Shown here: positions 1-64,000 of the stretch, piece by piece
Position numbering within the stretch: position 1 is the first letter of the stretch
How the letters are laid out: every line of letters begins with the position of its first letter
NCBI GenBank assembly: GCA_026388415.1
Contig: JAPLJV010000042.1
Coordinates: forward strand, 1 to 64,000
DNA length: 64,000 nt
Direction: 5' to 3'
Origin: Deltaproteobacteria bacterium
Lineage (GTDB): Bacteria; Desulfobacterota; Syntrophia; Syntrophales; JACQWR01
Position numbers and translations under genes: made by a program
Notes under the pieces: generated by a model
The model's database searches: none
What the model was told of the DNA's origin: nothing
Seen by the model: the letters and a program-made list of their open reading frames with translations, nothing else

Positions 1-789
1 TTGGCCCAGGGAGTAATTTTTTGTCGGAAGTGCGCCAGCCCCATTAATCATATTGACCAGCAGCGGGGTGCCCAACTGCTTCAGTCCTTCCATGAGTGGA
101 TGGGTGAGGATGCCTTTCGAGAGGTTACCGGCTGCTTCTTTCAGTTTCGCCGCATCAGCTACCTCGACACCCGCTGCGCCAGTATCATCGATGATAAGGA
201 CTTTCAGATTCTTGGAGCCCATAACTGCCCCGAGTCCACCGCGTGCAGCCATCCTGATCTTGAAGTCGGATGATGTGACCGCTACGGAGGCAGCCTTCAT
301 GAGGCTCTCACCACCGGGGCCGATACTGATAACAGTTACTCCGTCGCCATAGTCGGTTTTTAGCTTTTCGATCAAGGCGTAATTCCCCATACCCTTGAAG
401 CTCACAGCGGGCATGAAGATCACGCCATCCTTGGTGACCTTCAGCATTATTAGGTCATTCGAAACCCCTTCGACGACAATTCCTTGGATACCAAGCCTCG
501 CAAGCATCTGGGCAGCAGCCCCTCCTGCGTTGGCTTCCTTTATACCGTTGGTCAGTGGGCTCTTTGCCCCGACAGAGAGACGACCGTTATTAGGTGCAAC
601 GGTGCCGGCAAGGATGCCTGCGGCAAAGACAAGCTTATTATCTTTTCCCAAGGCATCAGCGGTGCCAGCCACCTCTTCGCTGATAATCTTCGATATAAGA
701 GCCCGCCCGCCAAGGTTCGCATAGAGCGGTGGTATGTCCTCATACCGATACTGCTGGTGCGCCAAATCAACCCGAAGTATTTTTCTCAT
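1..789 (-). CDS. aor: aldehyde:ferredoxin oxidoreductase, N-terminal part (cut by window edge)
   Basis: The first 263 codons are present; the rest lies beyond the left edge. The family are cytoplasmic tungsten (or molybdenum) bis-pterin, [4Fe-4S] enzymes that interconvert aldehydes and carboxylates with ferredoxin. Visible family blocks in order are MRKILRVDL at the start, APNNGRLSVGAKSPLTNGI near residue 70, ARGGLGAVMGSKNLKV near 170 (the pterin-binding region) and LPTKNY near 258. The start is set by a strong GGAGGAGAC ribosome site. It lies 24 bases downstream of a MoaD-like carrier gene, a common pairing because such carriers serve pterin synthesis. As the last visible gene of a long catabolic cluster it probably oxidises an aldehyde intermediate; the substrate is unknown. 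Confidence 0.93.
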   Translation of the reverse strand, partial: MRKILRVDLAHQQYRYEDIPPLYANLGGRALISKIISEEVAGTADALGKDNKLVFAAGILAGTVAPNNGRLSVGAKSPLTNGIKEANAGGAAAQMLARLGIQGIVVEGVSNDLIMLKVTKDGVIFMPAVSFKGMGNYALIEKLKTDYGDGVTVISIGPGGESLMKAASVAVTSSDFKIRMAARGGLGAVMGSKNLKVLIIDDTGAAGVEVADAAKLKEAAGNLSKGILTHPLMEGLKQLGTPLLVNMINGAGALPTKNYSLGQ

Positions 790-813
790 CGTCTCCTCCT
801 TACTATTTTTGAT

Positions 814-1045
814 TCATCCCCCTGCCAGAGGCGTAAATATCTGTACCTCGTCGCCATCCTGCACGAACTCGGCAGGTCTCTTCAATATCCACACCGAACA
901 TAAAAGCCCCCCCCGCAGGGAGGTTGAGCTTGGCTGCCACATCCTGATATGCTGTTCCTTGGCTTACTTCGAGTTCCAATATGCTTTTGTCGTCGTCTCC
1001 GGAGTGGATAGCCAATAGACCGAACAGCCGCACACGTATCCTCAT
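814..1045 (-). CDS. MoaD/ThiS-like sulfur carrier, frameshifted
   Basis: Beta-grasp sulfur-carrier protein of the MoaD type, which donates sulfur for molybdopterin/tungstopterin through a C-terminal Gly-Gly. The N-terminal half (MRIRVRLFGLLAIHSG..., about 45 residues) is in one frame; the typical C-terminus DGDEVQIFTPLAGG followed by TGA is in another. The two are joined by a run of eight G on the coding strand (plus strand 907-914). Seven G would give a normal 76-residue carrier ending in Gly-Gly. With eight G the frame continues to a stop at 803 and loses the Gly-Gly tail. This is either a sequencing error, a real mutation or slippage at a homopolymer. It is followed by the aldehyde oxidoreductase gene, which fits a role in its cofactor supply. 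Confidence 0.75.
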
Positions 1046-1277
1046 TGTTCTTTACACGTCCCTCGGCATCCTTCCCACCCAATCTCCCTTTCGCCATTGA
1101 TGAATACCCGATTGATAGGGCGGAAAATAGCAAATTCGCTAATTTAGTCACACAAGTAAAATCAGGCACTTGTGCGGAGAACAAATCCACCGTGGGTATA
1201 GGGTGCCCTTTTTTGCTTGTCAATGGCTATTTGGAATCCTAAACTGATGACTATTTTGTGAAATAAATTTGTTCCTT

Positions 1278-1763
1278 TTATGGTGGCGTAACTTCTATGA
1301 CTTCGAAGAGGACGCCCACTTTTTCGTATGTATCGAGATATGCTGCACGGACATGACCCATTCCGGGGACATCCGTCTCTGCCCACATGAGCACAGGAAT
1401 ATTTAGTTTCTCTGCTCTTGCTAAGACACCATCGTAGTCATAAGTGATGAAACCGAGATGCTGAACGCCTTCACCGTGTTTTTCAAGAAAGTCTTTATGG
1501 TAGGGATCGCCCGTTACAACCTCTATGAGTTCCAGAGATAACTCCGGCGTTAATTGGGCGATACCGATCTTCAAGACCATATCATCGCTTCTGCGCCCCT
1601 TGATAAAGCCCTTTTCCGGCTTAAAGTCTAAGGTCATAAAAGGTCCGATACCGATAATCTCTTCATAGTTCCTGATAGTCTCGGAAACGTTCCGGACTAC
1701 ACAGCCGACCTGGGCCACTGTTCCGAGTTTTAATGTTTCTTTAAGCTCTTGTTTATCCGTCAT
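1278..1763 (-). CDS. VOC (glyoxalase/epimerase-like) family protein
   Basis: Vicinal-oxygen-chelate fold protein of about 161 residues, single-gene size for methylmalonyl-CoA epimerase-like and glyoxalase-like members. Two beta-alpha-beta-beta-beta modules can be seen: QVGCVVRNVSETIRNYEEIIG at the N-terminus and GVQHLGFITYDYD about residue 107, ending in VGVLFEVIEV. Metal-ligand candidates are His in QHLGF and Glu in LFEVIE. Translation most likely starts at the second ATG (MTDKQE), because GGAGGAGGT lies five bases before it and the upstream ATG overlaps that site. It sits in the same-strand cluster between the CocE-like hydrolase and the MoaD-like gene. The 191-base gap before it and the 232-base gap after it hold no gene I can support. 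Exact reaction unknown. Confidence 0.8.
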   Translation of the reverse strand: MTDKQELKETLKLGTVAQVGCVVRNVSETIRNYEEIIGIGPFMTLDFKPEKGFIKGRRSDDMVLKIGIAQLTPELSLELIEVVTGDPYHKDFLEKHGEGVQHLGFITYDYDGVLARAEKLNIPVLMWAETDVPGMGHVRAAYLDTYEKVGVLFEVIEVTPP

Positions 1764-1954
1764 ACATACCTCCTCCATTTTCTGAGATATCTCCTGTACT
1801 CCTGGTTTTGAAATCCCTTACCAGCATCCATGAGAGCGATAATCCTCATAATATAAGTTTGCCCCTGTTGATCTCTGTTCTGGTTGCAGAGTAAGTAATT
1901 CCTAAATTCATTTGTGAGGGCCCCAATCCTCTGTTATCGCGGTGATAGTCGAAC

Positions 1955-4051
1955 TCATCTTTCCGGCGGTATTATAGGAAGTTCAATACGGGAAGGATGC
2001 TGGGCATCATGGTAAACGGTTATGGCCGGTATGATGTTTTCCGGGTCTTTCGGGTCGTTCTTTGGAGATAGCGCGGGGTGCAGATCATACGTGGGCCAGT
2101 CCGCACATGCGATAGAGACCCGCATTCTGTGACCCTTCTTGAATACCCAGGAGGTGGGTTGCAGATCAAGGACGAGTTCTACCTTCTTGCCGCCTGCGAA
2201 AATTCCTCCATTGTAGTCTGTATCACGGAAACCGTGATAGGGTAGCTCGGGAAGCACCGGCAACCGTTTGCCAGGAGGTAGCATCTCTTCCTGGGGAACG
2301 AGTTTGGCAAACCCGGCGCGCAGCTTGCCCTCGGTAATATAGGAGGATTCTCCCTTCTCGTCTATATCCTCGAGGTACACGTAGAAATCGCCGTCATTCG
2401 CTGTTGAGGATACCCATAATCGGACAATCGGATGGCCCGTTACCTCTGTATCAACTTTCAGAAACTCCGATGTATAGGACAGGCACTGTGGTTCTTTGCA
2501 CACTCCTTTCAGTATTTCATCACCCTGCCACCCTGCCATCCACCTGCTGTTTCCTTGGGGGCCTGACCGTGTATCATGAGTCAAATCAGCCCTGAACAGG
2601 TCTAACCCATCGCTCATTGTTGTTCTGACAAGACTATTTCCTTTTTCAAAATAGTAGGGGATCACCACCTGCCTTGCAAGAGGCCACTCCTTCTCAGATC
2701 GCCAGCCGCCTCCGTTCATTACATAGATAAGCACCCGTTGATCATCATCAATCCCATTCCTGATTCCCTTCAGGTACCGGTCGAAAAACCGAAGCCGTTC
2801 CTTCATTTTCCCGCTAATGAAGGCTTCTACATCATCTCCGAAATATTTTGGGTATGGCACGGGTCCTGGATCTGTACCGATGTCTACGGCATTATGAGTG
2901 AGCGGTTGCATCATCATCCGCGAGGGATTTGTTGCATTCAATGTGGCATGCCACTGTGTAGTCCCCTTGGTAAAAAAATCAAACCAGCCGCCCATGTTGT
3001 ATATTGCGATGCCGGACTCGGCAATCTTCATAGGCCAATCATTTGGCCCGATGTCCGTCCAGGCGTACCTAGTGCCCGCGATGCGGGAATTCCTATATGG
3101 CGAGGCTGGAACCCATTTTCTTATATCAAGATTGCTGAGATGTTCTTTTATGGCGTTGTAGTAAATACCCTGGCGTTTCTTTCCGTCACGGTACACTGGG
3201 GGGCTATTCAAGAAAGACTTTTCGGAATTATAGAGAGGTATCTCGTCGGCAAGGTCACCGTCCCCGTCTTCATCAACCACCGGTGCGGGTGGCAACTTTG
3301 GTTGCGGGGTTCCCCTGGTCTCTGGAAGGTATACTGCCATGTCGTAAAGGTGAAACACCCCGCCCAGCATTTCAAGGAACCTGCTGCTGAATATACCTCC
3401 ACAGTAATACAGGCCACACTCAAAGGAATCAAAGCCGATTATTTCCGGCATGATAGCCTTAAGGGCTCTCGGCTTTTGTGCAGCGACGGCAAATTGGGAC
3501 CACCCTCCATAGGATGCCCCGTACATACCCACATTCCCATTGCACCATGGTTGCGTCTCGATCCAGTCTATGATCTGTTTGCCGTCCATCCCGAGCTGTG
3601 GGCTCATGTCAAGACGGGAGCCAAATGAGGCACCGCTCCCGCGCATATCGGCAACAACTATTCCATATCCATGGGACGTAAAATACTTGATGAACCCCTC
3701 CGGAGCCATCACTTGATTCTTGAGTTGACCATTTTCGGGATCAATGTTCATCCGATAATACGGGTGGTACGCTAACAACACGGGAAACGAGGCATTGCCT
3801 GGTCCTTCCTTCGGCAGATAGACATCCGTGGCAATCTTGGTGCCATCAAACATAGACACATACTGGGATGATCTTGTGTAATTCCTATAGACCGGAAACG
3901 AATACCCCTTATATTCGAAGGGTGTGCTTACCTTTCCGGTGCCCTCGTCGGATGCCCGCAGAAGGGATCCATTGATTAGGAGCAAGAACAAGGATAAAAC
4001 AAGTAATATGAGCGTGGGCACTACTGGTTTGTCTGCCTTATTATTTGCCAT
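1955..4051 (-). CDS. CocE/NonD family serine hydrolase, exported
   Basis: Alpha/beta hydrolase of the X-Pro dipeptidyl-peptidase S15 / CocE / NonD family, about 698 residues. An N-terminal hydrophobic stretch (LILLVLSLFLLLINGSLLRAS) suggests a signal peptide or anchor, so it probably acts in the periplasm or on the membrane. The nucleophile motif GASYGG is near residue 180, preceded by the DMRGSGAS strand typical of the family; a C-terminal jelly-roll region (VTGHPIVRLWVSS onwards) matches the PepX C-terminal domain. The start is taken at MANNKAD because AGAGGG precedes it; an upstream ATG adds ten residues. The family cleaves esters or amides, so it may release an acyl or alcohol part of the cluster's substrate. 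Substrate unknown. Confidence 0.85.
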   Translation of the reverse strand: MANNKADKPVVPTLILLVLSLFLLLINGSLLRASDEGTGKVSTPFEYKGYSFPVYRNYTRSSQYVSMFDGTKIATDVYLPKEGPGNASFPVLLAYHPYYRMNIDPENGQLKNQVMAPEGFIKYFTSHGYGIVVADMRGSGASFGSRLDMSPQLGMDGKQIIDWIETQPWCNGNVGMYGASYGGWSQFAVAAQKPRALKAIMPEIIGFDSFECGLYYCGGIFSSRFLEMLGGVFHLYDMAVYLPETRGTPQPKLPPAPVVDEDGDGDLADEIPLYNSEKSFLNSPPVYRDGKKRQGIYYNAIKEHLSNLDIRKWVPASPYRNSRIAGTRYAWTDIGPNDWPMKIAESGIAIYNMGGWFDFFTKGTTQWHATLNATNPSRMMMQPLTHNAVDIGTDPGPVPYPKYFGDDVEAFISGKMKERLRFFDRYLKGIRNGIDDDQRVLIYVMNGGGWRSEKEWPLARQVVIPYYFEKGNSLVRTTMSDGLDLFRADLTHDTRSGPQGNSRWMAGWQGDEILKGVCKEPQCLSYTSEFLKVDTEVTGHPIVRLWVSSTANDGDFYVYLEDIDEKGESSYITEGKLRAGFAKLVPQEEMLPPGKRLPVLPELPYHGFRDTDYNGGIFAGGKKVELVLDLQPTSWVFKKGHRMRVSIACADWPTYDLHPALSPKNDPKDPENIIPAITVYHDAQHPSRIELPIIPPER

Positions 4052-4105
4052 GCATTTCCCTCTTAAGAGCGGAAATATCATATAGCCTCCTTTTTGTGTC
4101 AGACT

Positions 4106-5116
4106 CTAAACCAACCATCTCAGAATCAGGCCGGATGTGTGCCCTCCAGCCCCGGGCCCGAAGAGACCAACCAGCGAACCCTTCTTCAGTCCGCCTTCCT
4201 GCCAAAGTTCTGCCAGATTTGCCCCCACATCCACGTTAAGGGCGCCCCCAAACCTCTGATAGGTCTCCTTCCACTTTGTACGACTTACGCCAGCCTCTTC
4301 CATTCCCACCATCCACATGCGCATGAGCGGCAGACTCGCTTGATGGGCAATAACGAAATCCAGATCCGAAAGCTCCATGTTTATCTTTTTGGCGGCCCTT
4401 TCCAGGGTGTCGCGCACATAGTCCTTTGCTATCTTCATTTGGTGTTCGATAAACTGAGAAGTGAGAGTAACATACAGACCAAATTTTCTTTCACCTTCCT
4501 TAAGTAATTCAGGATGTTCGGCAGCCCGCATGATTACGACACAATCATCGTATATGATGCTTTCAGTCCGTGCACCGTGTGCGAGAAACTCGCACTTCAA
4601 GTTTTGCGACGACACGACTGCGGCCGCAGCACCATCGCTTATTGACATAGCGGTTGGGCTCGTTTTGTCAAGGCCGCCAATGCTCACTGCAGCCACCATC
4701 ACAACGAGGACCCGCCTATATTGTCCGCTCAGAACCAGGCACCACGCAAGGTGGCTGGACTCTGGGAAGCTTGCCCCTCCCTGTCTAACATCGAATACGG
4801 GCACCTCACTTGGAAAACCCAACCTCTGGTGAATCGAACAACCGACGCCCGGTAAGGCATATTTTCCCCCACAGTTCTCAGCTATAATGCAGTCAATATC
4901 GTTTGGCTTTAGTCCGGCAGACTCCAGCGCTTTTCGAGCTGCTCTCTCGCCCAAGATTTCTGAGCCATCTCTATGTTCAACCCTTCGTACTTCGTCAGGC
5001 ATTCCCAGTACATTCCTTTGCTCTGCCGGGATCACTTTTTCGAGGTATGCAAAATCACGCCTCTTCAATACCTTCTCCGGCCAAAGACCGACGACGGTCT
5101 CGTATCCTACCTGCAT
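4106..5116 (-). CDS. KASIII (FabH)-like protein without the catalytic cysteine
   Basis: Thiolase-fold protein of 336 residues with the layout of 3-oxoacyl-ACP synthase III. In FabH the nucleophile sits in FDVAAACAGF; here the aligned segment is FDVRQGGASF, so Gly114 replaces Cys. The catalytic His is kept (AHQAS, His258), but the position of the Asn in GNTS is Gly291 (RFGGALN). Two of three catalytic residues are therefore lost while the fold is otherwise intact. It should not do normal decarboxylative condensation; it may be a structural partner, or use another chemistry such as hydrolysis or acyl transfer. It lies between the amidohydrolase and CocE-like genes with short gaps (39 and 54 bases), so it is part of the same catabolic unit. 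Confidence 0.82.
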   Translation of the reverse strand: MQVGYETVVGLWPEKVLKRRDFAYLEKVIPAEQRNVLGMPDEVRRVEHRDGSEILGERAARKALESAGLKPNDIDCIIAENCGGKYALPGVGCSIHQRLGFPSEVPVFDVRQGGASFPESSHLAWCLVLSGQYRRVLVVMVAAVSIGGLDKTSPTAMSISDGAAAAVVSSQNLKCEFLAHGARTESIIYDDCVVIMRAAEHPELLKEGERKFGLYVTLTSQFIEHQMKIAKDYVRDTLERAAKKINMELSDLDFVIAHQASLPLMRMWMVGMEEAGVSRTKWKETYQRFGGALNVDVGANLAELWQEGGLKKGSLVGLFGPGAGGHTSGLILRWLV

Positions 5117-5155
5117 TTTGAAATCCTCCTTCTTAAGTTTCTCTGTAACAAGCCG

Positions 5156-6028
5156 CTAACTGCCGGCAAGCAAGTCCGCTCTCCCTACAAATCTCAATGC
5201 ATTCTCGCCCATTACGTGGGATTTCTCTTCTTCTGTGAAACCAACCTGCTCAACGCACTCTACCCACCAACTCTGTGGCTGGACAGGGAAATCCGTCCCG
5301 AACATTGTCTTATTGGTAAGGCCAAGCTGTTTTACCCATCTAAGCGTGTTGAGAATCCCCTCTTTCGTCATGGGGAAGGGAGCGGATGTGTCCGTCCAAA
5401 CATTGGCATGTGATTGCATACAACACATGAGGTCAAATACATCAGGCGGATAGGGATATCTCCCAAAATGGCAGATTTGGATTTTCAGCTCAGGTAGATC
5501 ATGGGCTAATTCGTCAATCGGCACAATGTTACAGAACTGAAGCCGCAAACCGGGAATCGGAGCCGGCTGTATGTGGTATCCAACGGGGATGTTGTACTCG
5601 ATGCACTTCTCGTAAAGGGGATAGATTCTCTTGTCGTTCGGGAAGAGCTCCATGCAGACAGGATGAAGCTTGAGGCCTCGCAGCCCCATGGCGTAAGCCT
5701 CGTCAAGCATGGCGACTGCGTTCTTAACGCCCCTCTTAATGGGATCAATACTTGCGTAGCCGCAGATGAACCGGTCGGGATATTTTTTTATGGTCTCGGC
5801 AACAAACTCGTTAGGGATGTTGAGGCCTGCCGCCTGCAGGTCATAGGCCTGAAGAACAGCATATTGGACCCCGGCCTTGTCCATCTGTTCAAGCAGCACG
5901 TCAGGGGTGGGGAGACCGAAACTGACGGGCAGAAGTCTTGCGAAAGCATCACGTATCGCTTCCGACATCATCCCTTCATGACCGACTACATGGCAATGGA
6001 CATCTACGATTGGTTTCACAGAAAACAC
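5156..6028 (-). CDS. amidohydrolase-2 family metal-dependent hydrolase
   Basis: TIM-barrel metal hydrolase of 290 residues of the ACMSD/amidohydrolase-2 type, which includes decarboxylases, lactonases and C-C or C-N hydrolases on cyclic acids. Metal-site residues are visible: HxH (VDVHCH, His11 and His13), LKLHP near residue 130, GYHIQ near 163, ICHFG near 195 and the terminal Asp in GTDFPVQ near 255. It is likely cytoplasmic (no signal peptide). It is 73 bases downstream of the SDR gene and 39 upstream of the KASIII-like gene on the same strand. In this context it may open or decarboxylate a ring-derived intermediate; that is inference. Confidence 0.85.
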   Translation of the reverse strand: MFSVKPIVDVHCHVVGHEGMMSEAIRDAFARLLPVSFGLPTPDVLLEQMDKAGVQYAVLQAYDLQAAGLNIPNEFVAETIKKYPDRFICGYASIDPIKRGVKNAVAMLDEAYAMGLRGLKLHPVCMELFPNDKRIYPLYEKCIEYNIPVGYHIQPAPIPGLRLQFCNIVPIDELAHDLPELKIQICHFGRYPYPPDVFDLMCCMQSHANVWTDTSAPFPMTKEGILNTLRWVKQLGLTNKTMFGTDFPVQPQSWWVECVEQVGFTEEEKSHVMGENALRFVGRADLLAGS

Positions 6029-6101
6029 CTCCAGTCCTTTATCTGTTGCTTCTACATGGCACGCGCCTCTCCTACTGCGCTGGAAATTCTACAGTCCTCT
6101 T

Positions 6102-6881
6102 CTACCCCGGTACCTGCTTCAATAGGCCCGACACAACGCCTCCATCAACAGGCAATGCTACGCCCGTAATATAGGAAGCCTTATCCGAACAAAGCCAGAC
6201 GACGGCCTCCGCGATTTCTTCCGGCATCGCAAACCGCCCCAAGGGTGTTGTCTTCTGAAGGAAATTCCATGCGATGGGGTCAATGTCCTTAAGGGGTTCG
6301 AGCATCGGGGTAAGAACCGCCCCGGGGCAAACGGCATTTACTCGTATCTTTGCAGACGCGCAATCCAGGGCAGCAACCTTCGTGAGTGCGATCACACCCG
6401 TCTTGCTCGCTGTGTAGGGGCTGTGACCCTGTATGCAAATGAGGCCGGCAGCGGAGGCAGTGTTTACGATCGCACCCCCTCCCTGCTTAGCAATCCACGG
6501 GATTTCGTACTTCATGCAGAGCCACACGCCCTTCAGGTTAACGTTCATGGTTAAGTCCCATTGTTCTTCCGTGCACTCTACAGTAGGTACCACCACTCCA
6601 ACGCCTGCATTATTGAACGCACAATCCAGACGGGCATAGGTATCAACCGTCTTTTGCACCATCGCCTCAACGTCCGACGCTTTTGAAACATCGCACTTTA
6701 TGAAGATGGCGTTCCCACCTGCTCTTTTAATAAGCTGGGCCGTTTCCTCGCCGCCCTGGATATCCACATCGGCAACACAGACCTTGGCTCCTTCGCGGGC
6801 AAAGGCTATCGCGGTTGCCCTGCCAATACCTGAAGCACTTCCTGTCACCAATGCTACTTTTTCTTCAAACATTCCTGACAT
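6102..6881 (-). CDS. short-chain dehydrogenase/reductase
   Basis: Classical SDR of 259 residues. The NAD(P)-binding motif TGSASGIG is at residues 14-21, Asp in CVADVD at the end of beta-2 favours NAD(H), NNAG follows near 90, then the catalytic Ser (NTASAAG) and YTASK with Tyr and Lys. GGAGGCAGG precedes the start. It would oxidise a secondary alcohol to a ketone or the reverse within the pathway encoded by the cluster. It is separated by 123 bases from the DUF1329 gene upstream and lies directly before the amidohydrolase gene. Confidence 0.9.
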   Translation of the reverse strand: MSGMFEEKVALVTGSASGIGRATAIAFAREGAKVCVADVDIQGGEETAQLIKRAGGNAIFIKCDVSKASDVEAMVQKTVDTYARLDCAFNNAGVGVVVPTVECTEEQWDLTMNVNLKGVWLCMKYEIPWIAKQGGGAIVNTASAAGLICIQGHSPYTASKTGVIALTKVAALDCASAKIRVNAVCPGAVLTPMLEPLKDIDPIAWNFLQKTTPLGRFAMPEEIAEAVVWLCSDKASYITGVALPVDGGVVSGLLKQVPG

Positions 6882-7004
6882 ATCCTGCCTCCATCCTTTA
6901 ATCTATTTCGATTATCAACTTGCGAGAAATTCTATCACCACAAGCGCCTTAGGTCCCTATCAATCTTTACCAACCACTTCTACTAATTATGCTCTTTGCG
7001 TCCT

Positions 7005-8471
7005 TTACTTTGCACCCATGTACTGCTCCAGCGAAACGCCTTTTCTGCCCCAGAAGGCTGGGATCTGGTATTGCCATACTATGTTGCTGTGAAGATCAAC
7101 ATGATCTTTCATGAGATTTAAGACACCGCCAAGATGGAAGACACCCATGTCAGGCTCAAACTCATAGCCGCCCTGAAAGGTCCTATAAAGTCTGCCTTTT
7201 TGGTCGTAATTCGAGATTTCGTAAAACAGGAAATTTTCTCTATCCACGATGAAGACGCGCTTGCTGTATACATAATTTTTGTCCAACTGCCTGCCCTCTA
7301 TGACATATACGGGCCGTCGCATAAATTTGACATTCCGCATTTCCAGTCCTTTTTTTGTAACATATTCCGTACCGTCAAAAACCTGTAACAGGAGCTCCGT
7401 TTCCTCAAGAACCTTCCACTCATAGGGGTAGATGGTGGGGGAAAGTTTCTGCAGGAACCCCTCGCTATCATCGTATATCAGATCCTGACCTTGGACCGGA
7501 TCCTGGCTATCGGAGGAACTCAACATGCGGACACGTCTGAGCTGTGGCACATACGCCATGAGCTGATCTGCTTTATTGGAGTCTAAATAGTAAAGGGCTG
7601 ACATCGCGGTGCCCACAGAATCCCTTGGTTTGAGAAAATCCATTACGAACGTTTTTATCTCTCCCCGCTTTTTTGCCCGTTCATCGAGCCAGCCATATGG
7701 TTCCAGTGCAAGCCGCCCTCCCAGCTTCAGGTGACGGACTTGGCCACCGCCGTCATAATCCTCTGACAAGTCCTTTCGATAGCCTTTGTATCGGTTAAAA
7801 AGAACAAAACTTCCGTCCCAACTCAAATATCTTTTTTCAACGTTGTACATAATTTGCAGCGCTTTATGCGGCCCCGATGGTCTTGGAAAGGGATATCCCC
7901 CCTCCCAGCTCGTGGGCGTTAGATAGCCCTTGCTATCAACCTTTATTTTGGAACTGTTCTCTTTGGTTGCCTTAGAGACTGGCAGGGAATGGTACCACTG
8001 TACCGTAGGAACAATCTCGAACTCTGCTACGTTACCGGCAAACGGTGGTCCGCCTGGCTTGAGCCGGCTCCCCAATACCGTCCCGAACAGTTCCTTGAAA
8101 CCGGGATACTTTTCCAGATCTTTATAGGTATATTTTCCTGGCTTGACCTCCGGCGCCTTTTTACCTACCACATCCGGAGCCTTGAACCCTACTATCCCAG
8201 CCCATTCTTTCTTCATCTCGTCCATAGGAAATACGAGTTTCTCGTATAGTTCTTTGGGCAGGATGCTTTTTAAAGAATACTTGCCCTCCATGAGCGACCT
8301 CGGATCGTCGTAATACGCCTTCGTCTTTTCAAGTTCAGCATAATTCATCAGATACGTCTTCGGATCCGGTGGTTCCCAAGCCGGTGCAGCCGCTGGGACA
8401 AATAACCCGGCAAGAAAAGCTAACGCCAATAATGCCATGTATCGTTGGATAAATCTTAGAAAGTATTTCAT
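7005..8471 (-). CDS. DUF1329 outer-envelope protein
   Basis: Exported protein of 488 residues with a clear signal peptide (about 30 residues ending VPAAAPAWE). It matches the DUF1329 type: LolB/LolA-like beta-rich proteins that occur beside DUF1302 proteins and RND permeases in clusters for hydrophobic compounds. Typical segments are YMVYVPQLRRVR-like text (here LMAYVPQLRRVRML), YEWKVL and FLFYEISNYDQKG. The start at MKYFLRF is chosen because AGGGGGT lies six to eight bases before it. It starts 24 bases after the DUF1302 gene, so the two are almost certainly co-translated. It probably acts as a periplasmic lipid-binding partner of the permease; this is inference from the family context. Confidence 0.85.
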   Translation of the reverse strand: MKYFLRFIQRYMALLALAFLAGLFVPAAAPAWEPPDPKTYLMNYAELEKTKAYYDDPRSLMEGKYSLKSILPKELYEKLVFPMDEMKKEWAGIVGFKAPDVVGKKAPEVKPGKYTYKDLEKYPGFKELFGTVLGSRLKPGGPPFAGNVAEFEIVPTVQWYHSLPVSKATKENSSKIKVDSKGYLTPTSWEGGYPFPRPSGPHKALQIMYNVEKRYLSWDGSFVLFNRYKGYRKDLSEDYDGGGQVRHLKLGGRLALEPYGWLDERAKKRGEIKTFVMDFLKPRDSVGTAMSALYYLDSNKADQLMAYVPQLRRVRMLSSSDSQDPVQGQDLIYDDSEGFLQKLSPTIYPYEWKVLEETELLLQVFDGTEYVTKKGLEMRNVKFMRRPVYVIEGRQLDKNYVYSKRVFIVDRENFLFYEISNYDQKGRLYRTFQGGYEFEPDMGVFHLGGVLNLMKDHVDLHSNIVWQYQIPAFWGRKGVSLEQYMGAK

Positions 8472-8495
8472 ACTTAGACCCCCTTTCATAACTAC

Positions 8496-10034
8496 TTAGA
8501 ATTTGTATGCAACATTGAAGTATATATGGTCTTTATCCTTGAGGGGCTCGAATCCCACACCTTCTTTATTCCATTTCACGTTGAGGACCCCCAGGGTGTA
8601 TTTCCACGCGTCGCTGTGACTCCATACCAACTGATACCTGAAAAATTCCGACTTATTCGTATAGTCCCGCAACCAGAAAACCGAAGGCTGCAGCTTGGCA
8701 TTAAAATACGCAGTGCTTATACTGAGAGTAGTTTTCCAGTTGTTTTCGTCCACACCAACCAGACCTCCCGTTGGATAGTCCATAATCCTCTGGTCATAGA
8801 CTTGCCCGGATAATGCAAAACCTGACTTATCGTTGAGGAGAGGTATCTTCACTTTCCAGTCCAGGCCTACAGCAGCACGGGTTTCATCAAACGTCTCAAA
8901 CGTGTTGCTGTTTGTCGTGAATGTGCTTTTGAAGGCATAGAACGTTTCGAGCCGCAGGACCGGGGATACACCACCCAGGAAACTCGCCTTCAAAGGGGTG
9001 ATATCCCTTGTGAATGTGGCGCCCACAAATTTGAATAATGGGTAGTAACCCTCGACTGCCGGAGACATGATCATCCGGTTGTCCCAAGCCGAAGTAGCCA
9101 TGCCCGGGGGGGCGGCAACATTCGTGGTAACAGCGTCAAAACTGCGCCCGTAATAGCCATTCAAAGAAACTCGCGCATCGAATAGGTTCGCCGTTATTCT
9201 TCCTGCATAGGCAAATCCGTCCTGGCTAAAATTGCCCGGCTTCTCAATGTTGGACGCTAAAGAACCGAGATGTGCATAATCGGCCGGGTAGGGACCGCCA
9301 AGCGGAATGTCTACCCTTGGCGCCCAGATGCCTGCTGTATCATTGCCAGGTACGGGCCCTTGATTTCCGCGAAACTGCGCATTAGGGTTAAAGACAAACT
9401 GAAAGTTCAGGTCCTGCAGCCAATCTGGTCTTGTTGGCGGGCGGTACTCTGTCCTGAGAAGGAATATCGGGACGATTGAGTTCTCATACTCGACATCCGT
9501 TATTCCCCGCCTCGCATCAGTGGGGTTAATCTGATCCATGAGCCGGAACCCGTCAGTTTCTCCCCAGCCCACTATCTGTTTCCCTGCCCGTACGTAAAAG
9601 TCTCCTTTTTTCACAGTAACATGGGCCTCACCGAGTACATCCTGCCAATTATCCAAAACGTAGAGGCGATCCCGGGACTTGTCGAATCCCTTCGCCTGCC
9701 ATTCATCATTATTGGAGAAGACCGGGTATGCCTGGTCGGCATTGAATTTACCGCTCACGAATAAGCTTATATCCGGGTGCGGATCATATTTTGTCTCCAA
9801 TATTATTTGTGTAAGCAACGATTGAATACCCTTTTTCGTGTCGTACTGATCTTCGGTAATCCCATAAGCTACGCCCTGTTTGATAATACCCTGAAAGCTT
9901 AAGCGCTTGCCCCCCAGTTCGGTATCTATTGCAGAAGCCGGGCTGGTAAAACATAACGCAATCGTAAACAAGACAGCAGCAACCAGCCCGTAAATGCCCC
10001 AATCTTTTCCTTGAATACAAAACCATTTTCTCAT
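8496..10034 (-). CDS. DUF1302 outer-membrane porin-like protein
   Basis: Exported protein of 512 residues with a signal peptide (hydrophobic stretch LVAAVLFTIALCFTSPASA) followed by alternating beta strands and a C-terminal Phe (YFNVAYKF), as in outer-membrane beta-barrels. Family segments include VRAGKQIVGWGETDGFRLMDQINPTD near residue 165, characteristic of DUF1302. GGGAGGCG precedes the ATG. Together with DUF1329, the RND permease and the YCF48-like protein it makes the recurring four-gene transport set known from several proteobacteria that use hydrophobic substrates. Likely role: substrate passage through the outer membrane. Confidence 0.87.
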   Translation of the reverse strand: MRKWFCIQGKDWGIYGLVAAVLFTIALCFTSPASAIDTELGGKRLSFQGIIKQGVAYGITEDQYDTKKGIQSLLTQIILETKYDPHPDISLFVSGKFNADQAYPVFSNNDEWQAKGFDKSRDRLYVLDNWQDVLGEAHVTVKKGDFYVRAGKQIVGWGETDGFRLMDQINPTDARRGITDVEYENSIVPIFLLRTEYRPPTRPDWLQDLNFQFVFNPNAQFRGNQGPVPGNDTAGIWAPRVDIPLGGPYPADYAHLGSLASNIEKPGNFSQDGFAYAGRITANLFDARVSLNGYYGRSFDAVTTNVAAPPGMATSAWDNRMIMSPAVEGYYPLFKFVGATFTRDITPLKASFLGGVSPVLRLETFYAFKSTFTTNSNTFETFDETRAAVGLDWKVKIPLLNDKSGFALSGQVYDQRIMDYPTGGLVGVDENNWKTTLSISTAYFNAKLQPSVFWLRDYTNKSEFFRYQLVWSHSDAWKYTLGVLNVKWNKEGVGFEPLKDKDHIYFNVAYKF

Positions 10035-10091
10035 AATACGCCTCCCTTTTTAACTACAAGTTTTGTTATTCCTTCAAGCGAACATCTCCAA

Positions 10092-12509
10092 CTAACCTTT
10101 GTTTGCTACCCTTTCCGTTGCCTGTACAACTACCTGTTCGACAAAATTTCTGCTAATAAACTTTGGCTTTATTATCCAGATCATCAAAGGATGTAACGTG
10201 AGACTGAGCAACACGTTGGCTGCCATGATGAGCGAGAGGAAAAAGCCTACCTCTGCCTGAAACTTCATGTCCGAAAAGAAGTACCAGGTAAGGATCGGCA
10301 ATATAACCGTTATCCCCGTGTAGACGACAGCCTTGCCACAGGTACAGATGGACTGGGTAATGGTTCCCACCCAATCCCCTTTCTGGAGAGGAAACTCCTC
10401 GATACAGCGACTATAAAGGTAAATCGCGAAATCAACACCAACCCCGGCGCCTATTGCAGCGATAGGGAGGGTATTGATGGAAAGACCGATATTCCTCATG
10501 GACATATAGGTGAAGGACATGGCGTTCGCGAGGATCAAGGGAAGGGTGAGCATGAGGCCGGCTACAATAGACCTGTAGGATAATGCGCAGAGGAGAAAAA
10601 TTCCCATATAGACAGCGATGTCTATTATGATATGGGACCGCTTCATCTCCTCGTTTACCGCAATCTCCATACCGATCCTCCCGCCGGCAAGCTTGAATTC
10701 CCCTTTTTCAATCTTCATCGGCCGCGTCTTGAAAAAGTCGTATGCAGCGTCACGGATGCGAAGGAGGTTTTCTGACGTGTGATCGGCGAAGAAGAGCGTG
10801 ATTTGCGCACGCTCACCGGTAGTGTCCAGAAAACGCTCGAAGGAGCTCCGGGGGGTATTCTGCTTCACCATGTTCATAAGACCCGTGGACATGGTCTGAT
10901 TCCGGGGGAGTTGGTACCAAAGCTTATCCCCATCATGATACGTGACATTCGTCATTTTCACCACATCAAGAATCGAGGTAGCGGATTTGTAGATGTCCGG
11001 CAGTTTTTCCTTCATGTGCTGGGAGAACCCTTCAAAGGTATTGAGTACCGCCGGGTCATAGACGGAATCCTTTTGGCCTTCGTAGAAGAGCATGAGGTTC
11101 TCCGATGAGACATCGAATGTTTTGTTCAATATCTCCTGGTCTTTGTTGTACGTATGATTCTCATAAAAAATGGGGGAGCCAGGCGTGGAATCGCCAATCT
11201 TGAGCTTACCCATTTCCCATATACAAAAGACGGTTAAAACAATGATGATGGTACCCACCACATACCTGGTCCGGGGGGCAATGGAGAAACTGGTGATATT
11301 CATCATGATTCTCGCCTTCCAGTCAATCTGGCAGGTCTCCTTTGCCCATTCACTGCTATCCACCTTGAAGGGTATGAGGCTGCAGACTGCCGGTATCAGG
11401 AAACCAGTTAAGAGGATGGTGCCCATCCAGAAGCTCATAATGACGGCGAGGTGTTGCATGAGGGTAATTTTAGCAATAAAGAGGACCGCAAAACCTGCTA
11501 CATCCGCTGCCACTGCTGCAAAGTTAGGAACCCACATGGTCCGCATGGTCTCATAGCAAGCACGGGACCGGTCACCACCGCTGCTGTTAAGCTCCTCAAA
11601 ATAGCGGTAGGCGATCTGATGCGAGTTCCCTATCATTCGGGAACCGACAAGGAAGGCAAGGACATATAGAAGGGGGTTGAAGTTTATCCCGGTGAATCCG
11701 ATAAATCCGAGACCCCATATAGTGAGTATACCTGTATTCGCGAGGGGCGAGATCATGCCGCTGAAATTGCGGAAGATTAAAATGAGCACGAGCGCAACAG
11801 CGAAGATGCTAATCCCGAAAACCATGTACATCTGGGGCTTCAAATTGAAAATCCACCCCATCAGCACGGGATAACCGACGATGTGGAGCGTGGTCTGTCC
11901 GTCGCTGTAATCTTTTTTTAGTTTATCAAGGAGCCTAAAGGCTCTTTCGTAAGAGATGTTTTCTTTGAACTCAGTCAAGATGAGGGTTCCTGTACCATCT
12001 TTTGCCACCAGGGTCCCGTTGTAGGCAGGGTTGGAGAAGATGTTCCTCTTCAACAGCTCCATCTCTTTGGGAGTTTGCGGTACGCTGGGGAACATGAGGG
12101 GGGTAACGCTGATCTCTCCCTTGGCCTTGGTGCTAACGACCTTTGTGGAATGGCTCGCGATGGATACGGTGAGGGCCCGGTAGACTTCGTCCCAGAGTTC
12201 GATCTCCTGGGTCATCTTCTTCACCTTTGTCAGCGTGGCTTCATTAAAGATATCGCCGCTCTTGGCCTTCACTGCAATAACCGCTCCTGAGCCTCCACTG
12301 CCGAAAATTCTGGAAAACGTTGCATGAAGCTTAAGATAAGGATGATCATAGGGGAGCATATCTGACAAGATGACTTCCCCGCGAATCTTAAAGGCACCAA
12401 AAAGAAAAACAGCGGTAAGGACCAAGATAAGGACAAAGACCTTTAGTCTGTGGCGTGTCAAAAACCAACAGAATTGATCTAACAGTGTCATATTATTGCC
12501 TTGCTGCAT
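10092..12509 (-). CDS. RND superfamily (MMPL-type) permease
   Basis: Inner-membrane permease of about 805 residues with two repeats, each one TM helix, a large periplasmic loop and five TM helices (first TM VFVLILVLTAVFLFGAF; blocks near 260-420 and 640-790). The arrangement matches MMPL/HpnN-like exporters or importers of lipids driven by the proton gradient. The frame is open 189 bases further upstream, but that extension overlaps the preceding gene; ATG at 12509 (MQQGNN) has GAGGGG nine bases before it and is preferred, ATG at 12491 being an alternative. It lies 68 bases after the YCF48-like gene and 57 before DUF1302, as in related clusters. Confidence 0.88.
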   Translation of the reverse strand: MQQGNNMTLLDQFCWFLTRHRLKVFVLILVLTAVFLFGAFKIRGEVILSDMLPYDHPYLKLHATFSRIFGSGGSGAVIAVKAKSGDIFNEATLTKVKKMTQEIELWDEVYRALTVSIASHSTKVVSTKAKGEISVTPLMFPSVPQTPKEMELLKRNIFSNPAYNGTLVAKDGTGTLILTEFKENISYERAFRLLDKLKKDYSDGQTTLHIVGYPVLMGWIFNLKPQMYMVFGISIFAVALVLILIFRNFSGMISPLANTGILTIWGLGFIGFTGINFNPLLYVLAFLVGSRMIGNSHQIAYRYFEELNSSGGDRSRACYETMRTMWVPNFAAVAADVAGFAVLFIAKITLMQHLAVIMSFWMGTILLTGFLIPAVCSLIPFKVDSSEWAKETCQIDWKARIMMNITSFSIAPRTRYVVGTIIIVLTVFCIWEMGKLKIGDSTPGSPIFYENHTYNKDQEILNKTFDVSSENLMLFYEGQKDSVYDPAVLNTFEGFSQHMKEKLPDIYKSATSILDVVKMTNVTYHDGDKLWYQLPRNQTMSTGLMNMVKQNTPRSSFERFLDTTGERAQITLFFADHTSENLLRIRDAAYDFFKTRPMKIEKGEFKLAGGRIGMEIAVNEEMKRSHIIIDIAVYMGIFLLCALSYRSIVAGLMLTLPLILANAMSFTYMSMRNIGLSINTLPIAAIGAGVGVDFAIYLYSRCIEEFPLQKGDWVGTITQSICTCGKAVVYTGITVILPILTWYFFSDMKFQAEVGFFLSLIMAANVLLSLTLHPLMIWIIKPKFISRNFVEQVVVQATERVANKG

Positions 12510-12577
12510 TTTTCTTGCCCCTCTCAGTGTCTTAATGTAGTATGATTCTTCGTTGCAAACTTCTACGCCCCGATAGA

Positions 12578-13648
12578 TCAGTACATAACCCGTGACCAGG
12601 CCGGTAGTGTTGTGCTGCCATTGCTCACATAGATAGCCCCGTCCAAACCCACAGCAACAAAACTTGCTGCACCGCGTGGTACGAGTCCATACAGCCATCC
12701 GTACGTGATAGGTGGTTTGAACTCAGGGCTCTTCCAGGTGTTACCTCCGTTGTAAGACCATACGAAAACTCCATCGCCGCCAATGGCAATGGCGCCTGTC
12801 TTATTCGACACCACTGAGTAAAGATGAACCTTTGGCACAGGTACATTCACCTTGCTCCAGGTTCTCCCGCCATCTACGGTTCTGGTCACATAGCCGTCTA
12901 TACCAACTGCCCATGCTGTCTGCGGGTTTACAGCAAAAACACCAAACAGGAAATTCCCGGCCACTATCTCGCCCGTCTCTTCCGAAATACCGAACTCACC
13001 GGCTTGTTTCTTCCATGATGTACCGCCATCGTCTGTGTGATATACAAAACCATACTCACCGACCGCCCAGCCGTTTTTATCATCACAGAAGCGAACGCTT
13101 TTCAGGATATAGTCAAGGTCGCTGAACTGCTTCACCCAGGTCTTTCCCCCGTCTTTCGTGTGCAGGATAGTCGTTCTTTCAGTAACTATCCAGCCTTTCT
13201 GTACATTGGCAAAATGGACTCCCATCAGGAAGTAACTGATAGGGCTTTTCTGCTTAGCCCAAGTTTTCCCCCCGTCTTTCGTGTTGATAATTATCCCCTC
13301 GTCCCCTACTGCCCACCCGTTTTTTTCGTCCACAAAATGTATCGAACTGAGCGTATAATCTGTTCCCGTGTCCTGGCGACTCCATGTCTTACCGCCATCT
13401 GCAGTATGAACGACACTGCCCCACCGTCCACATGCCCACCCATCATTCTCAGTCGGAAACGTAACGGAAAAGAGGTCTTGTTGCAGTTTTTTCTGGTTAG
13501 CTGCAGGAGTAGCCGACTCACTGCGGAGAGCAGCAAAAAAGAGAAAAATACAGATGAGCACAATAGCGCTTAGAACGCTGCTCCGTCTTTGATTGTTAGC
13601 GAATTTCCGGGGCAATGTTTTGTAATGACTCTTAGAAACCCCCTGCAT
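12578..13648 (-). CDS. YCF48/BNR-repeat exported protein
   Basis: Exported beta-propeller protein of 356 residues. A signal peptide (SVLSAIVLICIFLFFAAL) is followed by at least six Asp-box/BNR-like repeats, each ending in a variant of DGGKTW (ADGGKTWSR, KDGGKTWAK, KDGGKTWVK, DDGGTSWKK, VDGGRTWSK, NGGNTW). The family is named from the photosystem II assembly factor HCF136, but in heterotrophs it accompanies RND/DUF1302/DUF1329 sets and probably serves as an envelope scaffold. The ATG at 13648 follows AAGGGGGGAG and is preferred over a TTG seven codons upstream. It is the first gene of the long minus-strand cluster. Confidence 0.86.
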   Translation of the reverse strand: MQGVSKSHYKTLPRKFANNQRRSSVLSAIVLICIFLFFAALRSESATPAANQKKLQQDLFSVTFPTENDGWACGRWGSVVHTADGGKTWSRQDTGTDYTLSSIHFVDEKNGWAVGDEGIIINTKDGGKTWAKQKSPISYFLMGVHFANVQKGWIVTERTTILHTKDGGKTWVKQFSDLDYILKSVRFCDDKNGWAVGEYGFVYHTDDGGTSWKKQAGEFGISEETGEIVAGNFLFGVFAVNPQTAWAVGIDGYVTRTVDGGRTWSKVNVPVPKVHLYSVVSNKTGAIAIGGDGVFVWSYNGGNTWKSPEFKPPITYGWLYGLVPRGAASFVAVGLDGAIYVSNGSTTLPAWSRVMY

Positions 13649-14286
13649 CTTTGCTCCCCCCTTCAACAAAAAAACATGATTTATCTAAAAACTTATGATC
13701 GTCTGATTTATTATCTACAATCACAATAGGATCTAATCAATAGCAGAAATCCGTCATTTTTTATTTATTATCGTATTTTATACACAGACATTCATACGAT
13801 TTTTTGTAGGGGCAATATAATAGAAAATTGCACGCTACCGCCACTCATACTATTACGCCCCCCATGTAAGTACCCGCATATACTCGTGTTTCCAATAAGC
13901 AATATCTTGATCCCATAAACTGACCAGTCGAGCATAGTATTAACGAAACTATACAAATAATGTCCATAGCGGGAACCCGTCAATTCACTACTGTTCCAAA
14001 AAGTTGCATAAATAACACTCCAAACTTACGGGGTATTTGCAAAACGCTTGATATTGCATTGTCTTTGACGGAGATGATATATATCTGATTATTTTATGAT
14101 TTTGATATTTTTTGATAAGATATTGTATTTGACGAAGGGCGTATAAGCAGAAAATCTTGGCCACAAAATGTGGGGCGCGCGCCGATGATCGTGAAAGGGA
14201 TGTATTATGGCAACCACACCAATGATTTATCGTGCGGACTCATCGCCATCCATCCTATAAAATTGGAACCCGTCCCCGATTGTTAA
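13649..14286. other. AT-rich intergenic region upstream of the catabolic cluster
   Basis: About 640 bases with no gene I can support. It should hold the promoter of the YCF48-to-AOR cluster. A weak minus-strand candidate is TTGATT (13735-13740) with GATAAT (13710-13715), spacing 19. ATCGTAT (13770-13776) and ATACGAT (13794-13800) form an inverted repeat that could be an operator. At 14161-14183 there are CCACA-AAA-TGTGG and the palindrome GGCGCGCGCC. A 17-codon frame at 14207-14260 (MATTPMIYRAD...) follows AAAGGGATG and may be a gene remnant or leader. GGAACCCGT occurs near 13971 and again near 14266. Confidence 0.4.
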
Positions 14287-14583
14287 TTACGAATCTCCGT
14301 GCAGTGCCTTCTTTGCCGTTTCCGGCTCCCGGTCGAAAATTGTCAGGAGGGCCGCTGCTGCGCCGGTAGGATTGCGGCGGTGTTGCTCCCAGTTCTGCAA
14401 GGTCTTTACCTTTACACCAATCATGGTTGCAAACATGGCCTGCGACAGCCCGGTTTTCTCCCGTACCGCTTTCACGTCCGGCGGCTTGACAGTGAATACG
14501 CGGGACGGTTGCATATCGCCTCTGGCAATGGCAACCGCCTCTTTCATGCTCTTATGCAGTTGTTCAAAAAGCTCTTCATCCAT
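14287..14583 (-). CDS. HigA/NadS-type HTH antitoxin
   Basis: Small DNA-binding antitoxin of 98 residues. A lambda-repressor-like helix-turn-helix occupies the C-terminal half: VREKTGLSQAMFATMIGVKVKTLQNWEQHRRNPTG, with the LSQ...A...GV...NWE pattern of HigA/NadS proteins. It overlaps the toxin gene by eight bases and comes second, the usual HigBA order. It should neutralise the toxin and repress the pair's promoter. Confidence 0.88.
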   Translation of the reverse strand: MDEELFEQLHKSMKEAVAIARGDMQPSRVFTVKPPDVKAVREKTGLSQAMFATMIGVKVKTLQNWEQHRRNPTGAAAALLTIFDREPETAKKALHGDS

Positions 14584-14920
14584 GACGTTCCAACTCCTTT
14601 ACCAATGTCTTGAGTATCGTTATCTGCGCCGGCTCAAGGTTTTCTTTCTTTGCCTTGGCGTAAGCCAGCAGCAGGTATATTTTATCCTTCGACGTCTGCC
14701 AGTAGTATATCAGTCGTGCACCGCCTCGCTTCCCCTTGCCTGGCAGAGCAAAACGGAGTTTCCGAATTCCGCCGCCTGCCGGTATCAGATCGCCCGCTTG
14801 CGGATTCTTTGCCAAATAATCTTGCAACAGGCGATAGCTGTCATCAGGTAACAGTTCAGTAATCAGTTTGGTAAACACCGAGGTTTCGATAAATTCCATG
14901 ACGCTCTTATTATCCGCCAT
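14576..14920 (-). CDS. RelE/HigB-type toxin
   Basis: RelE-superfamily mRNA interferase-like toxin of 107-114 residues. Seen: the FIETSVFTKLI opening, GGIRKLRF near residue 52, ARLIYYW near 68 and IYLLLAYAKAKKENL near 80, all typical of HigB/RelE toxins of this subgroup. There are two start choices, ATG at 14920 and ATG at 14899. The second (MEFIETS) fits the family N-terminus better and the first has no ribosome site. A promoter-like pair lies over the first start, which would make a transcript that begins almost at the second ATG. Confidence 0.87.
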   Translation of the reverse strand: MADNKSVMEFIETSVFTKLITELLPDDSYRLLQDYLAKNPQAGDLIPAGGGIRKLRFALPGKGKRGGARLIYYWQTSKDKIYLLLAYAKAKKENLEPAQITILKTLVKELERHG

Positions 14921-14936
14921 TGACGGATTAAGTCAA
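14909..14936 (-). promoter_or_regulatory. promoter and operator of the toxin-antitoxin pair
   Basis: TTGACT (14931-14936) and GATAAT (14909-14914) are spaced by 16 bases on the minus strand. Between them is an imperfect dyad TCCG...CGGA (CCGTCAATGGCGG), a plausible binding site for the antitoxin. The -10 box ends only about nine bases before the ATG at 14899, so the transcript would be leaderless or nearly so. Confidence 0.5.
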
Positions 14937-15046
14937 GTGCTATTTGGTTCCACTTGAAGTCATGCGAAAAGATGATCTTACGATCCGCCTGATAAGAAAA
15001 GAGTACTCTGGCAATTCTGACGTAGCGGCAGAAGGGGGGTATCGCT

Positions 15047-16690
15047 CTAACTGCCACCGAGTTTTCTGCGCTCTTCATCGCGGATTTCGCGGCGCAGCAG
15101 CTTGCCGACCTTCGACTTCGGCAGCATGTCTCTAAACTCGATATAGCCCGGCACCTTGTAGGAAGCGAGCCGGTCACGGCACCACCGCAAGAGGTCAGTG
15201 CTGCTGACCCCCTTGGCATCCTGCTTCAGCACGACAATTGCCTTTATGCGTTCCCCTACTTTTTTGTCGGGAATACCGATGACGCACGACCCAATTACCA
15301 TGGGATGATCCTGGAGGATAGCCTCGACCTCGGAAGCGGAAACCCGGTAACCTTTACATTTTATGACGTCGGCGGTCCGCTCCATGAATTCCAGCTCGCC
15401 ATCTTCATTAAGCCGCATAAAATCGCCCATCCGGTAGTAGGTTTCATCGCCGATCGTTATATAGGCATGGGCCGTTTCGTCGGGTTTTTTCCAGTAGCTC
15501 TTGACAGTATAGTCCGAGGTAACGGCCAATTCCCCGACTTCACCGGGAGCAACGGGTTCCAGCGTTTCCGAATCAATAATCAGGCATTTTCGCGATTTTA
15601 AGGGCAATCCTACGGTCTTCGGGCTGGGCGTTTTATCCAGCGGGCTGTAGGCCACATGTCCCACCTCCGTGGAGCCATAGACCTGGTAAATAACGTTGTG
15701 GTATTTTTCCTGCCATTTTTTGTAAACTTCACCCGGAAGAACATCGCCGCCGCAGTAGCAGTATTTCAGGGAACTGATGTCATACTGGTCTATCCGGTCA
15801 TTTTCCAGGATCATCCGGTATAACATCGGCACACCGAGCATCCAGCGGACCTTGTATTTCTGGATGGCCTCCAGGATCGGATCCACCTCCGGAACCGGCA
15901 TCAGGATCATGGTATTCCCTTGGTTCAGCGCAGTCGCCAGGGCGAATCCCTTGGCCATGATATGAAAAAGGGGATTGACCATGATCATGGTGTCTGCACC
16001 GGTAAAGACATACCCTTTTATAACGTTCTCCACGATATCTTTTATATACGAAACCTCACCCATGTGGTTGCCGGCCACTCCCTTCGGAAAACCGGTCGTA
16101 CCGCCCGTATACATGATATAGGCAAGATCCTGCCACGGATCAACATCAATCGTGGGTGCTTTACTGCAATTTTTTTTCAGGATATCCTTAAAATACAGAA
16201 CCTCCTTGCCCTTCTTGATCTTGCCTTTGGGAAGTTGATCCAGCATGTGGCCGACATATCTTTTCCAGAAGGGAATCAGGTCCACCAGATTGGTGACGAT
16301 TATGCGTTTCAGGTTTGTCTTTCTGAGAACCTCATTTACGTACATGTAGTTCGTATCGAGACAGATGACGGTTTCCACCTCGGCATCGTTAATAATATAT
16401 TCAATTTCAAAGGAAGTATAAATCGGTGAAACCGGCACCACGGCACCGCCGATCTTTGTGATGGCAAAATTGGCGATGATCCACTGGGGGCAGTTGGGGA
16501 TAAAGAGCATGACCTTCTCTCTGGTTTTCACCCCGGCATTCAAGAGACCGGCGGCAAATCTGTCCACCAGTTCGTGCAAATAGGAATAACTGAAACGCTC
16601 TCCAAGATAAATGATTGCGGTGTTGTTGGGATATTTACTGCACGCTTCGTCAAACTGAGTGTAGGTGCATTCGTTACGATAGAGTTCCAT
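15047..16690 (-). CDS. AMP-dependent acyl-CoA synthetase/ligase
   Basis: Adenylate-forming ligase of 547 residues that activates a carboxylic acid to its CoA thioester. Motifs in order: the P-loop-like YTGGTTGFPKG near residue 195, YGSTEVGH near 340 (the A4/A5 region), YYRMGDFMRLNEDGELEF near 420 and the C-terminal SKVGKLLRREIR holding the catalytic Lys. It starts five bases after livF stops, so it belongs to the liv operon. The pairing suggests that the imported substrate is a carboxylic acid (aromatic, branched or fatty) that is activated on entry. Substrate specificity cannot be read from the sequence. Confidence 0.9.
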   Translation of the reverse strand: MELYRNECTYTQFDEACSKYPNNTAIIYLGERFSYSYLHELVDRFAAGLLNAGVKTREKVMLFIPNCPQWIIANFAITKIGGAVVPVSPIYTSFEIEYIINDAEVETVICLDTNYMYVNEVLRKTNLKRIIVTNLVDLIPFWKRYVGHMLDQLPKGKIKKGKEVLYFKDILKKNCSKAPTIDVDPWQDLAYIMYTGGTTGFPKGVAGNHMGEVSYIKDIVENVIKGYVFTGADTMIMVNPLFHIMAKGFALATALNQGNTMILMPVPEVDPILEAIQKYKVRWMLGVPMLYRMILENDRIDQYDISSLKYCYCGGDVLPGEVYKKWQEKYHNVIYQVYGSTEVGHVAYSPLDKTPSPKTVGLPLKSRKCLIIDSETLEPVAPGEVGELAVTSDYTVKSYWKKPDETAHAYITIGDETYYRMGDFMRLNEDGELEFMERTADVIKCKGYRVSASEVEAILQDHPMVIGSCVIGIPDKKVGERIKAIVVLKQDAKGVSSTDLLRWCRDRLASYKVPGYIEFRDMLPKSKVGKLLRREIRDEERRKLGGS

Positions 16691-16695
16691 AAATG

Positions 16696-17448
16696 TTATT
16701 CATCAATTCCAAAATAGGCCGATTTGACATCGGGATTGTCCATAAGCTCTTCTTTTGTGCCCTCCAGGACACTGGAACCGTTTTCGATTATATACCCTCT
16801 ATCAATTATCGGGATTACGGGCCGCGAATATTGTTCAGATACGATAATCGTTATACCTTTGGTTTTTCTGATCTCCCGGATCGCTTCGATGACGATCTTC
16901 TGATAGACCGGGCTCAACCCCAGCAGTGGTTCATCGAGCAGTAACACCTTCGGGTTGGCCATGAGTGCCCTGCCGATGGCGAGCATTTGCTGCTCGCCGC
17001 CGCTTAAAAAACCTCCCTGCCTGCCCAGAAATTCATGAAGCCGCGGAAAGACGCTCAACACGTATTCGAGATTGTTTTTCCGTTCCTTGACGCTGGTAAG
17101 ATAAGAGCCGATTTTTAAATTCTCCAGCACGCTGCTCTCTGCGAATATCCGCCGTCGTTCCGGACATAGCACGATACCTGCTTTTGCTCTCTTATGGGCG
17201 GGGAGACTCGATATATCCTTCCCGTCAAAGGTAATACTGCCAAAGAGCGTAATCCTTTCTCCGCCCCGCATCTGCTCCTTTTTCTTAATATCCAGCATGA
17301 TGCCGGACAGGTTATACATGAGGGTGCTTTTGCCTGCGCTATTGGAGCCGAAAACACCGATGACCGATCCGGTCTCAGCGGTAATGCTGACATTGTTCAA
17401 AGCCAGCATGTTTTCATAAAACACCATTAGCTCTTTAGCTTCCAGCAT
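16696..17448 (-). CDS. livF: branched-chain-type ABC transporter ATP-binding protein LivF
   Basis: Cytoplasmic ATPase of 250 residues. Walker A is GSNSAGKST near residue 34 (Asn in place of the usual Gly-Ala pattern), the signature is LSGGEQQM near 150 and Walker B is VLLLDEPLLGLSP near 170. The MLALNNVSI opening and LCPERRRIFAESSVLENL match LivF. It is placed between livG (two-base gap) and the ligase gene. It powers uptake together with LivG. Confidence 0.92.
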   Translation of the reverse strand: MLEAKELMVFYENMLALNNVSITAETGSVIGVFGSNSAGKSTLMYNLSGIMLDIKKKEQMRGGERITLFGSITFDGKDISSLPAHKRAKAGIVLCPERRRIFAESSVLENLKIGSYLTSVKERKNNLEYVLSVFPRLHEFLGRQGGFLSGGEQQMLAIGRALMANPKVLLLDEPLLGLSPVYQKIVIEAIREIRKTKGITIIVSEQYSRPVIPIIDRGYIIENGSSVLEGTKEELMDNPDVKSAYFGIDE

Positions 17449-17450
17449 TC

Positions 17451-18209
17451 CTAAACCTCTTCACTGCCTAAGTAAGCTTCTTTCACACGGGGATCGGCGA
17501 TGACCTCCTTGTAATGACCCTCAGCAATCTTTTCACCGAATTGCAGGGCCATAACGCGATCCGCTACCCTAAAGAGCTCTTTCAACCGGTGTTCCACCAT
17601 GATCAAGGTCATGCCTTCCGTCTTCATTTTTTCTATGAGAGGCATCAGACCGGCAATCTCGCTGGCGCTCAGGCCGGAAAAAACCTCGTCGCAGAATATT
17701 ATTTCCGGCCGGAGTGCGATGCACCTGGCCAGTTCGAGCCTTTTCAGATAGCCCGTCGGCAAGGTGGACGCCAATTTATAGGGAACGCGGGAATCCCGCT
17801 CGAAACCGATTTCTTCGAGAATATCTACCGCAACCGTGTCCCGGTCGCCATGCTTGCCGCCGCCTCTCCATCCTCCTGAAATCCGGGCGCGCGGCGACCA
17901 CAACGGAATGATAAGGTTCTTGTAAGCGGGCAAAGAATAATAGGGGCGCATGACCTGAAAGGTCCGTGCGATACCGCTGCGCGCTATTTTATGGGCAGGC
18001 CAGCCCTTGATGTTTACTCCCTGAAAATTCACTATTCCTGTTTCCGGTTTTATGAAGCCAGTGATGCAGTTGATGAGCGTGGTCTTGCCGGAACCGTTGG
18101 GGCCAATAATGCCATATATTTCACCCTTTTTCACGCTGAAGCTCACGGACATGAGTGCCTTCACCCCACCGAATGTCTTGCTGATATTTTCAACCGAGAG
18201 GATGCTCAT
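17451..18209 (-). CDS. livG: branched-chain-type ABC transporter ATP-binding protein LivG
   Basis: ATPase of 252 residues. Walker A GPNGSGKTT near residue 38, LPTGYLKRLELARC in the signature region (Thr-Gly where LSGG is usual) and IIFCDEVFSGLS as Walker B (Val for the usual Pro). The chosen ATG at 18209 overlaps the livM stop as ATGA; a frame start four codons upstream also exists. Partner of LivF in the importer. Confidence 0.9.
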   Translation of the reverse strand: MSILSVENISKTFGGVKALMSVSFSVKKGEIYGIIGPNGSGKTTLINCITGFIKPETGIVNFQGVNIKGWPAHKIARSGIARTFQVMRPYYSLPAYKNLIIPLWSPRARISGGWRGGGKHGDRDTVAVDILEEIGFERDSRVPYKLASTLPTGYLKRLELARCIALRPEIIFCDEVFSGLSASEIAGLMPLIEKMKTEGMTLIMVEHRLKELFRVADRVMALQFGEKIAEGHYKEVIADPRVKEAYLGSEEV

Positions 18210-19216
18210 ATCTTCGCCCATCTTTCGAATTGATAATATTTTCTGGCAAAATACGTCAACAGCCCCTCACTTTTGAAAACAATGAAGCCCGTTAACACCA
18301 GACAGTAGATAACAATCCGGAAGGTACCGAAAAAGCGTAAAAATTCGGAGAGCGGCACAAGGATGAACGTGCCGATAACCGCCCCGATCATCGATCCCCC
18401 GCCGCCAATCGTCACGGCTGCGATGGGAATGATGGAAAAATCCAGGGCAAAAAGCGAAAGTCCCGCCCACATATACAGATGCGCCAGATAGGCGCCTGCC
18501 AGGCACCCCATGAACGACGCGATAAAGACCGCAAACGCCTTCATATGGGTTACATTTATACCCGAGGCCCGCACGGACTGGTCATTGTCCTTAACTCCCT
18601 GCAACACCAGTCCGACATCCTCATCCATTAATCTTCTCAGGCCAAACACAAAAATCAGCAGCAGAAAAACGATTACGTAATTTTCAACATATTGATTGGG
18701 AAAGCTATCAAGCCCGGTGATACCATTGGTTCCTCCAAGGATATTCAGGGCCTCGATGATTCTCGTGAATAGCAATGGATACATCAAGGTGACGATTGCA
18801 AAATATACCCCTCGCAAGGAAAGGCAGGGTAACAGGAGGAATGTGCAAACCAACGCTCCGGTTAAACCCGCCAAAGGGATGGCGAGGTAAATCGGAAAAT
18901 GCAAATAGACATTGAAAATAGCAGTCATATAACCGCCCACCCCAATGAACATTGCTCCGCCGAGGCATACCAGCCCGACAATATTTGCCAGAAAGTCAAA
19001 GGATATGGCAAGAATACCATAGACGAGCATGATATTGACGACCCGCTTCCAGTAGGGCGCCATTTCGAGGATCAGGGGTAGTAAAAGGATCCCTACGATC
19101 AGGAATAATCTGGGACCGACGACATAGAGCATGTCCTTGAGGGAAGAAACGACATAGATACCCTCGCTCCTTACCTTGATGCCCCTGTCTATCCGTTCTT
19201 TTCTGCGGGCTTCCAC
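18206..19216 (-). CDS. livM: branched-chain-type ABC transporter permease LivM
   Basis: Inner-membrane permease of 336 residues with about eight to ten hydrophobic segments. The LivM-typical VCLGGAMFIGVGGYMTAI near residue 85 and IAAVTIGGGGSMIGAVIGTF near 275 are visible. The start is a GTG two bases after the livH stop; an N-terminal charged stretch precedes the first TM. It forms the translocation pore with LivH. Confidence 0.9.
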   Translation of the reverse strand: MEARRKERIDRGIKVRSEGIYVVSSLKDMLYVVGPRLFLIVGILLLPLILEMAPYWKRVVNIMLVYGILAISFDFLANIVGLVCLGGAMFIGVGGYMTAIFNVYLHFPIYLAIPLAGLTGALVCTFLLLPCLSLRGVYFAIVTLMYPLLFTRIIEALNILGGTNGITGLDSFPNQYVENYVIVFLLLIFVFGLRRLMDEDVGLVLQGVKDNDQSVRASGINVTHMKAFAVFIASFMGCLAGAYLAHLYMWAGLSLFALDFSIIPIAAVTIGGGGSMIGAVIGTFILVPLSEFLRFFGTFRIVIYCLVLTGFIVFKSEGLLTYFARKYYQFERWAKI

Positions 19217-19217
19217 G

Positions 19218-20084
19218 CTATACCCTTTCCTCCAGTTCCTTTTGCCTTCCCAGAATGCCTGATGGCTTGATCAGGAGTGTGACGATGATGGCCAAGAGGG
19301 CAATCACCATCTGGAAGTGCGCAGAAAGGAATTTTTCCGTCAGGATCTGGGCAAATCCGATCAGAAAAGAGGCGATAATGGCGCCTGCCCAGCTGCCCAG
19401 GCCACCGATGACGCTCACGGCGATGGCAAATACCAGCACGCTGTATCCCGCCTCCACCACGATATTTCCCAGCGGGAGGATAAGAGCCGCCGATAGACCC
19501 GCTAATGCCGAGCCAATGGCAAAAGACATGATCGCCATCCGGTCCGAATCTATCCCCAGCATCATGGCGGCCCGTTCATCCTGGGCTATGCCGCGCAGCG
19601 CCAAACCATTTCTCGTGAAATGGACAAAGAGATACAAAAAGGCAAAGACGGCAAAACCGACCACCACCACGAGGATTCGCTGATCATCCACACTCACTCC
19701 CAGAATATCGCGAGAACCGGAAGCGAAGGACGGCAGCGTGAACGTGGTGCCTCGCAATCCGCCCCACCGCAATCCTTCAATGATAGCCAGACCGATGGCA
19801 TAGGTGGCAATGATTTCTGATATCTCCATCCCTCTGATGCGGATGAGGATCAGACGATACATCAGGACGCCGATGAGGCTGGCAAACCCTATGCCAAGAA
19901 TAATGGACGGCACATAGCCTAACCCCAAGCCGTTCAGCAACAGCCAGATGACATAACCCGCCGTGATGTACAGGGCGCCGTGAGCAAAATTAGGCAGCCT
20001 GCTGATACTGTACACCAGCGTAAACCCGAGAGACATGAGGGAAAGGGTAACGCTGTTGATGATACCGTAGACAATTATATCCAT
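19218..20084 (-). CDS. livH: branched-chain-type ABC transporter permease LivH
   Basis: Inner-membrane permease of 288 residues. Recognisable LivH blocks are VTLSLMSLGFTLVYSISRLPNFAHGALY near the N-terminus and VSVIGGLGSWAGAIIASFLIGF near 225. It starts 24 bases after the binding-protein gene. Functions as the second half of the pore. Confidence 0.91.
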   Translation of the reverse strand: MDIIVYGIINSVTLSLMSLGFTLVYSISRLPNFAHGALYITAGYVIWLLLNGLGLGYVPSIILGIGFASLIGVLMYRLILIRIRGMEISEIIATYAIGLAIIEGLRWGGLRGTTFTLPSFASGSRDILGVSVDDQRILVVVVGFAVFAFLYLFVHFTRNGLALRGIAQDERAAMMLGIDSDRMAIMSFAIGSALAGLSAALILPLGNIVVEAGYSVLVFAIAVSVIGGLGSWAGAIIASFLIGFAQILTEKFLSAHFQMVIALLAIIVTLLIKPSGILGRQKELEERV

Positions 20085-20108
20085 CGTAAGGTCGCCTGTC
20101 TTTTTGTC

Positions 20109-21422
20109 TTATTTTTTTGTCTTACTTTTTTGTTTTGTTGTTTCAACTTCTTTCCTCATCCAGGGCGGCAGCAACACTTTCCCCTCTGCTACTTTGGGAG
20201 GGAATATCTGCACGCGCTTGCCCTTCTGCCACTGGATAATTCCCGTTACCGCTCCCAGGTTCGGATCGTCGGAAGGGATAACCTGGTGGTTCGCCTTGTC
20301 AAAACTGATCTTGCCGTAGACACCCATGAGGTTGACGTTTTCCAACGCCTTGATGACCGCATCGGTGTCAGTTGTGCCGGCCTTCTCAATGGCTTCCTTC
20401 AGAGTGTAGACCGCCATGTAGCTCGACGACGTCCCGTACCCCTCGGGCTCCAATCCCCATCTCTTTTTGTAGGCATTCACAAATTTCATGGTCCAGGGGG
20501 TAATTTTTGCCGGCGCATTGCCACCGTTGACCAGGTTTACGATGAGGAATTCTCCTTTACCTTCGGTGGCCTTCCAGAATCCGGGCTGTTCAGCGGCATT
20601 GACGAATCCTACGGGCAGGGCTTTGAGTTTCATGCCGCTCCACTGCTTCAGCAGAATGGCGCTTTCCGGCATGTCCATCCACAAGAAGATGATGTCCGCC
20701 TGCGACTTCGCCACATCGTTTAAGGCCATGGAATAATCAGTTGTACCCGTGGGAAAGATCTTCATGTCAACCACATCCCAGCCCGTATCGGTCATCATCT
20801 TTTTCATGGCCTCGCCGCCGCCCCGCGCATGGGCAACATCCTGAACCATGATATAGGCTTTGTTGAAGCCGTAATTTTTTTTGATGTCCGAAAGCAGCGT
20901 GATAAACTCCGTTGCCATTACGCCGACATGGCTCGATATCCGAAAGCAATACCTGTACTTCTCGTAATTTTCCGCAACCTTCTTATGGTAGGCAGGGGTC
21001 AGGGAACCGGTAGTCAGGATGCTGATTTTCTTATATTTATTCAGCAGGTCCATGGCCGCCAGGGCAGCTTCCGACCGGACTGGGCCGCCGATGATAAAAT
21101 CGGCGTTCTTGTCGAGGATGAGCTTCTCCAGACCGAGCAGGGCATCGCTGACGGGCACGCTGGGTTCCAGGTCACGGGTATCAATCACCTCGGCGCTGAA
21201 AGGACGTTTCTTACCACCCACATTTACACCGCCGGCGGCATTAATTTCCTCGACCGCCAGCCTGATGCCCCGTTCCGCATCCCATCCATAGAGGAACGCC
21301 GTGGACAGCGGCGCGCCAATGACGATCGGTTTTTCAGCCGCAGGTGCGATGCTCGTAAAGCTGACCAGAAAAAAAATGACGGCAACAATGATCCCAACAC
21401 TTTTCCCGATTCTCTTTTTCAT
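20109..21422 (-). CDS. periplasmic amino-acid/aromatic-acid-type binding protein (LivK-like)
   Basis: Type I periplasmic binding protein of 437 residues. A signal peptide ends near SIAPAAEKP, followed by IVIGAPLSTAFLYGWDAERGIRLAVEEINAAGGVNVGGKK, the usual first lobe. FIIGGPVRSEAALAAMDL and ITEGSLTP-like text (TTGSLTPAYHKK) follow. It binds the substrate and delivers it to LivHM. Relatives bind branched amino acids, amides or aromatic and short fatty acids; the downstream ligase points to a carboxylic acid. First gene of the liv-ligase operon, with a strong AAGGAGGGGGGAG ribosome site. Confidence 0.9.
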   Translation of the reverse strand: MKKRIGKSVGIIVAVIFFLVSFTSIAPAAEKPIVIGAPLSTAFLYGWDAERGIRLAVEEINAAGGVNVGGKKRPFSAEVIDTRDLEPSVPVSDALLGLEKLILDKNADFIIGGPVRSEAALAAMDLLNKYKKISILTTGSLTPAYHKKVAENYEKYRYCFRISSHVGVMATEFITLLSDIKKNYGFNKAYIMVQDVAHARGGGEAMKKMMTDTGWDVVDMKIFPTGTTDYSMALNDVAKSQADIIFLWMDMPESAILLKQWSGMKLKALPVGFVNAAEQPGFWKATEGKGEFLIVNLVNGGNAPAKITPWTMKFVNAYKKRWGLEPEGYGTSSSYMAVYTLKEAIEKAGTTDTDAVIKALENVNLMGVYGKISFDKANHQVIPSDDPNLGAVTGIIQWQKGKRVQIFPPKVAEGKVLLPPWMRKEVETTKQKSKTKK

Positions 21423-21439
21423 TCTCCCCCCTCCTTAAA

Positions 21440-21475
21440 AATCTGTAAGTTTTTGTAAGAATCTGTAAGTTTTTG
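21440..21475. repeat. two 16-base direct repeats in the liv leader
   Basis: AATCTGTAAGTTTTTG occurs at 21440-21455 and 21460-21475, a 20-base period, that is two helical turns. It lies between the predicted start site and the binding-protein ATG, so it may be a regulator site or an RNA element. Confidence 0.6.
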
Positions 21476-21500
21476 ACAGGAGATATATCCCCCCATGAGG

Positions 21501-21529
21501 ACCATAATCGAAAGCGATTTCTCTGTCAA
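21501..21529 (-). promoter_or_regulatory. sigma-70-type promoter of the liv operon with operator-like dyad
   Basis: TTGACA (21524-21529) and TATGGT (21501-21506) are spaced exactly 17 bases on the minus strand. Between them, AATCG-AAAG-CGATT (21506-21519) is a perfect inverted repeat that could bind a regulator. Transcription would begin near 21494. Confidence 0.6.
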
Positions 21530-21602
21530 GTAAAAAAATTAAGAAAAAAATAAGAAAAAGTAAGAAAAGTGAAAAAAAAGAAAAAAAAGAAAAAAAGAAA
21601 CA
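21530..21602. repeat. purine/pyrimidine-asymmetric low-complexity tract
   Basis: About 70 bases almost entirely A and G on the plus strand (runs of up to eight A), that is T/C-rich on the coding strand downstream of cbiO. It may help end the cbiO transcript together with a weak CCG...CGG stem just before it, and it sits upstream of the liv promoter. Confidence 0.55.
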
Positions 21603-21637
21603 CCGCTGTCAGATACGGGGAAATGATGTAAGGGTTA

Positions 21638-22378
21638 TCAGGCACGTCTATTTTGTCGTGACAGGGGCAGCTCCAGGTTGTTTTCTTCCAGCAACGTCTG
21701 GTTGGCAAGGATCTCTGTTGACGGGCCGTCCGCAACTACGGCGCCGTCTTTGATCACGATACAGCGCTTGCAGACATCGAGGATAAGGTCCAGGTCGTGC
21801 GAGGCTATGATCTTGGAATGCGCGAAGGTCTTGAGCAAGGTGATGAGCGAGCGTCGCGACTTGGGGTCAAGGTTTGCCGCCGGCTCATCCATTACGAGGA
21901 TGTCCGGTTCCATGGACATGACCGCGGCAATGGCAACCGCGCTCTTCTGTCCACACGAAAGGTGATGCGGCGGTTTATCGCACAGATCAAGACTATTCAC
22001 CAAGCGCAGGGCTTCGTTGACCCGTTCCCGTACCGATGTTTCGTCCATTCCCAAGTTCAGGGGACCGAAAGCGACATCGTCAAAAACCGTGGGCATGAAC
22101 AACTGGTCATCGGGATTCTGAAAAACTATCCCCACCTTCCGCCGGATGTCCTGCCGAGACTTTTTGGTAACAGAAAGATCGCCGATGTTCACCGTGCCCG
22201 ACGTCGGCAGCAGGTAGCCGTTCATGTGCAGAAGAAGGGTGGATTTACCGGCTCCGTTGGCGCCGACGATGCCGACCGATTCACCGTGGGTGATCCGGAA
22301 ACTGATTCCTTTGAGCGCTTCCGTCCCATCTGGATAGCGAAAACAAACGTTTTTGAACTCCACAATATGATGGCTCAT
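21638..22378 (-). CDS. cbiO: nickel/cobalt ECF transporter ATPase (CbiO/NikO)
   Basis: Energy-coupling-factor ATPase of 246 residues. Walker A GANGAGKST, Q-loop VFQNPDDQLF, signature LSCGQKSAVAIA and Walker B ILVMDEPAANLD are all present. The frame is open far upstream, but that part overlaps cbiQ; the true ATG (MSHHIVEF) overlaps the cbiQ stop as ATGA at 22375-22378. It powers metal import with the M/N and Q components. Divergent nikR suggests nickel rather than cobalt. Confidence 0.92.
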   Translation of the reverse strand: MSHHIVEFKNVCFRYPDGTEALKGISFRITHGESVGIVGANGAGKSTLLLHMNGYLLPTSGTVNIGDLSVTKKSRQDIRRKVGIVFQNPDDQLFMPTVFDDVAFGPLNLGMDETSVRERVNEALRLVNSLDLCDKPPHHLSCGQKSAVAIAAVMSMEPDILVMDEPAANLDPKSRRSLITLLKTFAHSKIIASHDLDLILDVCKRCIVIKDGAVVADGPSTEILANQTLLEENNLELPLSRQNRRA

Positions 22379-23184
22379 CGCAAAAGCTCCTGGGCAAAGC
22401 GGCCGATTTGCTCGGTGACGCGGAAAAAACGGAAGACTGCCAGCAAGGCGATCGTCGCCGTCAGAAACGCCAAATCGCCCGCCTTGATGTGGGATTGATT
22501 GAGACTCAGAATGTCGCCGTGAAACCCCCGGGAGAGCATGGCGTAATAGATTCTTTCGGCACGATCTACTGTTCTGAGAAAGAGGATGCCGATGAGGCGC
22601 ACGAAAACCTTCATCTTCGTTCCGCGCTTGCCGAAAGACCGCATGTCCCGGGCGCGGGTGATCCGCATTGCCTCCTCCATGAGTACAAAGATGTAGCGGT
22701 ACAGAAAGAGAAGCTGCGCAGTAAAGAGCGATGGGAAACCAAGTTGTCGGAGGGCATGGCAGACACCAGGGAAGGAGGTTGTCGCGATAAGCAGGATTGC
22801 CGCGCTGACCGTGAGTGAAAATTTCAGCATAATCGCGGTAAAAGAGATCCACCCGGCCGATATGGGGATTCCGGCGATGACGGCGGCCGTCCTGGTGTCC
22901 AGCAGGGGGTTGAATATACCGATGAAGATGGCAAAGGGCGATACGAGGAGTATCTTCTTGAAAATGAACAGAATCGGGATTTCACCGATAGTCATAAGCA
23001 GCACGGGAAACAGAAAGAAAGGGAACAGCGCCACGACCTCGTATTTGGGAAAGGAAACGACGGTAAACAGAAAGAGCATCGTAGCGATTACCTTGGCCCG
23101 CGGATCAAGGCGGTGAACGCAGGTGTTCTGATAGGAGAGCCGGTCCAGGCGGCCGATATTGAAGTATTTCTCGTCAAAGGTCAT
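22375..23184 (-). CDS. cbiQ: nickel/cobalt ECF transporter T component (CbiQ/NikQ)
   Basis: Membrane scaffold of 269 residues with five to six TM segments. The coupling-helix motifs seen in CbiQ are present: ARDMRSFGKRG near 190 and AERIYYAMLSRGF near 225. The N-terminal RLDPRAKVI is also typical. It links the substrate-capture component to the ATPase. It starts 29 bases after the M/N gene. Confidence 0.9.
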   Translation of the reverse strand: MTFDEKYFNIGRLDRLSYQNTCVHRLDPRAKVIATMLFLFTVVSFPKYEVVALFPFFLFPVLLMTIGEIPILFIFKKILLVSPFAIFIGIFNPLLDTRTAAVIAGIPISAGWISFTAIMLKFSLTVSAAILLIATTSFPGVCHALRQLGFPSLFTAQLLFLYRYIFVLMEEAMRITRARDMRSFGKRGTKMKVFVRLIGILFLRTVDRAERIYYAMLSRGFHGDILSLNQSHIKAGDLAFLTATIALLAVFRFFRVTEQIGRFAQELLR

Positions 23185-23213
23185 GGGTCTGTTCCAAAGC
23201 TCCTGCCTCGCCG

Positions 23214-24254
23214 TTAGCCCTGCCTGCGCCGGACAACCCTGATTCCCAGACCGATGAGCATGATCGTGCCGAGGACAATGGCCGCGCCGAGGATACCAGC
23301 TACAGAGGTCCCGGCCTCGATTCCCGGCCAGGAAGGAGGCGCTTCCGGCTTTTTCGATTCCTTTCCGGCCGGCTTGAAACCGTAATCGGGCAGGAAGGCC
23401 GTCTTTTCCTGGAAGCCCTTGAGGGCCGCGATAATTCCGTGCCCCTGTTCCGCCAACTCGCCCTTGCCCGTAACCTTCTCAATGGACCATTCCAGGCCGT
23501 CGGGATGGGTGGAAGCAAACCATGAAAGCGCCCCACCCGTTATGACTACCAATACTGCAAACGTTACCATGACCTTCTGCAACGAAACTTCAGCCCCCAG
23601 AGGGCGGGATAAGGCGATGCTGTCGAGGAGCTCGGGTCTGGCACTTAGCACATAATTGATTACACCAGCGGTCACAAAACCTTCCACAATACCGATGGCC
23701 AGGTGGATAGGTTGCATCATCAGCACAAAGGCGCCGAACGGCAGTTCACTTTTACCGGACATAAGCGTCTCCATAACGACGGAAAAAGCGCCGAGCTGCA
23801 GGGCCATGATGGCGCTCACGATGGATACAGCCACAATACGCCCCGGACTTTTACTTTCCCCAATCCACGGCTTGTAGATGAGCGGATAGACCAGAAAACA
23901 GGGATAGAAGCCCAAGTTCCAGATATTGCATCCCAGGGCAAGCAGACCGCCATCGGCAAAGAAGAGCGCCTGGACCGTAAGCACCGAGGCCATGACGAGA
24001 AAGGCCGCATAAGGCCCCAGAATAATAGCCAGTATCATCCCTCCCCCCAGGTGCCCGCACGATCCTGTGCCGGGGATCGTGAAATTGATCATCTGGGCCG
24101 CAAAAATAAAGGCACCGAGAACACCCATCAAGGGGATCATCTTGTCATCAATCTGTTTTTTCAGTTTCTGCGCTGCATAGCCGCTAACCGCAACTGTACC
24201 GGCCCAAAATGTTGACCCCACGGCGGGGGAAAGTAAGGCATCTGCCATGTGCAT
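23214..24254 (-). CDS. cbiM: nickel/cobalt ECF substrate-capture protein, CbiM fused to a CbiN-like PDGLE domain
   Basis: Fusion of 346 residues. The N-terminal part is CbiM/NikM (MHMADALLSPAVG, GSCGHLGGG, CNIWNLGFYPC); His2 after the initiator Met takes part in metal binding in this family, which decides the start at 24254 (GAGGAA six bases upstream) over a frame start 13 codons earlier. The C-terminal part has the HPDGLEWS motif of CbiN/PDGLE proteins and a final TM helix. It captures the metal ion at the membrane. First gene of the importer operon, facing nikR. Confidence 0.9.
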   Translation of the reverse strand: MHMADALLSPAVGSTFWAGTVAVSGYAAQKLKKQIDDKMIPLMGVLGAFIFAAQMINFTIPGTGSCGHLGGGMILAIILGPYAAFLVMASVLTVQALFFADGGLLALGCNIWNLGFYPCFLVYPLIYKPWIGESKSPGRIVAVSIVSAIMALQLGAFSVVMETLMSGKSELPFGAFVLMMQPIHLAIGIVEGFVTAGVINYVLSARPELLDSIALSRPLGAEVSLQKVMVTFAVLVVITGGALSWFASTHPDGLEWSIEKVTGKGELAEQGHGIIAALKGFQEKTAFLPDYGFKPAGKESKKPEAPPSWPGIEAGTSVAGILGAAIVLGTIMLIGLGIRVVRRRQG

Positions 24255-24266
24255 AGTTGTTCCTCT

Positions 24267-24293
24267 GTGCCACCTTTTAAGGATTCGTAACAC
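24267..24293. promoter_or_regulatory. candidate NikR operator
   Basis: GTGCCAC (24267-24273), 13 bases, GTAACAC (24287-24293): an inverted repeat with two mismatches. The form GTGTTAC-N13/14-GTAACAC is, as I recall, the predicted NikR box in non-enteric proteobacteria. It lies just upstream of the importer's ribosome site and downstream of where its promoter must be, and nikR is divergent, so nickel-dependent repression is likely. Confidence 0.6.
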
Positions 24294-24401
24294 GAGATTG
24301 ATTTTCTGTCAAGAAAACTATTATTCCGGGGCGGGAGAAACCAAACAAAAAATAAGCTTTATTTTTTTAATCGTCTATGACAATTATTTAGTCGTTACAA
24401 C

Positions 24402-24432
24402 AGCGATACCCGCCTTCGCGGGGACAAGCATT
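24402..24432. repeat. short palindromic repeat fragment
   Basis: GATACCCGCCTTCGCGGGGAC forms a CCCGC-CTTC-GCGGG stem in the nikR leader. It resembles one arm of the dispersed 'GTCATTCCGG' palindromes found elsewhere in this window (24945-25091 and 32992-33022). Confidence 0.4.
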
Positions 24433-24465
24433 GTCTAATAGTCTTTTTATTGAACAGGAGGGAAA

Positions 24466-24882
24466 ATGGAGCTTACCCGTTTTGGCGTATCCATTGATGA
24501 TGGACTTTTAAGCCAATTTGACCAGCTCATCACCAACAAGGGCTATACAAACCGTTCCGAAGCCATCCGCGACCTGATACGCGACAGCCTGGTACAGACG
24601 GAATGGGAATCGGCGACCCAGGAAACCATCGGCACGATCACCCTCGTCTATAATAGTCACACCCATGAGCTTTCCGATCTTCTCACGCGCCTGCAGCATG
24701 GGCATTACCAGGCCATCATTTCTACTACCCATATCCATCTCGATGAAGAAAATTGTCTGGAGGTGCTGATTGTCCGGGGCCGAGGCCAGGACATAAAAAA
24801 AATCAGCGACCAAATGACCAGCGCCCGGGGGGTAAAACACGGTCGCCTCAGCCTGACAACCACGGGCAAGGATATCATTTGA
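24466..24882 (+). CDS. nikR: nickel-responsive regulator NikR
   Basis: 138-residue repressor. N-terminal ribbon-helix-helix (TRFGVSIDDGLLSQFDQLI ... NRSEAIRDLIRD) and C-terminal ACT-like nickel domain. The nickel ligands can be read: His78, His89, His91 and Cys97 (QHGHYQAI, THIHLDEENC), matching His76/87/89/Cys95 of the E. coli protein. GGAGGG precedes the ATG. It is divergent from the ECF importer, which it should repress when nickel is high. Confidence 0.95.
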   Translation: MELTRFGVSIDDGLLSQFDQLITNKGYTNRSEAIRDLIRDSLVQTEWESATQETIGTITLVYNSHTHELSDLLTRLQHGHYQAIISTTHIHLDEENCLEVLIVRGRGQDIKKISDQMTSARGVKHGRLSLTTTGKDII

Positions 24883-24944
24883 GCGGGAATGCGGCATGGA
24901 GGCCGTCGGGCTGACCATCAGGTAAACTCAATAGATGTGAATTA

Positions 24945-25091
24945 ACTTGCATAGAGACTTTGAATTTTACCATATCACGGCCCCCGTCGTCATTCCGGTG
25001 GAAGCCGGGATCCAGTATTATCAATAACTTCCTGGATTCCGGTTTCCACCGGAATGACATATTCGGTAGAAATTCAAGGTCTTGCATACAC
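24945..25091. repeat. palindromic intergenic element (MITE/REP-like)
   Basis: The inner arms 24989-25015 and 25032-25058 are 27 bases each and complementary except for two G-T type pairs (GTCATTCCGGTGGAAGCCGG... against its mirror). The symmetry continues outward: TTGCATAGAGACTTTGAATTTTA on the left mirrors TAGAAATTCAAGGTCTTGCA on the right, giving about 147 bases in all. It lies between the convergent nikR and argJ genes and may end transcription from both. Sequences of this kind are dispersed in many deltaproteobacterial genomes. Confidence 0.8.
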
Positions 25092-25133
25092 TTAAATATT
25101 TGGAAAACAATTGGCGGCTGTCCCCAATTATAT

Positions 25134-26333
25134 TTACGTGTGATAATGGGCGTTTAATTTAACGTAATCAAAACCAAGATCAGAGGTGAGGATGCGGAAT
25201 TTTTTGTTGCCTGCGGCCAGGTTTACGCGGAGATTTATGTGGGGCTGGGCCATGATCTCAACCAGTCTATCCTCGGAGCCGGTCACGCCGGCGCCGTCTG
25301 CAAAGACGGCAATGTCTTCAAATTTTACCTCCATTGCTTCGACGTCCACATTGATCCCGATAGAACCGACGGCGGAAATAATCCGTCCCCAATTAGGATC
25401 GCAGCCAAAAAAGGCCGTTTTCACCAGGTTGGAATTGGCAATGGCATAGGCGGCTTTCTTTGCTTCGGCGGTGGATAAAGCACCTTCAATATTGACCTCA
25501 ATTACCTTGGTGGCGCCTTCTCCGTCACGGACAATAGCCTGCGATAATTCATCCATCGCCGAGAACAGCATCTCCCTGAATATGGATGAATCTCTCGTCC
25601 GCAGCTTGATCGGGCTGTTGCGGGCCACACCGTTGGCCATGATGATCGCGGTATCGTTGGTGCTCATGCAGCCGTCAACGGTAATGGCGTTAAATGTCCT
25701 GTTGACTACCTGCCGGAAAATACTCTGTAACGCCGTAGCTTCGATTTCGGCATCGGTGATGAAAAACGCCAGCATGGTCGCCATGGTGGGTGAAATCATC
25801 CCGGCCCCTTTGGCGAGTCCGCAAAGGGTGACCTCTTTATTTCCGATCAGGGCTTTACGCAGTGATACCTTCGGAAATTTGTCCGTCGTCATAATCGCCT
25901 CTTCTGCGGCAGCGATACCTTCCGGACAAAGTCCGGCCGTCAATCCGGGCATGCCCAGGGTAATCTTTTCTACTGGCAGGCGCTGACCAATAACACCGGT
26001 TGACGCTACCAGGACAAGCTTATCCGGGATGGACAAGCTTTCGGCAGCCGACTTGGACATGTTCAGTGCGTCCCGGTAGCCTTGCTCACCGGTGGCGGCA
26101 TTGGCATTGCCGCTGTTGGTTATAATTGCCTGCGCCCGGCCGGATTTTATTCTTTCCCGGTCCAACAGCACCGGCGCCGCCTTAAAGCTGTTGGTGGTAA
26201 ACATTCCCGCGGCCTTCGCCGGCACAGTGGAAAAGAGCAGCGACAGATCCCTGCGCCCATCCGCCTTAAGGCCCACATGTATGCCGTTGGCTAAAAATCC
26301 CGGCACCGTGATTGGTTCAGTGATCATGCTCAT
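25134..26333 (-). CDS. argJ: bifunctional ornithine acetyltransferase / N-acetylglutamate synthase
   Basis: Arginine-pathway enzyme of 399 residues that moves the acetyl group from N-acetylornithine to glutamate; bifunctional members also use acetyl-CoA. The self-cleavage site is visible as SPTMATMLAF near residue 190, where Thr becomes the N-terminal nucleophile of the beta chain; the oxyanion residues are in KGAGMIS. The frame is open 117 bases into secA, but the ATG at 26333 (MSMITEP) gives the family N-terminus. It starts four bases after secA stops. Confidence 0.93.
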   Translation of the reverse strand: MSMITEPITVPGFLANGIHVGLKADGRRDLSLLFSTVPAKAAGMFTTNSFKAAPVLLDRERIKSGRAQAIITNSGNANAATGEQGYRDALNMSKSAAESLSIPDKLVLVASTGVIGQRLPVEKITLGMPGLTAGLCPEGIAAAEEAIMTTDKFPKVSLRKALIGNKEVTLCGLAKGAGMISPTMATMLAFFITDAEIEATALQSIFRQVVNRTFNAITVDGCMSTNDTAIIMANGVARNSPIKLRTRDSSIFREMLFSAMDELSQAIVRDGEGATKVIEVNIEGALSTAEAKKAAYAIANSNLVKTAFFGCDPNWGRIISAVGSIGINVDVEAMEVKFEDIAVFADGAGVTGSEDRLVEIMAQPHINLRVNLAAGNKKFRILTSDLGFDYVKLNAHYHT

Positions 26334-26337
26334 ATGA

Positions 26338-28863
26338 TTATTTCCCGCAACATTTTTTATATTTTTTCCCGCTGCCACAGGGGCAGGGGTCATTTCTGCC
26401 GACCTTTTCCCCTTCCCGCTTGATTGTCTCGGGCGCTTTGATATCTTCACCCCGGCTCATAATATAATCGCGCTGGGATTTCTCCCGCATTTCTTCGATT
26501 TCTTCTTCCTTCTGAATCTGCACCATGCAGAGCTTGTTAATGGTGTCATCCTTGACCCGCTGCACCATCTCCATAAACATTTCGTAACCCTCTTTCTGGT
26601 ATTCACGGATGGGGTCCTTCTGACCATAGCCCCTGAGCCCGATGCCCTCCTTCAAGTGGTCCATCGCCAAAAGATGATCCTTCCACTGGCTGTCAATGGA
26701 CTGGAGCATGATAACCTTGCGCAAATAATCCATGATGGGTTGGCCGAAGGCATTTTCCTTATGAACAAGCAGAGATTTCGCGGCCGTCACTATCGTCTCT
26801 TCAATCACGGCGGCGTTCGGTTTCAGATCATCAGGATGGGCAGCCAGGTCAACCTTCAAGGAAAACTGTTTAAAAACGGCATCTTCCAAGGCTTTAAGAT
26901 TCCAGTCATCAGGATTAGCGCTTTCGTCCACATATTCGTCCACGAGATTACCGGTAATTTCCGCGATCATTTCTTCATTATCCGATGCCAGCTCTTCACC
27001 CTTCAGGACTTTTTTGCGCTGTTCATAGATTACCTGTCTTTGTCTGTTCATGACATCGTCATATTCCAGCAGGTGCTTGCGTATCTCAAAGTTCTGACCC
27101 TCGACGCGTTTCTGGGCGTTTTCGATCGCCCTGGAGATCAGATTGTGCTCAATGGGCTGATTCTCTTCAATGCCGATCCGGTCCATTATGGAGGAAATCC
27201 TTTCCGCACCGAAGATGCGCAAAAGATCGTCTTCCAGAGAAAGGTAAAATCGTGAAGACCCCATGTCCCCCTGCCGCCCGGAGCGGCCGCGCAACTGGTT
27301 GTCAATGCGCCGGCTTTCATGCCTTTCTGTCCCCAGAATATGCAGACCGCCGAGTTCCGCCACCCCCTCGCCCAGTTTGATGTCAGTGCCGCGGCCCGCC
27401 ATGTTGGTAGATATGGTGACCATGCCCTCCTGCCCGGCCTGGGCGACAATCTCGGCCTCCCGCTCATGGTTCTTGGCATTCAGGACGTGATGCTTGATAC
27501 CGGTACGGCTCAGATATTTACTCAATAATTCGGACTTTTCGATGGATATCGTACCCACCAGGACCGGCCGCTTCTTTTTGTGCAGTTCCTTGATTTCCTC
27601 AATGACGGCATTGAATTTTTCCACCTCTGATTTGTAGATAACATCGGTGTGGTCGGTTCTGATCATGGGCATGTTCGTGGGCATGACGATGACGTCGAGA
27701 TTATAGATCTTTTTGAATTCCGGGGCCTCCGTATCGGCCGTACCGGTCATGCCGGCCAGTTTTTTGTACATGCGGAAATAATTCTGGAAGGTGATGGACG
27801 CCATCGTTTGATTTTCATTCTCGATCTTGACCTTTTCCTTGGCCTCGAGAGCCTGATGCAGACCATCGCTGTAACGCCTGCCGGGCATAACTCTGCCAGT
27901 AAACTCATCCACGATGATTACCTGACCATCCTTGACGAGATAATCTACATCACGCTTGAAGAGCGTATGGGCCTTGAGGGCCTGGTTCACATGATGCAAT
28001 ACCTCGATATTCTTGGGTTCGTAGAGATTGCTGACCTTAAGTAGATCTTCAACATGGAGTACGCCGTCTTCCGTAAGCACGACGACGCGGCTCTTTTCAT
28101 CAATAGTATAATCCCTTTCAATCTTTAGTCTCGGGATGATATTATTGATCCGGTAATACTTGTCCGTTGATTCCTCGGAAGGACCAGAAATAATCAGCGG
28201 TGTCCGGGCTTCATCTATGAGAATGCTGTCCACCTCATCCACGATGGCATAATAAAACTCGCGCTGGACGTAGTCATCGAGATTGAACTTCATATTGTCG
28301 CGCAGATAATCAAACCCGAACTCATTATTGGTGCCGTAGGTAATATCGGCGCTATAGGCCTGCCGCCGCTCATCATCATCCATCCCGTGCACGATCACAC
28401 CGACGCTAAGACCGAGGAAACGATAAATCGGTCCCATCCATTCGGAGTCCCTTTTGGCCAGGTAATCGTTGACTGTAACTACGTGGACGCCTTTGCCCTT
28501 CAAGGCATTCAAATAGATGGGCATGGTCGCCGCCAGGGTCTTGCCTTCCCCTGTTTTCATCTCCGCGATCATACCTTCATGCAGGGCCAAACCACCGATG
28601 ACTTGAACATCAAACGGCCGCATCAACAACGTCCGGCGGGATACCTCCCGGGCGACGGCAAAAGCCTCCGCAAAAATGTCGTCCAGTTCACCACCGCTAT
28701 CAAGTTTCTCCCGGAAGTAAGGCGTTTTGGCCTTCAATTCGGCATCACTACAAGCCAGCATCTGAGGTTCCAGGTCATTAACTTCTTTCAGGAGCAATCC
28801 GAAGCGTTTTAACTCCCGATCATTTTTGCTGCCTACGATTTTTGTCAAGATCCTGCTGAACAC
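26338..28863 (-). CDS. secA: preprotein translocase ATPase SecA
   Basis: Motor ATPase of 841 residues that pushes unfolded proteins through SecYEG. Visible are Walker A MKTGEGKT, the DEAD-like [20 protein letters not shown], the GMTGTA motif, the [18 protein letters not shown] block and the C-terminal zinc tail [13 protein letters not shown] used to bind SecB and phospholipid. The start is GTG at 28863 ([16 protein letters not shown]) after AGAGGAGGAGAT; an ATG 39 codons upstream is not needed. Confidence 0.97.
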
Positions 28864-28922
28864 ATCTCCTCCTCTTAAAATAACCGGTAATGTCACCAGT
28901 TTACCAATAGTAAAGCCGGGGA

Positions 28923-28950
28923 ATAGTAACATAATAATGTTATAAGTCAA
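28923..28950 (-). promoter_or_regulatory. promoter of secA-argJ
   Basis: TTGACT (28945-28950) and TACTAT (28923-28928) with 16-base spacing on the minus strand, placing the start site about 50 bases before the secA GTG. Confidence 0.5.
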
Positions 28951-29037
28951 GGTGAAGAATCCTTTTGGGCATGGCCACAAACGTTCACTCTGGCGGAGCG
29001 TAGTGACTAATAAGCGTGAATGCTGATGAAAATTATC

Positions 29038-29067
29038 TTGACATTAAAATTGCTTGTAGGCTAAAAA
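29038..29067 (+). promoter_or_regulatory. promoter of the EF-G-like gene
   Basis: TTGACA (29038-29043) and TAAAAA (29062-29067) with 18-base spacing. The -35 box is perfect, the -10 box matches four of six. Confidence 0.45.
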
Positions 29068-29115
29068 GCGCCTGCATCTTGAACCATTAATGTTGTGGAT
29101 TTGAAAGGGGCTTTC

Positions 29116-31194
29116 ATGGCAAAATATGAATCAAAATCGCTTAAAAGTATAGCCGTTATCGGACATGGCGGTACGGGTAAAACCTCACTGTGTGAATCGC
29201 TGATTTATGTTGTCGGCAAATCGGATCGCCTGGGTCGCGTTGATGACGGAACGTCTTCCCTGGATTATGAACCGGAGGAACAGAGGCGACGCATTTCCAT
29301 CAGCGCGGCAACAAGCTTTCTGGAATGTGACAAACAAAAGATTACCATCGTTGACACCCCCGGCGATTCCAACTTTGCCTATGACACCAAAAATTGCCTC
29401 CAGAATGTTGACAATGCGCTCGTTGTTATAGATGCCGTCGGCGGCGTGGAATTTCAGACAGAAATGGTCTGGGAGTACGCGAAAGAATTCAAACTGCCCA
29501 AAGTTGTCTTCATAAACCGGATGGACAGAGAAAGAGCGGATTTTTTCAAGGTTTTAGAAAGTATCAAGGCGCGTCTTGGAGACAAGGTGACACCGATATT
29601 TCTGCCCATCGGTGTAGCCGATACCTTCCAGGGCATAGTGGACCTGCTCGAAAATAAAGCCCTTTTCTTTGATGACCCGAAGGGCGCCGCCAAGGCGGGA
29701 GATATCCCGCCCGATATGAAGGACATTGTTGAAGAATACCGCAACAACATGACGGAAGACATTGCCGAGTGTGACGAGCAACTGATGGATAAGTATCTCA
29801 GCGACGGTGAACTGAGCCTCGAGGATTTAAAAATCGGCCTCAAAATGGGCATTTCCTCCGGGTCTTTTATACCGGTCATCTGCGGGTCGGCTACCAAACA
29901 TATCGGAGTCGTCTCGTTGATAAACATGATCATCAATCACCTCCCTTCCCCCGTTGATCGAGGGCCGCTATCGGGCAAACTGCCCGGCACTGACACTTTG
30001 GCGGAAAGACCGCCCGATGCTGCAGCGCCATTTTCGGCGCGAGTTTTCAAGACTATCGCCGATCCCTATGCCGGTCGGCTGACGCTTTTCCGGATCTATT
30101 CGGGCACCTTAACTCACGATACGAGTGTCTTGAACAGCACCCGCAAGGTTAACGAGCGTATCGGCAATATCTTCTACCTGGATGGCAAGGTGCAAAAACC
30201 GGCTGAAGCGCTCGTCGCGGGCGATATTGCCGCAGTGGCCAAATTGAAGGAAACCGTCACGGGCGATACCCTTTGCAACGAAAAAGCGCCGGTCATTTTT
30301 GATAAAATTACCCCCACCCCGGCCATCATGTCCTTTGCTATTGAGGCTAAATCGAGAGGCGACGAAGAAAAGATTGTTTCGTCAATCCACCGGCTGATTG
30401 AAGAGGATCCCACGCTGACCTTCACTATAGACAGGCAAACGAAAGAGATGATCCTCTCCGGTATGGGGCAGGTTCATATCGAAGTCACGATTGAAAAAAT
30501 GAAACGGAAGTTCGGCGTGGAAGTTGTCCTTAACACACCCCGGGTGCCTTATAAGGAAACGATAAAAGGCAAGACAACCATTCAGGGAAAATACAAAAAA
30601 CAATCAGGCGGGCGCGGTCAATTTGGCGATGCCTGGCTGGAGATTGAACCGCTTCCGCGTGGTGCGGGCTTTGAATTTGCCGATAAAATCGTGGGCGGCG
30701 TTATTCCGGGGCAATATCGCCCGGCTGTAGAAAAGGGCATCGTCGAGGCCATGCTGGAAGGAATTCTGGCGGGCTACCCGATGGTAGACTTAAAGGTTTC
30801 CTTGATAGATGGATCTTATCATACCGTTGATTCATCGGAAATGGCATTTAAGATCGCCGGTTCCATGGGATTCAAAAAGGGTGTTTTGTCCTGTCAGCCG
30901 ACATTATTGGAGCCGATGGTTAATATCAACATTGAAATTCCCGAAGAATACATGGGCGATGTCATGGGCGACCTGAACGGCAGGCGGGGCCGCGTGCTGG
31001 GCATGGACAGCAAGGGGTCGCACCAGATTGTCAAGGGGCTGGTTCCTTTGGCAGAAATCCTTAAATATGCTCCTGATTTGCGATCCATGACCAGCGGCCG
31101 GGGAACCTTCACCTACGAACATTCCCACTATGATGAAGTGCCGCCGTACATTGCCGAAAAAATTATCGCCGAAGCCAAAAAGAGCGAGGAGTAA
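29116..31194 (+). CDS. EF-G-like translation GTPase (second EF-G type)
   Basis: Translational GTPase of 692 residues with all EF-G domains. G1 is GHGGTGKTS, G2 region RRISISAA, G3 DTPGDSNF and G4 NRMD, in which Arg replaces the Lys of NKMD. Domain IV is recognisable by RGQFGDAWLEIEPLP and domain V by EPMVNINIEIPEEYMGDVMGDLNGRRG. The ATG at 29116 has AAAGGGG six bases before it; a GTG seven codons upstream is less likely. It belongs to the lineage of paralogous EF-G proteins with GHG in the P-loop. Whether it is the main translocase or a specialised factor cannot be told; no ribosomal genes are nearby. It is followed without a gap by a mog gene. Confidence 0.9.
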   Translation: MAKYESKSLKSIAVIGHGGTGKTSLCESLIYVVGKSDRLGRVDDGTSSLDYEPEEQRRRISISAATSFLECDKQKITIVDTPGDSNFAYDTKNCLQNVDNALVVIDAVGGVEFQTEMVWEYAKEFKLPKVVFINRMDRERADFFKVLESIKARLGDKVTPIFLPIGVADTFQGIVDLLENKALFFDDPKGAAKAGDIPPDMKDIVEEYRNNMTEDIAECDEQLMDKYLSDGELSLEDLKIGLKMGISSGSFIPVICGSATKHIGVVSLINMIINHLPSPVDRGPLSGKLPGTDTLAERPPDAAAPFSARVFKTIADPYAGRLTLFRIYSGTLTHDTSVLNSTRKVNERIGNIFYLDGKVQKPAEALVAGDIAAVAKLKETVTGDTLCNEKAPVIFDKITPTPAIMSFAIEAKSRGDEEKIVSSIHRLIEEDPTLTFTIDRQTKEMILSGMGQVHIEVTIEKMKRKFGVEVVLNTPRVPYKETIKGKTTIQGKYKKQSGGRGQFGDAWLEIEPLPRGAGFEFADKIVGGVIPGQYRPAVEKGIVEAMLEGILAGYPMVDLKVSLIDGSYHTVDSSEMAFKIAGSMGFKKGVLSCQPTLLEPMVNINIEIPEEYMGDVMGDLNGRRGRVLGMDSKGSHQIVKGLVPLAEILKYAPDLRSMTSGRGTFTYEHSHYDEVPPYIAEKIIAEAKKSEE

Positions 31195-31689
31195 ATGACG
31201 ATCAGGGCCGGCGTTATAACTGTTAGCGACAAGGGTTCCCGCGGTGAACGGGAAGACAAAAGCGGCGTGGAAATAGTCAAGATCCTGGAAAGCCAGGGTA
31301 TTCAGGTGAGTCATACCAGGATCATCCCTGACGAAGAAGATTTGATTCGTCTGGCGCTAATTGAATACGCCGACACTAAACAATTAGACTTGATCCTGAC
31401 TACAGGCGGCACGGGGGTAAGCCCGCGTGATGTGACGCCCGATGCGACCCTGCAGGTGATTGATAAAGAAGTGCCGGGGATGGCGGAAGCAATGCGGCGG
31501 GAAAGTGCGGCGCTCACGCCGCATGCCATGATATCAAGGGCTGTAGCGGGAATAAGGGGGCGTTCGCTCATCATCAATCTCCCCGGCAGTCCCCGAGGAG
31601 TGCGGGAAAACCTGGCCGTTGTCCTGCCCGCGTTGCGGCATGCCGTGGAAAAAATCAAAGGTGATGACAGCGATTGCGGATCAGGGTAG
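31195..31689 (+). CDS. mog: molybdopterin adenylyltransferase (Mog/MoaB type)
   Basis: 164-residue MogA/MoaB-fold protein that adenylates molybdopterin before metal insertion. Seen are AGVITVSDKGSRGEREDKSG at the N-terminus, LILTTGGTGVSPRDVTPDAT near residue 67 (the TGGTG pterin loop) and LIINLPGSPRG near 124. Its ATG follows the EF-G-like stop directly and the ribosome site GAGGAG lies inside that gene's end, so translation is coupled. It would serve tungsten or molybdenum enzymes such as the AOR at the left end. Confidence 0.93.
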   Translation: MTIRAGVITVSDKGSRGEREDKSGVEIVKILESQGIQVSHTRIIPDEEDLIRLALIEYADTKQLDLILTTGGTGVSPRDVTPDATLQVIDKEVPGMAEAMRRESAALTPHAMISRAVAGIRGRSLIINLPGSPRGVRENLAVVLPALRHAVEKIKGDDSDCGSG

Positions 31690-31697
31690 CAAAGGCT

Positions 31698-32009
31698 TTA
31701 AGGCATCAATTGCTCCGCTTTTTCAACGTCTTCGGTGCCTGTCTCCTGGGTGCGCATTTCTCTTCTCAGGTCGCGCACTGTTTTACTCAACTGCCGGTTC
31801 GTTTTCGTCAGTTTTAGCCTCTCCACGAGTCCCATCAGGCCGGTAAAAATAACTCCCGCCAGAAAAGCAATAAACATCAGCATATAGGTCGGCAAGTTCA
31901 CATCGAGAATGTCATAGTATTTGAGTGGCACTGGGGAGGCATTCTGGAGAGAAAAAGAAATAATAAACATAACGACGCAAACAACGACAACGGTAAAAAA
32001 AACCTTCAT
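31698..32009 (-). CDS. LapA-domain membrane protein
   Basis: 103-residue protein with two TM helices (FFTVVVVCVVMFIISFSLQNA and LMFIAFLAGVIFTGLMGLVERL) separated by the short PVPLKYYDILDVNLPTY segment, then a charged coiled tail: the LapA/DUF1049 pattern (lipopolysaccharide assembly protein A domain). CAGGAGGGC precedes the ATG at 32009. It starts one base after the HIT gene ends. Confidence 0.85.
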   Translation of the reverse strand: MKVFFTVVVVCVVMFIISFSLQNASPVPLKYYDILDVNLPTYMLMFIAFLAGVIFTGLMGLVERLKLTKTNRQLSKTVRDLRREMRTQETGTEDVEKAEQLMP

Positions 32010-32010
32010 T

Positions 32011-32499
32011 TCAGCCCTCCTGAAGAGATATTCTCCCAAAACATGTTAAAAGTTTATTGCGCGTTTCCATAAGATCTTCCGAAACAACGCGCGTTGCGCC
32101 TGTAACGGTTATAAAATTATGGTCGCCGCTCCAGCGCGGCACTATATGGGTATGGAGGTGATCATCCACGCCGGCGCCGGCAACCTTTCCCAGGTTCATA
32201 CCCAGGTTGAACCCATCGGGTTTCATGGTTTCTGTAAGCACCGCCAGACAAAGATCAACAAGATCAAAAATCTCCACCTTTTCCTCGGCAGTAAGGTCAT
32301 GGATTTGCCCCAGATGACGGAACGGGATGACCATTAAATGTCCACTGCTGTAAGGATAACGGTTCATCAACACATAGGCGGCCTTTCCTTCCCACAACAC
32401 AAAATCATCTTCCCGCAATGAGTTCTTGCAAAAAATACAGCCGTCGGGCTTTTTACCTCTGATATAGGCGCTGCGCCAGGGTGCGTAGATAGCTTCCAT
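32011..32499 (-). CDS. HIT-family hydrolase
   Basis: 162-residue histidine-triad protein; relatives cleave dinucleoside polyphosphates or nucleoside monophosphate esters. The triad is DDHLHTHIVPRW near residue 113, and CIFC near 20 fits the zinc site of the AP4A-phosphorylase-like branch, as do MNRYPYSSGHLMVIPFRH and GFNLGMNLGKVAGAG. It forms a two-gene unit with the LapA-domain gene. Confidence 0.9.
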   Translation of the reverse strand: MEAIYAPWRSAYIRGKKPDGCIFCKNSLREDDFVLWEGKAAYVLMNRYPYSSGHLMVIPFRHLGQIHDLTAEEKVEIFDLVDLCLAVLTETMKPDGFNLGMNLGKVAGAGVDDHLHTHIVPRWSGDHNFITVTGATRVVSEDLMETRNKLLTCFGRISLQEG

Positions 32500-32756
32500 G
32501 ATAATGAGTCCTACTTATTCTACTAACATTTGCTCTGCATCTGCCGTGGATTATAGCGATAAGTCACAAAAAGACAAGCTAATTTTCCGGCCAGGTTGGG
32601 TGCAATGAAAACCGCGATTTACAAATTACTCAATACATTACGCACGGTCAAGCACGGTGTTCTTTTCCGGGGTGATCTGGGTAGAATAGAGAACTGGCAA
32701 TGATCACTTTAGGCTGGCTTATGCGTCGGGTGGAGGAGTTTTTTCGCACCCGTGAC

Positions 32757-32960
32757 GTGGCGTTGCTTCTGGGAGAGGACAAGGCGGCGCCCTGCGATCC
32801 CGTCTTGGTCACGCATGGGTTCAGCAAGGACAAGCGGCCGGATCTCAAGCAGTTCATTTTATCTTTGCTATGCGTGGAAGGCAATCTTCCCTGCCACGCA
32901 GGAGAATCATCCGGTCAGGATACCAGTGACAAGGAACTGAGAAAATGGTCAAAAAATGTT
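32757..32960 (+). pseudogene. IS1634-type transposase remnant
   Basis: A short stretch reads VLVTHGFSKDKRPDLKQF...SDKELRKW, the THG(Y/H/F)SKDxRPDLKQ block of IS1634/IS4-group DDE transposases. Only about 65 residues around the second catalytic Asp survive; there is no full open frame and no terminal repeat was seen. The rest of the 32500-33036 gap holds no gene; a 32-codon frame at 32605-32703 is unsupported. Confidence 0.7.
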
Positions 32961-32991
32961 TCAAAAAGTGCGAAATATAGGTTACAAGAAC

Positions 32992-33022
32992 GTTGGACAC
33001 CAGTTTTCACCGGTGTGACGAC
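32992..33022. repeat. half copy of the dispersed palindromic element
   Basis: GTTGGACACCAGTTTTCACC then GGTGTGACGAC matches in reverse complement one arm of the 24945-25091 element (GTCGTCA..CCGGTG.AA..). It carries its own small ACACC...GGTGT stem and lies just beyond the 3' end of mlaD. Confidence 0.55.
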
Positions 33023-33036
33023 TTTGTTGGGGCGTT

Positions 33037-34518
33037 TCATTTCGGTATCGGCGTGGTGGTCAGCAGGTATTTGAGATCGTCATCCTCAAAGCGGATGGAA
33101 AGCCCGACATAAGGGGAGCCGTTCTCCTGATTGCTGATGAAATCATCCCATCCGGCCGTGAAATAGAGGTGTTTGAAAAAACGATACTCGGCCGCGGCTT
33201 TCAGGTGGGCACGGCGATCTTCAGCAAAATCAAAGGCTTCAAAAGATAACTTCAGGTTGTCATTCAAGGCCATGTAGTCCATGCCGAAACCGCCGGTAGA
33301 TTCAAAAAGACCGCCTCGCAGCACCACATCCCTGAAGCGCTTGCCGATTTGGGCATTAAAAAGGAAACTATTTTTGTCCCATGTTTCCTGGCGCGTGGTT
33401 ACGCCGGCGGTGGTTACGTCTTGGATGGTCCTTTTTCCTCGCGGATCGGCAGTAATGCCCAGAATGTAAAATTTGTCCAGAGTGGGTTGCAGCCTTATAT
33501 CCAGATAACTCTTCATGTTACTCTTGCTGGTAAGATATTCCCCCCGGTAGCTTAAAAAAGTACGGAATTGCTCGGCCTTATTCACATAACGGTTGATACC
33601 GGCCAGCCCCTGGTTAATATTGTTGACCGTATCTTCTTCGTTGACTAATTTGCCTATCGTACCCTTGCCCTGATTAATCTTGTCGGTTACCTCCTGGAGA
33701 GAGGCGAGGGTCTTATTCAGACGGTCCACCGTGGTGCTTTCTTTCAGCAGTTGACCCACCGTGCCCTCCCCCTTCTTCATGCCTTCAGAAATATCGTTGA
33801 GGGAGGCGAAGGTGTTCTGCATCTGCTGGGAAGCGCCCTTCAATCCATCCAGAACCTGCGTAATTTTATCGCTGTTATTTGCGACCACCTGATTCAGGTT
33901 GCCCGTTAACTCGCGGCTGTTATCCAGCGTGGCGCGGAGCGCCGCCTCATTATTCATGACGAGGGCATTAAGATTCTGCGTTAACAGGCGCGTGTTTTCG
34001 ATAATTGCGCTGAGCGACTGCTGTCCCTGTTCACCGGCCAAAACCTTGCTCAGAGATCCCGTCAGCAACTTGATATCCTCGGCGATCAAGGCTGCCTGTG
34101 TAAGGAGCTTGTCTATATCCGCGCTCCGCTCCGTCAGGCTGATCATACTTCCCGGCTCCAGAAAAGCCTGGCCTTTGGAACCAGGAATAATATCTACATA
34201 TTTATCTCCCAAAACACCATGTGTCTTAATGGCGGCGGTAACGTCTTTTTCTAACTGGACTTCCGGAGCGATGCGCAGGGTTACGAGGGCTCTGCCATCT
34301 TTGAGCCTGATGGATTCGACCCGTCCTACTTCCACCCCGGCGATCTGGACGGAGGCGTCCCGGCCCAGGCCGGCCACGTTGTCAAAAAAAACGTCTACCG
34401 TGTATCCCTTCTTCAGACCTAAGCCGCCTTTGCCAACCTGGACGGACATGTAGCCCAGGATAATAAAACCGACTAAAACAAATAAGCCTACTTTGGCCTC
34501 TGAGCTGATGGAAAACAT
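33037..34518 (-). CDS. mlaD: MCE-domain lipid-transport protein (MlaD-like) with C-terminal beta domain
   Basis: 493 residues: an N-terminal TM anchor (VGLFVLVGFIILGYMSVQVG), one MCE domain (residues about 38-115, with the NVAGLGRDASVQIAGVEVGRV and KTHGVLGDKYVDIIPG blocks), a long helical region about 130-320 and a beta-rich domain to the end that resembles an outer-membrane barrel segment (repeated aromatic strands, final SIRFEDDDLKYLLTTTPIPK). MlaD rings bind phospholipid between the membranes. The extra C-terminal domain is longer than the E. coli protein (about 180 residues) and suggests that it spans the periplasm. Last gene of the mlaEFD operon. Confidence 0.88.
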   Translation of the reverse strand: MFSISSEAKVGLFVLVGFIILGYMSVQVGKGGLGLKKGYTVDVFFDNVAGLGRDASVQIAGVEVGRVESIRLKDGRALVTLRIAPEVQLEKDVTAAIKTHGVLGDKYVDIIPGSKGQAFLEPGSMISLTERSADIDKLLTQAALIAEDIKLLTGSLSKVLAGEQGQQSLSAIIENTRLLTQNLNALVMNNEAALRATLDNSRELTGNLNQVVANNSDKITQVLDGLKGASQQMQNTFASLNDISEGMKKGEGTVGQLLKESTTVDRLNKTLASLQEVTDKINQGKGTIGKLVNEEDTVNNINQGLAGINRYVNKAEQFRTFLSYRGEYLTSKSNMKSYLDIRLQPTLDKFYILGITADPRGKRTIQDVTTAGVTTRQETWDKNSFLFNAQIGKRFRDVVLRGGLFESTGGFGMDYMALNDNLKLSFEAFDFAEDRRAHLKAAAEYRFFKHLYFTAGWDDFISNQENGSPYVGLSIRFEDDDLKYLLTTTPIPK

Positions 34519-34537
34519 GCTTGCCTCCGTTTACTTC

Positions 34538-35284
34538 CTAAATTATCTTTATCGGTCCGACCGTGCTGCCGGAAAGAAATTGCACGATCACCGGGTTTGG
34601 GGACGATTTTATCTCGTCCGGGCCGCCGTAGGCGATTATTTCCCCTTCGTAGAGCATCGCTATTTTGTCGCTGATTTTAAATATCGAACCCAGGTCGTGA
34701 CTGATGACAACGCAAGTTAAGTGGAGCTTGTTCTGGGTCTCCATAATCAGTTGATTGATCGCCTCCGTCATGACGGGGTCCAGACCTGTCGTGGGTTCGT
34801 CAAAGAGCACAATCTGCGGATGCAGGGCGATGGCTCTCGCCAGGCCGACCCGTTTTCTCATGCCGCCGCTTAGTTCCGAAGGCAACTTTTGCTCAATACC
34901 CTTCAGTCCCACGGCCTTGAGTCGGTCGGCTACAATCTCCCTGATTTCTCCCTCTTTCAATTTCGTATGTTCACGCAGGGGGAAAGCCACATTTTCGCCG
35001 ACCGTCATTGAGTCGAACAGGGCGGCCTCCTGAAAGAGCATCCCGAATTTCTTTCTGATTTCGTTTAATCCTTTGTCGTTCAGCTTGGTGATATCAACGC
35101 CATCAATCAGCACTTCACCGCTGTCCGGCTGCAATAGTCCGATGATATGCTTCAGGAGGACACTTTTGCCGCCGCCGCTTTTGCCGATGATAACAGTGGT
35201 TTTGCCATCCTCGATGTCCAGATGGACGCCTCTCAGGACATGTTGTTTGCCGAATGATTTATGGACATCTATTAGTTTGATCAT
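34538..35284 (-). CDS. mlaF: Mla lipid ABC transporter ATPase
   Basis: ATPase of 248 residues. Walker A GKSGGGKSV, Q-loop FQEAALFDSMTV, signature LSGGMRKRV and Walker B IVLFDEPTTGLDP are all present; LSGGMRKRVGLARA is characteristic of MlaF. It drives lipid movement through MlaE. It follows mlaE after 12 bases and precedes mlaD. Confidence 0.94.
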   Translation of the reverse strand: MIKLIDVHKSFGKQHVLRGVHLDIEDGKTTVIIGKSGGGKSVLLKHIIGLLQPDSGEVLIDGVDITKLNDKGLNEIRKKFGMLFQEAALFDSMTVGENVAFPLREHTKLKEGEIREIVADRLKAVGLKGIEQKLPSELSGGMRKRVGLARAIALHPQIVLFDEPTTGLDPVMTEAINQLIMETQNKLHLTCVVISHDLGSIFKISDKIAMLYEGEIIAYGGPDEIKSSPNPVIVQFLSGSTVGPIKII

Positions 35285-35296
35285 GATTTCCGTATA

Positions 35297-36076
35297 TTAA
35301 AACATAATGGCCGTCAGAAAATAGTCGCTCACGAGAATCGAGACGGAAGCCAGCACGACAGCTTCCGTAGTCGCCCGGCCGACGCCTTCCGCGCCGCCCC
35401 GGGTGTTAAATCCTTTGTAGCAGCCGATCAGGGAGAGAATAAGGCCAAAAACGGCGGCCTTGATGAGGCCGTTGTAAATGTCCTCCATATCCAAATGTCG
35501 GATAATATTTCTTACGAAGCTGCCGGAATTGATTTCCAGCAGCTCCACACCCACCAGATAACCTCCTGCAATGCCGACGAAATCGGAAACGACGGTCAGA
35601 AAGGGAAGCATAATCACGCCCGCTATAACTCTGGGTACAATCAGGTGCTTGACGGGGTTGGCGGCCATTACGTAAAGTGCGTCTATCTGCTCCGTGACCC
35701 GCATGGTCCCGAGTTCGGCCGCCATAGCCGAGCCGGCGCGGGCGGTGACCATCAGGGCGGTCAGCACGGGACCAAGCTCCCGCGTCATACTGAGCGCCAC
35801 AGCCGTACCCACCATGCTCTCGGCACTGAAGAGCCGGAAGCCGTGATATGATTGCAGGGCCAGAACCATCCCCGTAAAAGTTCCCGTCAAGACGACGACA
35901 AAGATGGATTTCACTCCGACAAATTCCATTTGTTTGAAGATGTTTTTGGCTTTCAAGGGGGGGCGCACCATCCACGTCAAAACGGACAGTAACAGGACGA
36001 TGATTTTTCCAAGCTCTTCTACAGATGCCAGGGTTGACTTGCCCAGATGATCTATCAGTGCGGATATTATCTTCAT
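35297..36076 (-). CDS. mlaE: Mla lipid ABC transporter permease
   Basis: 259-residue permease with five to six TM helices and the MlaE blocks ELGPVLTALMVTARAGSAMAAELGTMRVTEQIDAL and GGAEGVGRATTEAVVLASV. Its ATG follows directly on the stop of a short open frame (36077-36199). First secure gene of mlaEFD, the pathway that keeps outer-membrane lipid asymmetry. Confidence 0.95.
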   Translation of the reverse strand: MKIISALIDHLGKSTLASVEELGKIIVLLLSVLTWMVRPPLKAKNIFKQMEFVGVKSIFVVVLTGTFTGMVLALQSYHGFRLFSAESMVGTAVALSMTRELGPVLTALMVTARAGSAMAAELGTMRVTEQIDALYVMAANPVKHLIVPRVIAGVIMLPFLTVVSDFVGIAGGYLVGVELLEINSGSFVRNIIRHLDMEDIYNGLIKAAVFGLILSLIGCYKGFNTRGGAEGVGRATTEAVVLASVSILVSDYFLTAIMF

Positions 36077-36199
36077 TTACAGCGGACCCCTTTTATCGGC
36101 ATGGGCCAAAAGCGCATAGTCAATGATCCGTTCTGTCAGGTCGGCTTGCGTTATGCCCACCGCGGCCGCCTGGTGGAAAAGGAAGGTGGAGGGAGTCAA
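36077..36199 (-). CDS. short frame ending at the mlaE start, possible gene remnant
   Basis: A 40-codon frame from a TTG (AAGGGG ten bases upstream) ends with TAA immediately before the mlaE ATG. Its text (TPSTFLFHQAAAVGIT, then ADLTERIIDYALLAHADKR) looks like real protein and has normal composition, and the frame stays open further upstream without a start. It may be the C-terminus of a decayed gene or a small coupled protein. I do not recognise it. Confidence 0.3.
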   Translation of the reverse strand: MTPSTFLFHQAAAVGITQADLTERIIDYALLAHADKRGPL

Positions 36200-36263
36200 T
36201 CCGGGCGTACCCCTTGAATTTGTTGAACCAAGTTTTCCAACTATTCTACCGGGCTTCCTTTGC

Positions 36264-37037
36264 TTAGAAGCTGACCGTCAAGGCAAGGTAGGGCCCGGCA
36301 ATGTTCCCGTTAAAATACGTGTCGCTCTGATCTATGCGTAAAGCGATGATTTTATATCCGGCGTGAATGTCGAGGAAAGGGAATGGCGTAAGCGAAAGAT
36401 CGGCTAAAGCCTCGTACAGATGATTTCCCGAGTAGGCGATGCCCGTGACCTCCGCCCTGGCTTCCAGGATATTAGCGAGAATGCCGATATGAGCGGCAGC
36501 GCCGATCATAGGGATGGGGGCCTTCAATGTGTTTTCTGCCTGTTTTCCGCCACCAGATAAGCTTGCATCGGCCTCAATATATTTTACCTTGCCGATGGCA
36601 CTGATGGAAAAACCGGCCAGGATGTTGCCCGTGTCAATGACATCGTATTTATAGGCCACATCGAGCATCCTTATTTTCAAGCTGGATTCTACCGCAACCC
36701 CTGTGGCAAAAGAAGTGCCGTCGAAATTGATTGGACTGGAAAGTGTAGAGGAACCGGAATAATCAGCCTGAGTATACAACAGGCTCACATGCTGCTTTCC
36801 CAATCCGCCAAAGACCTCAATTGCCGGGTAGGCTTTGGTGCCCATGCCAAGATCGTCTTTTACATTGAACTCCGTTCCCGGCGTGCCGCTGGCGTCTACT
36901 TTCATATCTGTTTTCAATGTCGGGAACCAGTAATAGCCCCTTGCGCCGATCTCAAAGGCCGATGCCGTGTTGGAAAAAGCGATGACCATGACAACGCCTG
37001 CCGTGAGTGAAAGCAATATCTCAAAAAACCTTTTCAT
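36264..37037 (-). CDS. small outer-membrane beta-barrel protein
   Basis: 257 residues with a signal peptide ending at SNTASA, then alternating strands and a C-terminal Phe (YLALTVSF), the outer-membrane signature. GIGARGYYW-like start (EIGARGYYWFPTLKTD) resembles outer-membrane barrels of about eight strands in deltaproteobacteria. Function unknown; its place before the mla genes suggests an envelope role. Confidence 0.75.
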   Translation of the reverse strand: MKRFFEILLSLTAGVVMVIAFSNTASAFEIGARGYYWFPTLKTDMKVDASGTPGTEFNVKDDLGMGTKAYPAIEVFGGLGKQHVSLLYTQADYSGSSTLSSPINFDGTSFATGVAVESSLKIRMLDVAYKYDVIDTGNILAGFSISAIGKVKYIEADASLSGGGKQAENTLKAPIPMIGAAAHIGILANILEARAEVTGIAYSGNHLYEALADLSLTPFPFLDIHAGYKIIALRIDQSDTYFNGNIAGPYLALTVSF

Positions 37038-37128
37038 AAATACCTCCGTAGTTAATTAATTTCCCCGTGTTGTTGTTGGCGCTACTGATGACAAAATATT
37101 CGCAAAATAGCAAGATAAACAATGTTGT

Positions 37129-38274
37129 TTATTTCGTGAAAATCCCGTATTGCAATTTGCGCTGCAGGATATACCGGCCCTGATTATCTACACGGTAAAC
37201 GGCATGCAGGTCATTGACCACGTCGCCTTTTAGATCGAAGCGGATGTTACCGGTCAACCCATCCTTCTTGTTATATTTGGTGTGCAAGTATTCAGATAGC
37301 AATTTTGAGTCGGTTGTCTTCAGTCTTTTCACGCTTTCCGTGATAGCGGCGAAGGCATCACCCGCAAGCAGGGCGTAAGCGGAAGCAGGTCTGGACTTGT
37401 ATGCTTTCTCATAACTATTGATGAATTGCCTGGTCCGCGGAGCATCTATGTCTTTTACCCGTGGCATGCTCAAAAAATAGAATCCCTCTGCCGCCTTTAC
37501 GCCTGAAATTTCAGTCAGCCTGCTGCTGTCTACCGCATCCCCTCCCATAAAGATAACCTCATGCCAGTCCATTTGCTGACGACCTTTGAGGAGTTGAGCG
37601 GCCTCGGGATAAAAACCGGCAAAAAAGACGAAATCCGGACGCGTATCTTTGGCTTTGGCAAGAATGTCGGAATAATCCCCTTTGCCGGGAATCAAGGCAT
37701 CGTAAAAAACAGGGGCGGCCTTGCTGTCATCCAGAAACTCTTTGATAGTTTCGGCTAATCCTTTTCCATAAAGGCTGCCGTCATGCACAATCGCTATCCT
37801 TTTCATTTTCATCTTCTGCATGACCCGGACGGCGGCTTTGGCCTGATTATCATCACGCGGACAGATTCTGAAGAAACGCCCCAAGCCTCTTTCTGTCAGG
37901 GGAACTGCGGTGGCGCCATAGGTTATCTGCATGATCCTGTTTTGATGGAAAACCTGTTGCGTGGCTTCGGTGACCGCAGAGGTGTAGGAGCCGATGACAG
38001 CTATGACGCGCTGCTGGACAAGCCGTTTGGCTGCTGCTCCGGCTGTCTGAGGATTTCCCTGATCGTCTTCATAGATCATCTCAATTTTTTTCCCTAAGAT
38101 ACCGCCGTGGTCATTGGTATTTTGGGCCAGCAGCTCCACAACTTGCCTCGCTTCCATACCCTCTGCCATGTAGTCTCCTGTCAGTGGCCCGATAAAACCA
38201 ATTTTAATCGGTTCGACCGCCCACACAGGATGAGCAAATAACAAAATGATGAGCAATAAATGTAATTTTTTCAT
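37129..38274 (-). CDS. type I periplasmic binding protein (LivK/Peripla_BP_6 type)
   Basis: 381 residues: signal peptide (LLLIILLFAHPVWAVEP), then IKIGFIGPLTGDYMAEGMEARQVVELLAQNTNDHGGILGKK, a standard first lobe, and VIAVIGSYTSAVTEAT. There are no transporter genes nearby, so it is an orphan; it may share the LivHMGF system at 16696-20084 or act as a sensor input. A hairpin-rich segment separates it from the racemase gene upstream. Confidence 0.88.
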   Translation of the reverse strand: MKKLHLLLIILLFAHPVWAVEPIKIGFIGPLTGDYMAEGMEARQVVELLAQNTNDHGGILGKKIEMIYEDDQGNPQTAGAAAKRLVQQRVIAVIGSYTSAVTEATQQVFHQNRIMQITYGATAVPLTERGLGRFFRICPRDDNQAKAAVRVMQKMKMKRIAIVHDGSLYGKGLAETIKEFLDDSKAAPVFYDALIPGKGDYSDILAKAKDTRPDFVFFAGFYPEAAQLLKGRQQMDWHEVIFMGGDAVDSSRLTEISGVKAAEGFYFLSMPRVKDIDAPRTRQFINSYEKAYKSRPASAYALLAGDAFAAITESVKRLKTTDSKLLSEYLHTKYNKKDGLTGNIRFDLKGDVVNDLHAVYRVDNQGRYILQRKLQYGIFTK

Positions 38275-38325
38275 GATGGTGCCTATCCTCCCCCGTTTCC
38301 TATTCTTTCTTTACTTTATGTGCGC

Positions 38326-38392
38326 TAACTTACTAACCCCGCTAAACGGGATAAGTAAGTTTACGAATTTGCCTTCTACCCGAAAGCAAATT
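38326..38392 (-). terminator. two adjacent hairpins after the racemase gene
   Basis: 38327-38341 pairs with 38347-38361 (13 of 15 bases, five-base loop) and AATTTGC (38366-38372) pairs with GCAAATT (38386-38392). They lie directly downstream of the racemase stop. There is no T-run, so a plain intrinsic terminator is not certain. Confidence 0.35.
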
Positions 38393-38400
38393 TTAACTTA

Positions 38401-40347
38401 CTAATAATCCCAACAAAACGTCACCCCGCTCGTCGGAAACACCCAATCGTTTTTATGGACGCGCAAATTGATACTTTCTCTCCCCCTGATCAGGGTCGGA
38501 TAGGGGTGTTTGCCGGCGAAGAATGGTATCTCTCTGACATTAGCAAGATTAGTTCCCTGCCAGTTAAAGGTAATGTCCAGACCCCGGATGGGGTAGATGA
38601 GGTAGACAGAAAAATCGCGGTTCTTCCTGGATTTTTTGGTCATAATCTCAATTTCTACTTTAACTTCGCGGCCTGTTTTTTCTGCAAGGTCTTCTCCGCC
38701 GCACCAAGTCTCGTAGCCCCGAACCGTCATTTCCGTTTTGAACAGGGGGATGTCGGCATCATCAATGCGCACCCGCTGGATCCGGAAGTCGCGGGCGGCC
38801 TGCAGTTCGTCCTCGCTGTTTAAAAGCCAGCGGTACTCGCAGCGGGGGTCCTCTAAAAGGGCCGCCAACTGTTCGTTATTTTCAGCGCAACCGATCATGA
38901 ATATATCGGCGGTCAATGTCTTGCGATATGCCACTTTCGTGATGACTTTAAAATATTTCCGGCACGTCGGATCAGCGGCAACCTCGGCTGCCGAAAATTC
39001 TTCCAGGCGAATGTCATAGCGAAAATTGCTGCGCAGCTCTAATTGCCTGTCTTCCTTGCCGAAAAAAGTTTCCAGCATGGCGAAATAGATAGCGTCGCCG
39101 AATTCCGCATCGTTTACCCTCGTGTGCAGGCAGCGACGGATGACATTGTCCAGACGGGAAACGGATTTTTCCTCATCAGGGATAAATATCCTCTTCAGGC
39201 GCGGTTCTACAGAATCAGCCTTGCCCTTCTGCAGAAAAACCCGGGGGGCGCGTTTTCCCAGGGCGCAAAGGATTTCGTAACTGATCGTCCGGGCCTTGGC
39301 GGCAAGTTCGTCGGCAGTAATCTCCTCTCCGCCTTGGCATCCCAGCAGGACAACTTCGTCGCCGATCAGCACGTCCGGTATATGACTGACATCCAGCGTA
39401 CACATGTCCATGGAAACGCGTCCCACCACGGGCGCCCGTCTTCCTCTGATCAGGACTGCCCCCCGATTGGAAAGGAGCAGCCCGTATCCGTCGCCGTATC
39501 CTACCGGGATAGTGGCAATTTTCGTTGGTCCGGAGGTAATAAAAGTACTGCCGTAACCGATTCTGGAATTAGAGGGGAAATCTTTTATCAGCAGGACTCT
39601 GGTTTTAAAGCTCATAACCGGCGTCAGACTGGCCTTGGTCGTGGTTTCCGGGGAGGGATGAACCCCATAGGTCATCAGGCCGGGACGCACCATATCCAGA
39701 TGAAAATCGGGATAATTAAGGATGGCCCCGCTATTGGCTATATGCCGTAGGGGGATGGTAATATTATGTTCTTGCAGCTCCCGGAGCAATTCCTGGAACA
39801 AGCGCCACTGGTCATCGTTATAAGCCGTCGTTGTCTCGCTCTGGGCCAGGTGGGTGAAAATACCCTCGATATGAACATTGGAAAACCCCATGATTTCCTG
39901 AATCATCGCGAGGGAGTTCTGATACATCGTTCCTCCCCGGCCCATCCCGGTATCAACCTCGATATGAATACGGGCCTGCCTGCCTGCCTGATGATATTTT
40001 TCTTGTAGATTCCGGGCAAAATGGAGGTCCGAGACGGAAGGGATGAGATTATACTTGATAATCTCCTGAATATCCTGGTTTGTTGAGGGACTGAGGATGA
40101 TTATGGGGGCCGAGATGCCTCCGACTCGCAGTTGCACCCCTTCATCGGCGTTGGCGACGCCCAGTGCTGAGGCGCCACTCTGCAGCGCGACATGAGAGAT
40201 TTCGATGGCTCCATGACCATAGGCATCTGCCTTGACCACCTGGAGAATCTTGACCAGCGGGCCCACTAATCTTCTGACTTCAGTAAGATTACTGGTAAAA
40301 TTATCAAGCTCGACTTCCACCCAGCTCCGGTATTGCGGTTCCGCCAT
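38401..40347 (-). CDS. alr: alanine racemase with a large unexplained C-terminal domain
   Basis: 648 residues, against the usual 360-400. Residues 1 to about 380 are a complete PLP-dependent alanine racemase that makes D-Ala for the cell wall: KADAYGHG with the PLP Lys39, RPGLMTYGV, RIGYGSTF with the catalytic Tyr near 275 and MDMCTLDVS. From about 385 to the end is an extra region of about 260 residues (DNVIRRCLHTRVNDAEFGDAIYFAMLETFFGKEDRQLELRSN in pieces) that I cannot place; it is rich in charged and aromatic residues and has no membrane segment. The second of two adjacent ATG is preferred (GAGG five bases upstream). The gene overlaps the cyclase stop, so the two are translationally coupled. 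Confidence 0.88.
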   Translation of the reverse strand: MAEPQYRSWVEVELDNFTSNLTEVRRLVGPLVKILQVVKADAYGHGAIEISHVALQSGASALGVANADEGVQLRVGGISAPIIILSPSTNQDIQEIIKYNLIPSVSDLHFARNLQEKYHQAGRQARIHIEVDTGMGRGGTMYQNSLAMIQEIMGFSNVHIEGIFTHLAQSETTTAYNDDQWRLFQELLRELQEHNITIPLRHIANSGAILNYPDFHLDMVRPGLMTYGVHPSPETTTKASLTPVMSFKTRVLLIKDFPSNSRIGYGSTFITSGPTKIATIPVGYGDGYGLLLSNRGAVLIRGRRAPVVGRVSMDMCTLDVSHIPDVLIGDEVVLLGCQGGEEITADELAAKARTISYEILCALGKRAPRVFLQKGKADSVEPRLKRIFIPDEEKSVSRLDNVIRRCLHTRVNDAEFGDAIYFAMLETFFGKEDRQLELRSNFRYDIRLEEFSAAEVAADPTCRKYFKVITKVAYRKTLTADIFMIGCAENNEQLAALLEDPRCEYRWLLNSEDELQAARDFRIQRVRIDDADIPLFKTEMTVRGYETWCGGEDLAEKTGREVKVEIEIMTKKSRKNRDFSVYLIYPIRGLDITFNWQGTNLANVREIPFFAGKHPYPTLIRGRESINLRVHKNDWVFPTSGVTFCWDY

Positions 40348-42596
40348 CATTTCCTCGTCATGGTGAAAACGCCATCCCATGGTTGAGGAGGCGGATTTTC
40401 CTTCAATTCCTGGCAGCGCGTCAGGTAGAGCTTGGCGGGCGGGTCGTCAGGTCTGATTTCCATAACCTTTTGGAAAGTGGCAATCGCGTCATCCCAGCGG
40501 GCTTGCTTGTACAGCGAAATCCCTGCTTCAAAATGCTGCACGAGGGGCTGCACCGTGGCGGCATCCTTCTTTTCACAGAGGATCTCATAGATTTTCACGG
40601 GCAGCTTTTTCCCTTTGACCCGCACGGCGTCCAATTCCCGGCAGCACAGATCGTCTTTCACAATGGCGTAGGTGAATTCGCTGGTGACGATATTGGTGCC
40701 ATATTCCTTGTTGATGCCCTCCAGCCGCGAGGCCAGGTTCACGCTGTCGCCCATGACGGTATAGTCAAAACGCATCTGGGAACCCATATTACCCACCACC
40801 ATATCGCCCGTATTGATGCCCACGCCGATATTCATGGGCGGCTTGCCCTCGGCGCTCCATTTGACCTGGAGCTTCTTCAACGCCGCCATCATTTCCAGGG
40901 CAGTCTTGCAGGCGCGCAAAGCGTGATCCGGCTGGTCAAGGGGTGCGCCATAGACTGCCATGATCGCATCGCCCATGTATTTATCCAGCAGGCCGTCGTA
41001 CTTGAATACGATATCCGTCATGGCGGTAAGGTATTCGTTCAAGAGATGCACGAGCTCTTCCGGCGTCAGTTGTTCCGATATGGTCGTAAATCCCCGGATA
41101 TCGGAGAACAGGGCCGTCAGTTGCTTCTTGTCGCCGCCCAGTTTGAGCTTGGTCGGATCCTTCAGCATCTCCGTGATTACCGAAGCCGTCAGGTAATACT
41201 GGAAGGCGTTCCGGACCTTCTTCTTCTCCCTCTCCTCGGTCATGTAGCGGTAAACGGTGATACCCAGATAGACGGTAAGCATCGTCAATACCGGATAAAC
41301 CAGATTGAGCCATATATTGTAGCGGGAAAACAGAAAGACATTTACTATGAAAAAAGCGCCCGTAAAGAGGATGGCGATGAGCATCCCCTGAATGGCCTTT
41401 ACCCTCGGGATGATAGTACCCATGATGAGTCCGAAGACGATGATGGAGACGATATCGAGAAACTTTATCCACCAGGATTGTCTCAGGAAATTATTGTGCA
41501 GAATATTGTCAATAACGGTCGCATGGATCTCCACACCGGGATAGACGGCGCTGAAAGGGGTTACCCGCAGGTCATAGATGCCCGTAGCCGTAGCGCCGAC
41601 AATTACGATTTTGCCGCGGAGTTTTTCCGGCGGGATGCGGTTGGCGATGATGTCGGCAATGGAGTAGTGCGGGAATGTCCGGGCAGGGCCTAAGTAATTG
41701 ACGAGCACCCGGCCCGTGTCGTCAGTAGGGATCTCCACCTTGTCAATGGTTACTCCCTCGACGCCAAATCCCCCCAGGCGCAGGAGGACCGTGGGGAAGT
41801 CCATGTACTGGGTCAAGAGCGACAGAGCCAGGGATGAGTAATAGCTGTCGCGAAACTTGATGACGAGCGGCGACCAGCGGATGGCTCCGTCGCTATCGGG
41901 AAAGGCATTGAAATAACCGCTGTTTTCTCCCGCGGCGGATATTTGTTTCAGATTCGGCACCGCCGCATAGGCATGGATTATGGCAGCTTCATTAACATTT
42001 TTAGCGGCTTTGACCATGGCATATTTGGAGCTTACGATATCCTCCTCGGAAGCTTCAATATCCTTGGCCGTAAGATGACCAACCTCCTTGGCGGAGGTAT
42101 GGAAAAAATAGCCCAGGGTAACATTCTTGGCCGTTTCAATGGCCTTGGCGAAGGCGCCGTCCGTATCGGCCAATTCCATTTTTTTGCCCATCAGGGCCAG
42201 CAGCCGGTTGTCAGCCAGACCCATTTTTCGGGCTTCCTGCGCCAATTCGTTAATCGTTTTCAAACTGGAGTTCTCATCCGGTTCGGCAAAAACAACATCA
42301 AACCCAACTGCTTTCACGCCGTTTTTCTGGAGCGTCTCGACCAGCCTCGCGAGCGTTGTCCTGGGCCATGGCCAGCGGCCCAGCTCCGTCAGGCTCTTTT
42401 CGTCTATCGTGGCAATAACCGTTTCTCCACCAGAGGGAAGCGCCCCCCGGGAAAGGATTCGCAAGTCCAGGGCCTTCAGTTCCATGAAGCGCAGGAAAGG
42501 AGCGTCAAAGAAGAATAGCGTGACCGCCAGCAGGATAATCAGAACGGTAATTTTCAAAGGTGAAACGGAAATCAGTTTTTTTAGTGCGTTATTCAT
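40347..42596 (-). CDS. CHASE2-domain adenylate/guanylate cyclase with TPR tail
   Basis: 749-residue membrane sensor. N-terminal TM (ITVLIILLAVTLFFF), extracytoplasmic CHASE2 domain (about 35-385, with IATIDEKSLTELGRWPWPR and VIVGATATGIYDLRVTPF), three TM helices (about 390-455), class III cyclase catalytic domain (about 490-670: ALFSDIRGFTTISE with a metal Asp, DKYMGDAIMAVYG, DYTVMGDSVNLASRLE) and a C-terminal TPR pair. It should make cAMP in response to an unknown envelope signal. It is coupled to the racemase gene downstream, hinting at a link to wall synthesis. AAGGGGCTGAAAG precedes the ATG. Confidence 0.92.
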   Translation of the reverse strand: MNNALKKLISVSPLKITVLIILLAVTLFFFDAPFLRFMELKALDLRILSRGALPSGGETVIATIDEKSLTELGRWPWPRTTLARLVETLQKNGVKAVGFDVVFAEPDENSSLKTINELAQEARKMGLADNRLLALMGKKMELADTDGAFAKAIETAKNVTLGYFFHTSAKEVGHLTAKDIEASEEDIVSSKYAMVKAAKNVNEAAIIHAYAAVPNLKQISAAGENSGYFNAFPDSDGAIRWSPLVIKFRDSYYSSLALSLLTQYMDFPTVLLRLGGFGVEGVTIDKVEIPTDDTGRVLVNYLGPARTFPHYSIADIIANRIPPEKLRGKIVIVGATATGIYDLRVTPFSAVYPGVEIHATVIDNILHNNFLRQSWWIKFLDIVSIIVFGLIMGTIIPRVKAIQGMLIAILFTGAFFIVNVFLFSRYNIWLNLVYPVLTMLTVYLGITVYRYMTEEREKKKVRNAFQYYLTASVITEMLKDPTKLKLGGDKKQLTALFSDIRGFTTISEQLTPEELVHLLNEYLTAMTDIVFKYDGLLDKYMGDAIMAVYGAPLDQPDHALRACKTALEMMAALKKLQVKWSAEGKPPMNIGVGINTGDMVVGNMGSQMRFDYTVMGDSVNLASRLEGINKEYGTNIVTSEFTYAIVKDDLCCRELDAVRVKGKKLPVKIYEILCEKKDAATVQPLVQHFEAGISLYKQARWDDAIATFQKVMEIRPDDPPAKLYLTRCQELKENPPPQPWDGVFTMTRK

Positions 42597-42791
42597 CTTT
42601 CAGCCCCTTGACCTCGGTAAAAATTTTGCAAATCATATCAGAGAAGCGAGTAAAGTCAAGGTAAACTGGTCAAGAAAGGCCGGGCGTTATATTCCATTGG
42701 CAAATGAGTGGGCCAGGGGTGATTTACCGGCGGCCACATAGCTGACCTGGTCATGATAAACGCGTTAAAAACTTGACAAATCAGGAGGGTT

Positions 42792-42884
42792 GTGCGCCAC
42801 TTCAACAAGGTCGCCGCCGTTTGCGAACATAAATGCGTTATCAGCATGGCAAAGAACTGGCAGACGATCTCCGCGAACTTGTGA
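42792..42884 (+). other. short frame(s) upstream of the PP2C gene, probably a decayed small gene
   Basis: A GTG at 42792 with CAGGAGGG before it opens 30 codons (RHFNKVAAVCEHKCVISMAK...). A second frame that ends KELADDLRELVKAL with a TGA overlapping the PP2C ATG as ATGA looks like a genuine C-terminus. One base added near 42850 would join the two into a 36-residue or similar protein. No family recognised. Confidence 0.3.
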
Positions 42885-42891
42885 AGGCGTT

Positions 42892-43713
42892 ATGATAAAA
42901 AGATTTCAGTTAATGGCAGTCGGACAAACAAACGTGGGCAGAGTCCGGAAAAACAACGAGGATGCCTTTACCCTTTCGCTGGATAAAGGCTTGCTGATTG
43001 TAGCCGACGGCATGGGTGGCGCTGCTTCCGGCGAAATAGCAAGCCGTATGGCCGTGGACGTGATCAGAAGTTACTTTAACGAGTCGGCGGCAAGCACCAG
43101 GACTCCCCTTATCGGGAAATATAATGACGATTTTACCGATATCACCAACCGCTTGGGCTCTGCGATCCGCCTGGCAAACATGGCCATTTACGAAGCGTCC
43201 CGGAGTAACGCTCAATGGCATGGCATGGGAACGACCATTGTATGCGCCCTGCTGCATAACCGTAAGCTGTGCATCGCCCATGTGGGCGACAGCCGGCTTT
43301 ACTTGATTCGTGCCGGCGACATAGAACAGCTCACGGATGATCACTCCGTCGTGGCCGAGCAGGTGAAGCGTGAACTCATCAGTCGAGAAGAGGCGGAGAA
43401 ATCTGAAATCAGGAACATACTGACCCGGGCCGTCGGTACAGAAGCCGAAGTAGCGGTGGATCTCAACGAGCTGAACTTGCTGGGTGATGACATGCTGGTC
43501 CTCTGTACCGATGGCTTGACCAATATGGTTCGTGATGAAGAGATCCTCTCCGTGGTGCTTGCCGGGCAAGATCCAGCTGTTGCCAGTCAAAGGCTTGTTG
43601 AGATGGCCAACGAGGCAGGGGGGCGGGATAATATTACCGCAGTTGTAGCGAACATCCTCGAAGAAAGCTGGCTTTCTTCGTTAATCAATTTTTTCACCAG
43701 GCGCAGGAGGTGA
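42892..43713 (+). CDS. PP2C-family serine/threonine protein phosphatase
   Basis: 273 residues from the ATG at 42892 (AAGGCGTT before it). Metal-binding motifs of the PP2C/Stp1 type: VRKNNEDAF, LLIVADGMGGAASGE, IAHVGDSRLYLIR, MLVLCTDGLTNMV and GGRDNITAVV. It removes phosphate from Ser/Thr-phosphorylated proteins in the cytoplasm. Its partner is usually an FHA protein and a kinase; the next gene is the start of an FHA gene that is broken off, and no kinase is in the window. Confidence 0.92.
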   Translation: MIKRFQLMAVGQTNVGRVRKNNEDAFTLSLDKGLLIVADGMGGAASGEIASRMAVDVIRSYFNESAASTRTPLIGKYNDDFTDITNRLGSAIRLANMAIYEASRSNAQWHGMGTTIVCALLHNRKLCIAHVGDSRLYLIRAGDIEQLTDDHSVVAEQVKRELISREEAEKSEIRNILTRAVGTEAEVAVDLNELNLLGDDMLVLCTDGLTNMVRDEEILSVVLAGQDPAVASQRLVEMANEAGGRDNITAVVANILEESWLSSLINFFTRRRR

Positions 43714-43716
43714 AAC

Positions 43717-43830
43717 ATGACGAAACTCCAGATAAAATTTAAGGATGCCGTTATCAATTTAATATTTCTACTTATTTCTGAGCAAGCCCGGTTTTTACCG
43801 TTATCTCCCGCCCGTCCGTGGTCAAGGTAA
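43717..43830 (+). pseudogene. truncated FHA-domain gene
   Basis: GGAGGTGAAAC is followed by ATG at 43717 and the text MTKLQIKFKDAVIN, the normal opening strand of FHA proteins that follow PP2C genes. After about 14 residues the similarity ends and the frame runs into the reverse strand of the comEC 3' end, stopping at 43828. A deletion or rearrangement must have fused the start of the FHA gene to the comEC tail. Confidence 0.55.
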
Positions 43831-44537
43831 TGGCGCCGTGGAGGTCGGTCCGGTATATCCTGGCCGGCAGCGCCGCATAACGCTTCAGGACGTCGGGGTG
43901 GGGGAGGTTGAAGGCGTTCTCCTGGCCGCAACTGATGATCGCGATGCGGGGCCGAACCGCCTTGAGGAAAGGCACGCTGCTGGAACTAAGGCTGCCATGA
44001 TGGGGAACAAAAAGGACATCGCTTATAATGTCAGCCCCAATCGCCATGATTTTGTTCTCCATGACGTCGGAGATATCACCGGGAAAGAGGAAGCCGGTTT
44101 GCCCGAAAACCATTCTGATGACCAGCGAAGAATCGTTCGTTTCCCGAAACAGAGCCGCCTGGCTTTTCAACGACTGGGGCGATGCGCCGGCATTAAATAC
44201 GGTGACGCCGACGCCGTTGATCACTATACGCGTCAATTTTTCCTTTACGATCCGGTGCATGACGCCTTTCTCTTTGATAATCTTCAGGAAATTTTCATAA
44301 TCTTCCGTGGCCGGGATTTGGCCGTTCGTCCAGACCTCCCGGACCGGGAAATTCTTCAGAATATGCAGCAGCCCCAGCAAATGGTCGGGATGGGCGTGCG
44401 TCAAGACCAGCACGTCTAACTTGCTGATTCTTTGCCGCCATAGATAAGGGGCGAGCACAAATTTACCAATATCGAAAGTCCCCATGGCGCTTCCTCCCCC
44501 GTCAATGAGCATATTTCCCCCTGCCGGCAGGCGGATC
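43772..44537 (-). pseudogene. comEC: comEC 3' part (MBL-fold domain), separated by the element
   Basis: The C-terminal metallo-beta-lactamase-like domain of the DNA-uptake channel ComEC. HAHPDH (LVLTHAHPDHLLGLLH), GDISDV, VPHHGS and the comEC frame RLPAGGNMLIDGGGSAMGTFD are present. In the intact gene it follows directly on DVGQGSATL, now at 54383 onwards. The piece still has its own ATG (44512), overlapping the recombinase stop at 44502-44504, so the domain could be made separately by coupling to the recombinase. Confidence 0.9.
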
Positions 44538-46331
44538 AGCGTATACTTTACTTAATAAAGATTTGTCCTTTAAACTATTTATAACACTCTCCACCCTGTC
44601 AAGGTCGAACATAAAGTCCCCATGCGGGTATGGTTCCCTATCAGTAAGGGGAGCGTTCCATTTTTCTTTTGGAATTTCTTTCAGCTCATCACTATCCAGA
44701 AAATCAATCGGGCGAACATATTGGACAAAGCATTTACCACCTTGCTCGGGTGAGACGATTGTTTCCACAATCCGCTTCTTTTCTGCGAAGGGGAGGGAGT
44801 GCATAAAATCGCTGAAACCTCCCTTTGTTGAAAATTGGAGCTTCCATTTCCCTTTGGGGTCGGATTTTTTCATTGCTTCACAGAATGCCTTGTAGCGGTC
44901 TTTTTTGTTTGTGCTGTGGTCAAGCTCACGTTTTGCATCCGTCAAGTCCGCCTGAACAGTTCCCCATTCTTTTTGATCTTTTTGCCGTCCCTCTTCGTAA
45001 ATTTTCTTGATACCGCTGTTCTCCGTGGACGCAATCAGGTTGTAACCTTCAAGCAGCCTCTTATTAAGTTGCTTTGATTTTTGCTCTAAAAGGGCCACCT
45101 TCTTTTCCAATTCCTCCGTGTTCAAGTCCTTAAGCCACGCGCTGACAAAGTAGGTAGGACGTGTCAGTAAATCAATAATTTGGTTAAACAATTTGTCGTC
45201 AGTCTGATCGGCATTAACAGCCTCCAGATAACAGCTTTTGCGTCCAGCTATCTCCTTAATATCGGCGCTGACACCATGCCAACAACAGGTATAATACAGT
45301 CGAACTTTTCCCTGTTTCCCGTCATTATCCTTTTCAACCTTCACTCTTTTACGCATCCGGCTCCCGCATTCTCCACAATACAGAAAGCCATCAAATAGGA
45401 AATGATCTTCATATCCTTTGTAAACCCGCTTGGGTTTCAACTTTTGCGCTTGCATCCTGTCCTGTATTTGCTGCCACTTTTCGGGGGTTATCAATGGATC
45501 GAAAGCGAATGTAATCCACTCGCTTTCAGGTTTTGTAGTTTTTCCATCATCAAAATTCTTCTTACCAAGGGCATTCAATTTGTGCCGATAAATTTCCTTG
45601 TTGCAAACCTTCTCACCTTTATAAGCAGGATTTTTGAGCATATCTACGACTGAAATGCCGTTCCATCGTGATGATTGTATTTTCTTCTTCTTTATTGCAG
45701 AGGGTGTCGGGATACCAGCTCGTGTTAATTCGAGTGCAATTTTTTTTGTTGATAGCCGTTGATTGAGGTAAAGATCAACTACTTTGTGATAAATTTGAGC
45801 GTGTTCTTCTTCAATGATAACCTTTCCCGATTCGCTCCTTATGTATCCTAACGGTAGCTCCCCGAAATAAGCATCACCTTTTTCCCATTTTATCTTTCGC
45901 CCTGCCTGTGTCCGCTCGCGAATCATTCCCCGCTCAAGCTCGGCAAAGATAGCGATAAGACTAAACATCGCTTTGCCCATAATACCATCAGTATTGACTA
46001 TTGGGTCTTTGACGCAGATGATTTCAAGGTGGAGTTCTTCGTGCAGCTTGTGCCATAGGTTAAGGGTATCTCTGATGTTTCGGCCTAATCTGTCCAGCTT
46101 CGTAAACATGATTGTATCAAACAATCCCTTTTCGGCATCACTTATCAATGCTTGCAGTTCTGGGCGTTCTAATGAGCCGCCAGAAGCTCCCCCATCGCTA
46201 AAGAATTTCTCTAACTTCAGGCCCTCTTGTTTGCATTTTTCCTCGATAATGTCCCTCTGATCTTCCAAGCTCGTCCCGTCCTTGGCTTGTCCAACAGTCG
46301 AAACCCTTGCGTAACCAGCGACACGTTTCAT
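44502..46331 (-). CDS. large serine recombinase (integrase), frame crosses the att site
   Basis: 609 residues. Catalytic N-terminal resolvase domain (YARVST with Ser11; TKLDRLGRNIRD; ELERGMIRERT), recombinase domain about 165-270, zinc ribbon about 318-370 (YCGECGSRMRKR, YYTCCWHG), coiled coil about 395-450. This is the architecture of phiC31/A118-type integrases, which recombine attP with attB. The start at 46331 has GAGGGGGG before it. The last 11 codons after the core lie in host comEC DNA (DPPAGRGKYAH). In the excised circle the frame would run on to a TAA at 54294-54296 with a different 28-residue tail (KPLNLINISI ... SLASGW). Confidence 0.94.
   Translation of the reverse strand: MKRVAGYARVSTVGQAKDGTSLEDQRDIIEEKCKQEGLKLEKFFSDGGASGGSLERPELQALISDAEKGLFDTIMFTKLDRLGRNIRDTLNLWHKLHEELHLEIICVKDPIVNTDGIMGKAMFSLIAIFAELERGMIRERTQAGRKIKWEKGDAYFGELPLGYIRSESGKVIIEEEHAQIYHKVVDLYLNQRLSTKKIALELTRAGIPTPSAIKKKKIQSSRWNGISVVDMLKNPAYKGEKVCNKEIYRHKLNALGKKNFDDGKTTKPESEWITFAFDPLITPEKWQQIQDRMQAQKLKPKRVYKGYEDHFLFDGFLYCGECGSRMRKRVKVEKDNDGKQGKVRLYYTCCWHGVSADIKEIAGRKSCYLEAVNADQTDDKLFNQIIDLLTRPTYFVSAWLKDLNTEELEKKVALLEQKSKQLNKRLLEGYNLIASTENSGIKKIYEEGRQKDQKEWGTVQADLTDAKRELDHSTNKKDRYKAFCEAMKKSDPKGKWKLQFSTKGGFSDFMHSLPFAEKKRIVETIVSPEQGGKCFVQYVRPIDFLDSDELKEIPKEKWNAPLTDREPYPHGDFMFDLDRVESVINSLKDKSLLSKVYADPPAGRGKYAH
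44538..44559. repeat. element end with att core and arm (recombinase side)
   Basis: Core AGCGT (44538-44542) followed after a five-base spacer by ACTTTACTTAATAAA (44545-44559). The arm is the reverse complement of the arm at the other end with one mismatch in 15. Confidence 0.85.
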
Positions 46332-46353
46332 ATTTCCCCCCTCGGCCACCTAT

Positions 46354-46383
46354 TGATTATAATCATATACCGTATCTTGTCCC
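46354..46383 (-). promoter_or_regulatory. integrase promoter with palindromic operator
   Basis: GGGACA (46378-46383) and TATAAT (46356-46361) with 16-base spacing on the minus strand. The -10 box sits inside the perfect 12-base palindrome TGATTATAATCA (46354-46365), so a repressor bound there would shut the gene off. The start site falls about 18 bases before the ATG. Confidence 0.55.
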
Positions 46384-46455
46384 GTGTCTCTCTCTATTTG
46401 TTACCTTTTGCCTGCCTGTACCCGCCCAGAATAGGACTTCGTTATGGGGGGCGTC

Positions 46456-47112
46456 TCATACCCTAAGCGCTGGTTCAGCCCGCTTAATGGCGTTCTTACC
46501 TAACCAGTTGTGAAGGTTTGCCGGGGTACAGTGATACCGCTCTGCGATAAAGTTCTTCGGGACGTGATTATTGAGCAACGCAATGATCTCGGGCCTGTAG
46601 GCATCTAACTTGCTTTTCCCCGGCCCACGTGGACGGCCTAACAGCTTTCCTTTCGCCCGTGCCGCTTTCAGTCCTTCGATGGTACGGGCAGAGATCAAGT
46701 CTCGTTCGATCTGGGCCGCGATAGAGAAAACCATCGCGAGCACTTCCCCTGCGAATCGGCCATTCAATTCAAATCCATTCTTCACGTCATAAATGGAAAT
46801 TCCCTTTTCCTTCGCGGCAGCAATGCAAGACATAATGTCAACCATACTCCGGCCTATACGGGATAACTCGGGGACAATAATTTTGTCGTCTTTACCAAGC
46901 TGGTCAATGATCGCTGCGATTTTCCTGTCCTTCCATCCTATCTTTCCGCTGGCCTTTTCCTCGATAAACTCAACATGGCCGAAAGCCCTGTCGTTAGCGA
47001 ACTTGAGTATATCGGCCTTGTTTTTTTCGCAGTCCTGCTCTGTCGTGCTTACCCGGAGATAAGCGACATTCCGGGGAATTGTCTTGACCACTTCTTTTAT
47101 AATCTTTGCCAT
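46456..47112 (-). CDS. small serine recombinase (resolvase/invertase type)
   Basis: 218 residues. N-terminal resolvase domain with the nucleophile in YLRVSTTEQD (Ser22), the VPELSRIGRSMVDIM block and IAAQIERDLISARTIEGL, then a C-terminal DNA-binding part (GRPRGPGKSKLDAY, ERYHCTPANLHNWL). Members resolve dimers or invert segments. GGAGGCAGC precedes the ATG. Its presence beside the large integrase is unusual; it may maintain the circular form or flip a segment, but no inverted crossover sites were identified. Confidence 0.9.
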   Translation of the reverse strand: MAKIIKEVVKTIPRNVAYLRVSTTEQDCEKNKADILKFANDRAFGHVEFIEEKASGKIGWKDRKIAAIIDQLGKDDKIIVPELSRIGRSMVDIMSCIAAAKEKGISIYDVKNGFELNGRFAGEVLAMVFSIAAQIERDLISARTIEGLKAARAKGKLLGRPRGPGKSKLDAYRPEIIALLNNHVPKNFIAERYHCTPANLHNWLGKNAIKRAEPALRV

Positions 47113-47124
47113 GTGCTGCCTCCT

Positions 47125-47319
47125 TTATGGTTGCACTGCGATTGTCGCGTAAGGGTCTTGCAGTTCCCTGCGTGCGTATGCTTTGGCCTTTTTCAACGCC
47201 TCGCTGTAATTCGCTTGACTAAACCACTTCGTTTCGCCGTTAATCTGAAACGCCCAGCTCCCGAAGCCCTTTGGTTTCGTGCCGTGACTGAATTCATATT
47301 GAAGGGTAGTGATTATCAT
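47125..47319 (-). CDS. small unknown protein
   Basis: 64 residues (FGSWAFQINGETKWFSQANYSEALKKAKAYAR in pieces), a compact aromatic beta segment followed by a basic helix. GGAGGCC is correctly placed, and the ATG overlaps the stop of the upstream basic-protein gene by four bases. No family recognised. Confidence 0.65.
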   Translation of the reverse strand: MIITTLQYEFSHGTKPKGFGSWAFQINGETKWFSQANYSEALKKAKAYARRELQDPYATIAVQP

Positions 47320-47726
47320 TTTTTGGCCTCCTTCTCGGCAATCTTCTTGTAAATCGCAATCCGTTTGGCCGTAAAGTCGGCATCCTTTCCCTTCGCTGTG
47401 TAAATTTTGGTAAACACCGATTCGATGTTCTTGTCCGTGGCCTTGTTTTCCAGAAGTTCTTTCATAACGTTAAGCGCGGACTTGGCCTTTTCCTTCTTGG
47501 CCTCCACTTCTGGAACTGGAACGGGGACAGTCTTTTTGGCCGCTGTCTTTTTGGGTGTCGCTTTTACCTCTGCCGTCACTTCTGGAACTGCCTTTGTTTC
47601 TTCTACTGTTACCGCCGCTGCTTCTTTCTTCGCCTTCGTAGCCATTTTCACATCCTCCTTTTTGTTGGTTGTCAATTCTGTGACTGTTACCGTTGCCGCT
47701 TCTGCTGCCTTTGCCTTCTTCGCCAT
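47316..47726 (-). CDS. Lys/Ala/Val-rich basic protein
   Basis: 136 residues. The first 85 are low-complexity and rich in K, A, E, V, T and P (repeats such as KATPKKTAAKKT, VPVPVPEVEAKK), like histone H1-type or disordered DNA-binding tails. The last 50 form a folded helical segment (SALNVMKELLENKATDKNIESVF...). It may bind DNA or act as a linker protein. AAAAGGAGGC precedes the ATG. Function unknown. Confidence 0.7.
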   Translation of the reverse strand: MAKKAKAAEAATVTVTELTTNKKEDVKMATKAKKEAAAVTVEETKAVPEVTAEVKATPKKTAAKKTVPVPVPEVEAKKEKAKSALNVMKELLENKATDKNIESVFTKIYTAKGKDADFTAKRIAIYKKIAEKEAKK

Positions 47727-47875
47727 TTTGTGCCTCCTTTTAATGAAATACGTTTTTTCTTAATTTCTATATTACGGTTCCAAAAAGGAGAAGTAAAGCC
47801 TTTTCTTTAATTATTTCAGGTAGTTGACTTAAAGTTTAAATGATCGTTAATATTATATCGTTCAGTGGCCATGTC

Positions 47876-48286
47876 TTACAGTTTTCCAAGTCTTTCCATA
47901 ATTGCCCCGATGGTTTGAGGGGTGTAATAAAGATCGAGCTCGACGCCATTACTGATAAGTTCCTCGATGTTGATATAACCAAGCTCCGCGTTCTCCTTGT
48001 CCCCGTTTAGACAAGCGAACCCGAAAGCCTGTAACTGTTGGCCTTGTAGTGTGTCATCAGGACTCCCTTCGTCCTTTTCAACAATCCACCAATCAGAGCC
48101 GCCATAGAAATAATGAAGCGTTGCAAAGGCAGCCTCGCCCTGTCCATCTGTCTCATAGGTTTTCGGCATGGTGGCGATCTGGTTTTCCAATTTCTCCAGC
48201 ATGGCCCTGTAAAACTCGCCTTCTTCGCCCTTACAGTAAGATAATATCGCTGCCATCTGACTTTTCCCGATAAAGTTCTCAAGCAT
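47876..48286 (-). CDS. DUF2958 protein
   Basis: 136 residues. The YGGSDWWIVEKDEG, QAFGFACLNGDKENAELGYINIEEL and VELDLYYTP text matches DUF2958, a family common on conjugative and phage-like elements with no known function. AAAGGAGAATG precedes the ATG. Confidence 0.85.
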   Translation of the reverse strand: MLENFIGKSQMAAILSYCKGEEGEFYRAMLEKLENQIATMPKTYETDGQGEAAFATLHYFYGGSDWWIVEKDEGSPDDTLQGQQLQAFGFACLNGDKENAELGYINIEELISNGVELDLYYTPQTIGAIMERLGKL

Positions 48287-48300
48287 TGTTCATTCTCCTT

Positions 48301-48405
48301 TTACCAGCCTGCTACGTTATTGAAATATAAAGAGGGGAAAGTATCGCCCCCCATAACGAAAGCCTGTTCTCCGCCGTGTCTGACGGTAATTATGCCGTGC
48401 CTCAT
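48301..48405 (-). CDS. 34-residue protein coupled to the Cys-rich gene
   Basis: MRHGIITVRHGGEQAFVMGG... starts at an ATG that overlaps the upstream stop as ATGA, with AGGAGTTT about ten bases before. Length and context are plausible for a small phage-type protein; nothing recognised. Confidence 0.4.
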   Translation of the reverse strand: MRHGIITVRHGGEQAFVMGGDTFPSLYFNNVAGW

Positions 48406-48644
48406 GTGATAGCAAACTCCTTTTGTAATCTTCCCTTGCTTTTTTGTGGTGCGTATCCTCGGAGGTGACAGGAATAATGTTGGCAATATCCTGTCATCAT
48501 CGCTTTGCTGGACATGCAAGCTAAACAATACTTGGCGATATTTCTTTTTGGCCGGTGATTTTCCAGTAAATGACAGCTTGGATTGCAGGGTTTTGTATCG
48601 CATTGTTTACAGAACTCTTGGATTGCCTCGGTTGGTGTTTTCAT
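48402..48644 (-). CDS. small Cys-rich zinc-ribbon protein
   Basis: 80 residues with AIQEFCKQCDTKPCNPSC and YCLACMSS...GYCQHYSCHLRGY, similar in layout to small phage proteins of the CxxC...CPxxDCPLYPYR kind. Two zinc-binding clusters are likely. AAGGAAGGGG precedes the ATG. Confidence 0.6.
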   Translation of the reverse strand: MKTPTEAIQEFCKQCDTKPCNPSCHLLENHRPKRNIAKYCLACMSSKAMMTGYCQHYSCHLRGYAPQKSKGRLQKEFAIT

Positions 48645-48670
48645 AAATTATTCCCCTTCCTTGTGAAAAG

Positions 48671-48717
48671 AGAAGTGCCGGTGAGCAAATGGCACTTTTA
48701 ACTCTGCCGGCACCTCT
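48671..48717 (-). terminator. hairpin between element genes
   Basis: AGAAGTGCCGG (48671-48681) pairs with CCGGCACCTCT (48707-48717) with one G-T type pair and a 25-base loop. It lies just after the 48763-49647 gene on the minus strand. There is no clear T-run. Confidence 0.35.
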
Positions 48718-48762
48718 CGAAGCCGACCACGGGAAACGTTGGTAAACCGTGGTGACTCAGTG

Positions 48763-49647
48763 TCAATGTTGGATACCACGTGAAATCCTTGTCGCTCTTT
48801 CATTGGATTGAAGGTTGATACCTGCATTTTTTTCCTTCCACTCCTGATCCTGTGATATTTTGGTTTGTTCCTTGTTCCATGAGCGAATGCGATTATCCGC
48901 TAACACTTGCTCATGCTCGCTTTGCGGCGGGAAAACCTGATAAAATTCTGTTGGGCTCAAAGGGTCTTCAATCTTGCCGTTGATCAACATTTTTGCGCTT
49001 GTGGCCGATATCTCTGCCGCTCTCGCCCGTACCGCTTTATAAATCAGCTTCTGGTCAGCTTCTTTCGCGATCAGCGAGGGGTCTTGAGTAAAAGCATATT
49101 CCCGCCGTAGCTCTGTCAGGTGTTCGCTGTTAAGGAGAGCATCGGGACTGCTTACCAATGCTTTGATAAAGTCCAGATTACCTTTGACCATATCACCGCG
49201 TTTCTTTGGTTCGGTATTACGGATGATTTGCCGTATTTCCTGATTGCGTAACTCTGCCAGCATGGCCTTTGTCGGGTCAGAAAATGTCTCTGGTTGAGAG
49301 ACACGCAAAATTTCATTTTGAACAGCGGCAACCTCTGATTTGTATCGCTCGATATGTTTCCGCAGGAAGGACATGAGCGACCTTTTGGCGTCCAAAATAA
49401 GCTCCTTCCTTTTGGCCTCGACCACTTCCGCTTTATAGTCGCTCGTAGCTGCATTCAGTTCTTGCGCTCGCGTAACGGCTGTTGAAAAATGGTGCAGGCC
49501 AAACCTTGCCTCATCATGGAGATCGGCAAGGTGCGGACTTATCCACGGTTGATCATCTTGGATGTTCAACAATCCGTGGATTCCAAACTCGTCTTGTATC
49601 GGGTGAGCTTTCTCTTGCTTTCGCCCTGTTGGTCTTTGGTATGGCAT
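48763..49647 (-). CDS. unknown helical element protein
   Basis: 294 residues, mostly helical with coiled-coil stretches (VVEAKRKELILDAKRSLMSF, RYKSEVAAVQNEILRV). GGAGGGAATATTACC precedes the ATG. It has the look of a phage scaffold or terminase-accessory type protein, but I do not recognise a family. Confidence 0.6.
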   Translation of the reverse strand: MPYQRPTGRKQEKAHPIQDEFGIHGLLNIQDDQPWISPHLADLHDEARFGLHHFSTAVTRAQELNAATSDYKAEVVEAKRKELILDAKRSLMSFLRKHIERYKSEVAAVQNEILRVSQPETFSDPTKAMLAELRNQEIRQIIRNTEPKKRGDMVKGNLDFIKALVSSPDALLNSEHLTELRREYAFTQDPSLIAKEADQKLIYKAVRARAAEISATSAKMLINGKIEDPLSPTEFYQVFPPQSEHEQVLADNRIRSWNKEQTKISQDQEWKEKNAGINLQSNERATRISRGIQH

Positions 49648-49847
49648 GGTAATATTCCCTCCTTCATTTCTGTTTCTGCTGGTTCGTTATCAATACATGG
49701 GGCGGCTTGCTCCTGTTCATCGGCGGGGTAAGCTCCGGTAGCAATGTCAATCTGCCGGATAGCCTCGTTAATCTTTTCGATTGACACAACTGGCCTTAGT
49801 AACAGACTTTCCAGTGCAGCAACCCGTTCCCTGATTCCTGGCATCAT
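49566..49847 (-). CDS. small unknown element protein
   Basis: 93 residues (GIRERVAALESLLLRPVVSIEKINEAIRQIDIATGAY in pieces), a helical N-terminus and a polar tail. GGAGGT lies right before the double ATG. Its 3' end overlaps the next gene by 82 bases, more than usual, so its end may be less certain than its start. Confidence 0.5.
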   Translation of the reverse strand: MMPGIRERVAALESLLLRPVVSIEKINEAIRQIDIATGAYPADEQEQAAPCIDNEPAETEMKEGILPCHTKDQQGESKRKLTRYKTSLESTDC

Positions 49848-49929
49848 TTACCTCCTGTAGCTCTTTAATCCGTTCATAAAGTTGCAATGTAAACTTTTCC
49901 AATAATGCTATTCGCTCAATTGGTCTCAT
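49768..49929 (-). CDS. 53-residue coiled-coil frame
   Basis: MRPIERIALLEKFTLQLYER... starts at 49929 with GGAGG eight bases upstream, one base after the previous gene's stop. It overlaps the 49566-49847 gene by 80 bases in another frame, and its last third (QGTGCCTGK) is less convincing. Both share a helical (I/V)xLLEx pattern. Confidence 0.4.
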   Translation of the reverse strand: MRPIERIALLEKFTLQLYERIKELQEVNDARNQGTGCCTGKSVTKASCVNRKD

Positions 49930-49930
49930 T

Positions 49931-50221
49931 TTATCTGCCTCCATAATAGGTAAGATTTTCCAGTTTCTTTAGTCTGTCCTCAATGCTGCACTGTTCAAAA
50001 CAGTTCAACATTATTTGACTGCCGTAAATCATCGCCCTGCCTATCTGTACGTCAATCTCCTGCCGCCTTATCTGGTTCAGGGTAATGCTTAACAGTCGCC
50101 GGACGTCCTCTGCTGTTTTAAGCGTGATCTTATACCGCTTCTTGTCGGGGGGCCTTTCCTCGTCCCTCTTGTCTGTCGTGGCTTTCAGCGTTCCACGAAC
50201 TATTTTAATCGCTCTATTCAT
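49931..50221 (-). CDS. phage-type unknown protein
   Basis: 96 residues (YKITLKTAEDVRRLLSITLNQIRRQ, IGRAMIYGSQIMLNCFEQCSIEDRLKKLE). The pattern KITLxTxExVRRxLxxxxN...A..YxxxxLL...ExxDIExRLxxLE recurs in small phage proteins near terminase genes. Function unknown. Confidence 0.6.
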   Translation of the reverse strand: MNRAIKIVRGTLKATTDKRDEERPPDKKRYKITLKTAEDVRRLLSITLNQIRRQEIDVQIGRAMIYGSQIMLNCFEQCSIEDRLKKLENLTYYGGR

Positions 50222-50255
50222 GCCACCATTTCCTTTATTTCCCGGTGGTTTTCCC

Positions 50256-51371
50256 TCAATCGTTCAGCCTTCTTTTCAATACTTCCAGCGGTATCGGGCG
50301 GCCTTTGTTGTTGATCAAATCTGCCATGTCAAGTTTCTCTCGTTTCCATAAGTCAAATCTACCCGTCCCGAGGATTTCCTCCTGTGTCGTGGCGGGTTGA
50401 TCTTTTAGCCACGCATCATAAGCCTGTGCTGGAACAGGGCCGTTCATGCTTGCCCTCTCTCCTGCTGGGATGTTGTCCAAAGATTTGATTTGTTTTGATG
50501 TAAGGGGGGATTTTGGGCCAGCTAATTCCGCCCATGATTTTGTTACGGGGACAAGACAACACCTGCATCCCCAATGTGCCGGTATTGCCGGGTATGCTTT
50601 ATTATGACCTACTGGCTTCATGTCCATGTCAAACCGTTTTCCATCCAGAGCAGCACATTCAAGCGTGGTTCGCTTGTCTAAAGTAGCTATCCATTCAAAT
50701 CCATCAAGAACATCGGCATTGGCCTTGAAGGTTTCCATTCTGGTTGCATTGGCCACCGACATAACGCTGGTTCTTACCAATGCTGTTGCTTGCCGCTTTG
50801 TCAAACTCATTACGCCCGGGCTGGTTGCTGTTCCTCTTATCCGTCCGATCAATTGACCGACTGTTTCACCTTGCAACATCCCGATCTGGATTTTCATTGT
50901 TCCTTCCGCCATTGATGCGGATAGCCGGTTCTGTAAGTCTGTTGACTGTTTAAGCCACCAATCGCCGATAATTTTCCCGTCAATCATTGTATTCTCGGCA
51001 ATCCCTTTGACAACATCGGGGGTTAGGGTCACTTTGAATAAATCAACTCCAACGGCCTTATTGAATGACTTGACGATAGAGTCGGCCTGTGTCGTGGCCG
51101 TTTCCGTCAATCTATTATTAATGTCGTTGGTTATCTTCTGAAAAATTCTATCCAAGATTTTCTTGATTTCCTCATTTAACTGTACCAGTCTGTTTTTCTT
51201 CCAAGCGGTCATTGTCGGGCCTGACGGGTCAATTTGTGCGAGCTTCCCGGCTATCTCGTCCTCTGCTGCCTTCAACAAACCTTGAACCTTGATGTTTAGA
51301 TGGTGGGAATATTGGTCAAGGGCTGTCTGTGACTTGACCGCTGAATTCATTAGCTTCTTAGGTATTGACAT
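50256..51371 (-). CDS. phage head morphogenesis protein (MuF/SPP1 gp7 type)
   Basis: 371 residues. The C-terminal half carries the Mu-F domain: LVRTSVMSVANATRMETF, FEWIATLDKRTTLECAALDG and HWGCRCCLVPV with its Cys/His cluster. In phages this minor head protein sits by the portal. No portal, protease or capsid gene is present here, so it may act in hijacking a helper phage, or as a carrier of an effector. GAGGTGACAA precedes the ATG; it overlaps the previous gene by 14 bases. Confidence 0.85.
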   Translation of the reverse strand: MSIPKKLMNSAVKSQTALDQYSHHLNIKVQGLLKAAEDEIAGKLAQIDPSGPTMTAWKKNRLVQLNEEIKKILDRIFQKITNDINNRLTETATTQADSIVKSFNKAVGVDLFKVTLTPDVVKGIAENTMIDGKIIGDWWLKQSTDLQNRLSASMAEGTMKIQIGMLQGETVGQLIGRIRGTATSPGVMSLTKRQATALVRTSVMSVANATRMETFKANADVLDGFEWIATLDKRTTLECAALDGKRFDMDMKPVGHNKAYPAIPAHWGCRCCLVPVTKSWAELAGPKSPLTSKQIKSLDNIPAGERASMNGPVPAQAYDAWLKDQPATTQEEILGTGRFDLWKREKLDMADLINNKGRPIPLEVLKRRLND

Positions 51372-51588
51372 TTGTCACCTCTGTTCTTTCCTTAGCGGCT
51401 TTCCAGACGTGGTAAACGAGCATGATCGTCCACTTTAGAGCGCGTCGCGGCCACCTTCCTTGTGCATTCAAGTCCTCCGCTATGCGCTTAAAGGTTTTTT
51501 TCTTTGTGGTACGATAGAAAACGATTTCCTCGATAATGTCTTTTTCCACTGGACTTATTTCTCCAAAATGTCTTGGCCGTCCTCCCAT
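51358..51588 (-). CDS. small HTH protein
   Basis: 76 residues from the ATG at 51588 (TTGGAGGTCATT before it). FKRIAEDLNAQGRWPRRALKWTIMLVYHVW resembles the small winged segment found in the recombinase domain of large serine integrases (RxIAxxLNxxGxxxRxxxxWxxxxVxxxL). Possibly a recombination-directionality or regulatory protein; that is a guess. Confidence 0.5.
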   Translation of the reverse strand: MGGRPRHFGEISPVEKDIIEEIVFYRTTKKKTFKRIAEDLNAQGRWPRRALKWTIMLVYHVWKAAKERTEVTNVNT

Positions 51589-51824
51589 AATGACCTCCAA
51601 CTATGCAAAATTATTTATAATCTCCCTTTAGGAAGTTATAACAGGGATTTTTCAAATTAAAAGATAAATCTTAGGGGGAAAGCGAAATATTTTTTAGGTG
51701 GTCAGATTAGACAGGGTGCGGGATAGTATTAACGAACTTTTTCGCAGTCAATCGTCAAGATGAACACCCCTGTCTTTCGTCGGGAGGAATTTATCAGATA
51801 TATCTATGAAAAAGAGGTTTTCAT

Positions 51825-52829
51825 CTAATCTCTACTTTCTGGTGGGTGTATCACTCCTGTAAATTTTACACTTCTGGAAATTTTACATTTCTTCTTCTTC
51901 TTCTTCTCTAATTCGGCATTAAACTCGGCCTGTTTCCTTTTTTGAATTCGACCATCCGATTCAACCACTCCACATTTTTTCAATAATCTGGTATGGACAT
52001 CAGACAGTATTTGCTGAGATTCCTTTTGTGCCGCGTCCAGTACATCAATTGCGGATTGTAATGCCGTGAACAGTTTAGAATTTACATCAAACGCTTCCGG
52101 TTCATGAGATTTAATCTGCTTTTCAAAAGGTACAATATCCCGGCCTGTACTATGTCCTTCTATCTTATCTTTTAAAGCCTCCAAAGTCCTCAAGGCGTTT
52201 TCGACCATATCAAGCGTGTAGGTTGACTGTTTTATAGCTAAGCGTCCACTGTTCAACGCCTCTATGTCATCTTCTATGGCCTCAAATCCCCCTTCTTTAT
52301 ATTTCCGAGTGATTTCAGTGAGTTTTCCGTTGGTCATTTCATTCAATTGTTCGGCGTCAAATAAATACTCTCTCAACTCATCAGGAAAGCTGGGGGCTGA
52401 TATTTGATAGAGGATAGAAGGTTTGACATTCATAGCGATTTCGCGTACTCCCAAACAATGTTTGTAAACATTCATAAAATTGTTTGCAGTTTCATAACTG
52501 AAATCAAGATTATTGGTAATCCAGTCCTGAAATCCCTTTCCTTCTTGCTGGCAGATTTTCTTTGCGTGGATTAACAGTTCGCCAATTTTGAATATTTCGC
52601 TCTTGGTAATCTTAACCCGAATCTTTATCTCTTTTAGGAGTATCTCAAGCTGTGTTTCGGGACTTAATGTTGATATACCAAACATCCGCTGCCGTTCAAA
52701 AGAAACTGCTACATCGTAAAGGGGTTGATATGGTAGCAATGTCTTCGGGTCTATATCTTCTTGCTCAAAATAATAACCATCTTTACCATTACGCAATTTC
52801 TTTCTGAATTCATTTGTGCTGCTCATCAT
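51825..52829 (-). CDS. DUF3102 protein
   Basis: 334 residues. The N-terminal third has EIFKIGELLIHAKKICQQEG...FQDWITNNLDFSYETANNFMNVY, the DUF3102 core with a helix-turn-helix-like segment, seen on mobile elements. The rest is helical and ends in a basic run (KKKKKKCKISR). It may be a partition or regulatory protein. A promoter lies just upstream. Confidence 0.75.
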   Translation of the reverse strand: MMSSTNEFRKKLRNGKDGYYFEQEDIDPKTLLPYQPLYDVAVSFERQRMFGISTLSPETQLEILLKEIKIRVKITKSEIFKIGELLIHAKKICQQEGKGFQDWITNNLDFSYETANNFMNVYKHCLGVREIAMNVKPSILYQISAPSFPDELREYLFDAEQLNEMTNGKLTEITRKYKEGGFEAIEDDIEALNSGRLAIKQSTYTLDMVENALRTLEALKDKIEGHSTGRDIVPFEKQIKSHEPEAFDVNSKLFTALQSAIDVLDAAQKESQQILSDVHTRLLKKCGVVESDGRIQKRKQAEFNAELEKKKKKKCKISRSVKFTGVIHPPESRD

Positions 52830-52865
52830 CTTTCCCCCGCCCTGTAAGTCATGTTTGTCAATACC

Positions 52866-52895
52866 ATTATACTGTATGTTTCAAAATCTTGACCA
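52866..52895 (-). promoter_or_regulatory. promoter of the DUF3102 gene
   Basis: A perfect TATAAT (52866-52871) with TGGTCA (52890-52895) 18 bases upstream on the minus strand. ATAC...GTAT (52861-52877) brackets the -10 box and could be an operator. Confidence 0.5.
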
Positions 52896-53126
52896 CATTT
52901 CTGCAATATTTTTTCATGTTTCGATAAGCTGGTGATTTTTATCTATAATCAACCAGCCATGACAGCGTTTATTTTGGTAGGGGCGACTTGTTGACACTCG
53001 TTTCAAATAATCACCCCTTCGCGGCAGGTGACTGGCGGCGGCATAAGATATTACCAGCGGGGGGCGGGGTAATGGTAATCATCTGTAAGGGAAAAGTGAT
53101 TATCAAAGGAGATCAAAAGTGGAGGG

Positions 53127-53208
53127 GGTATCGCGAAGCGATACCATCTTAATTTCTGATACTGACATCAATGAAGGGCGATAGCCCTGATAGGTCAGTT
53201 CTGAAATT
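53127..53208. other. strongly structured non-coding segment in the element
   Basis: A perfect stem GGTATCGC-GAA-GCGATACC (53127-53145) is followed by a long stem 53151-53166 with 53194-53208 that encloses AGGGC-GATA-GCCCT (53175-53188). No frame is open here. It could be a small RNA, a single-strand origin or a recombination site. Confidence 0.45.
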
Positions 53209-53316
53209 ACAGATGTAAGATTGGTAGTTGCTTTGTTTGTATGTAGTCTTTAAAAGAGAAAAACTATTATAGGTCTTCAAACATTCCTTATAATATTAAC
53301 GCATTATCTCTGTTTT

Positions 53317-53408
53317 GATTACTGGTGGTATGTTAAAAAACCCAATAATATTAACCCACCACCAGTAATCAAATACAAATACCACCAGTAATCATTACTG
53401 GTGGTATT
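53317..53408. repeat. cluster of four inverted copies of a GATTACTGGTGGTAT motif
   Basis: Arms 53317-53336 and 53351-53370 pair at 18 of 20 positions around a 14-base loop. Then 53378-53392 and 53394-53408 form a perfect 31-base palindrome with a single central C. ATAATATTAAC is also repeated (53290-53300, 53345-53355). It lies eight bases after the stop of the winged-helix-like gene and about 490 bases before the DUF3102 gene. Possible iterons, parS-like site or operators. Confidence 0.85.
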
Positions 53409-53415
53409 GGGATGT

Positions 53416-54183
53416 TCAACGGGTAAGTTTCTTTATGGATTCTTCAGTTAGGAACCAAGCAAACATCAAGTGATTATCTATTACAGCACCGGTATAATAT
53501 CCAAATGCGTAAACTGGTTGATTATGATACATCCCTGTTGCTCCTATTTTCCTCAATGCTCCTAACTTTCGTGAACCGGCAAGATACTTGCGGATACCAG
53601 ATTCTGACAGTTTCATCTTTGCTGACATTTCCGAGTAAAACTTTGCATCTGCAACGAAGGCCAAGTAGCTTTTATCTCCTGTTTTCACAATGTCCTTTAG
53701 ATCACTCTGAGAAATCTGGTCGTAATTTTTAATAGCATTCAGGAAGTCCCATTGTCGAGGATACCTTTTCAGATGGCGGGTAACAATGTCATATCGCTCT
53801 TTCCAAGCGGGGGTGAGTGTCGTCCAATATGGTTTAGATTTGTTCGGGTGATCGGCTGCAAACTGATGGAATGCTTTCTTGATTTTCTTAACATCCTTTT
53901 CGTTCCCTGCTCCTTCTATCGCTGTCTCATATACTTCTTTGAGTTGGTCATAAACCATTTTCTCTTTATTGGCGTCTATTTCCAGCCGCTCCATGAGTTG
54001 TCTTTTTGTATCTTCTCTGGTGGGCTTTTGTCGTGGCGGCGGGTTATCGAGGGCTTCCCTTCGGGCCAAGTCCTCCCGAAGAGCTTTGTCCTGCTCTGGA
54101 AACGCCGCAGCGAAGCGGCTAATTACTCCGTCTGTGTCATCCTCTATTTGATCATCGTCCGGGTCTGCATCTTGTCTGTCCAT
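53416..54183 (-). CDS. unknown protein with C-terminal winged-helix-like domain, possible replication or control protein
   Basis: 255 residues: an acidic, disordered N-terminus (DRQDADPDDDQIEDD), a helical middle, and a C-terminal segment FYSEMSAKMKLSESGIRKYL ... GALRKIGATGMYHNQPVYAFGYY that reads like a helix-turn-helix plus wing. CAGAGGTGAAAA precedes the ATG. It is the first gene of the element and adjoins the repeat cluster, which makes a repeat-binding initiator or regulator attractive. No family recognised. Confidence 0.6.
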   Translation of the reverse strand: MDRQDADPDDDQIEDDTDGVISRFAAAFPEQDKALREDLARREALDNPPPRQKPTREDTKRQLMERLEIDANKEKMVYDQLKEVYETAIEGAGNEKDVKKIKKAFHQFAADHPNKSKPYWTTLTPAWKERYDIVTRHLKRYPRQWDFLNAIKNYDQISQSDLKDIVKTGDKSYLAFVADAKFYSEMSAKMKLSESGIRKYLAGSRKLGALRKIGATGMYHNQPVYAFGYYTGAVIDNHLMFAWFLTEESIKKLTR

Positions 54184-54360
54184 TTTTCACCTCTGCTTCG
54201 GTAAGTGCCGGGAAGACAGGGAAGAAGCAGCTCCCCTGTCTATACCGCCTGCGCAGGCGGCCCCGGCTGTAGGTTATCGTTATCAGTAGCTCATTACCAT
54301 CCACTTGCGAGACTTAATTTTTCAATGACATATAACTTGGTTTTTACAGGGATTGATATA

Positions 54361-54385
54361 TTTATTAAGTTAAGTGGTTTAGCGT
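54361..54385. repeat. element end with att core and arm (distal side)
   Basis: TTTATTAAGTTAAGT (54361-54375), five-base spacer, then AGCGT (54381-54385). It mirrors the other end. In the circle both arms flank the AG core as a dyad of 42 bases, the predicted attP. Confidence 0.85.
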
Positions 54386-56122
54386 GGCGCTACCCTGTCC
54401 AACATCAATGGCCGTAATTTCAAGATGTTGCCGGAAATGCTCACGGCCCGCCAGGTAAAGGGCATCACCGGTAAAGAAAATTATCAGGGCCAGCAGGGCC
54501 AATTTGAGAAAAATGGGCTGTTTAGCCGTTTTCCCACCCGCGGGATAATTTTCGCCCATTTTATTGCTGATCATAATAACAATGATGATCAGCAGCATAT
54601 AATAACAGATTATTTCCAGCATGTTAGGTGTCGAGATGCTGACGTAGGACCCGGGCAGCGAGGCGAGATAATTTATCACTGTCACCGACAGTCCGGCGGG
54701 CAGGGACGTAAGCTGGACCAGCAGGCCGGCGAGCGTGGATGACAGGGGAAGACTAATAATAACGGCCAGTCCCGTGGTGAGCGCTACCATGCCCAAAAGC
54801 GGTACGATAATCAAATTGGCCAGGAGGGTGATGGTGGAAAGGCCGTTAAAAGAGGAGGCGATGATGGGCAGTGTCCCCAGGGTGGCGCTTAGGGTGACAC
54901 ATATGAACATTAGCAGTATATGAAAAACTTTCCTGGGAATCGTGACGGTTAATGCTTCGTCTTCTGTTTGACCCGACCTGAAAAGCTTGGACAAAATGGG
55001 CGAGACAAAGATAAGGGATGCAACGGCGACGAAAGAAAGCTGAAATGACACGTCAAAAAGGGCATAGGGACTGACAAACAGGATGATCAAGGCCGCCAGT
55101 GCCAGGGTATTGAAGAGGTCTCGATCCTTGCGCAGGAGAATAGCCAGGAGGCAAACAAGCAGCATGATCGTCGCCCGAATGACGGAGATGCCCAGCCCGG
55201 CGATAAGCGAATAGATAATTACAGGCAACAGGGCTGTGCAGGTGGCAACACGAAGGGCGTTGAATCTCAAAAGCAGATAAGGCGAACTTTTCATGATAAC
55301 CAGGGTCAGGAAAATGGTAAATGAGGCCACCAGGGCCACATTGAGACCGGAAATCGCCAGGATATGCGAGGTCCCGGTCCTGTTGAAGTTTTCCCTGATC
55401 GGAGGCGGGATCGGCTTCGTCTCCCCTAAAAGCAGAGCCTGGATAATCTCTCTTTCCGGAGTTGCCGAATTGTCCACGATGACTTGGCGTAATCGGCTTC
55501 TGAGCCTTTCCAAGCCCATTTTGAAAAGGTTTCCCAAATCTGCTCTCATCAGCACCATGTCGGAGGGCTCATTGATCACTCCCCGCACTATAATGCCCTG
55601 CACCCGCAACTGTTTTTCATAGTCGAAGCTCCCGGGATTATGGAAGTTGTGAGGTTTCCTCAGGCGGCTCCGAAAGCGGATTAAATCACCATATTGCCGG
55701 GCCTGATCGCCCCGGACGGTCAGCATGACCATTCCTTCCACCGGAAGATCTTTATTTGTTCCAATAATTTGACGGACAGCGACGCTGAGCACCTGGCCAT
55801 CGGGCGTTTCTACAGGCGTTGCGGCGATGACGCCTTCTACCGTCAGCTTCTCGTTGCTTATGTAATGGACAATGTGACGGGGGCCGGGGGGGGCATAGAG
55901 ATAGAAATTGACGTCCAGGATGCCCAGGATTAAGAAAGCAGCCGAGGATACAGCCAGAATGGCGCCGGACGCTTTTTTGAGCATTGCCAGGAGCAGACCC
56001 AGTAAAGTGGCGATCAGGCAGGCCAGCAGGGGCAGGTCGGGCAGGGGGAGGAAATATCCTGTCGCAATGCCGACGCTAAGGGCGATGGTTGGATAGATGA
56101 GAGGTCTTGGCATAATTTGCAT
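54365..56122 (-). pseudogene. comEC: comEC 5' part, cut by the element
   Basis: The membrane part of the DNA-uptake channel: N-terminal OB-like DUF4131 region, then the competence domain with about ten TM helices (GETKPIPPPIRENFNRTGTSHILAISGLN in pieces is the family hallmark). It ends HLEITAIDVGQGSATL and then four element-encoded residues (NHLT) and TAA. The start is taken at ATG 56122 (MQIMPRP); an earlier ATG overlaps pilS. Without its MBL domain the protein is probably non-functional until the element leaves. Confidence 0.93.
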
Positions 56123-56180
56123 TAGATAATATTTCGTAAGTAGTATAGTATGCAAGCAGTTTTTTGTAGAGGAAAGCATT

Positions 56181-57848
56181 ATGGATAATCGTCGTTTGGA
56201 ACCGGAAAATCTGACCGCCAGAATCCACTGGCTGATGCTGGGGCGGGTGGCCATTGTCACCTTTTTGCTGGGTATTGCTGCATTGAGCGTATTCCGGGAG
56301 TTGGAACTTCTCCCGCAACGTTCGCTTACTTTCTATTACATCATAATCGTTGCGGCCTACGGGCTTTCCTTTTTCTATCTCTTGTTCCTTTCCTTTGTCA
56401 AAAGCATCAAGGTGAACATCTATATCCAGACGGCCTGCGACGTAGCGTTGATTACCTACATGGTTTATGTCACGGGCGGGACGAGCAGTATCTATTCCGT
56501 TTTCTATACCTTAGTCATAATCTATTCCGCCTTGTTCCTGGGCAGGAGCGGCAGCCTGATCGTCGCTTCGGCATGCAGTATTTTTTACGGGACCCTCCTG
56601 GATCTGGAATATTACGGGTTGCTTGACCCCCTCTATTCATCCCTGGGGGAATACCCATTTCTCGCGAGCTATGTTTTTTCCCGTATTTTTACGCATATCC
56701 TGTCCTTTTACCTGATTGCTTTTCTGGCCAGTTTCGTCGTGGAACGGGAAAAGAGGGCGCGTGTCCTACTGGCAGAAAAAGAAGACGCCTTTGAGCAGTT
56801 AGACATGTTGCACCGAAGCATCGTGGAATCGGTTAGCCTGGGCATCCTGACAATTAATCCGGCCGGCAGAATAAAATCATTCAATCGGGCAGCGCAGGAT
56901 ATAACCGATTATGACTTCAGCGAGGTTGAAGGTAAGGATGTTACCGCGATATTTCCCTTCAGCGCCAATATGCTGGCCAAGCGGGATACCTATCCCGCAC
57001 CGGCCGAGAATCGTTTCGAGGTGACCTTGCAAACCAGCAAGAATCGCACGGTAGTCCTGGGTTGTTCACTCTCCTCGTTGAAAAATAACGCCGGCGAGAA
57101 GATCGGCGACATCATGATTTTTCAGGATCTCACTTCCATCAAGAAGATTGAGGAAAGCTACGAAAAAAGCCGGCGCATGGCTCTCATCGGTGAGATGGCC
57201 TTCCGTCTGGCCCATGAAATAAGGAACCCCCTGGCCTCTATCAGCGGGTCTATCCAGATGTTGAGCCGGGATTTGCAACTCCCCGACACAGATGAAAAGC
57301 TGATGCGCATTATCTTGCGCGGAAAAGAGCAATTGGAATTCTTCATGAAAGACTTTCTGCTGTTGGCTCGGCCGACACCGGGCGCCCCTGCGCTGGTTGA
57401 CGTCAGAGAGATTATTGAAGATGTCCTGGAGGCCTTGCAATTTGTCCCCGACTGGCATGAAGGCATTGAAATCAAAAAGAATCTTGGGAGAGGCGCCTTG
57501 ATTTATGCCAATCGGACCGACATCAGGCACGTCATCTGGAATCTGCTGCTTAACGCCTTGCAGGCCATGCCCGACCATGGCATCCTGCAAATCTCGACCA
57601 GACTGGGCAACGCCGATTCCTTGCCCAATTGCCTGGAGATATCAGTATCGGACACGGGTTCCGGGATTGAGGACAATGCTCTGGGGAAGATATTTGAACC
57701 ATTTTATACGACCAGGGAGCGCGGTACCGGGCTGGGGTTGGCGATTGTGAACCGGATCGTGGAATACAACAAGGGAAAAATAAATATAGTAAGTGAAGTC
57801 GGCCGGGGAACGGAATGTGTTGTGCGGTTGCCGGCAGCGGTAACGTAG
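56181..57848 (+). CDS. pilS: PilS-type sensor histidine kinase
   Basis: 555 residues: six TM helices (about 15-185), PAS domain (about 215-325), HisKA with FRLAHEIRNPLASISGSIQML (phospho-His near 345) and HATPase with NLLLNALQAM, DTGSGIEDN and GTGLGLAIV. Pairs with the sigma-54 activator that follows after 36 bases, the PilS/PilR layout that controls type IV pilin genes. AGAGGAAAG precedes the ATG. Divergent from comEC by 58 bases. Confidence 0.9.
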   Translation: MDNRRLEPENLTARIHWLMLGRVAIVTFLLGIAALSVFRELELLPQRSLTFYYIIIVAAYGLSFFYLLFLSFVKSIKVNIYIQTACDVALITYMVYVTGGTSSIYSVFYTLVIIYSALFLGRSGSLIVASACSIFYGTLLDLEYYGLLDPLYSSLGEYPFLASYVFSRIFTHILSFYLIAFLASFVVEREKRARVLLAEKEDAFEQLDMLHRSIVESVSLGILTINPAGRIKSFNRAAQDITDYDFSEVEGKDVTAIFPFSANMLAKRDTYPAPAENRFEVTLQTSKNRTVVLGCSLSSLKNNAGEKIGDIMIFQDLTSIKKIEESYEKSRRMALIGEMAFRLAHEIRNPLASISGSIQMLSRDLQLPDTDEKLMRIILRGKEQLEFFMKDFLLLARPTPGAPALVDVREIIEDVLEALQFVPDWHEGIEIKKNLGRGALIYANRTDIRHVIWNLLLNALQAMPDHGILQISTRLGNADSLPNCLEISVSDTGSGIEDNALGKIFEPFYTTRERGTGLGLAIVNRIVEYNKGKINIVSEVGRGTECVVRLPAAVT

Positions 57849-57884
57849 TAGGGGCACGTTGGTACGGGCCCCAAAGGGGATAAA

Positions 57885-59252
57885 ATGGCAAATATTCTGG
57901 TTGTTGACGATGATCAGGGCATGAGGGAGTTTCTGGAGATAATGCTGGGACGGGAAGGCTATCGCGTGGCCGTGGCGGTAAGCGCGGAGAAGGCCTGGGA
58001 ACGTTGCCGGAAAGAAAAATTTGATCTGGTTATTACCGATCTGAAGATGCCCGGTGCCGATGGGATCGAGTTTATCAAGGGGATGAAGGATATTTCCCCG
58101 GAAACACTCATAATTCTCATTACGGCTTACGCATCGGGCGAAACGGCGGTCCGGGCCATGAAGGAGGGGGCTTATGACTACGTCGAGAAGGGCTTTGACA
58201 GCGAGGAACTGAAGGTTACGATTCGCAATGCCTTGGCGAAGAAAGGCATCAGAAAGGACGACGCCCTTTTTATCAAAGGTGTGCAGGATGCCCTGTGCTT
58301 CGGAAAAATAATTGGCAAGAGCAAGGAAATATTAAAGGTTTACGGTATCATAAAAAAAGTGGCCAATACGAACGCCAACGTCTTGATTCTGGGCGAAAGC
58401 GGTACGGGTAAGGAACTGGTGGCGGAGGCCATCCATGAAAACAGCGCCCGGAAAAGCATGCCTTTTGTGGTGATAAATTGCGGGGGCATTCCCGAAAATC
58501 TGCTGGAATCGGAATTGTTCGGTTACATGAAAGGTTCCTTTACGGGCGCCTATTCAGACAAACCGGGGCTCTTTGAGATTGCCCGGGGGGGATCCATTTC
58601 CCTCGATGAAATTGCCGAATTACCGCCCGCCCTGCAGGTAAAGCTATTGCGGGTTGTCCAGGAAAAAACCTTCCGCCGGATAGGCGGCGCTGAGGACATG
58701 AAAGTGGATATGCGGATAATTTCCGCGACGAATAAAAATCTGGAAAAGAGCGTCAAGGAAGGGACTTTCCGGGAAGATCTGTACTATCGTCTCAATGTTG
58801 TTCCTGTTCATATTCCTCCGCTCCGCAAAAGAAGAGAGGATATACCGCTGTTGACGAGGTTTTTTATCGAAAAATATTCCCGGGAATTTGGCAAGGAGAT
58901 CAATACGATATCGTCTTATGCCCTGGAACTGCTTTTGGAATATCAGTTCCCCGGCAACATCAGGGAACTGGAAAATATTATCGAGCGCAGCATCGTTCTG
59001 GAGCAGTCCAATATCATCCTGCCCGAAAACCTGGTGTTGACGGGGAACATCGGGACGGCAGACTATATCAGTGATGATCTTGATATTCCTTCCGATGGGA
59101 TAGATTTAAATGACGAGGTGGCCAAGCTGGAACGACGTCTGATTGAAAAAGCGCTGGAAAAGTCCGGAGGCTCAAAGACAAAGACTGCCGAGCTGCTCCA
59201 TGTCAGTTCCGATTCTCTGCGTTACCGGATAGAGAAGCTGGGGATTCAGTAA
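57885..59252 (+). CDS. pilR: PilR-type sigma-54-dependent response regulator
   Basis: 455 residues: receiver domain (LVVDDDQGMREF; phospho-Asp in VITDLKMPGADG), AAA+ sigma-54 domain (Walker A GESGTGKELVA, GAFTGA-type loop as GSFTGAYSD, Walker B GGSISLDEIAEL) and C-terminal Fis-type HTH (TKTAELLHVSSDSLRYRIEKLG). It activates sigma-54 promoters when phosphorylated by the preceding kinase. AAAGGGG precedes the ATG. Confidence 0.94.
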   Translation: MANILVVDDDQGMREFLEIMLGREGYRVAVAVSAEKAWERCRKEKFDLVITDLKMPGADGIEFIKGMKDISPETLIILITAYASGETAVRAMKEGAYDYVEKGFDSEELKVTIRNALAKKGIRKDDALFIKGVQDALCFGKIIGKSKEILKVYGIIKKVANTNANVLILGESGTGKELVAEAIHENSARKSMPFVVINCGGIPENLLESELFGYMKGSFTGAYSDKPGLFEIARGGSISLDEIAELPPALQVKLLRVVQEKTFRRIGGAEDMKVDMRIISATNKNLEKSVKEGTFREDLYYRLNVVPVHIPPLRKRREDIPLLTRFFIEKYSREFGKEINTISSYALELLLEYQFPGNIRELENIIERSIVLEQSNIILPENLVLTGNIGTADYISDDLDIPSDGIDLNDEVAKLERRLIEKALEKSGGSKTKTAELLHVSSDSLRYRIEKLGIQ

Positions 59253-59346
59253 GTTAGAAAATATTTAACTGACAGGTTATAATTGAAAGATCTTGACTCA
59301 GCGTGAACCATTGTGATGTATAGCAGGGGAACTTTATAGTGGGAGT

Positions 59347-60222
59347 GTGCTTTTGAACTTACCGTCTATCACCGCAACATTAGACATCTATATTGCCGAG
59401 ATCAACCGTTTTCCTCTTTTGACGGCCGAGGAAGAATTCAAACTGGCCGTTGAACTGAGGAAAGAAAACAGCCTGGCGGCGGCGGAGAAACTCGTTGTCT
59501 CCAATCTGCGTTTTGTCGTCAAGGTGGCCCATGAGTACCGGAGCTACCGGATGAAGCTGGCGGACCTGATCCAGGAAGGCAACATCGGTCTGATGCACGC
59601 CGTAAAAAAGTTTGACCCTTACAAAGGCTACCGGCTGATCTCTTATGCCGTCTGGTGGATCAGGGCCTATATTCAGAATTATGTGATCAAATCCTGGAGT
59701 ATCGTCAAGATCGGTACCACACAGGCGCAGCGGAAGTTATTCTTCAAGATGAGCCAGACACGGAAGGAGCTGGAGACCATTTCCAAGAAAAACCCCGAAT
59801 TTAGCGAGATTGCCGAATCTCTGGGCGTCAAGAAGTGGGAAGTGGAAGAAATGGACGTCCGCATGGGGCAGGATCTTTCCCTAGATGCTCATGTGGGTGA
59901 GGGATCGGACATGACATTCGGAGATAATCTGCTGTATGAAGGCGAAGATCAGGAAATGGCTCTGATCAAGAAGGAAGAAATGTCGCTCGTCCAGAGAAGT
60001 ATCGCCGGCGCACTGGCCCAACTCAATGAAAAGGAAAGTTTCATCGTCACGCACCGGCTCATGACCGACAATCCCCTGACCCTTCAGGAGATAGGCGATC
60101 GCTATAACTTTACCCGCGAACGGGCCAGACAGATAGAGCAGCAGGCGATCAAGAAACTCCGGCTGGCCATACCCTACGAAGTGGAAAGTAAGAACCTTCC
60201 GGCGGCTATCGGCGCCGATTAG
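59347..60222 (+). CDS. rpoH: heat-shock sigma factor RpoH-type
   Basis: 291 residues (GTG start) or 289 (TTG at 59353, which fits GGGAG seven bases before it better). Region 2 (LVVSNLRFVVKVAHEYRSY, LIQEGNIGLMHAVKKFDP, ISYAVWWIRAYIQNYV), the RpoH-box AQRKLFFKM and region 4 helix-turn-helix (TLQEIGDRYNFTRERARQIEQQAI) are present. The RpoH box makes sigma-32 more likely than the primary factor. A strong hairpin follows the gene. Confidence 0.92.
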   Translation: MLLNLPSITATLDIYIAEINRFPLLTAEEEFKLAVELRKENSLAAAEKLVVSNLRFVVKVAHEYRSYRMKLADLIQEGNIGLMHAVKKFDPYKGYRLISYAVWWIRAYIQNYVIKSWSIVKIGTTQAQRKLFFKMSQTRKELETISKKNPEFSEIAESLGVKKWEVEEMDVRMGQDLSLDAHVGEGSDMTFGDNLLYEGEDQEMALIKKEEMSLVQRSIAGALAQLNEKESFIVTHRLMTDNPLTLQEIGDRYNFTRERARQIEQQAIKKLRLAIPYEVESKNLPAAIGAD

Positions 60223-60277
60223 TGACCTGTCGAATCAGCCTTAAAATCTCACTTTTCTAAAGGGGGACGCTATGATT

Positions 60278-60298
60278 CCCCTCTTTGGCAAAGAGGGG
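60278..60298. terminator. hairpin between rpoH and the hybrid kinase gene
   Basis: CCCCTCTTT-GGC-AAAGAGGGG, a perfect nine-base stem, followed by TTGGGGGAGATTTTTATT. It lies between convergent genes and can end both transcripts. The same block, including the TTGGGGGAGATTT flank, is a widespread intergenic repeat in many bacteria. Confidence 0.55.
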
Positions 60299-60311
60299 TT
60301 GGGGGAGATTT

Positions 60312-62828
60312 TTATTTCTTCCTGCTGACCAAGGCGTGGCTGATTGCGTCGCTAAGTCCCTGGAGCCCATAGGGTTTGCCCAGGAAGACCTGGGGCAGTT
60401 CGGGATGGTCGCCGGCCATTACCTGGACTTTGTCGTAGCCGCTGGCGAGGATCACCGGGAGGTCGGGCGCGAGCTGGCGCAGGGCCGTCAAGGTTTCCCA
60501 GCCATCCATACGCGGCATGGTCAGGTCGGAAAGGACTAAACAGATTTCATCCCGGCGCTGCCGGAATACTTCCAGAGCTTCGACACCGTCTTTCGCTGCC
60601 AGCACCGTAAAACCAAGGCGAGTGAGCATAGCTGCGGCTATGTCGCGCAGCATCATCTCGTCATCAACCAGCAGTATCGTGCCGCTGCCTGTGGTCGCAT
60701 CGTTCCCACGCTGGAGCGTGGGAACGATGGGTCGCTTCAGTCTGGGAACGATAAGTGTGGGTTGGGCAGCTTTGTCCGGCTGCCGGGGAACTTCTGCGGC
60801 AGATACCGGTAAATATACCCGGAAGGTACTCCCTTGTCCTGGTGCACTCTCCACGGTGACGGCTCCGTCGTGCGCCTTGACAATCCCCAGAACCACAGGC
60901 AGGCCCAATCCCCGGCCGATAAACTTGCTGGAGAAAAAAGGATCGTAGAGATTCTCGATGTCTTTGTCCGGGATGCCGCAGCCCGTGTCTGTCACTTCAA
61001 GGCATGCATAGGGACCGTCCTGCGGCTGCCAGGCGATAGGCCGACGATGCAATGTGGGGATATCCGCCGGGGAAACCGTTTTGACACTCAGGTGAATGGA
61101 ACTCCGACCCGTACCGACAACCTCCCAGGCATTGGTGATCAGGTTGGTCAGCACCTGCTGGATCTCAATCGCGTTGGCCATGACGGCAGGCCCGGGAGAT
61201 GGCAAATTAGTCTCCAGTGTCACGGTTCCCGGCATAGAGGCTTGGATAATGGGCAGGTTCCGCAGGCAGGCCTCGGCAATATCCAACAACTCCCGTTTGT
61301 CGAACGATTGACCGAGGTAGGTCAGCATCTGACCGCTCACCGCCGCCGCCTCATTTGCCGCCCGCATGGCTGCGGTCAGGCTATTGACGGGGCCCGCACC
61401 TTTAGGCAGCTCGTCAATTGCCATCTCCAGGTTTCCGATCACCACTCCGAGCTGATTATTAAAGGTGTGGGCAATAGCGCCGGCCATGCGGCCCAGGCTT
61501 TCGGCCTTCTGGAGTTGACGGTTTCGGGCTTCGAGTTCTGCCCTCTGTGCCTCCGCCTGCTTGCGGAGGGTGATGTCGCGTATCGCCGCAAGATGAACCT
61601 GCCGCCCCTGCCACGGAAAGATGTTGACCATGATTTCGACAGGAAAAATTGTCCCATCTTTTTTGCGATGATAGCGAATGGGAATATGCTTCCATGCTTC
61701 CTGCGTTGCGCGTTTTGTTTCGTCTGGTTCGGCAGAGAGTTCGATATTTTTCATACGGAGAAGTTCCTCGCGGCTGTACCCGTACAACGACTCCGCGACG
61801 CGGTTGGCTTCAATCAAATTGCCGGTGTCTTTGTCAACGAGAAGAATGGCGTCGGCCTCTAATTCGAACAATTGGCGATACTTCTCCTCGTTCTCCCGCA
61901 GCTTCTCCTCGGAATGGATATGGACCAGAACACCACCTATCTGCGCTGCCAGCATCTCAAGCAGATGGCGTGTGTGGATCGGGATATCATCATGAACATG
62001 CGAAGCCATGTTCATGATTGCGACAAGATTGCCCTTGTGCAGCACCGGAATTGACGCGAGAGCGGTCAGCCCTTCCCTGTCGCGGGTCTCATCTTTACCC
62101 GGCGGCCAGAGAGCCGTGTATCGCCCATAAAATGATGTACCGGCTCTCGCCCGTATCACCTGCGGAGAATCAGCCGCCAAATGGGACGTGTGCTCAACCA
62201 TTTCGGGTGAGTGTCCGCAAGTAACCGATAAATTTAGAGTACCGGTGACCGGGTCATTCAAGTAAATCCCCCCGGAGTCCAGACCCTTATCCTGCAAGGC
62301 AGCATCAAGAATGTGTTCGAGGGCTTCTTTTACGGTGTGGCAGGTTGTGAGGCTAAAGACAAGGTTGTGCTGGATTCGCAGCGCCGCCTCCGCCTGCTTA
62401 CGCTCGGTGATGTCTTGAATGGTCGTAAGCAAATAATTTGCATTGTTAATGCTCATCATGACAACATTGAACAATCCATATCTATAGCCTCTGCCTTTTG
62501 GCCTGACTTCCATCTCAAGATTTTCGACGCGTCCTTTCTTGCTTAGTTCATTGTAAAAAAAAGCTCTTTGTTCTTCCGTTATAAATCCGGCTTCTCGAGA
62601 CGTATGTCCGATAACTTCATGCCGCTTAAGTCCTACAAGTTGAAGAAAAGCATCGCTGACATCAAAGAATCTGCCCTCTTTCACTGTAGTAATAGTCATG
62701 GGAATTGAATTTTGGAGGAAAGCTTTAGTGAATTTCTCTGAAGTTACTCTTGTTTGTTCGATTTGCTCAAGACGCAGGCAATTGAGCTCTTCAATCAGTT
62801 GTTTCTTGGTCTTTCTTGCATCTTCCAT
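60312..62828 (-). CDS. PAS-GAF-PAS hybrid sensor histidine kinase with receiver
   Basis: 838 residues, cytoplasmic (no TM). Coiled N-terminus, PAS about 30-150, GAF about 155-310, PAS about 325-435, HisKA with AIAHTFNNQLG (His454), HATPase with DTGCGIPDKD and GRGLGLPVV, then a receiver (LLVDDEMMLRDIA; phospho-Asp in VLSDLTMPRMDG). The linker between HATPase and receiver contains IVPTLQRGND, encoded by a perfect palindrome. Signals and partner are unknown; there is no regulator beside it. GAGAGGATG precedes the ATG. Confidence 0.92.
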   Translation of the reverse strand: MEDARKTKKQLIEELNCLRLEQIEQTRVTSEKFTKAFLQNSIPMTITTVKEGRFFDVSDAFLQLVGLKRHEVIGHTSREAGFITEEQRAFFYNELSKKGRVENLEMEVRPKGRGYRYGLFNVVMMSINNANYLLTTIQDITERKQAEAALRIQHNLVFSLTTCHTVKEALEHILDAALQDKGLDSGGIYLNDPVTGTLNLSVTCGHSPEMVEHTSHLAADSPQVIRARAGTSFYGRYTALWPPGKDETRDREGLTALASIPVLHKGNLVAIMNMASHVHDDIPIHTRHLLEMLAAQIGGVLVHIHSEEKLRENEEKYRQLFELEADAILLVDKDTGNLIEANRVAESLYGYSREELLRMKNIELSAEPDETKRATQEAWKHIPIRYHRKKDGTIFPVEIMVNIFPWQGRQVHLAAIRDITLRKQAEAQRAELEARNRQLQKAESLGRMAGAIAHTFNNQLGVVIGNLEMAIDELPKGAGPVNSLTAAMRAANEAAAVSGQMLTYLGQSFDKRELLDIAEACLRNLPIIQASMPGTVTLETNLPSPGPAVMANAIEIQQVLTNLITNAWEVVGTGRSSIHLSVKTVSPADIPTLHRRPIAWQPQDGPYACLEVTDTGCGIPDKDIENLYDPFFSSKFIGRGLGLPVVLGIVKAHDGAVTVESAPGQGSTFRVYLPVSAAEVPRQPDKAAQPTLIVPRLKRPIVPTLQRGNDATTGSGTILLVDDEMMLRDIAAAMLTRLGFTVLAAKDGVEALEVFRQRRDEICLVLSDLTMPRMDGWETLTALRQLAPDLPVILASGYDKVQVMAGDHPELPQVFLGKPYGLQGLSDAISHALVSRKK
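60699..60728. repeat. REP-like palindrome inside the kinase gene
   Basis: ATCGTTCCCACGCT-GG-AGCGTGGGAACGAT, a perfect 14-base inverted repeat. It is exactly ten codons long in frame and lies in the interdomain linker. A second partial copy (CTGGGAACGAT) follows at about 60742-60752. Confidence 0.85.
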
Positions 62829-63044
62829 AGCATCCTCTCAATAAAAGAATAGCGCCCGGAAAAGAAAAACCATATCTCGTCCCGACTCAACAGGCTGATG
62901 TTTCTTATCAATTATTCGTTTGCTGGTACACTCGTACTCTACCCTAAAACATAAAGTCAATGACAAATATGTTTGAATATGGCCATCTGAAAGTGGTAAG
63001 GTAAAGTAAATAGTGAATTTGTTTCATCGGCAGGAGAACATATC

Positions 63045-63686
63045 TTGAAAGTAAATGAGATTTTTTACAGTATTCAGGGCGAGTCTTCCTGGACGGGGTT
63101 CCCCTGCCTTTTTGTCCGGTTGACCGGCTGTAATCTTCGGTGTTCTTACTGCGATACGCAATATGCATACGATGCCGGAGACGAACTGACAATTGCCGAT
63201 ATAGTCACACAGGTGGCGGAATATCATTGCCCCCTGGTGGAAATCACGGGCGGCGAACCCTTGCTGCAGGAAGAAACTCCGCTATTGGTCGGCAATCTGC
63301 TCGATAGGGGCTATCGGGTATTACTGGAGACGAACGGCAGTCTCGATGTAAGCCTTGTGGACCGTCGCTGTGTCAAGATAATTGACGTCAAGTTGCCATC
63401 GAGCGGGGAGGCGCAGCGTAACTATCTTCATAATCTTGACCTGTTAAATGATAAAGACGAACTTAAATTTGTTATCGGCGGTCGGGAGGATTACGATTAT
63501 GCCGGGAAGATTATTAACCTCATTCCCCAGGAACTTTTAGATAAGATTGTTGTTAATATTTCACCTGTTTTCAGTACGATGGCGCCGGAAATGCTGGCAG
63601 CGTGGATATTGCAGGACCATCTGGCCGTGCGGCTCAATATTCAACTGCACAAGATCCTCTGGCCGGCGAATATGAGAGGGGTATAA
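63045..63686 (+). CDS. queE: 7-carboxy-7-deazaguanine synthase
   Basis: 213-residue radical SAM enzyme that turns 6-carboxytetrahydropterin into 7-carboxy-7-deazaguanine for queuosine/archaeosine-type bases. The cluster motif is CNLRCSYCD near residue 28, with the substrate-binding FYSIQGESSWTG at the N-terminus and TGGEPLLQ near 70. The start is TTG with AGGAGAAC eight bases before it. It is followed after 21 bases by queC, the next step. Confidence 0.94.
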   Translation: MKVNEIFYSIQGESSWTGFPCLFVRLTGCNLRCSYCDTQYAYDAGDELTIADIVTQVAEYHCPLVEITGGEPLLQEETPLLVGNLLDRGYRVLLETNGSLDVSLVDRRCVKIIDVKLPSSGEAQRNYLHNLDLLNDKDELKFVIGGREDYDYAGKIINLIPQELLDKIVVNISPVFSTMAPEMLAAWILQDHLAVRLNIQLHKILWPANMRGV

Positions 63687-63707
63687 TTGAAAAAACAAGG
63701 ATAACGC

Positions 63708-64000
63708 ATGGAGAAGAGGGCGGTGATTTTACTCAGCGGCGGCCTGGATTCTACTACGGTCCTGGCCATGACCAAAAGCGAAGGTTATGCGTTATATTGT
63801 CTGACTTTTCGCTATCAGCAGCGCCACGTTCGGGAAGTGGCAGCTGCCTGTAAAATTGCCGCGTTATACGGTGCGACCAAGCATAACATTATTGATATTG
63901 ACCTGGCGGTATTCGGCGGTTCAGCCTTGACGGACAATATTGACGTTCCGAAAGGACGGTGCAGCGAGGAAATGGAGGCGAATATTCCGGTAACCTATGT
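63708..64000 (+). CDS. queC: 7-cyano-7-deazaguanine synthase, N-terminal part (cut by window edge)
   Basis: The first 97 codons: [21 protein letters not shown] with the PP-loop SGGLDST for ATP, then [20 protein letters not shown]. QueC converts 7-carboxy-7-deazaguanine to preQ0. It runs off the right edge. Confidence 0.95.

Follow-up and report, generated by a model that had tools for sequence, protein, structure and literature searches.

A winged-helix gene followed by an inverted-repeat array as a candidate replication module of small integrative elements

The gene for a 255-aa winged-helix protein in a small integrative element is followed, directly past its stop codon, by an array of inverted repeats, with AT-rich DNA and, further on, a strong hairpin. 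On balance, the comparisons of sequence below lead us to favour the view that this protein belongs to a new, narrowly distributed family of winged-helix initiators whose cognate origin would lie 3′ of the gene, the two forming the replication module of the element. A broader proposal, to which we give slightly less than an even chance, is that previously undescribed winged-helix initiators, nearly confined to one bacterial order, come with inverted arrays (often in + - - + order) and a 3′ hairpin, and that unrelated integrative elements swap the whole set as one module. Coordinates refer to the window, the whole 64,000-nt stretch of DNA that we analysed, unless the locus of a relative (L number) is named.

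The repeat array and its host element

The array lies in an insert that interrupts comEC, a DNA-uptake gene; once the flanks are joined at the shared 5-bp core, the frame reads through without a break, EITAIDVGQGSATLIRLPAGGNMLIDGGGSAM. With a large serine recombinase at one end, a split target and a short core, the insert is a serine-integrase integrative element, and its cargo comprises large and small serine recombinases, a Mu-F-like head protein, a DUF3102-like protein and several uncharacterised proteins. The winged-helix gene adjoins its right end.

44538-54385: integrated element, ~9.84 kb, with 5-bp AGCGT cores at 44538-44542 and 54381-54385
54365-56260: comEC half with Competence and DUF4131 domains
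43772-44512: comEC half, metallo-hydrolase part (profile search and inspection)
44502-46349, minus strand: large serine recombinase, its frame overrunning the left core by a few codons, into comEC
51825-52829, minus strand: next gene, DUF3102-like (below the Pfam cutoff), with a ParB-like gene in the same place in L032
53416-54183, minus strand: 255-aa protein with a winged-helix C-terminus, the proposed initiator

The recombinase frame crosses the left core at 44502-44538, so the protein encoded by the circular form should end in other C-terminal residues. Elsewhere in the element, 26-nt inverted repeats (46428-46453 and 48345-48370; 23/26 identical) surround a 1.9-kb stretch with the small serine recombinase gene (46456-47112), which looks like an invertible segment. 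By inspection, the element of one relative adjoins a truncated comM-like (Mg-chelatase-like) gene (L020 6422-7354), which appears to be a second competence gene used as a target, besides comEC in the window.

The initial annotation had described four copies of a motif in + - - + order beside the winged-helix gene, and GATTACTGGTGGTAT is indeed present in that arrangement at 53317-53407:

53393-53407, plus strand: copy nearest the stop codon in the sense of the gene, 1 mismatch
53379-53393, minus strand: exact copy
53356-53370, minus strand: copy with 2 mismatches
53317-53331, plus strand: exact copy

With up to three mismatches allowed, 7 matches occur in the window where 1.04 are expected, a count reached by no shuffle, and four inverted 12-mer copies arose in 0/200 shuffles of the 190-nt stretch. 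Both the stem and the palindrome that had been reported exist, with adjusted dimensions: the 53317-53331 and 53356-53370 copies form a stem (53314-53336/53351-53373) with 23-nt arms, 91% complementary, around a 14-nt loop, and the other two form a 31-nt palindrome (53378-53408) that is perfect bar its unpaired centre base. Rfam gave only weak eukaryotic miRNA and snoRNA matches on the array, all under the gathering score, which we judged spurious. In line with the initial annotation, the motif is not scattered in the chromosome: no second cluster occurs elsewhere in the 2.79-Mb draft genome, where the other matches at up to one mismatch are two (on C18 and C60), each standing alone. On this match search, which found the cluster at 53317-53407 only, we rejected the idea that the motif acts genome-wide.

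The gene named as the array’s neighbour does adjoin it; because it is encoded on the minus strand, the array begins ~8 nt past its stop codon rather than at its promoter, and the next co-directional gene (51825-52829) lies ~490 bp downstream of the array. Near the start of the winged-helix gene there is no GATTACTGGTGGTAT copy at up to three mismatches. The position of the array and this absence disfavour an autoregulated operator of the gene, one of the three readings first offered; the others, a replication origin and a partition site, are weighed below.

The 255-aa protein matches no family, and no known Rep family, in Pfam, PHROG or NCBIfam; Pfam gives no match to the RepA_N domain (PF06970), to which structural similarity is weak and non-significant, and primase-type pri/rep domains are absent from the scanned element proteins. 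Its full-length model is poor (pLDDT 64.5); the C-terminal domain modelled alone, from 11 sequences, reaches pLDDT 80.1, with helices and strands in winged-helix order, and a distant family member scores above the Pfam cutoffs for Crp-like and HTH_24 winged domains. This fairly confident domain model and these Pfam matches bear out the HTH/wing-like C-terminus recognised earlier. Foldseek with the protein returned nothing at E ≤ 0.001; among its weak scores, ArsR/MarR-type regulators and plasmid initiator domains (4pt7, 5kbj) fare alike, transcription regulators equalling or outranking initiator domains. The modelled fold would thus make the protein DNA-binding and does not tell which function that binding serves.

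Recurrence of array and hairpin in relatives

Protein searches placed family members in ten genomes of the order, presumably Syntrophales, the window’s included (the class is represented in the searched collection by this single order, with 155 genomes), and one distant member elsewhere in the phylum (L049). Of 395 genomes drawn evenly from the phylum, 2 had a match, one being the window’s genome. Viral contigs, phage and plasmid records and genome contigs yielded nothing useful in protein searches, which only re-found L033, and DNA searches of plasmids and phages gave no match. The relatives number about a dozen, mostly in fragmented draft genomes.

L018 and L032 are related elements that encode homologues of the 294-aa and 96-aa proteins in conserved order; L035 also has these homologues, its winged-helix gene being cut at the contig end. 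Tyrosine integrases take the place of the serine recombinase in L033 and L034. L033 is a bounded 6.5-kb element with a 63-bp perfect attL/attR repeat at a tRNA-Phe gene; it retains the winged-helix gene together with 1.08 kb of noncoding DNA, and its array is not followed by a closely spaced operon. Homologous MORN-like repeat genes adjoin two elements (L017 2666-3355 and L032 6412-7107), as a shared target or shared cargo, and in the distant relative a large serine recombinase stands beside a gene that is cas1-like by eye (L049 9473-12280).

A search of related elements for the motif had been proposed as a check. The literal GATTACTGGTGGTAT is absent from the relatives; the arrangement is present, with a unit sequence that is different in each element. 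In seven mobile-element relatives and in L045, an inverted-repeat array starts within ~30 nt of the stop codon. Arrays of individual relatives are as follows.

L032: TTTCAAAAATATC, in + - - + order, directly 3′ of the stop codon
L033: unit GATCGATATATTGA, directly 3′ of the stop codon
L020: unit TGATTACTAATATTTAT, directly 3′ of the stop codon
L018: unit AATATAGTCGA, directly 3′ of the stop codon
L017: unit TACGGAAATAATCAA, directly 3′ of the stop codon, degenerate array
L034: degenerate set, directly 3′ of the stop codon
L049 (distant protein): unit AAATTAGAAT, directly 3′ of the stop codon, palindrome and two weaker copies

These units were picked for each relative after inspection, whereas a control count of 12-mers is unit-blind: at least three inverted 12-mer copies in the 180 nt downstream were found at 0/169 control genes versus 5/7 order-level family genes (window included), the remaining two (L017 and L034) having degenerate arrays. 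Outside the array, a relative’s unit is rare within its own locus. L033 and L034, with near-identical recognition helices, have near-identical units. L045 shares the element’s backbone genes, while its winged-helix gene is unrelated (HTH_36-like, below cutoff; no detectable homology) and is followed by three copies of a perfect 16-bp palindrome; these sequences suggest a module exchange, in which winged-helix gene and array were replaced together on a common backbone.

The array could instead be the transcription terminator of the winged-helix gene, and the window’s palindrome at 53378-53408 does pass a terminator scan. We consider this very improbable: terminator-like sites were found in the array region of 0/6 scanned relatives, the stems are nearly pure A/T in several relatives, and a terminator would leave three to four matching copies of a relative-specific unit unexplained.

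Around and beyond the array the noncoding DNA is AT-rich, with an A/T fraction of 0.73-0.74 across 53200-53350; noncoding stretches of the family are AT-rich over their first ~180 nt.

53345-53358: AT-rich direct repeat, copy 1, ATAATATTAACCCA, in a flanking block conserved with L017
53290-53303: AT-rich direct repeat, copy 2, ATAATATTAACGCA
53145-53215, minus strand: long bulged hairpin of the noncoding stretch, z -4.9 and z -7.4 in two fold scorings
53127-53145, minus strand: compact hairpin GGTATCGCTTCGCGATACC, adjoining the long hairpin

The long hairpin is shaped alike in the window and L017, and at two base pairs of its inner stem both bases differ between them. When the two hairpin regions were aligned by sequence, only this five-pair inner stem was recovered. 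A strong hairpin past the array (z ≤ -5) was found in 8/9 family regions versus 3/46 control intergenic regions. One control intergenic region, at 24883-25133, has an extreme fold score of z -11.2. At 0-1 mismatch there is no DnaA box in the window’s stretch or in L033; an exact one occurs in L018 only, and none is conserved.

The winged-helix gene also has a structured leader:

54207-54267, minus strand: folded leader 5′ of the winged-helix gene, an outer stem with two hairpins, given no Rfam score in the window

At the matching position, leaders of other family genes are int-alpA-like. The int-alpA RNA (RF02996) stands above cutoff directly 5′ of the winged-helix gene in L032 (7318-7386) and L045 (10182-10250), and just under cutoff 5′ of the 396-aa gene of L037 and L049 (L037 452-525); by eye, L017 has such a leader at ~2281-2350, and those of L048 and the second L049 gene look similar. 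The int-alpA RNA occurs in 48/155 genomes of the order (35 above cutoff; loci L050-L079). The gene that usually starts within ~25 nt of it differs widely (integrase, AAA activator or unknown), a pattern that points to a leader in general use by genes of integrative elements. As a marker of arrays it was rejected: among readable int-alpA loci of the order, only the L045 element has an array.

Origin, operator or partition site

Repeated units beside a candidate initiator gene, a feature of iteron-type replicons, are present here. The unit changes with the protein, stays 3′ of its gene, survives changes of integrase and cargo and is replaced together with the gene, and we therefore regard array and protein as a self-contained DNA-protein module, although a regulator and operator pair could evolve in like manner. 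Of the three original readings, a replication origin is best supported, because the combination of array, AT-rich DNA and hairpin is found again past the winged-helix gene in elements that differ in integrase and cargo, at the position known for rep-ori units. In the mechanism that we propose, the 255-aa protein would be made once the element has excised and circularised; it would bind the inverted units just 3′ of its own gene and open the adjoining AT-rich DNA, the hairpin beyond the array may aid priming or replisome loading, and the circle would be copied and so maintained or transferred. Several findings speak against an origin: the 255-aa protein has no sequence similarity to any known initiator and no structural hit at E ≤ 0.001, no DnaA box is conserved, and the repeats are inverted, unlike classic direct iterons.

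The protein might alternatively be a regulator in a transcriptional switch, with the array (and the folded leader RNA) serving as operator for the co-directional genes past the noncoding stretch; we think this unlikely, though a serious contender. The winged-helix fold is typical of regulators, the main element genes are all co-directional and downstream of the array, and the hairpins could be leader RNA. Promoter-like sites, however, fall on the arrays neither consistently nor clearly more often than expected by chance, the next co-directional gene in L033 is 1.08 kb off, and in the window the regulator’s own start lacks copies. What favours an origin over an operator, but not decisively, is the length of the noncoding stretch, together with the AT-rich DNA, the hairpin and the lack of a closely spaced operon in L033.

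Solo chromosomal orthologues bear on the same choice and suggest that regulatory use is possible. The two (L019 8005-8925 and L031 9424-10344) lie between hydrogenase-like and formate-transporter-like genes, with no array 3′ of the gene and a terminator-like hairpin only. Their dN/dS is ~0.10, with dS saturated, and from this sequence comparison they are apparently under purifying selection, which argues that the protein can serve without an array. This apparent selection on array-less orthologues is the strongest point against a purely replicative role.

A partition site would make the array centromere-like, bound by the winged-helix protein or by the ParB-like or DUF3102 protein encoded next. 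The candidate partner is there in some loci, as a ParB-like gene beyond the noncoding DNA of L032 and, judged by eye, at the L017 contig start, and as the DUF3102-like gene in that position in the window. L033 and L034 nevertheless have the array with no recognisable ParB-like neighbour, the unit varies with the winged-helix protein, and no ParA was recognised among the examined element genes; we hold a partition site to be improbable.

If the replication-origin reading is true, the known initiators would gain a family that sequence searches miss, and the self-copying of small integrative elements in a little-studied bacterial order would be explained. A natural series of proteins, each with its own unit, would offer a direct test of the code between winged-helix recognition helix and site, and the rule that an array stands right after the stop codon could be used to detect further hidden rep-ori units.

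Comparison with known replication modules

The proposed layout has precedents in several replicons. PICIs have their origin immediately 3′ of the rep gene (PMC6092414), and as in PICIs and SaPIs the candidate origin here lies directly 3′ of the proposed initiator gene, with repeats beside an AT-rich stretch (PMC6092414). They differ in carrying primase homologue and initiator genes, where the window’s element has a short winged-helix protein with no such domain, and in having two iteron sets flanking an AT-rich region in place of one inverted array. The element encodes a Mu-F-like head protein; it has no known helper phage. In SGI1, also an integrative element, oriV is immediately downstream of rep (PMC7433901), and four repeats with AT-rich regions follow rep there and the candidate rep here (PMC7433901); the iterons of SGI1 are direct, its Rep belongs to a recognised family and a putative DnaA box is present, in contrast to the window’s inverted units and lack of a conserved DnaA box.

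Inverted repeats have a parallel in pIP501, whose oriR, according to the part of PMC4981023 that we draw on, is downstream of repR and contains an essential inverted repeat, just as the candidate origin here has inverted repeats downstream of the proposed initiator gene (PMC4981023, same part); by that partial account RepR is a 57-kDa protein and the 52-bp origin has one inverted repeat, against a four-copy array here. The Sulfolobus plasmid pRN1 has a stem-loop, conserved in structure and variable in sequence, just 3′ of its replication gene, whose product has a winged-helix domain (PMC4234260); the window shares a stem-loop of variable sequence 3′ of a gene for a winged-helix protein (PMC4234260), although the pRN1 protein is a primase-helicase and binding motifs downstream of its gene were not identified in PMC4234260.

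The PLE of Vibrio cholerae (RepA_N with iterons) uses RepA_N, with an N-terminal DNA-binding domain, whereas the window’s protein has no RepA_N match, a C-terminal winged helix and no known helper phage. Like PLE, the window’s element combines a large serine recombinase, a separate DNA-binding initiator (here proposed) and semi-palindromic repeats (PMC7145576, PMC8263062). The initiator DNA-binding domain and origin of PLE co-vary as a swappable module (PMC8263062), and the DNA-binding part and candidate origin of the family described here likewise appear to co-vary and to be swapped (PMC8263062).
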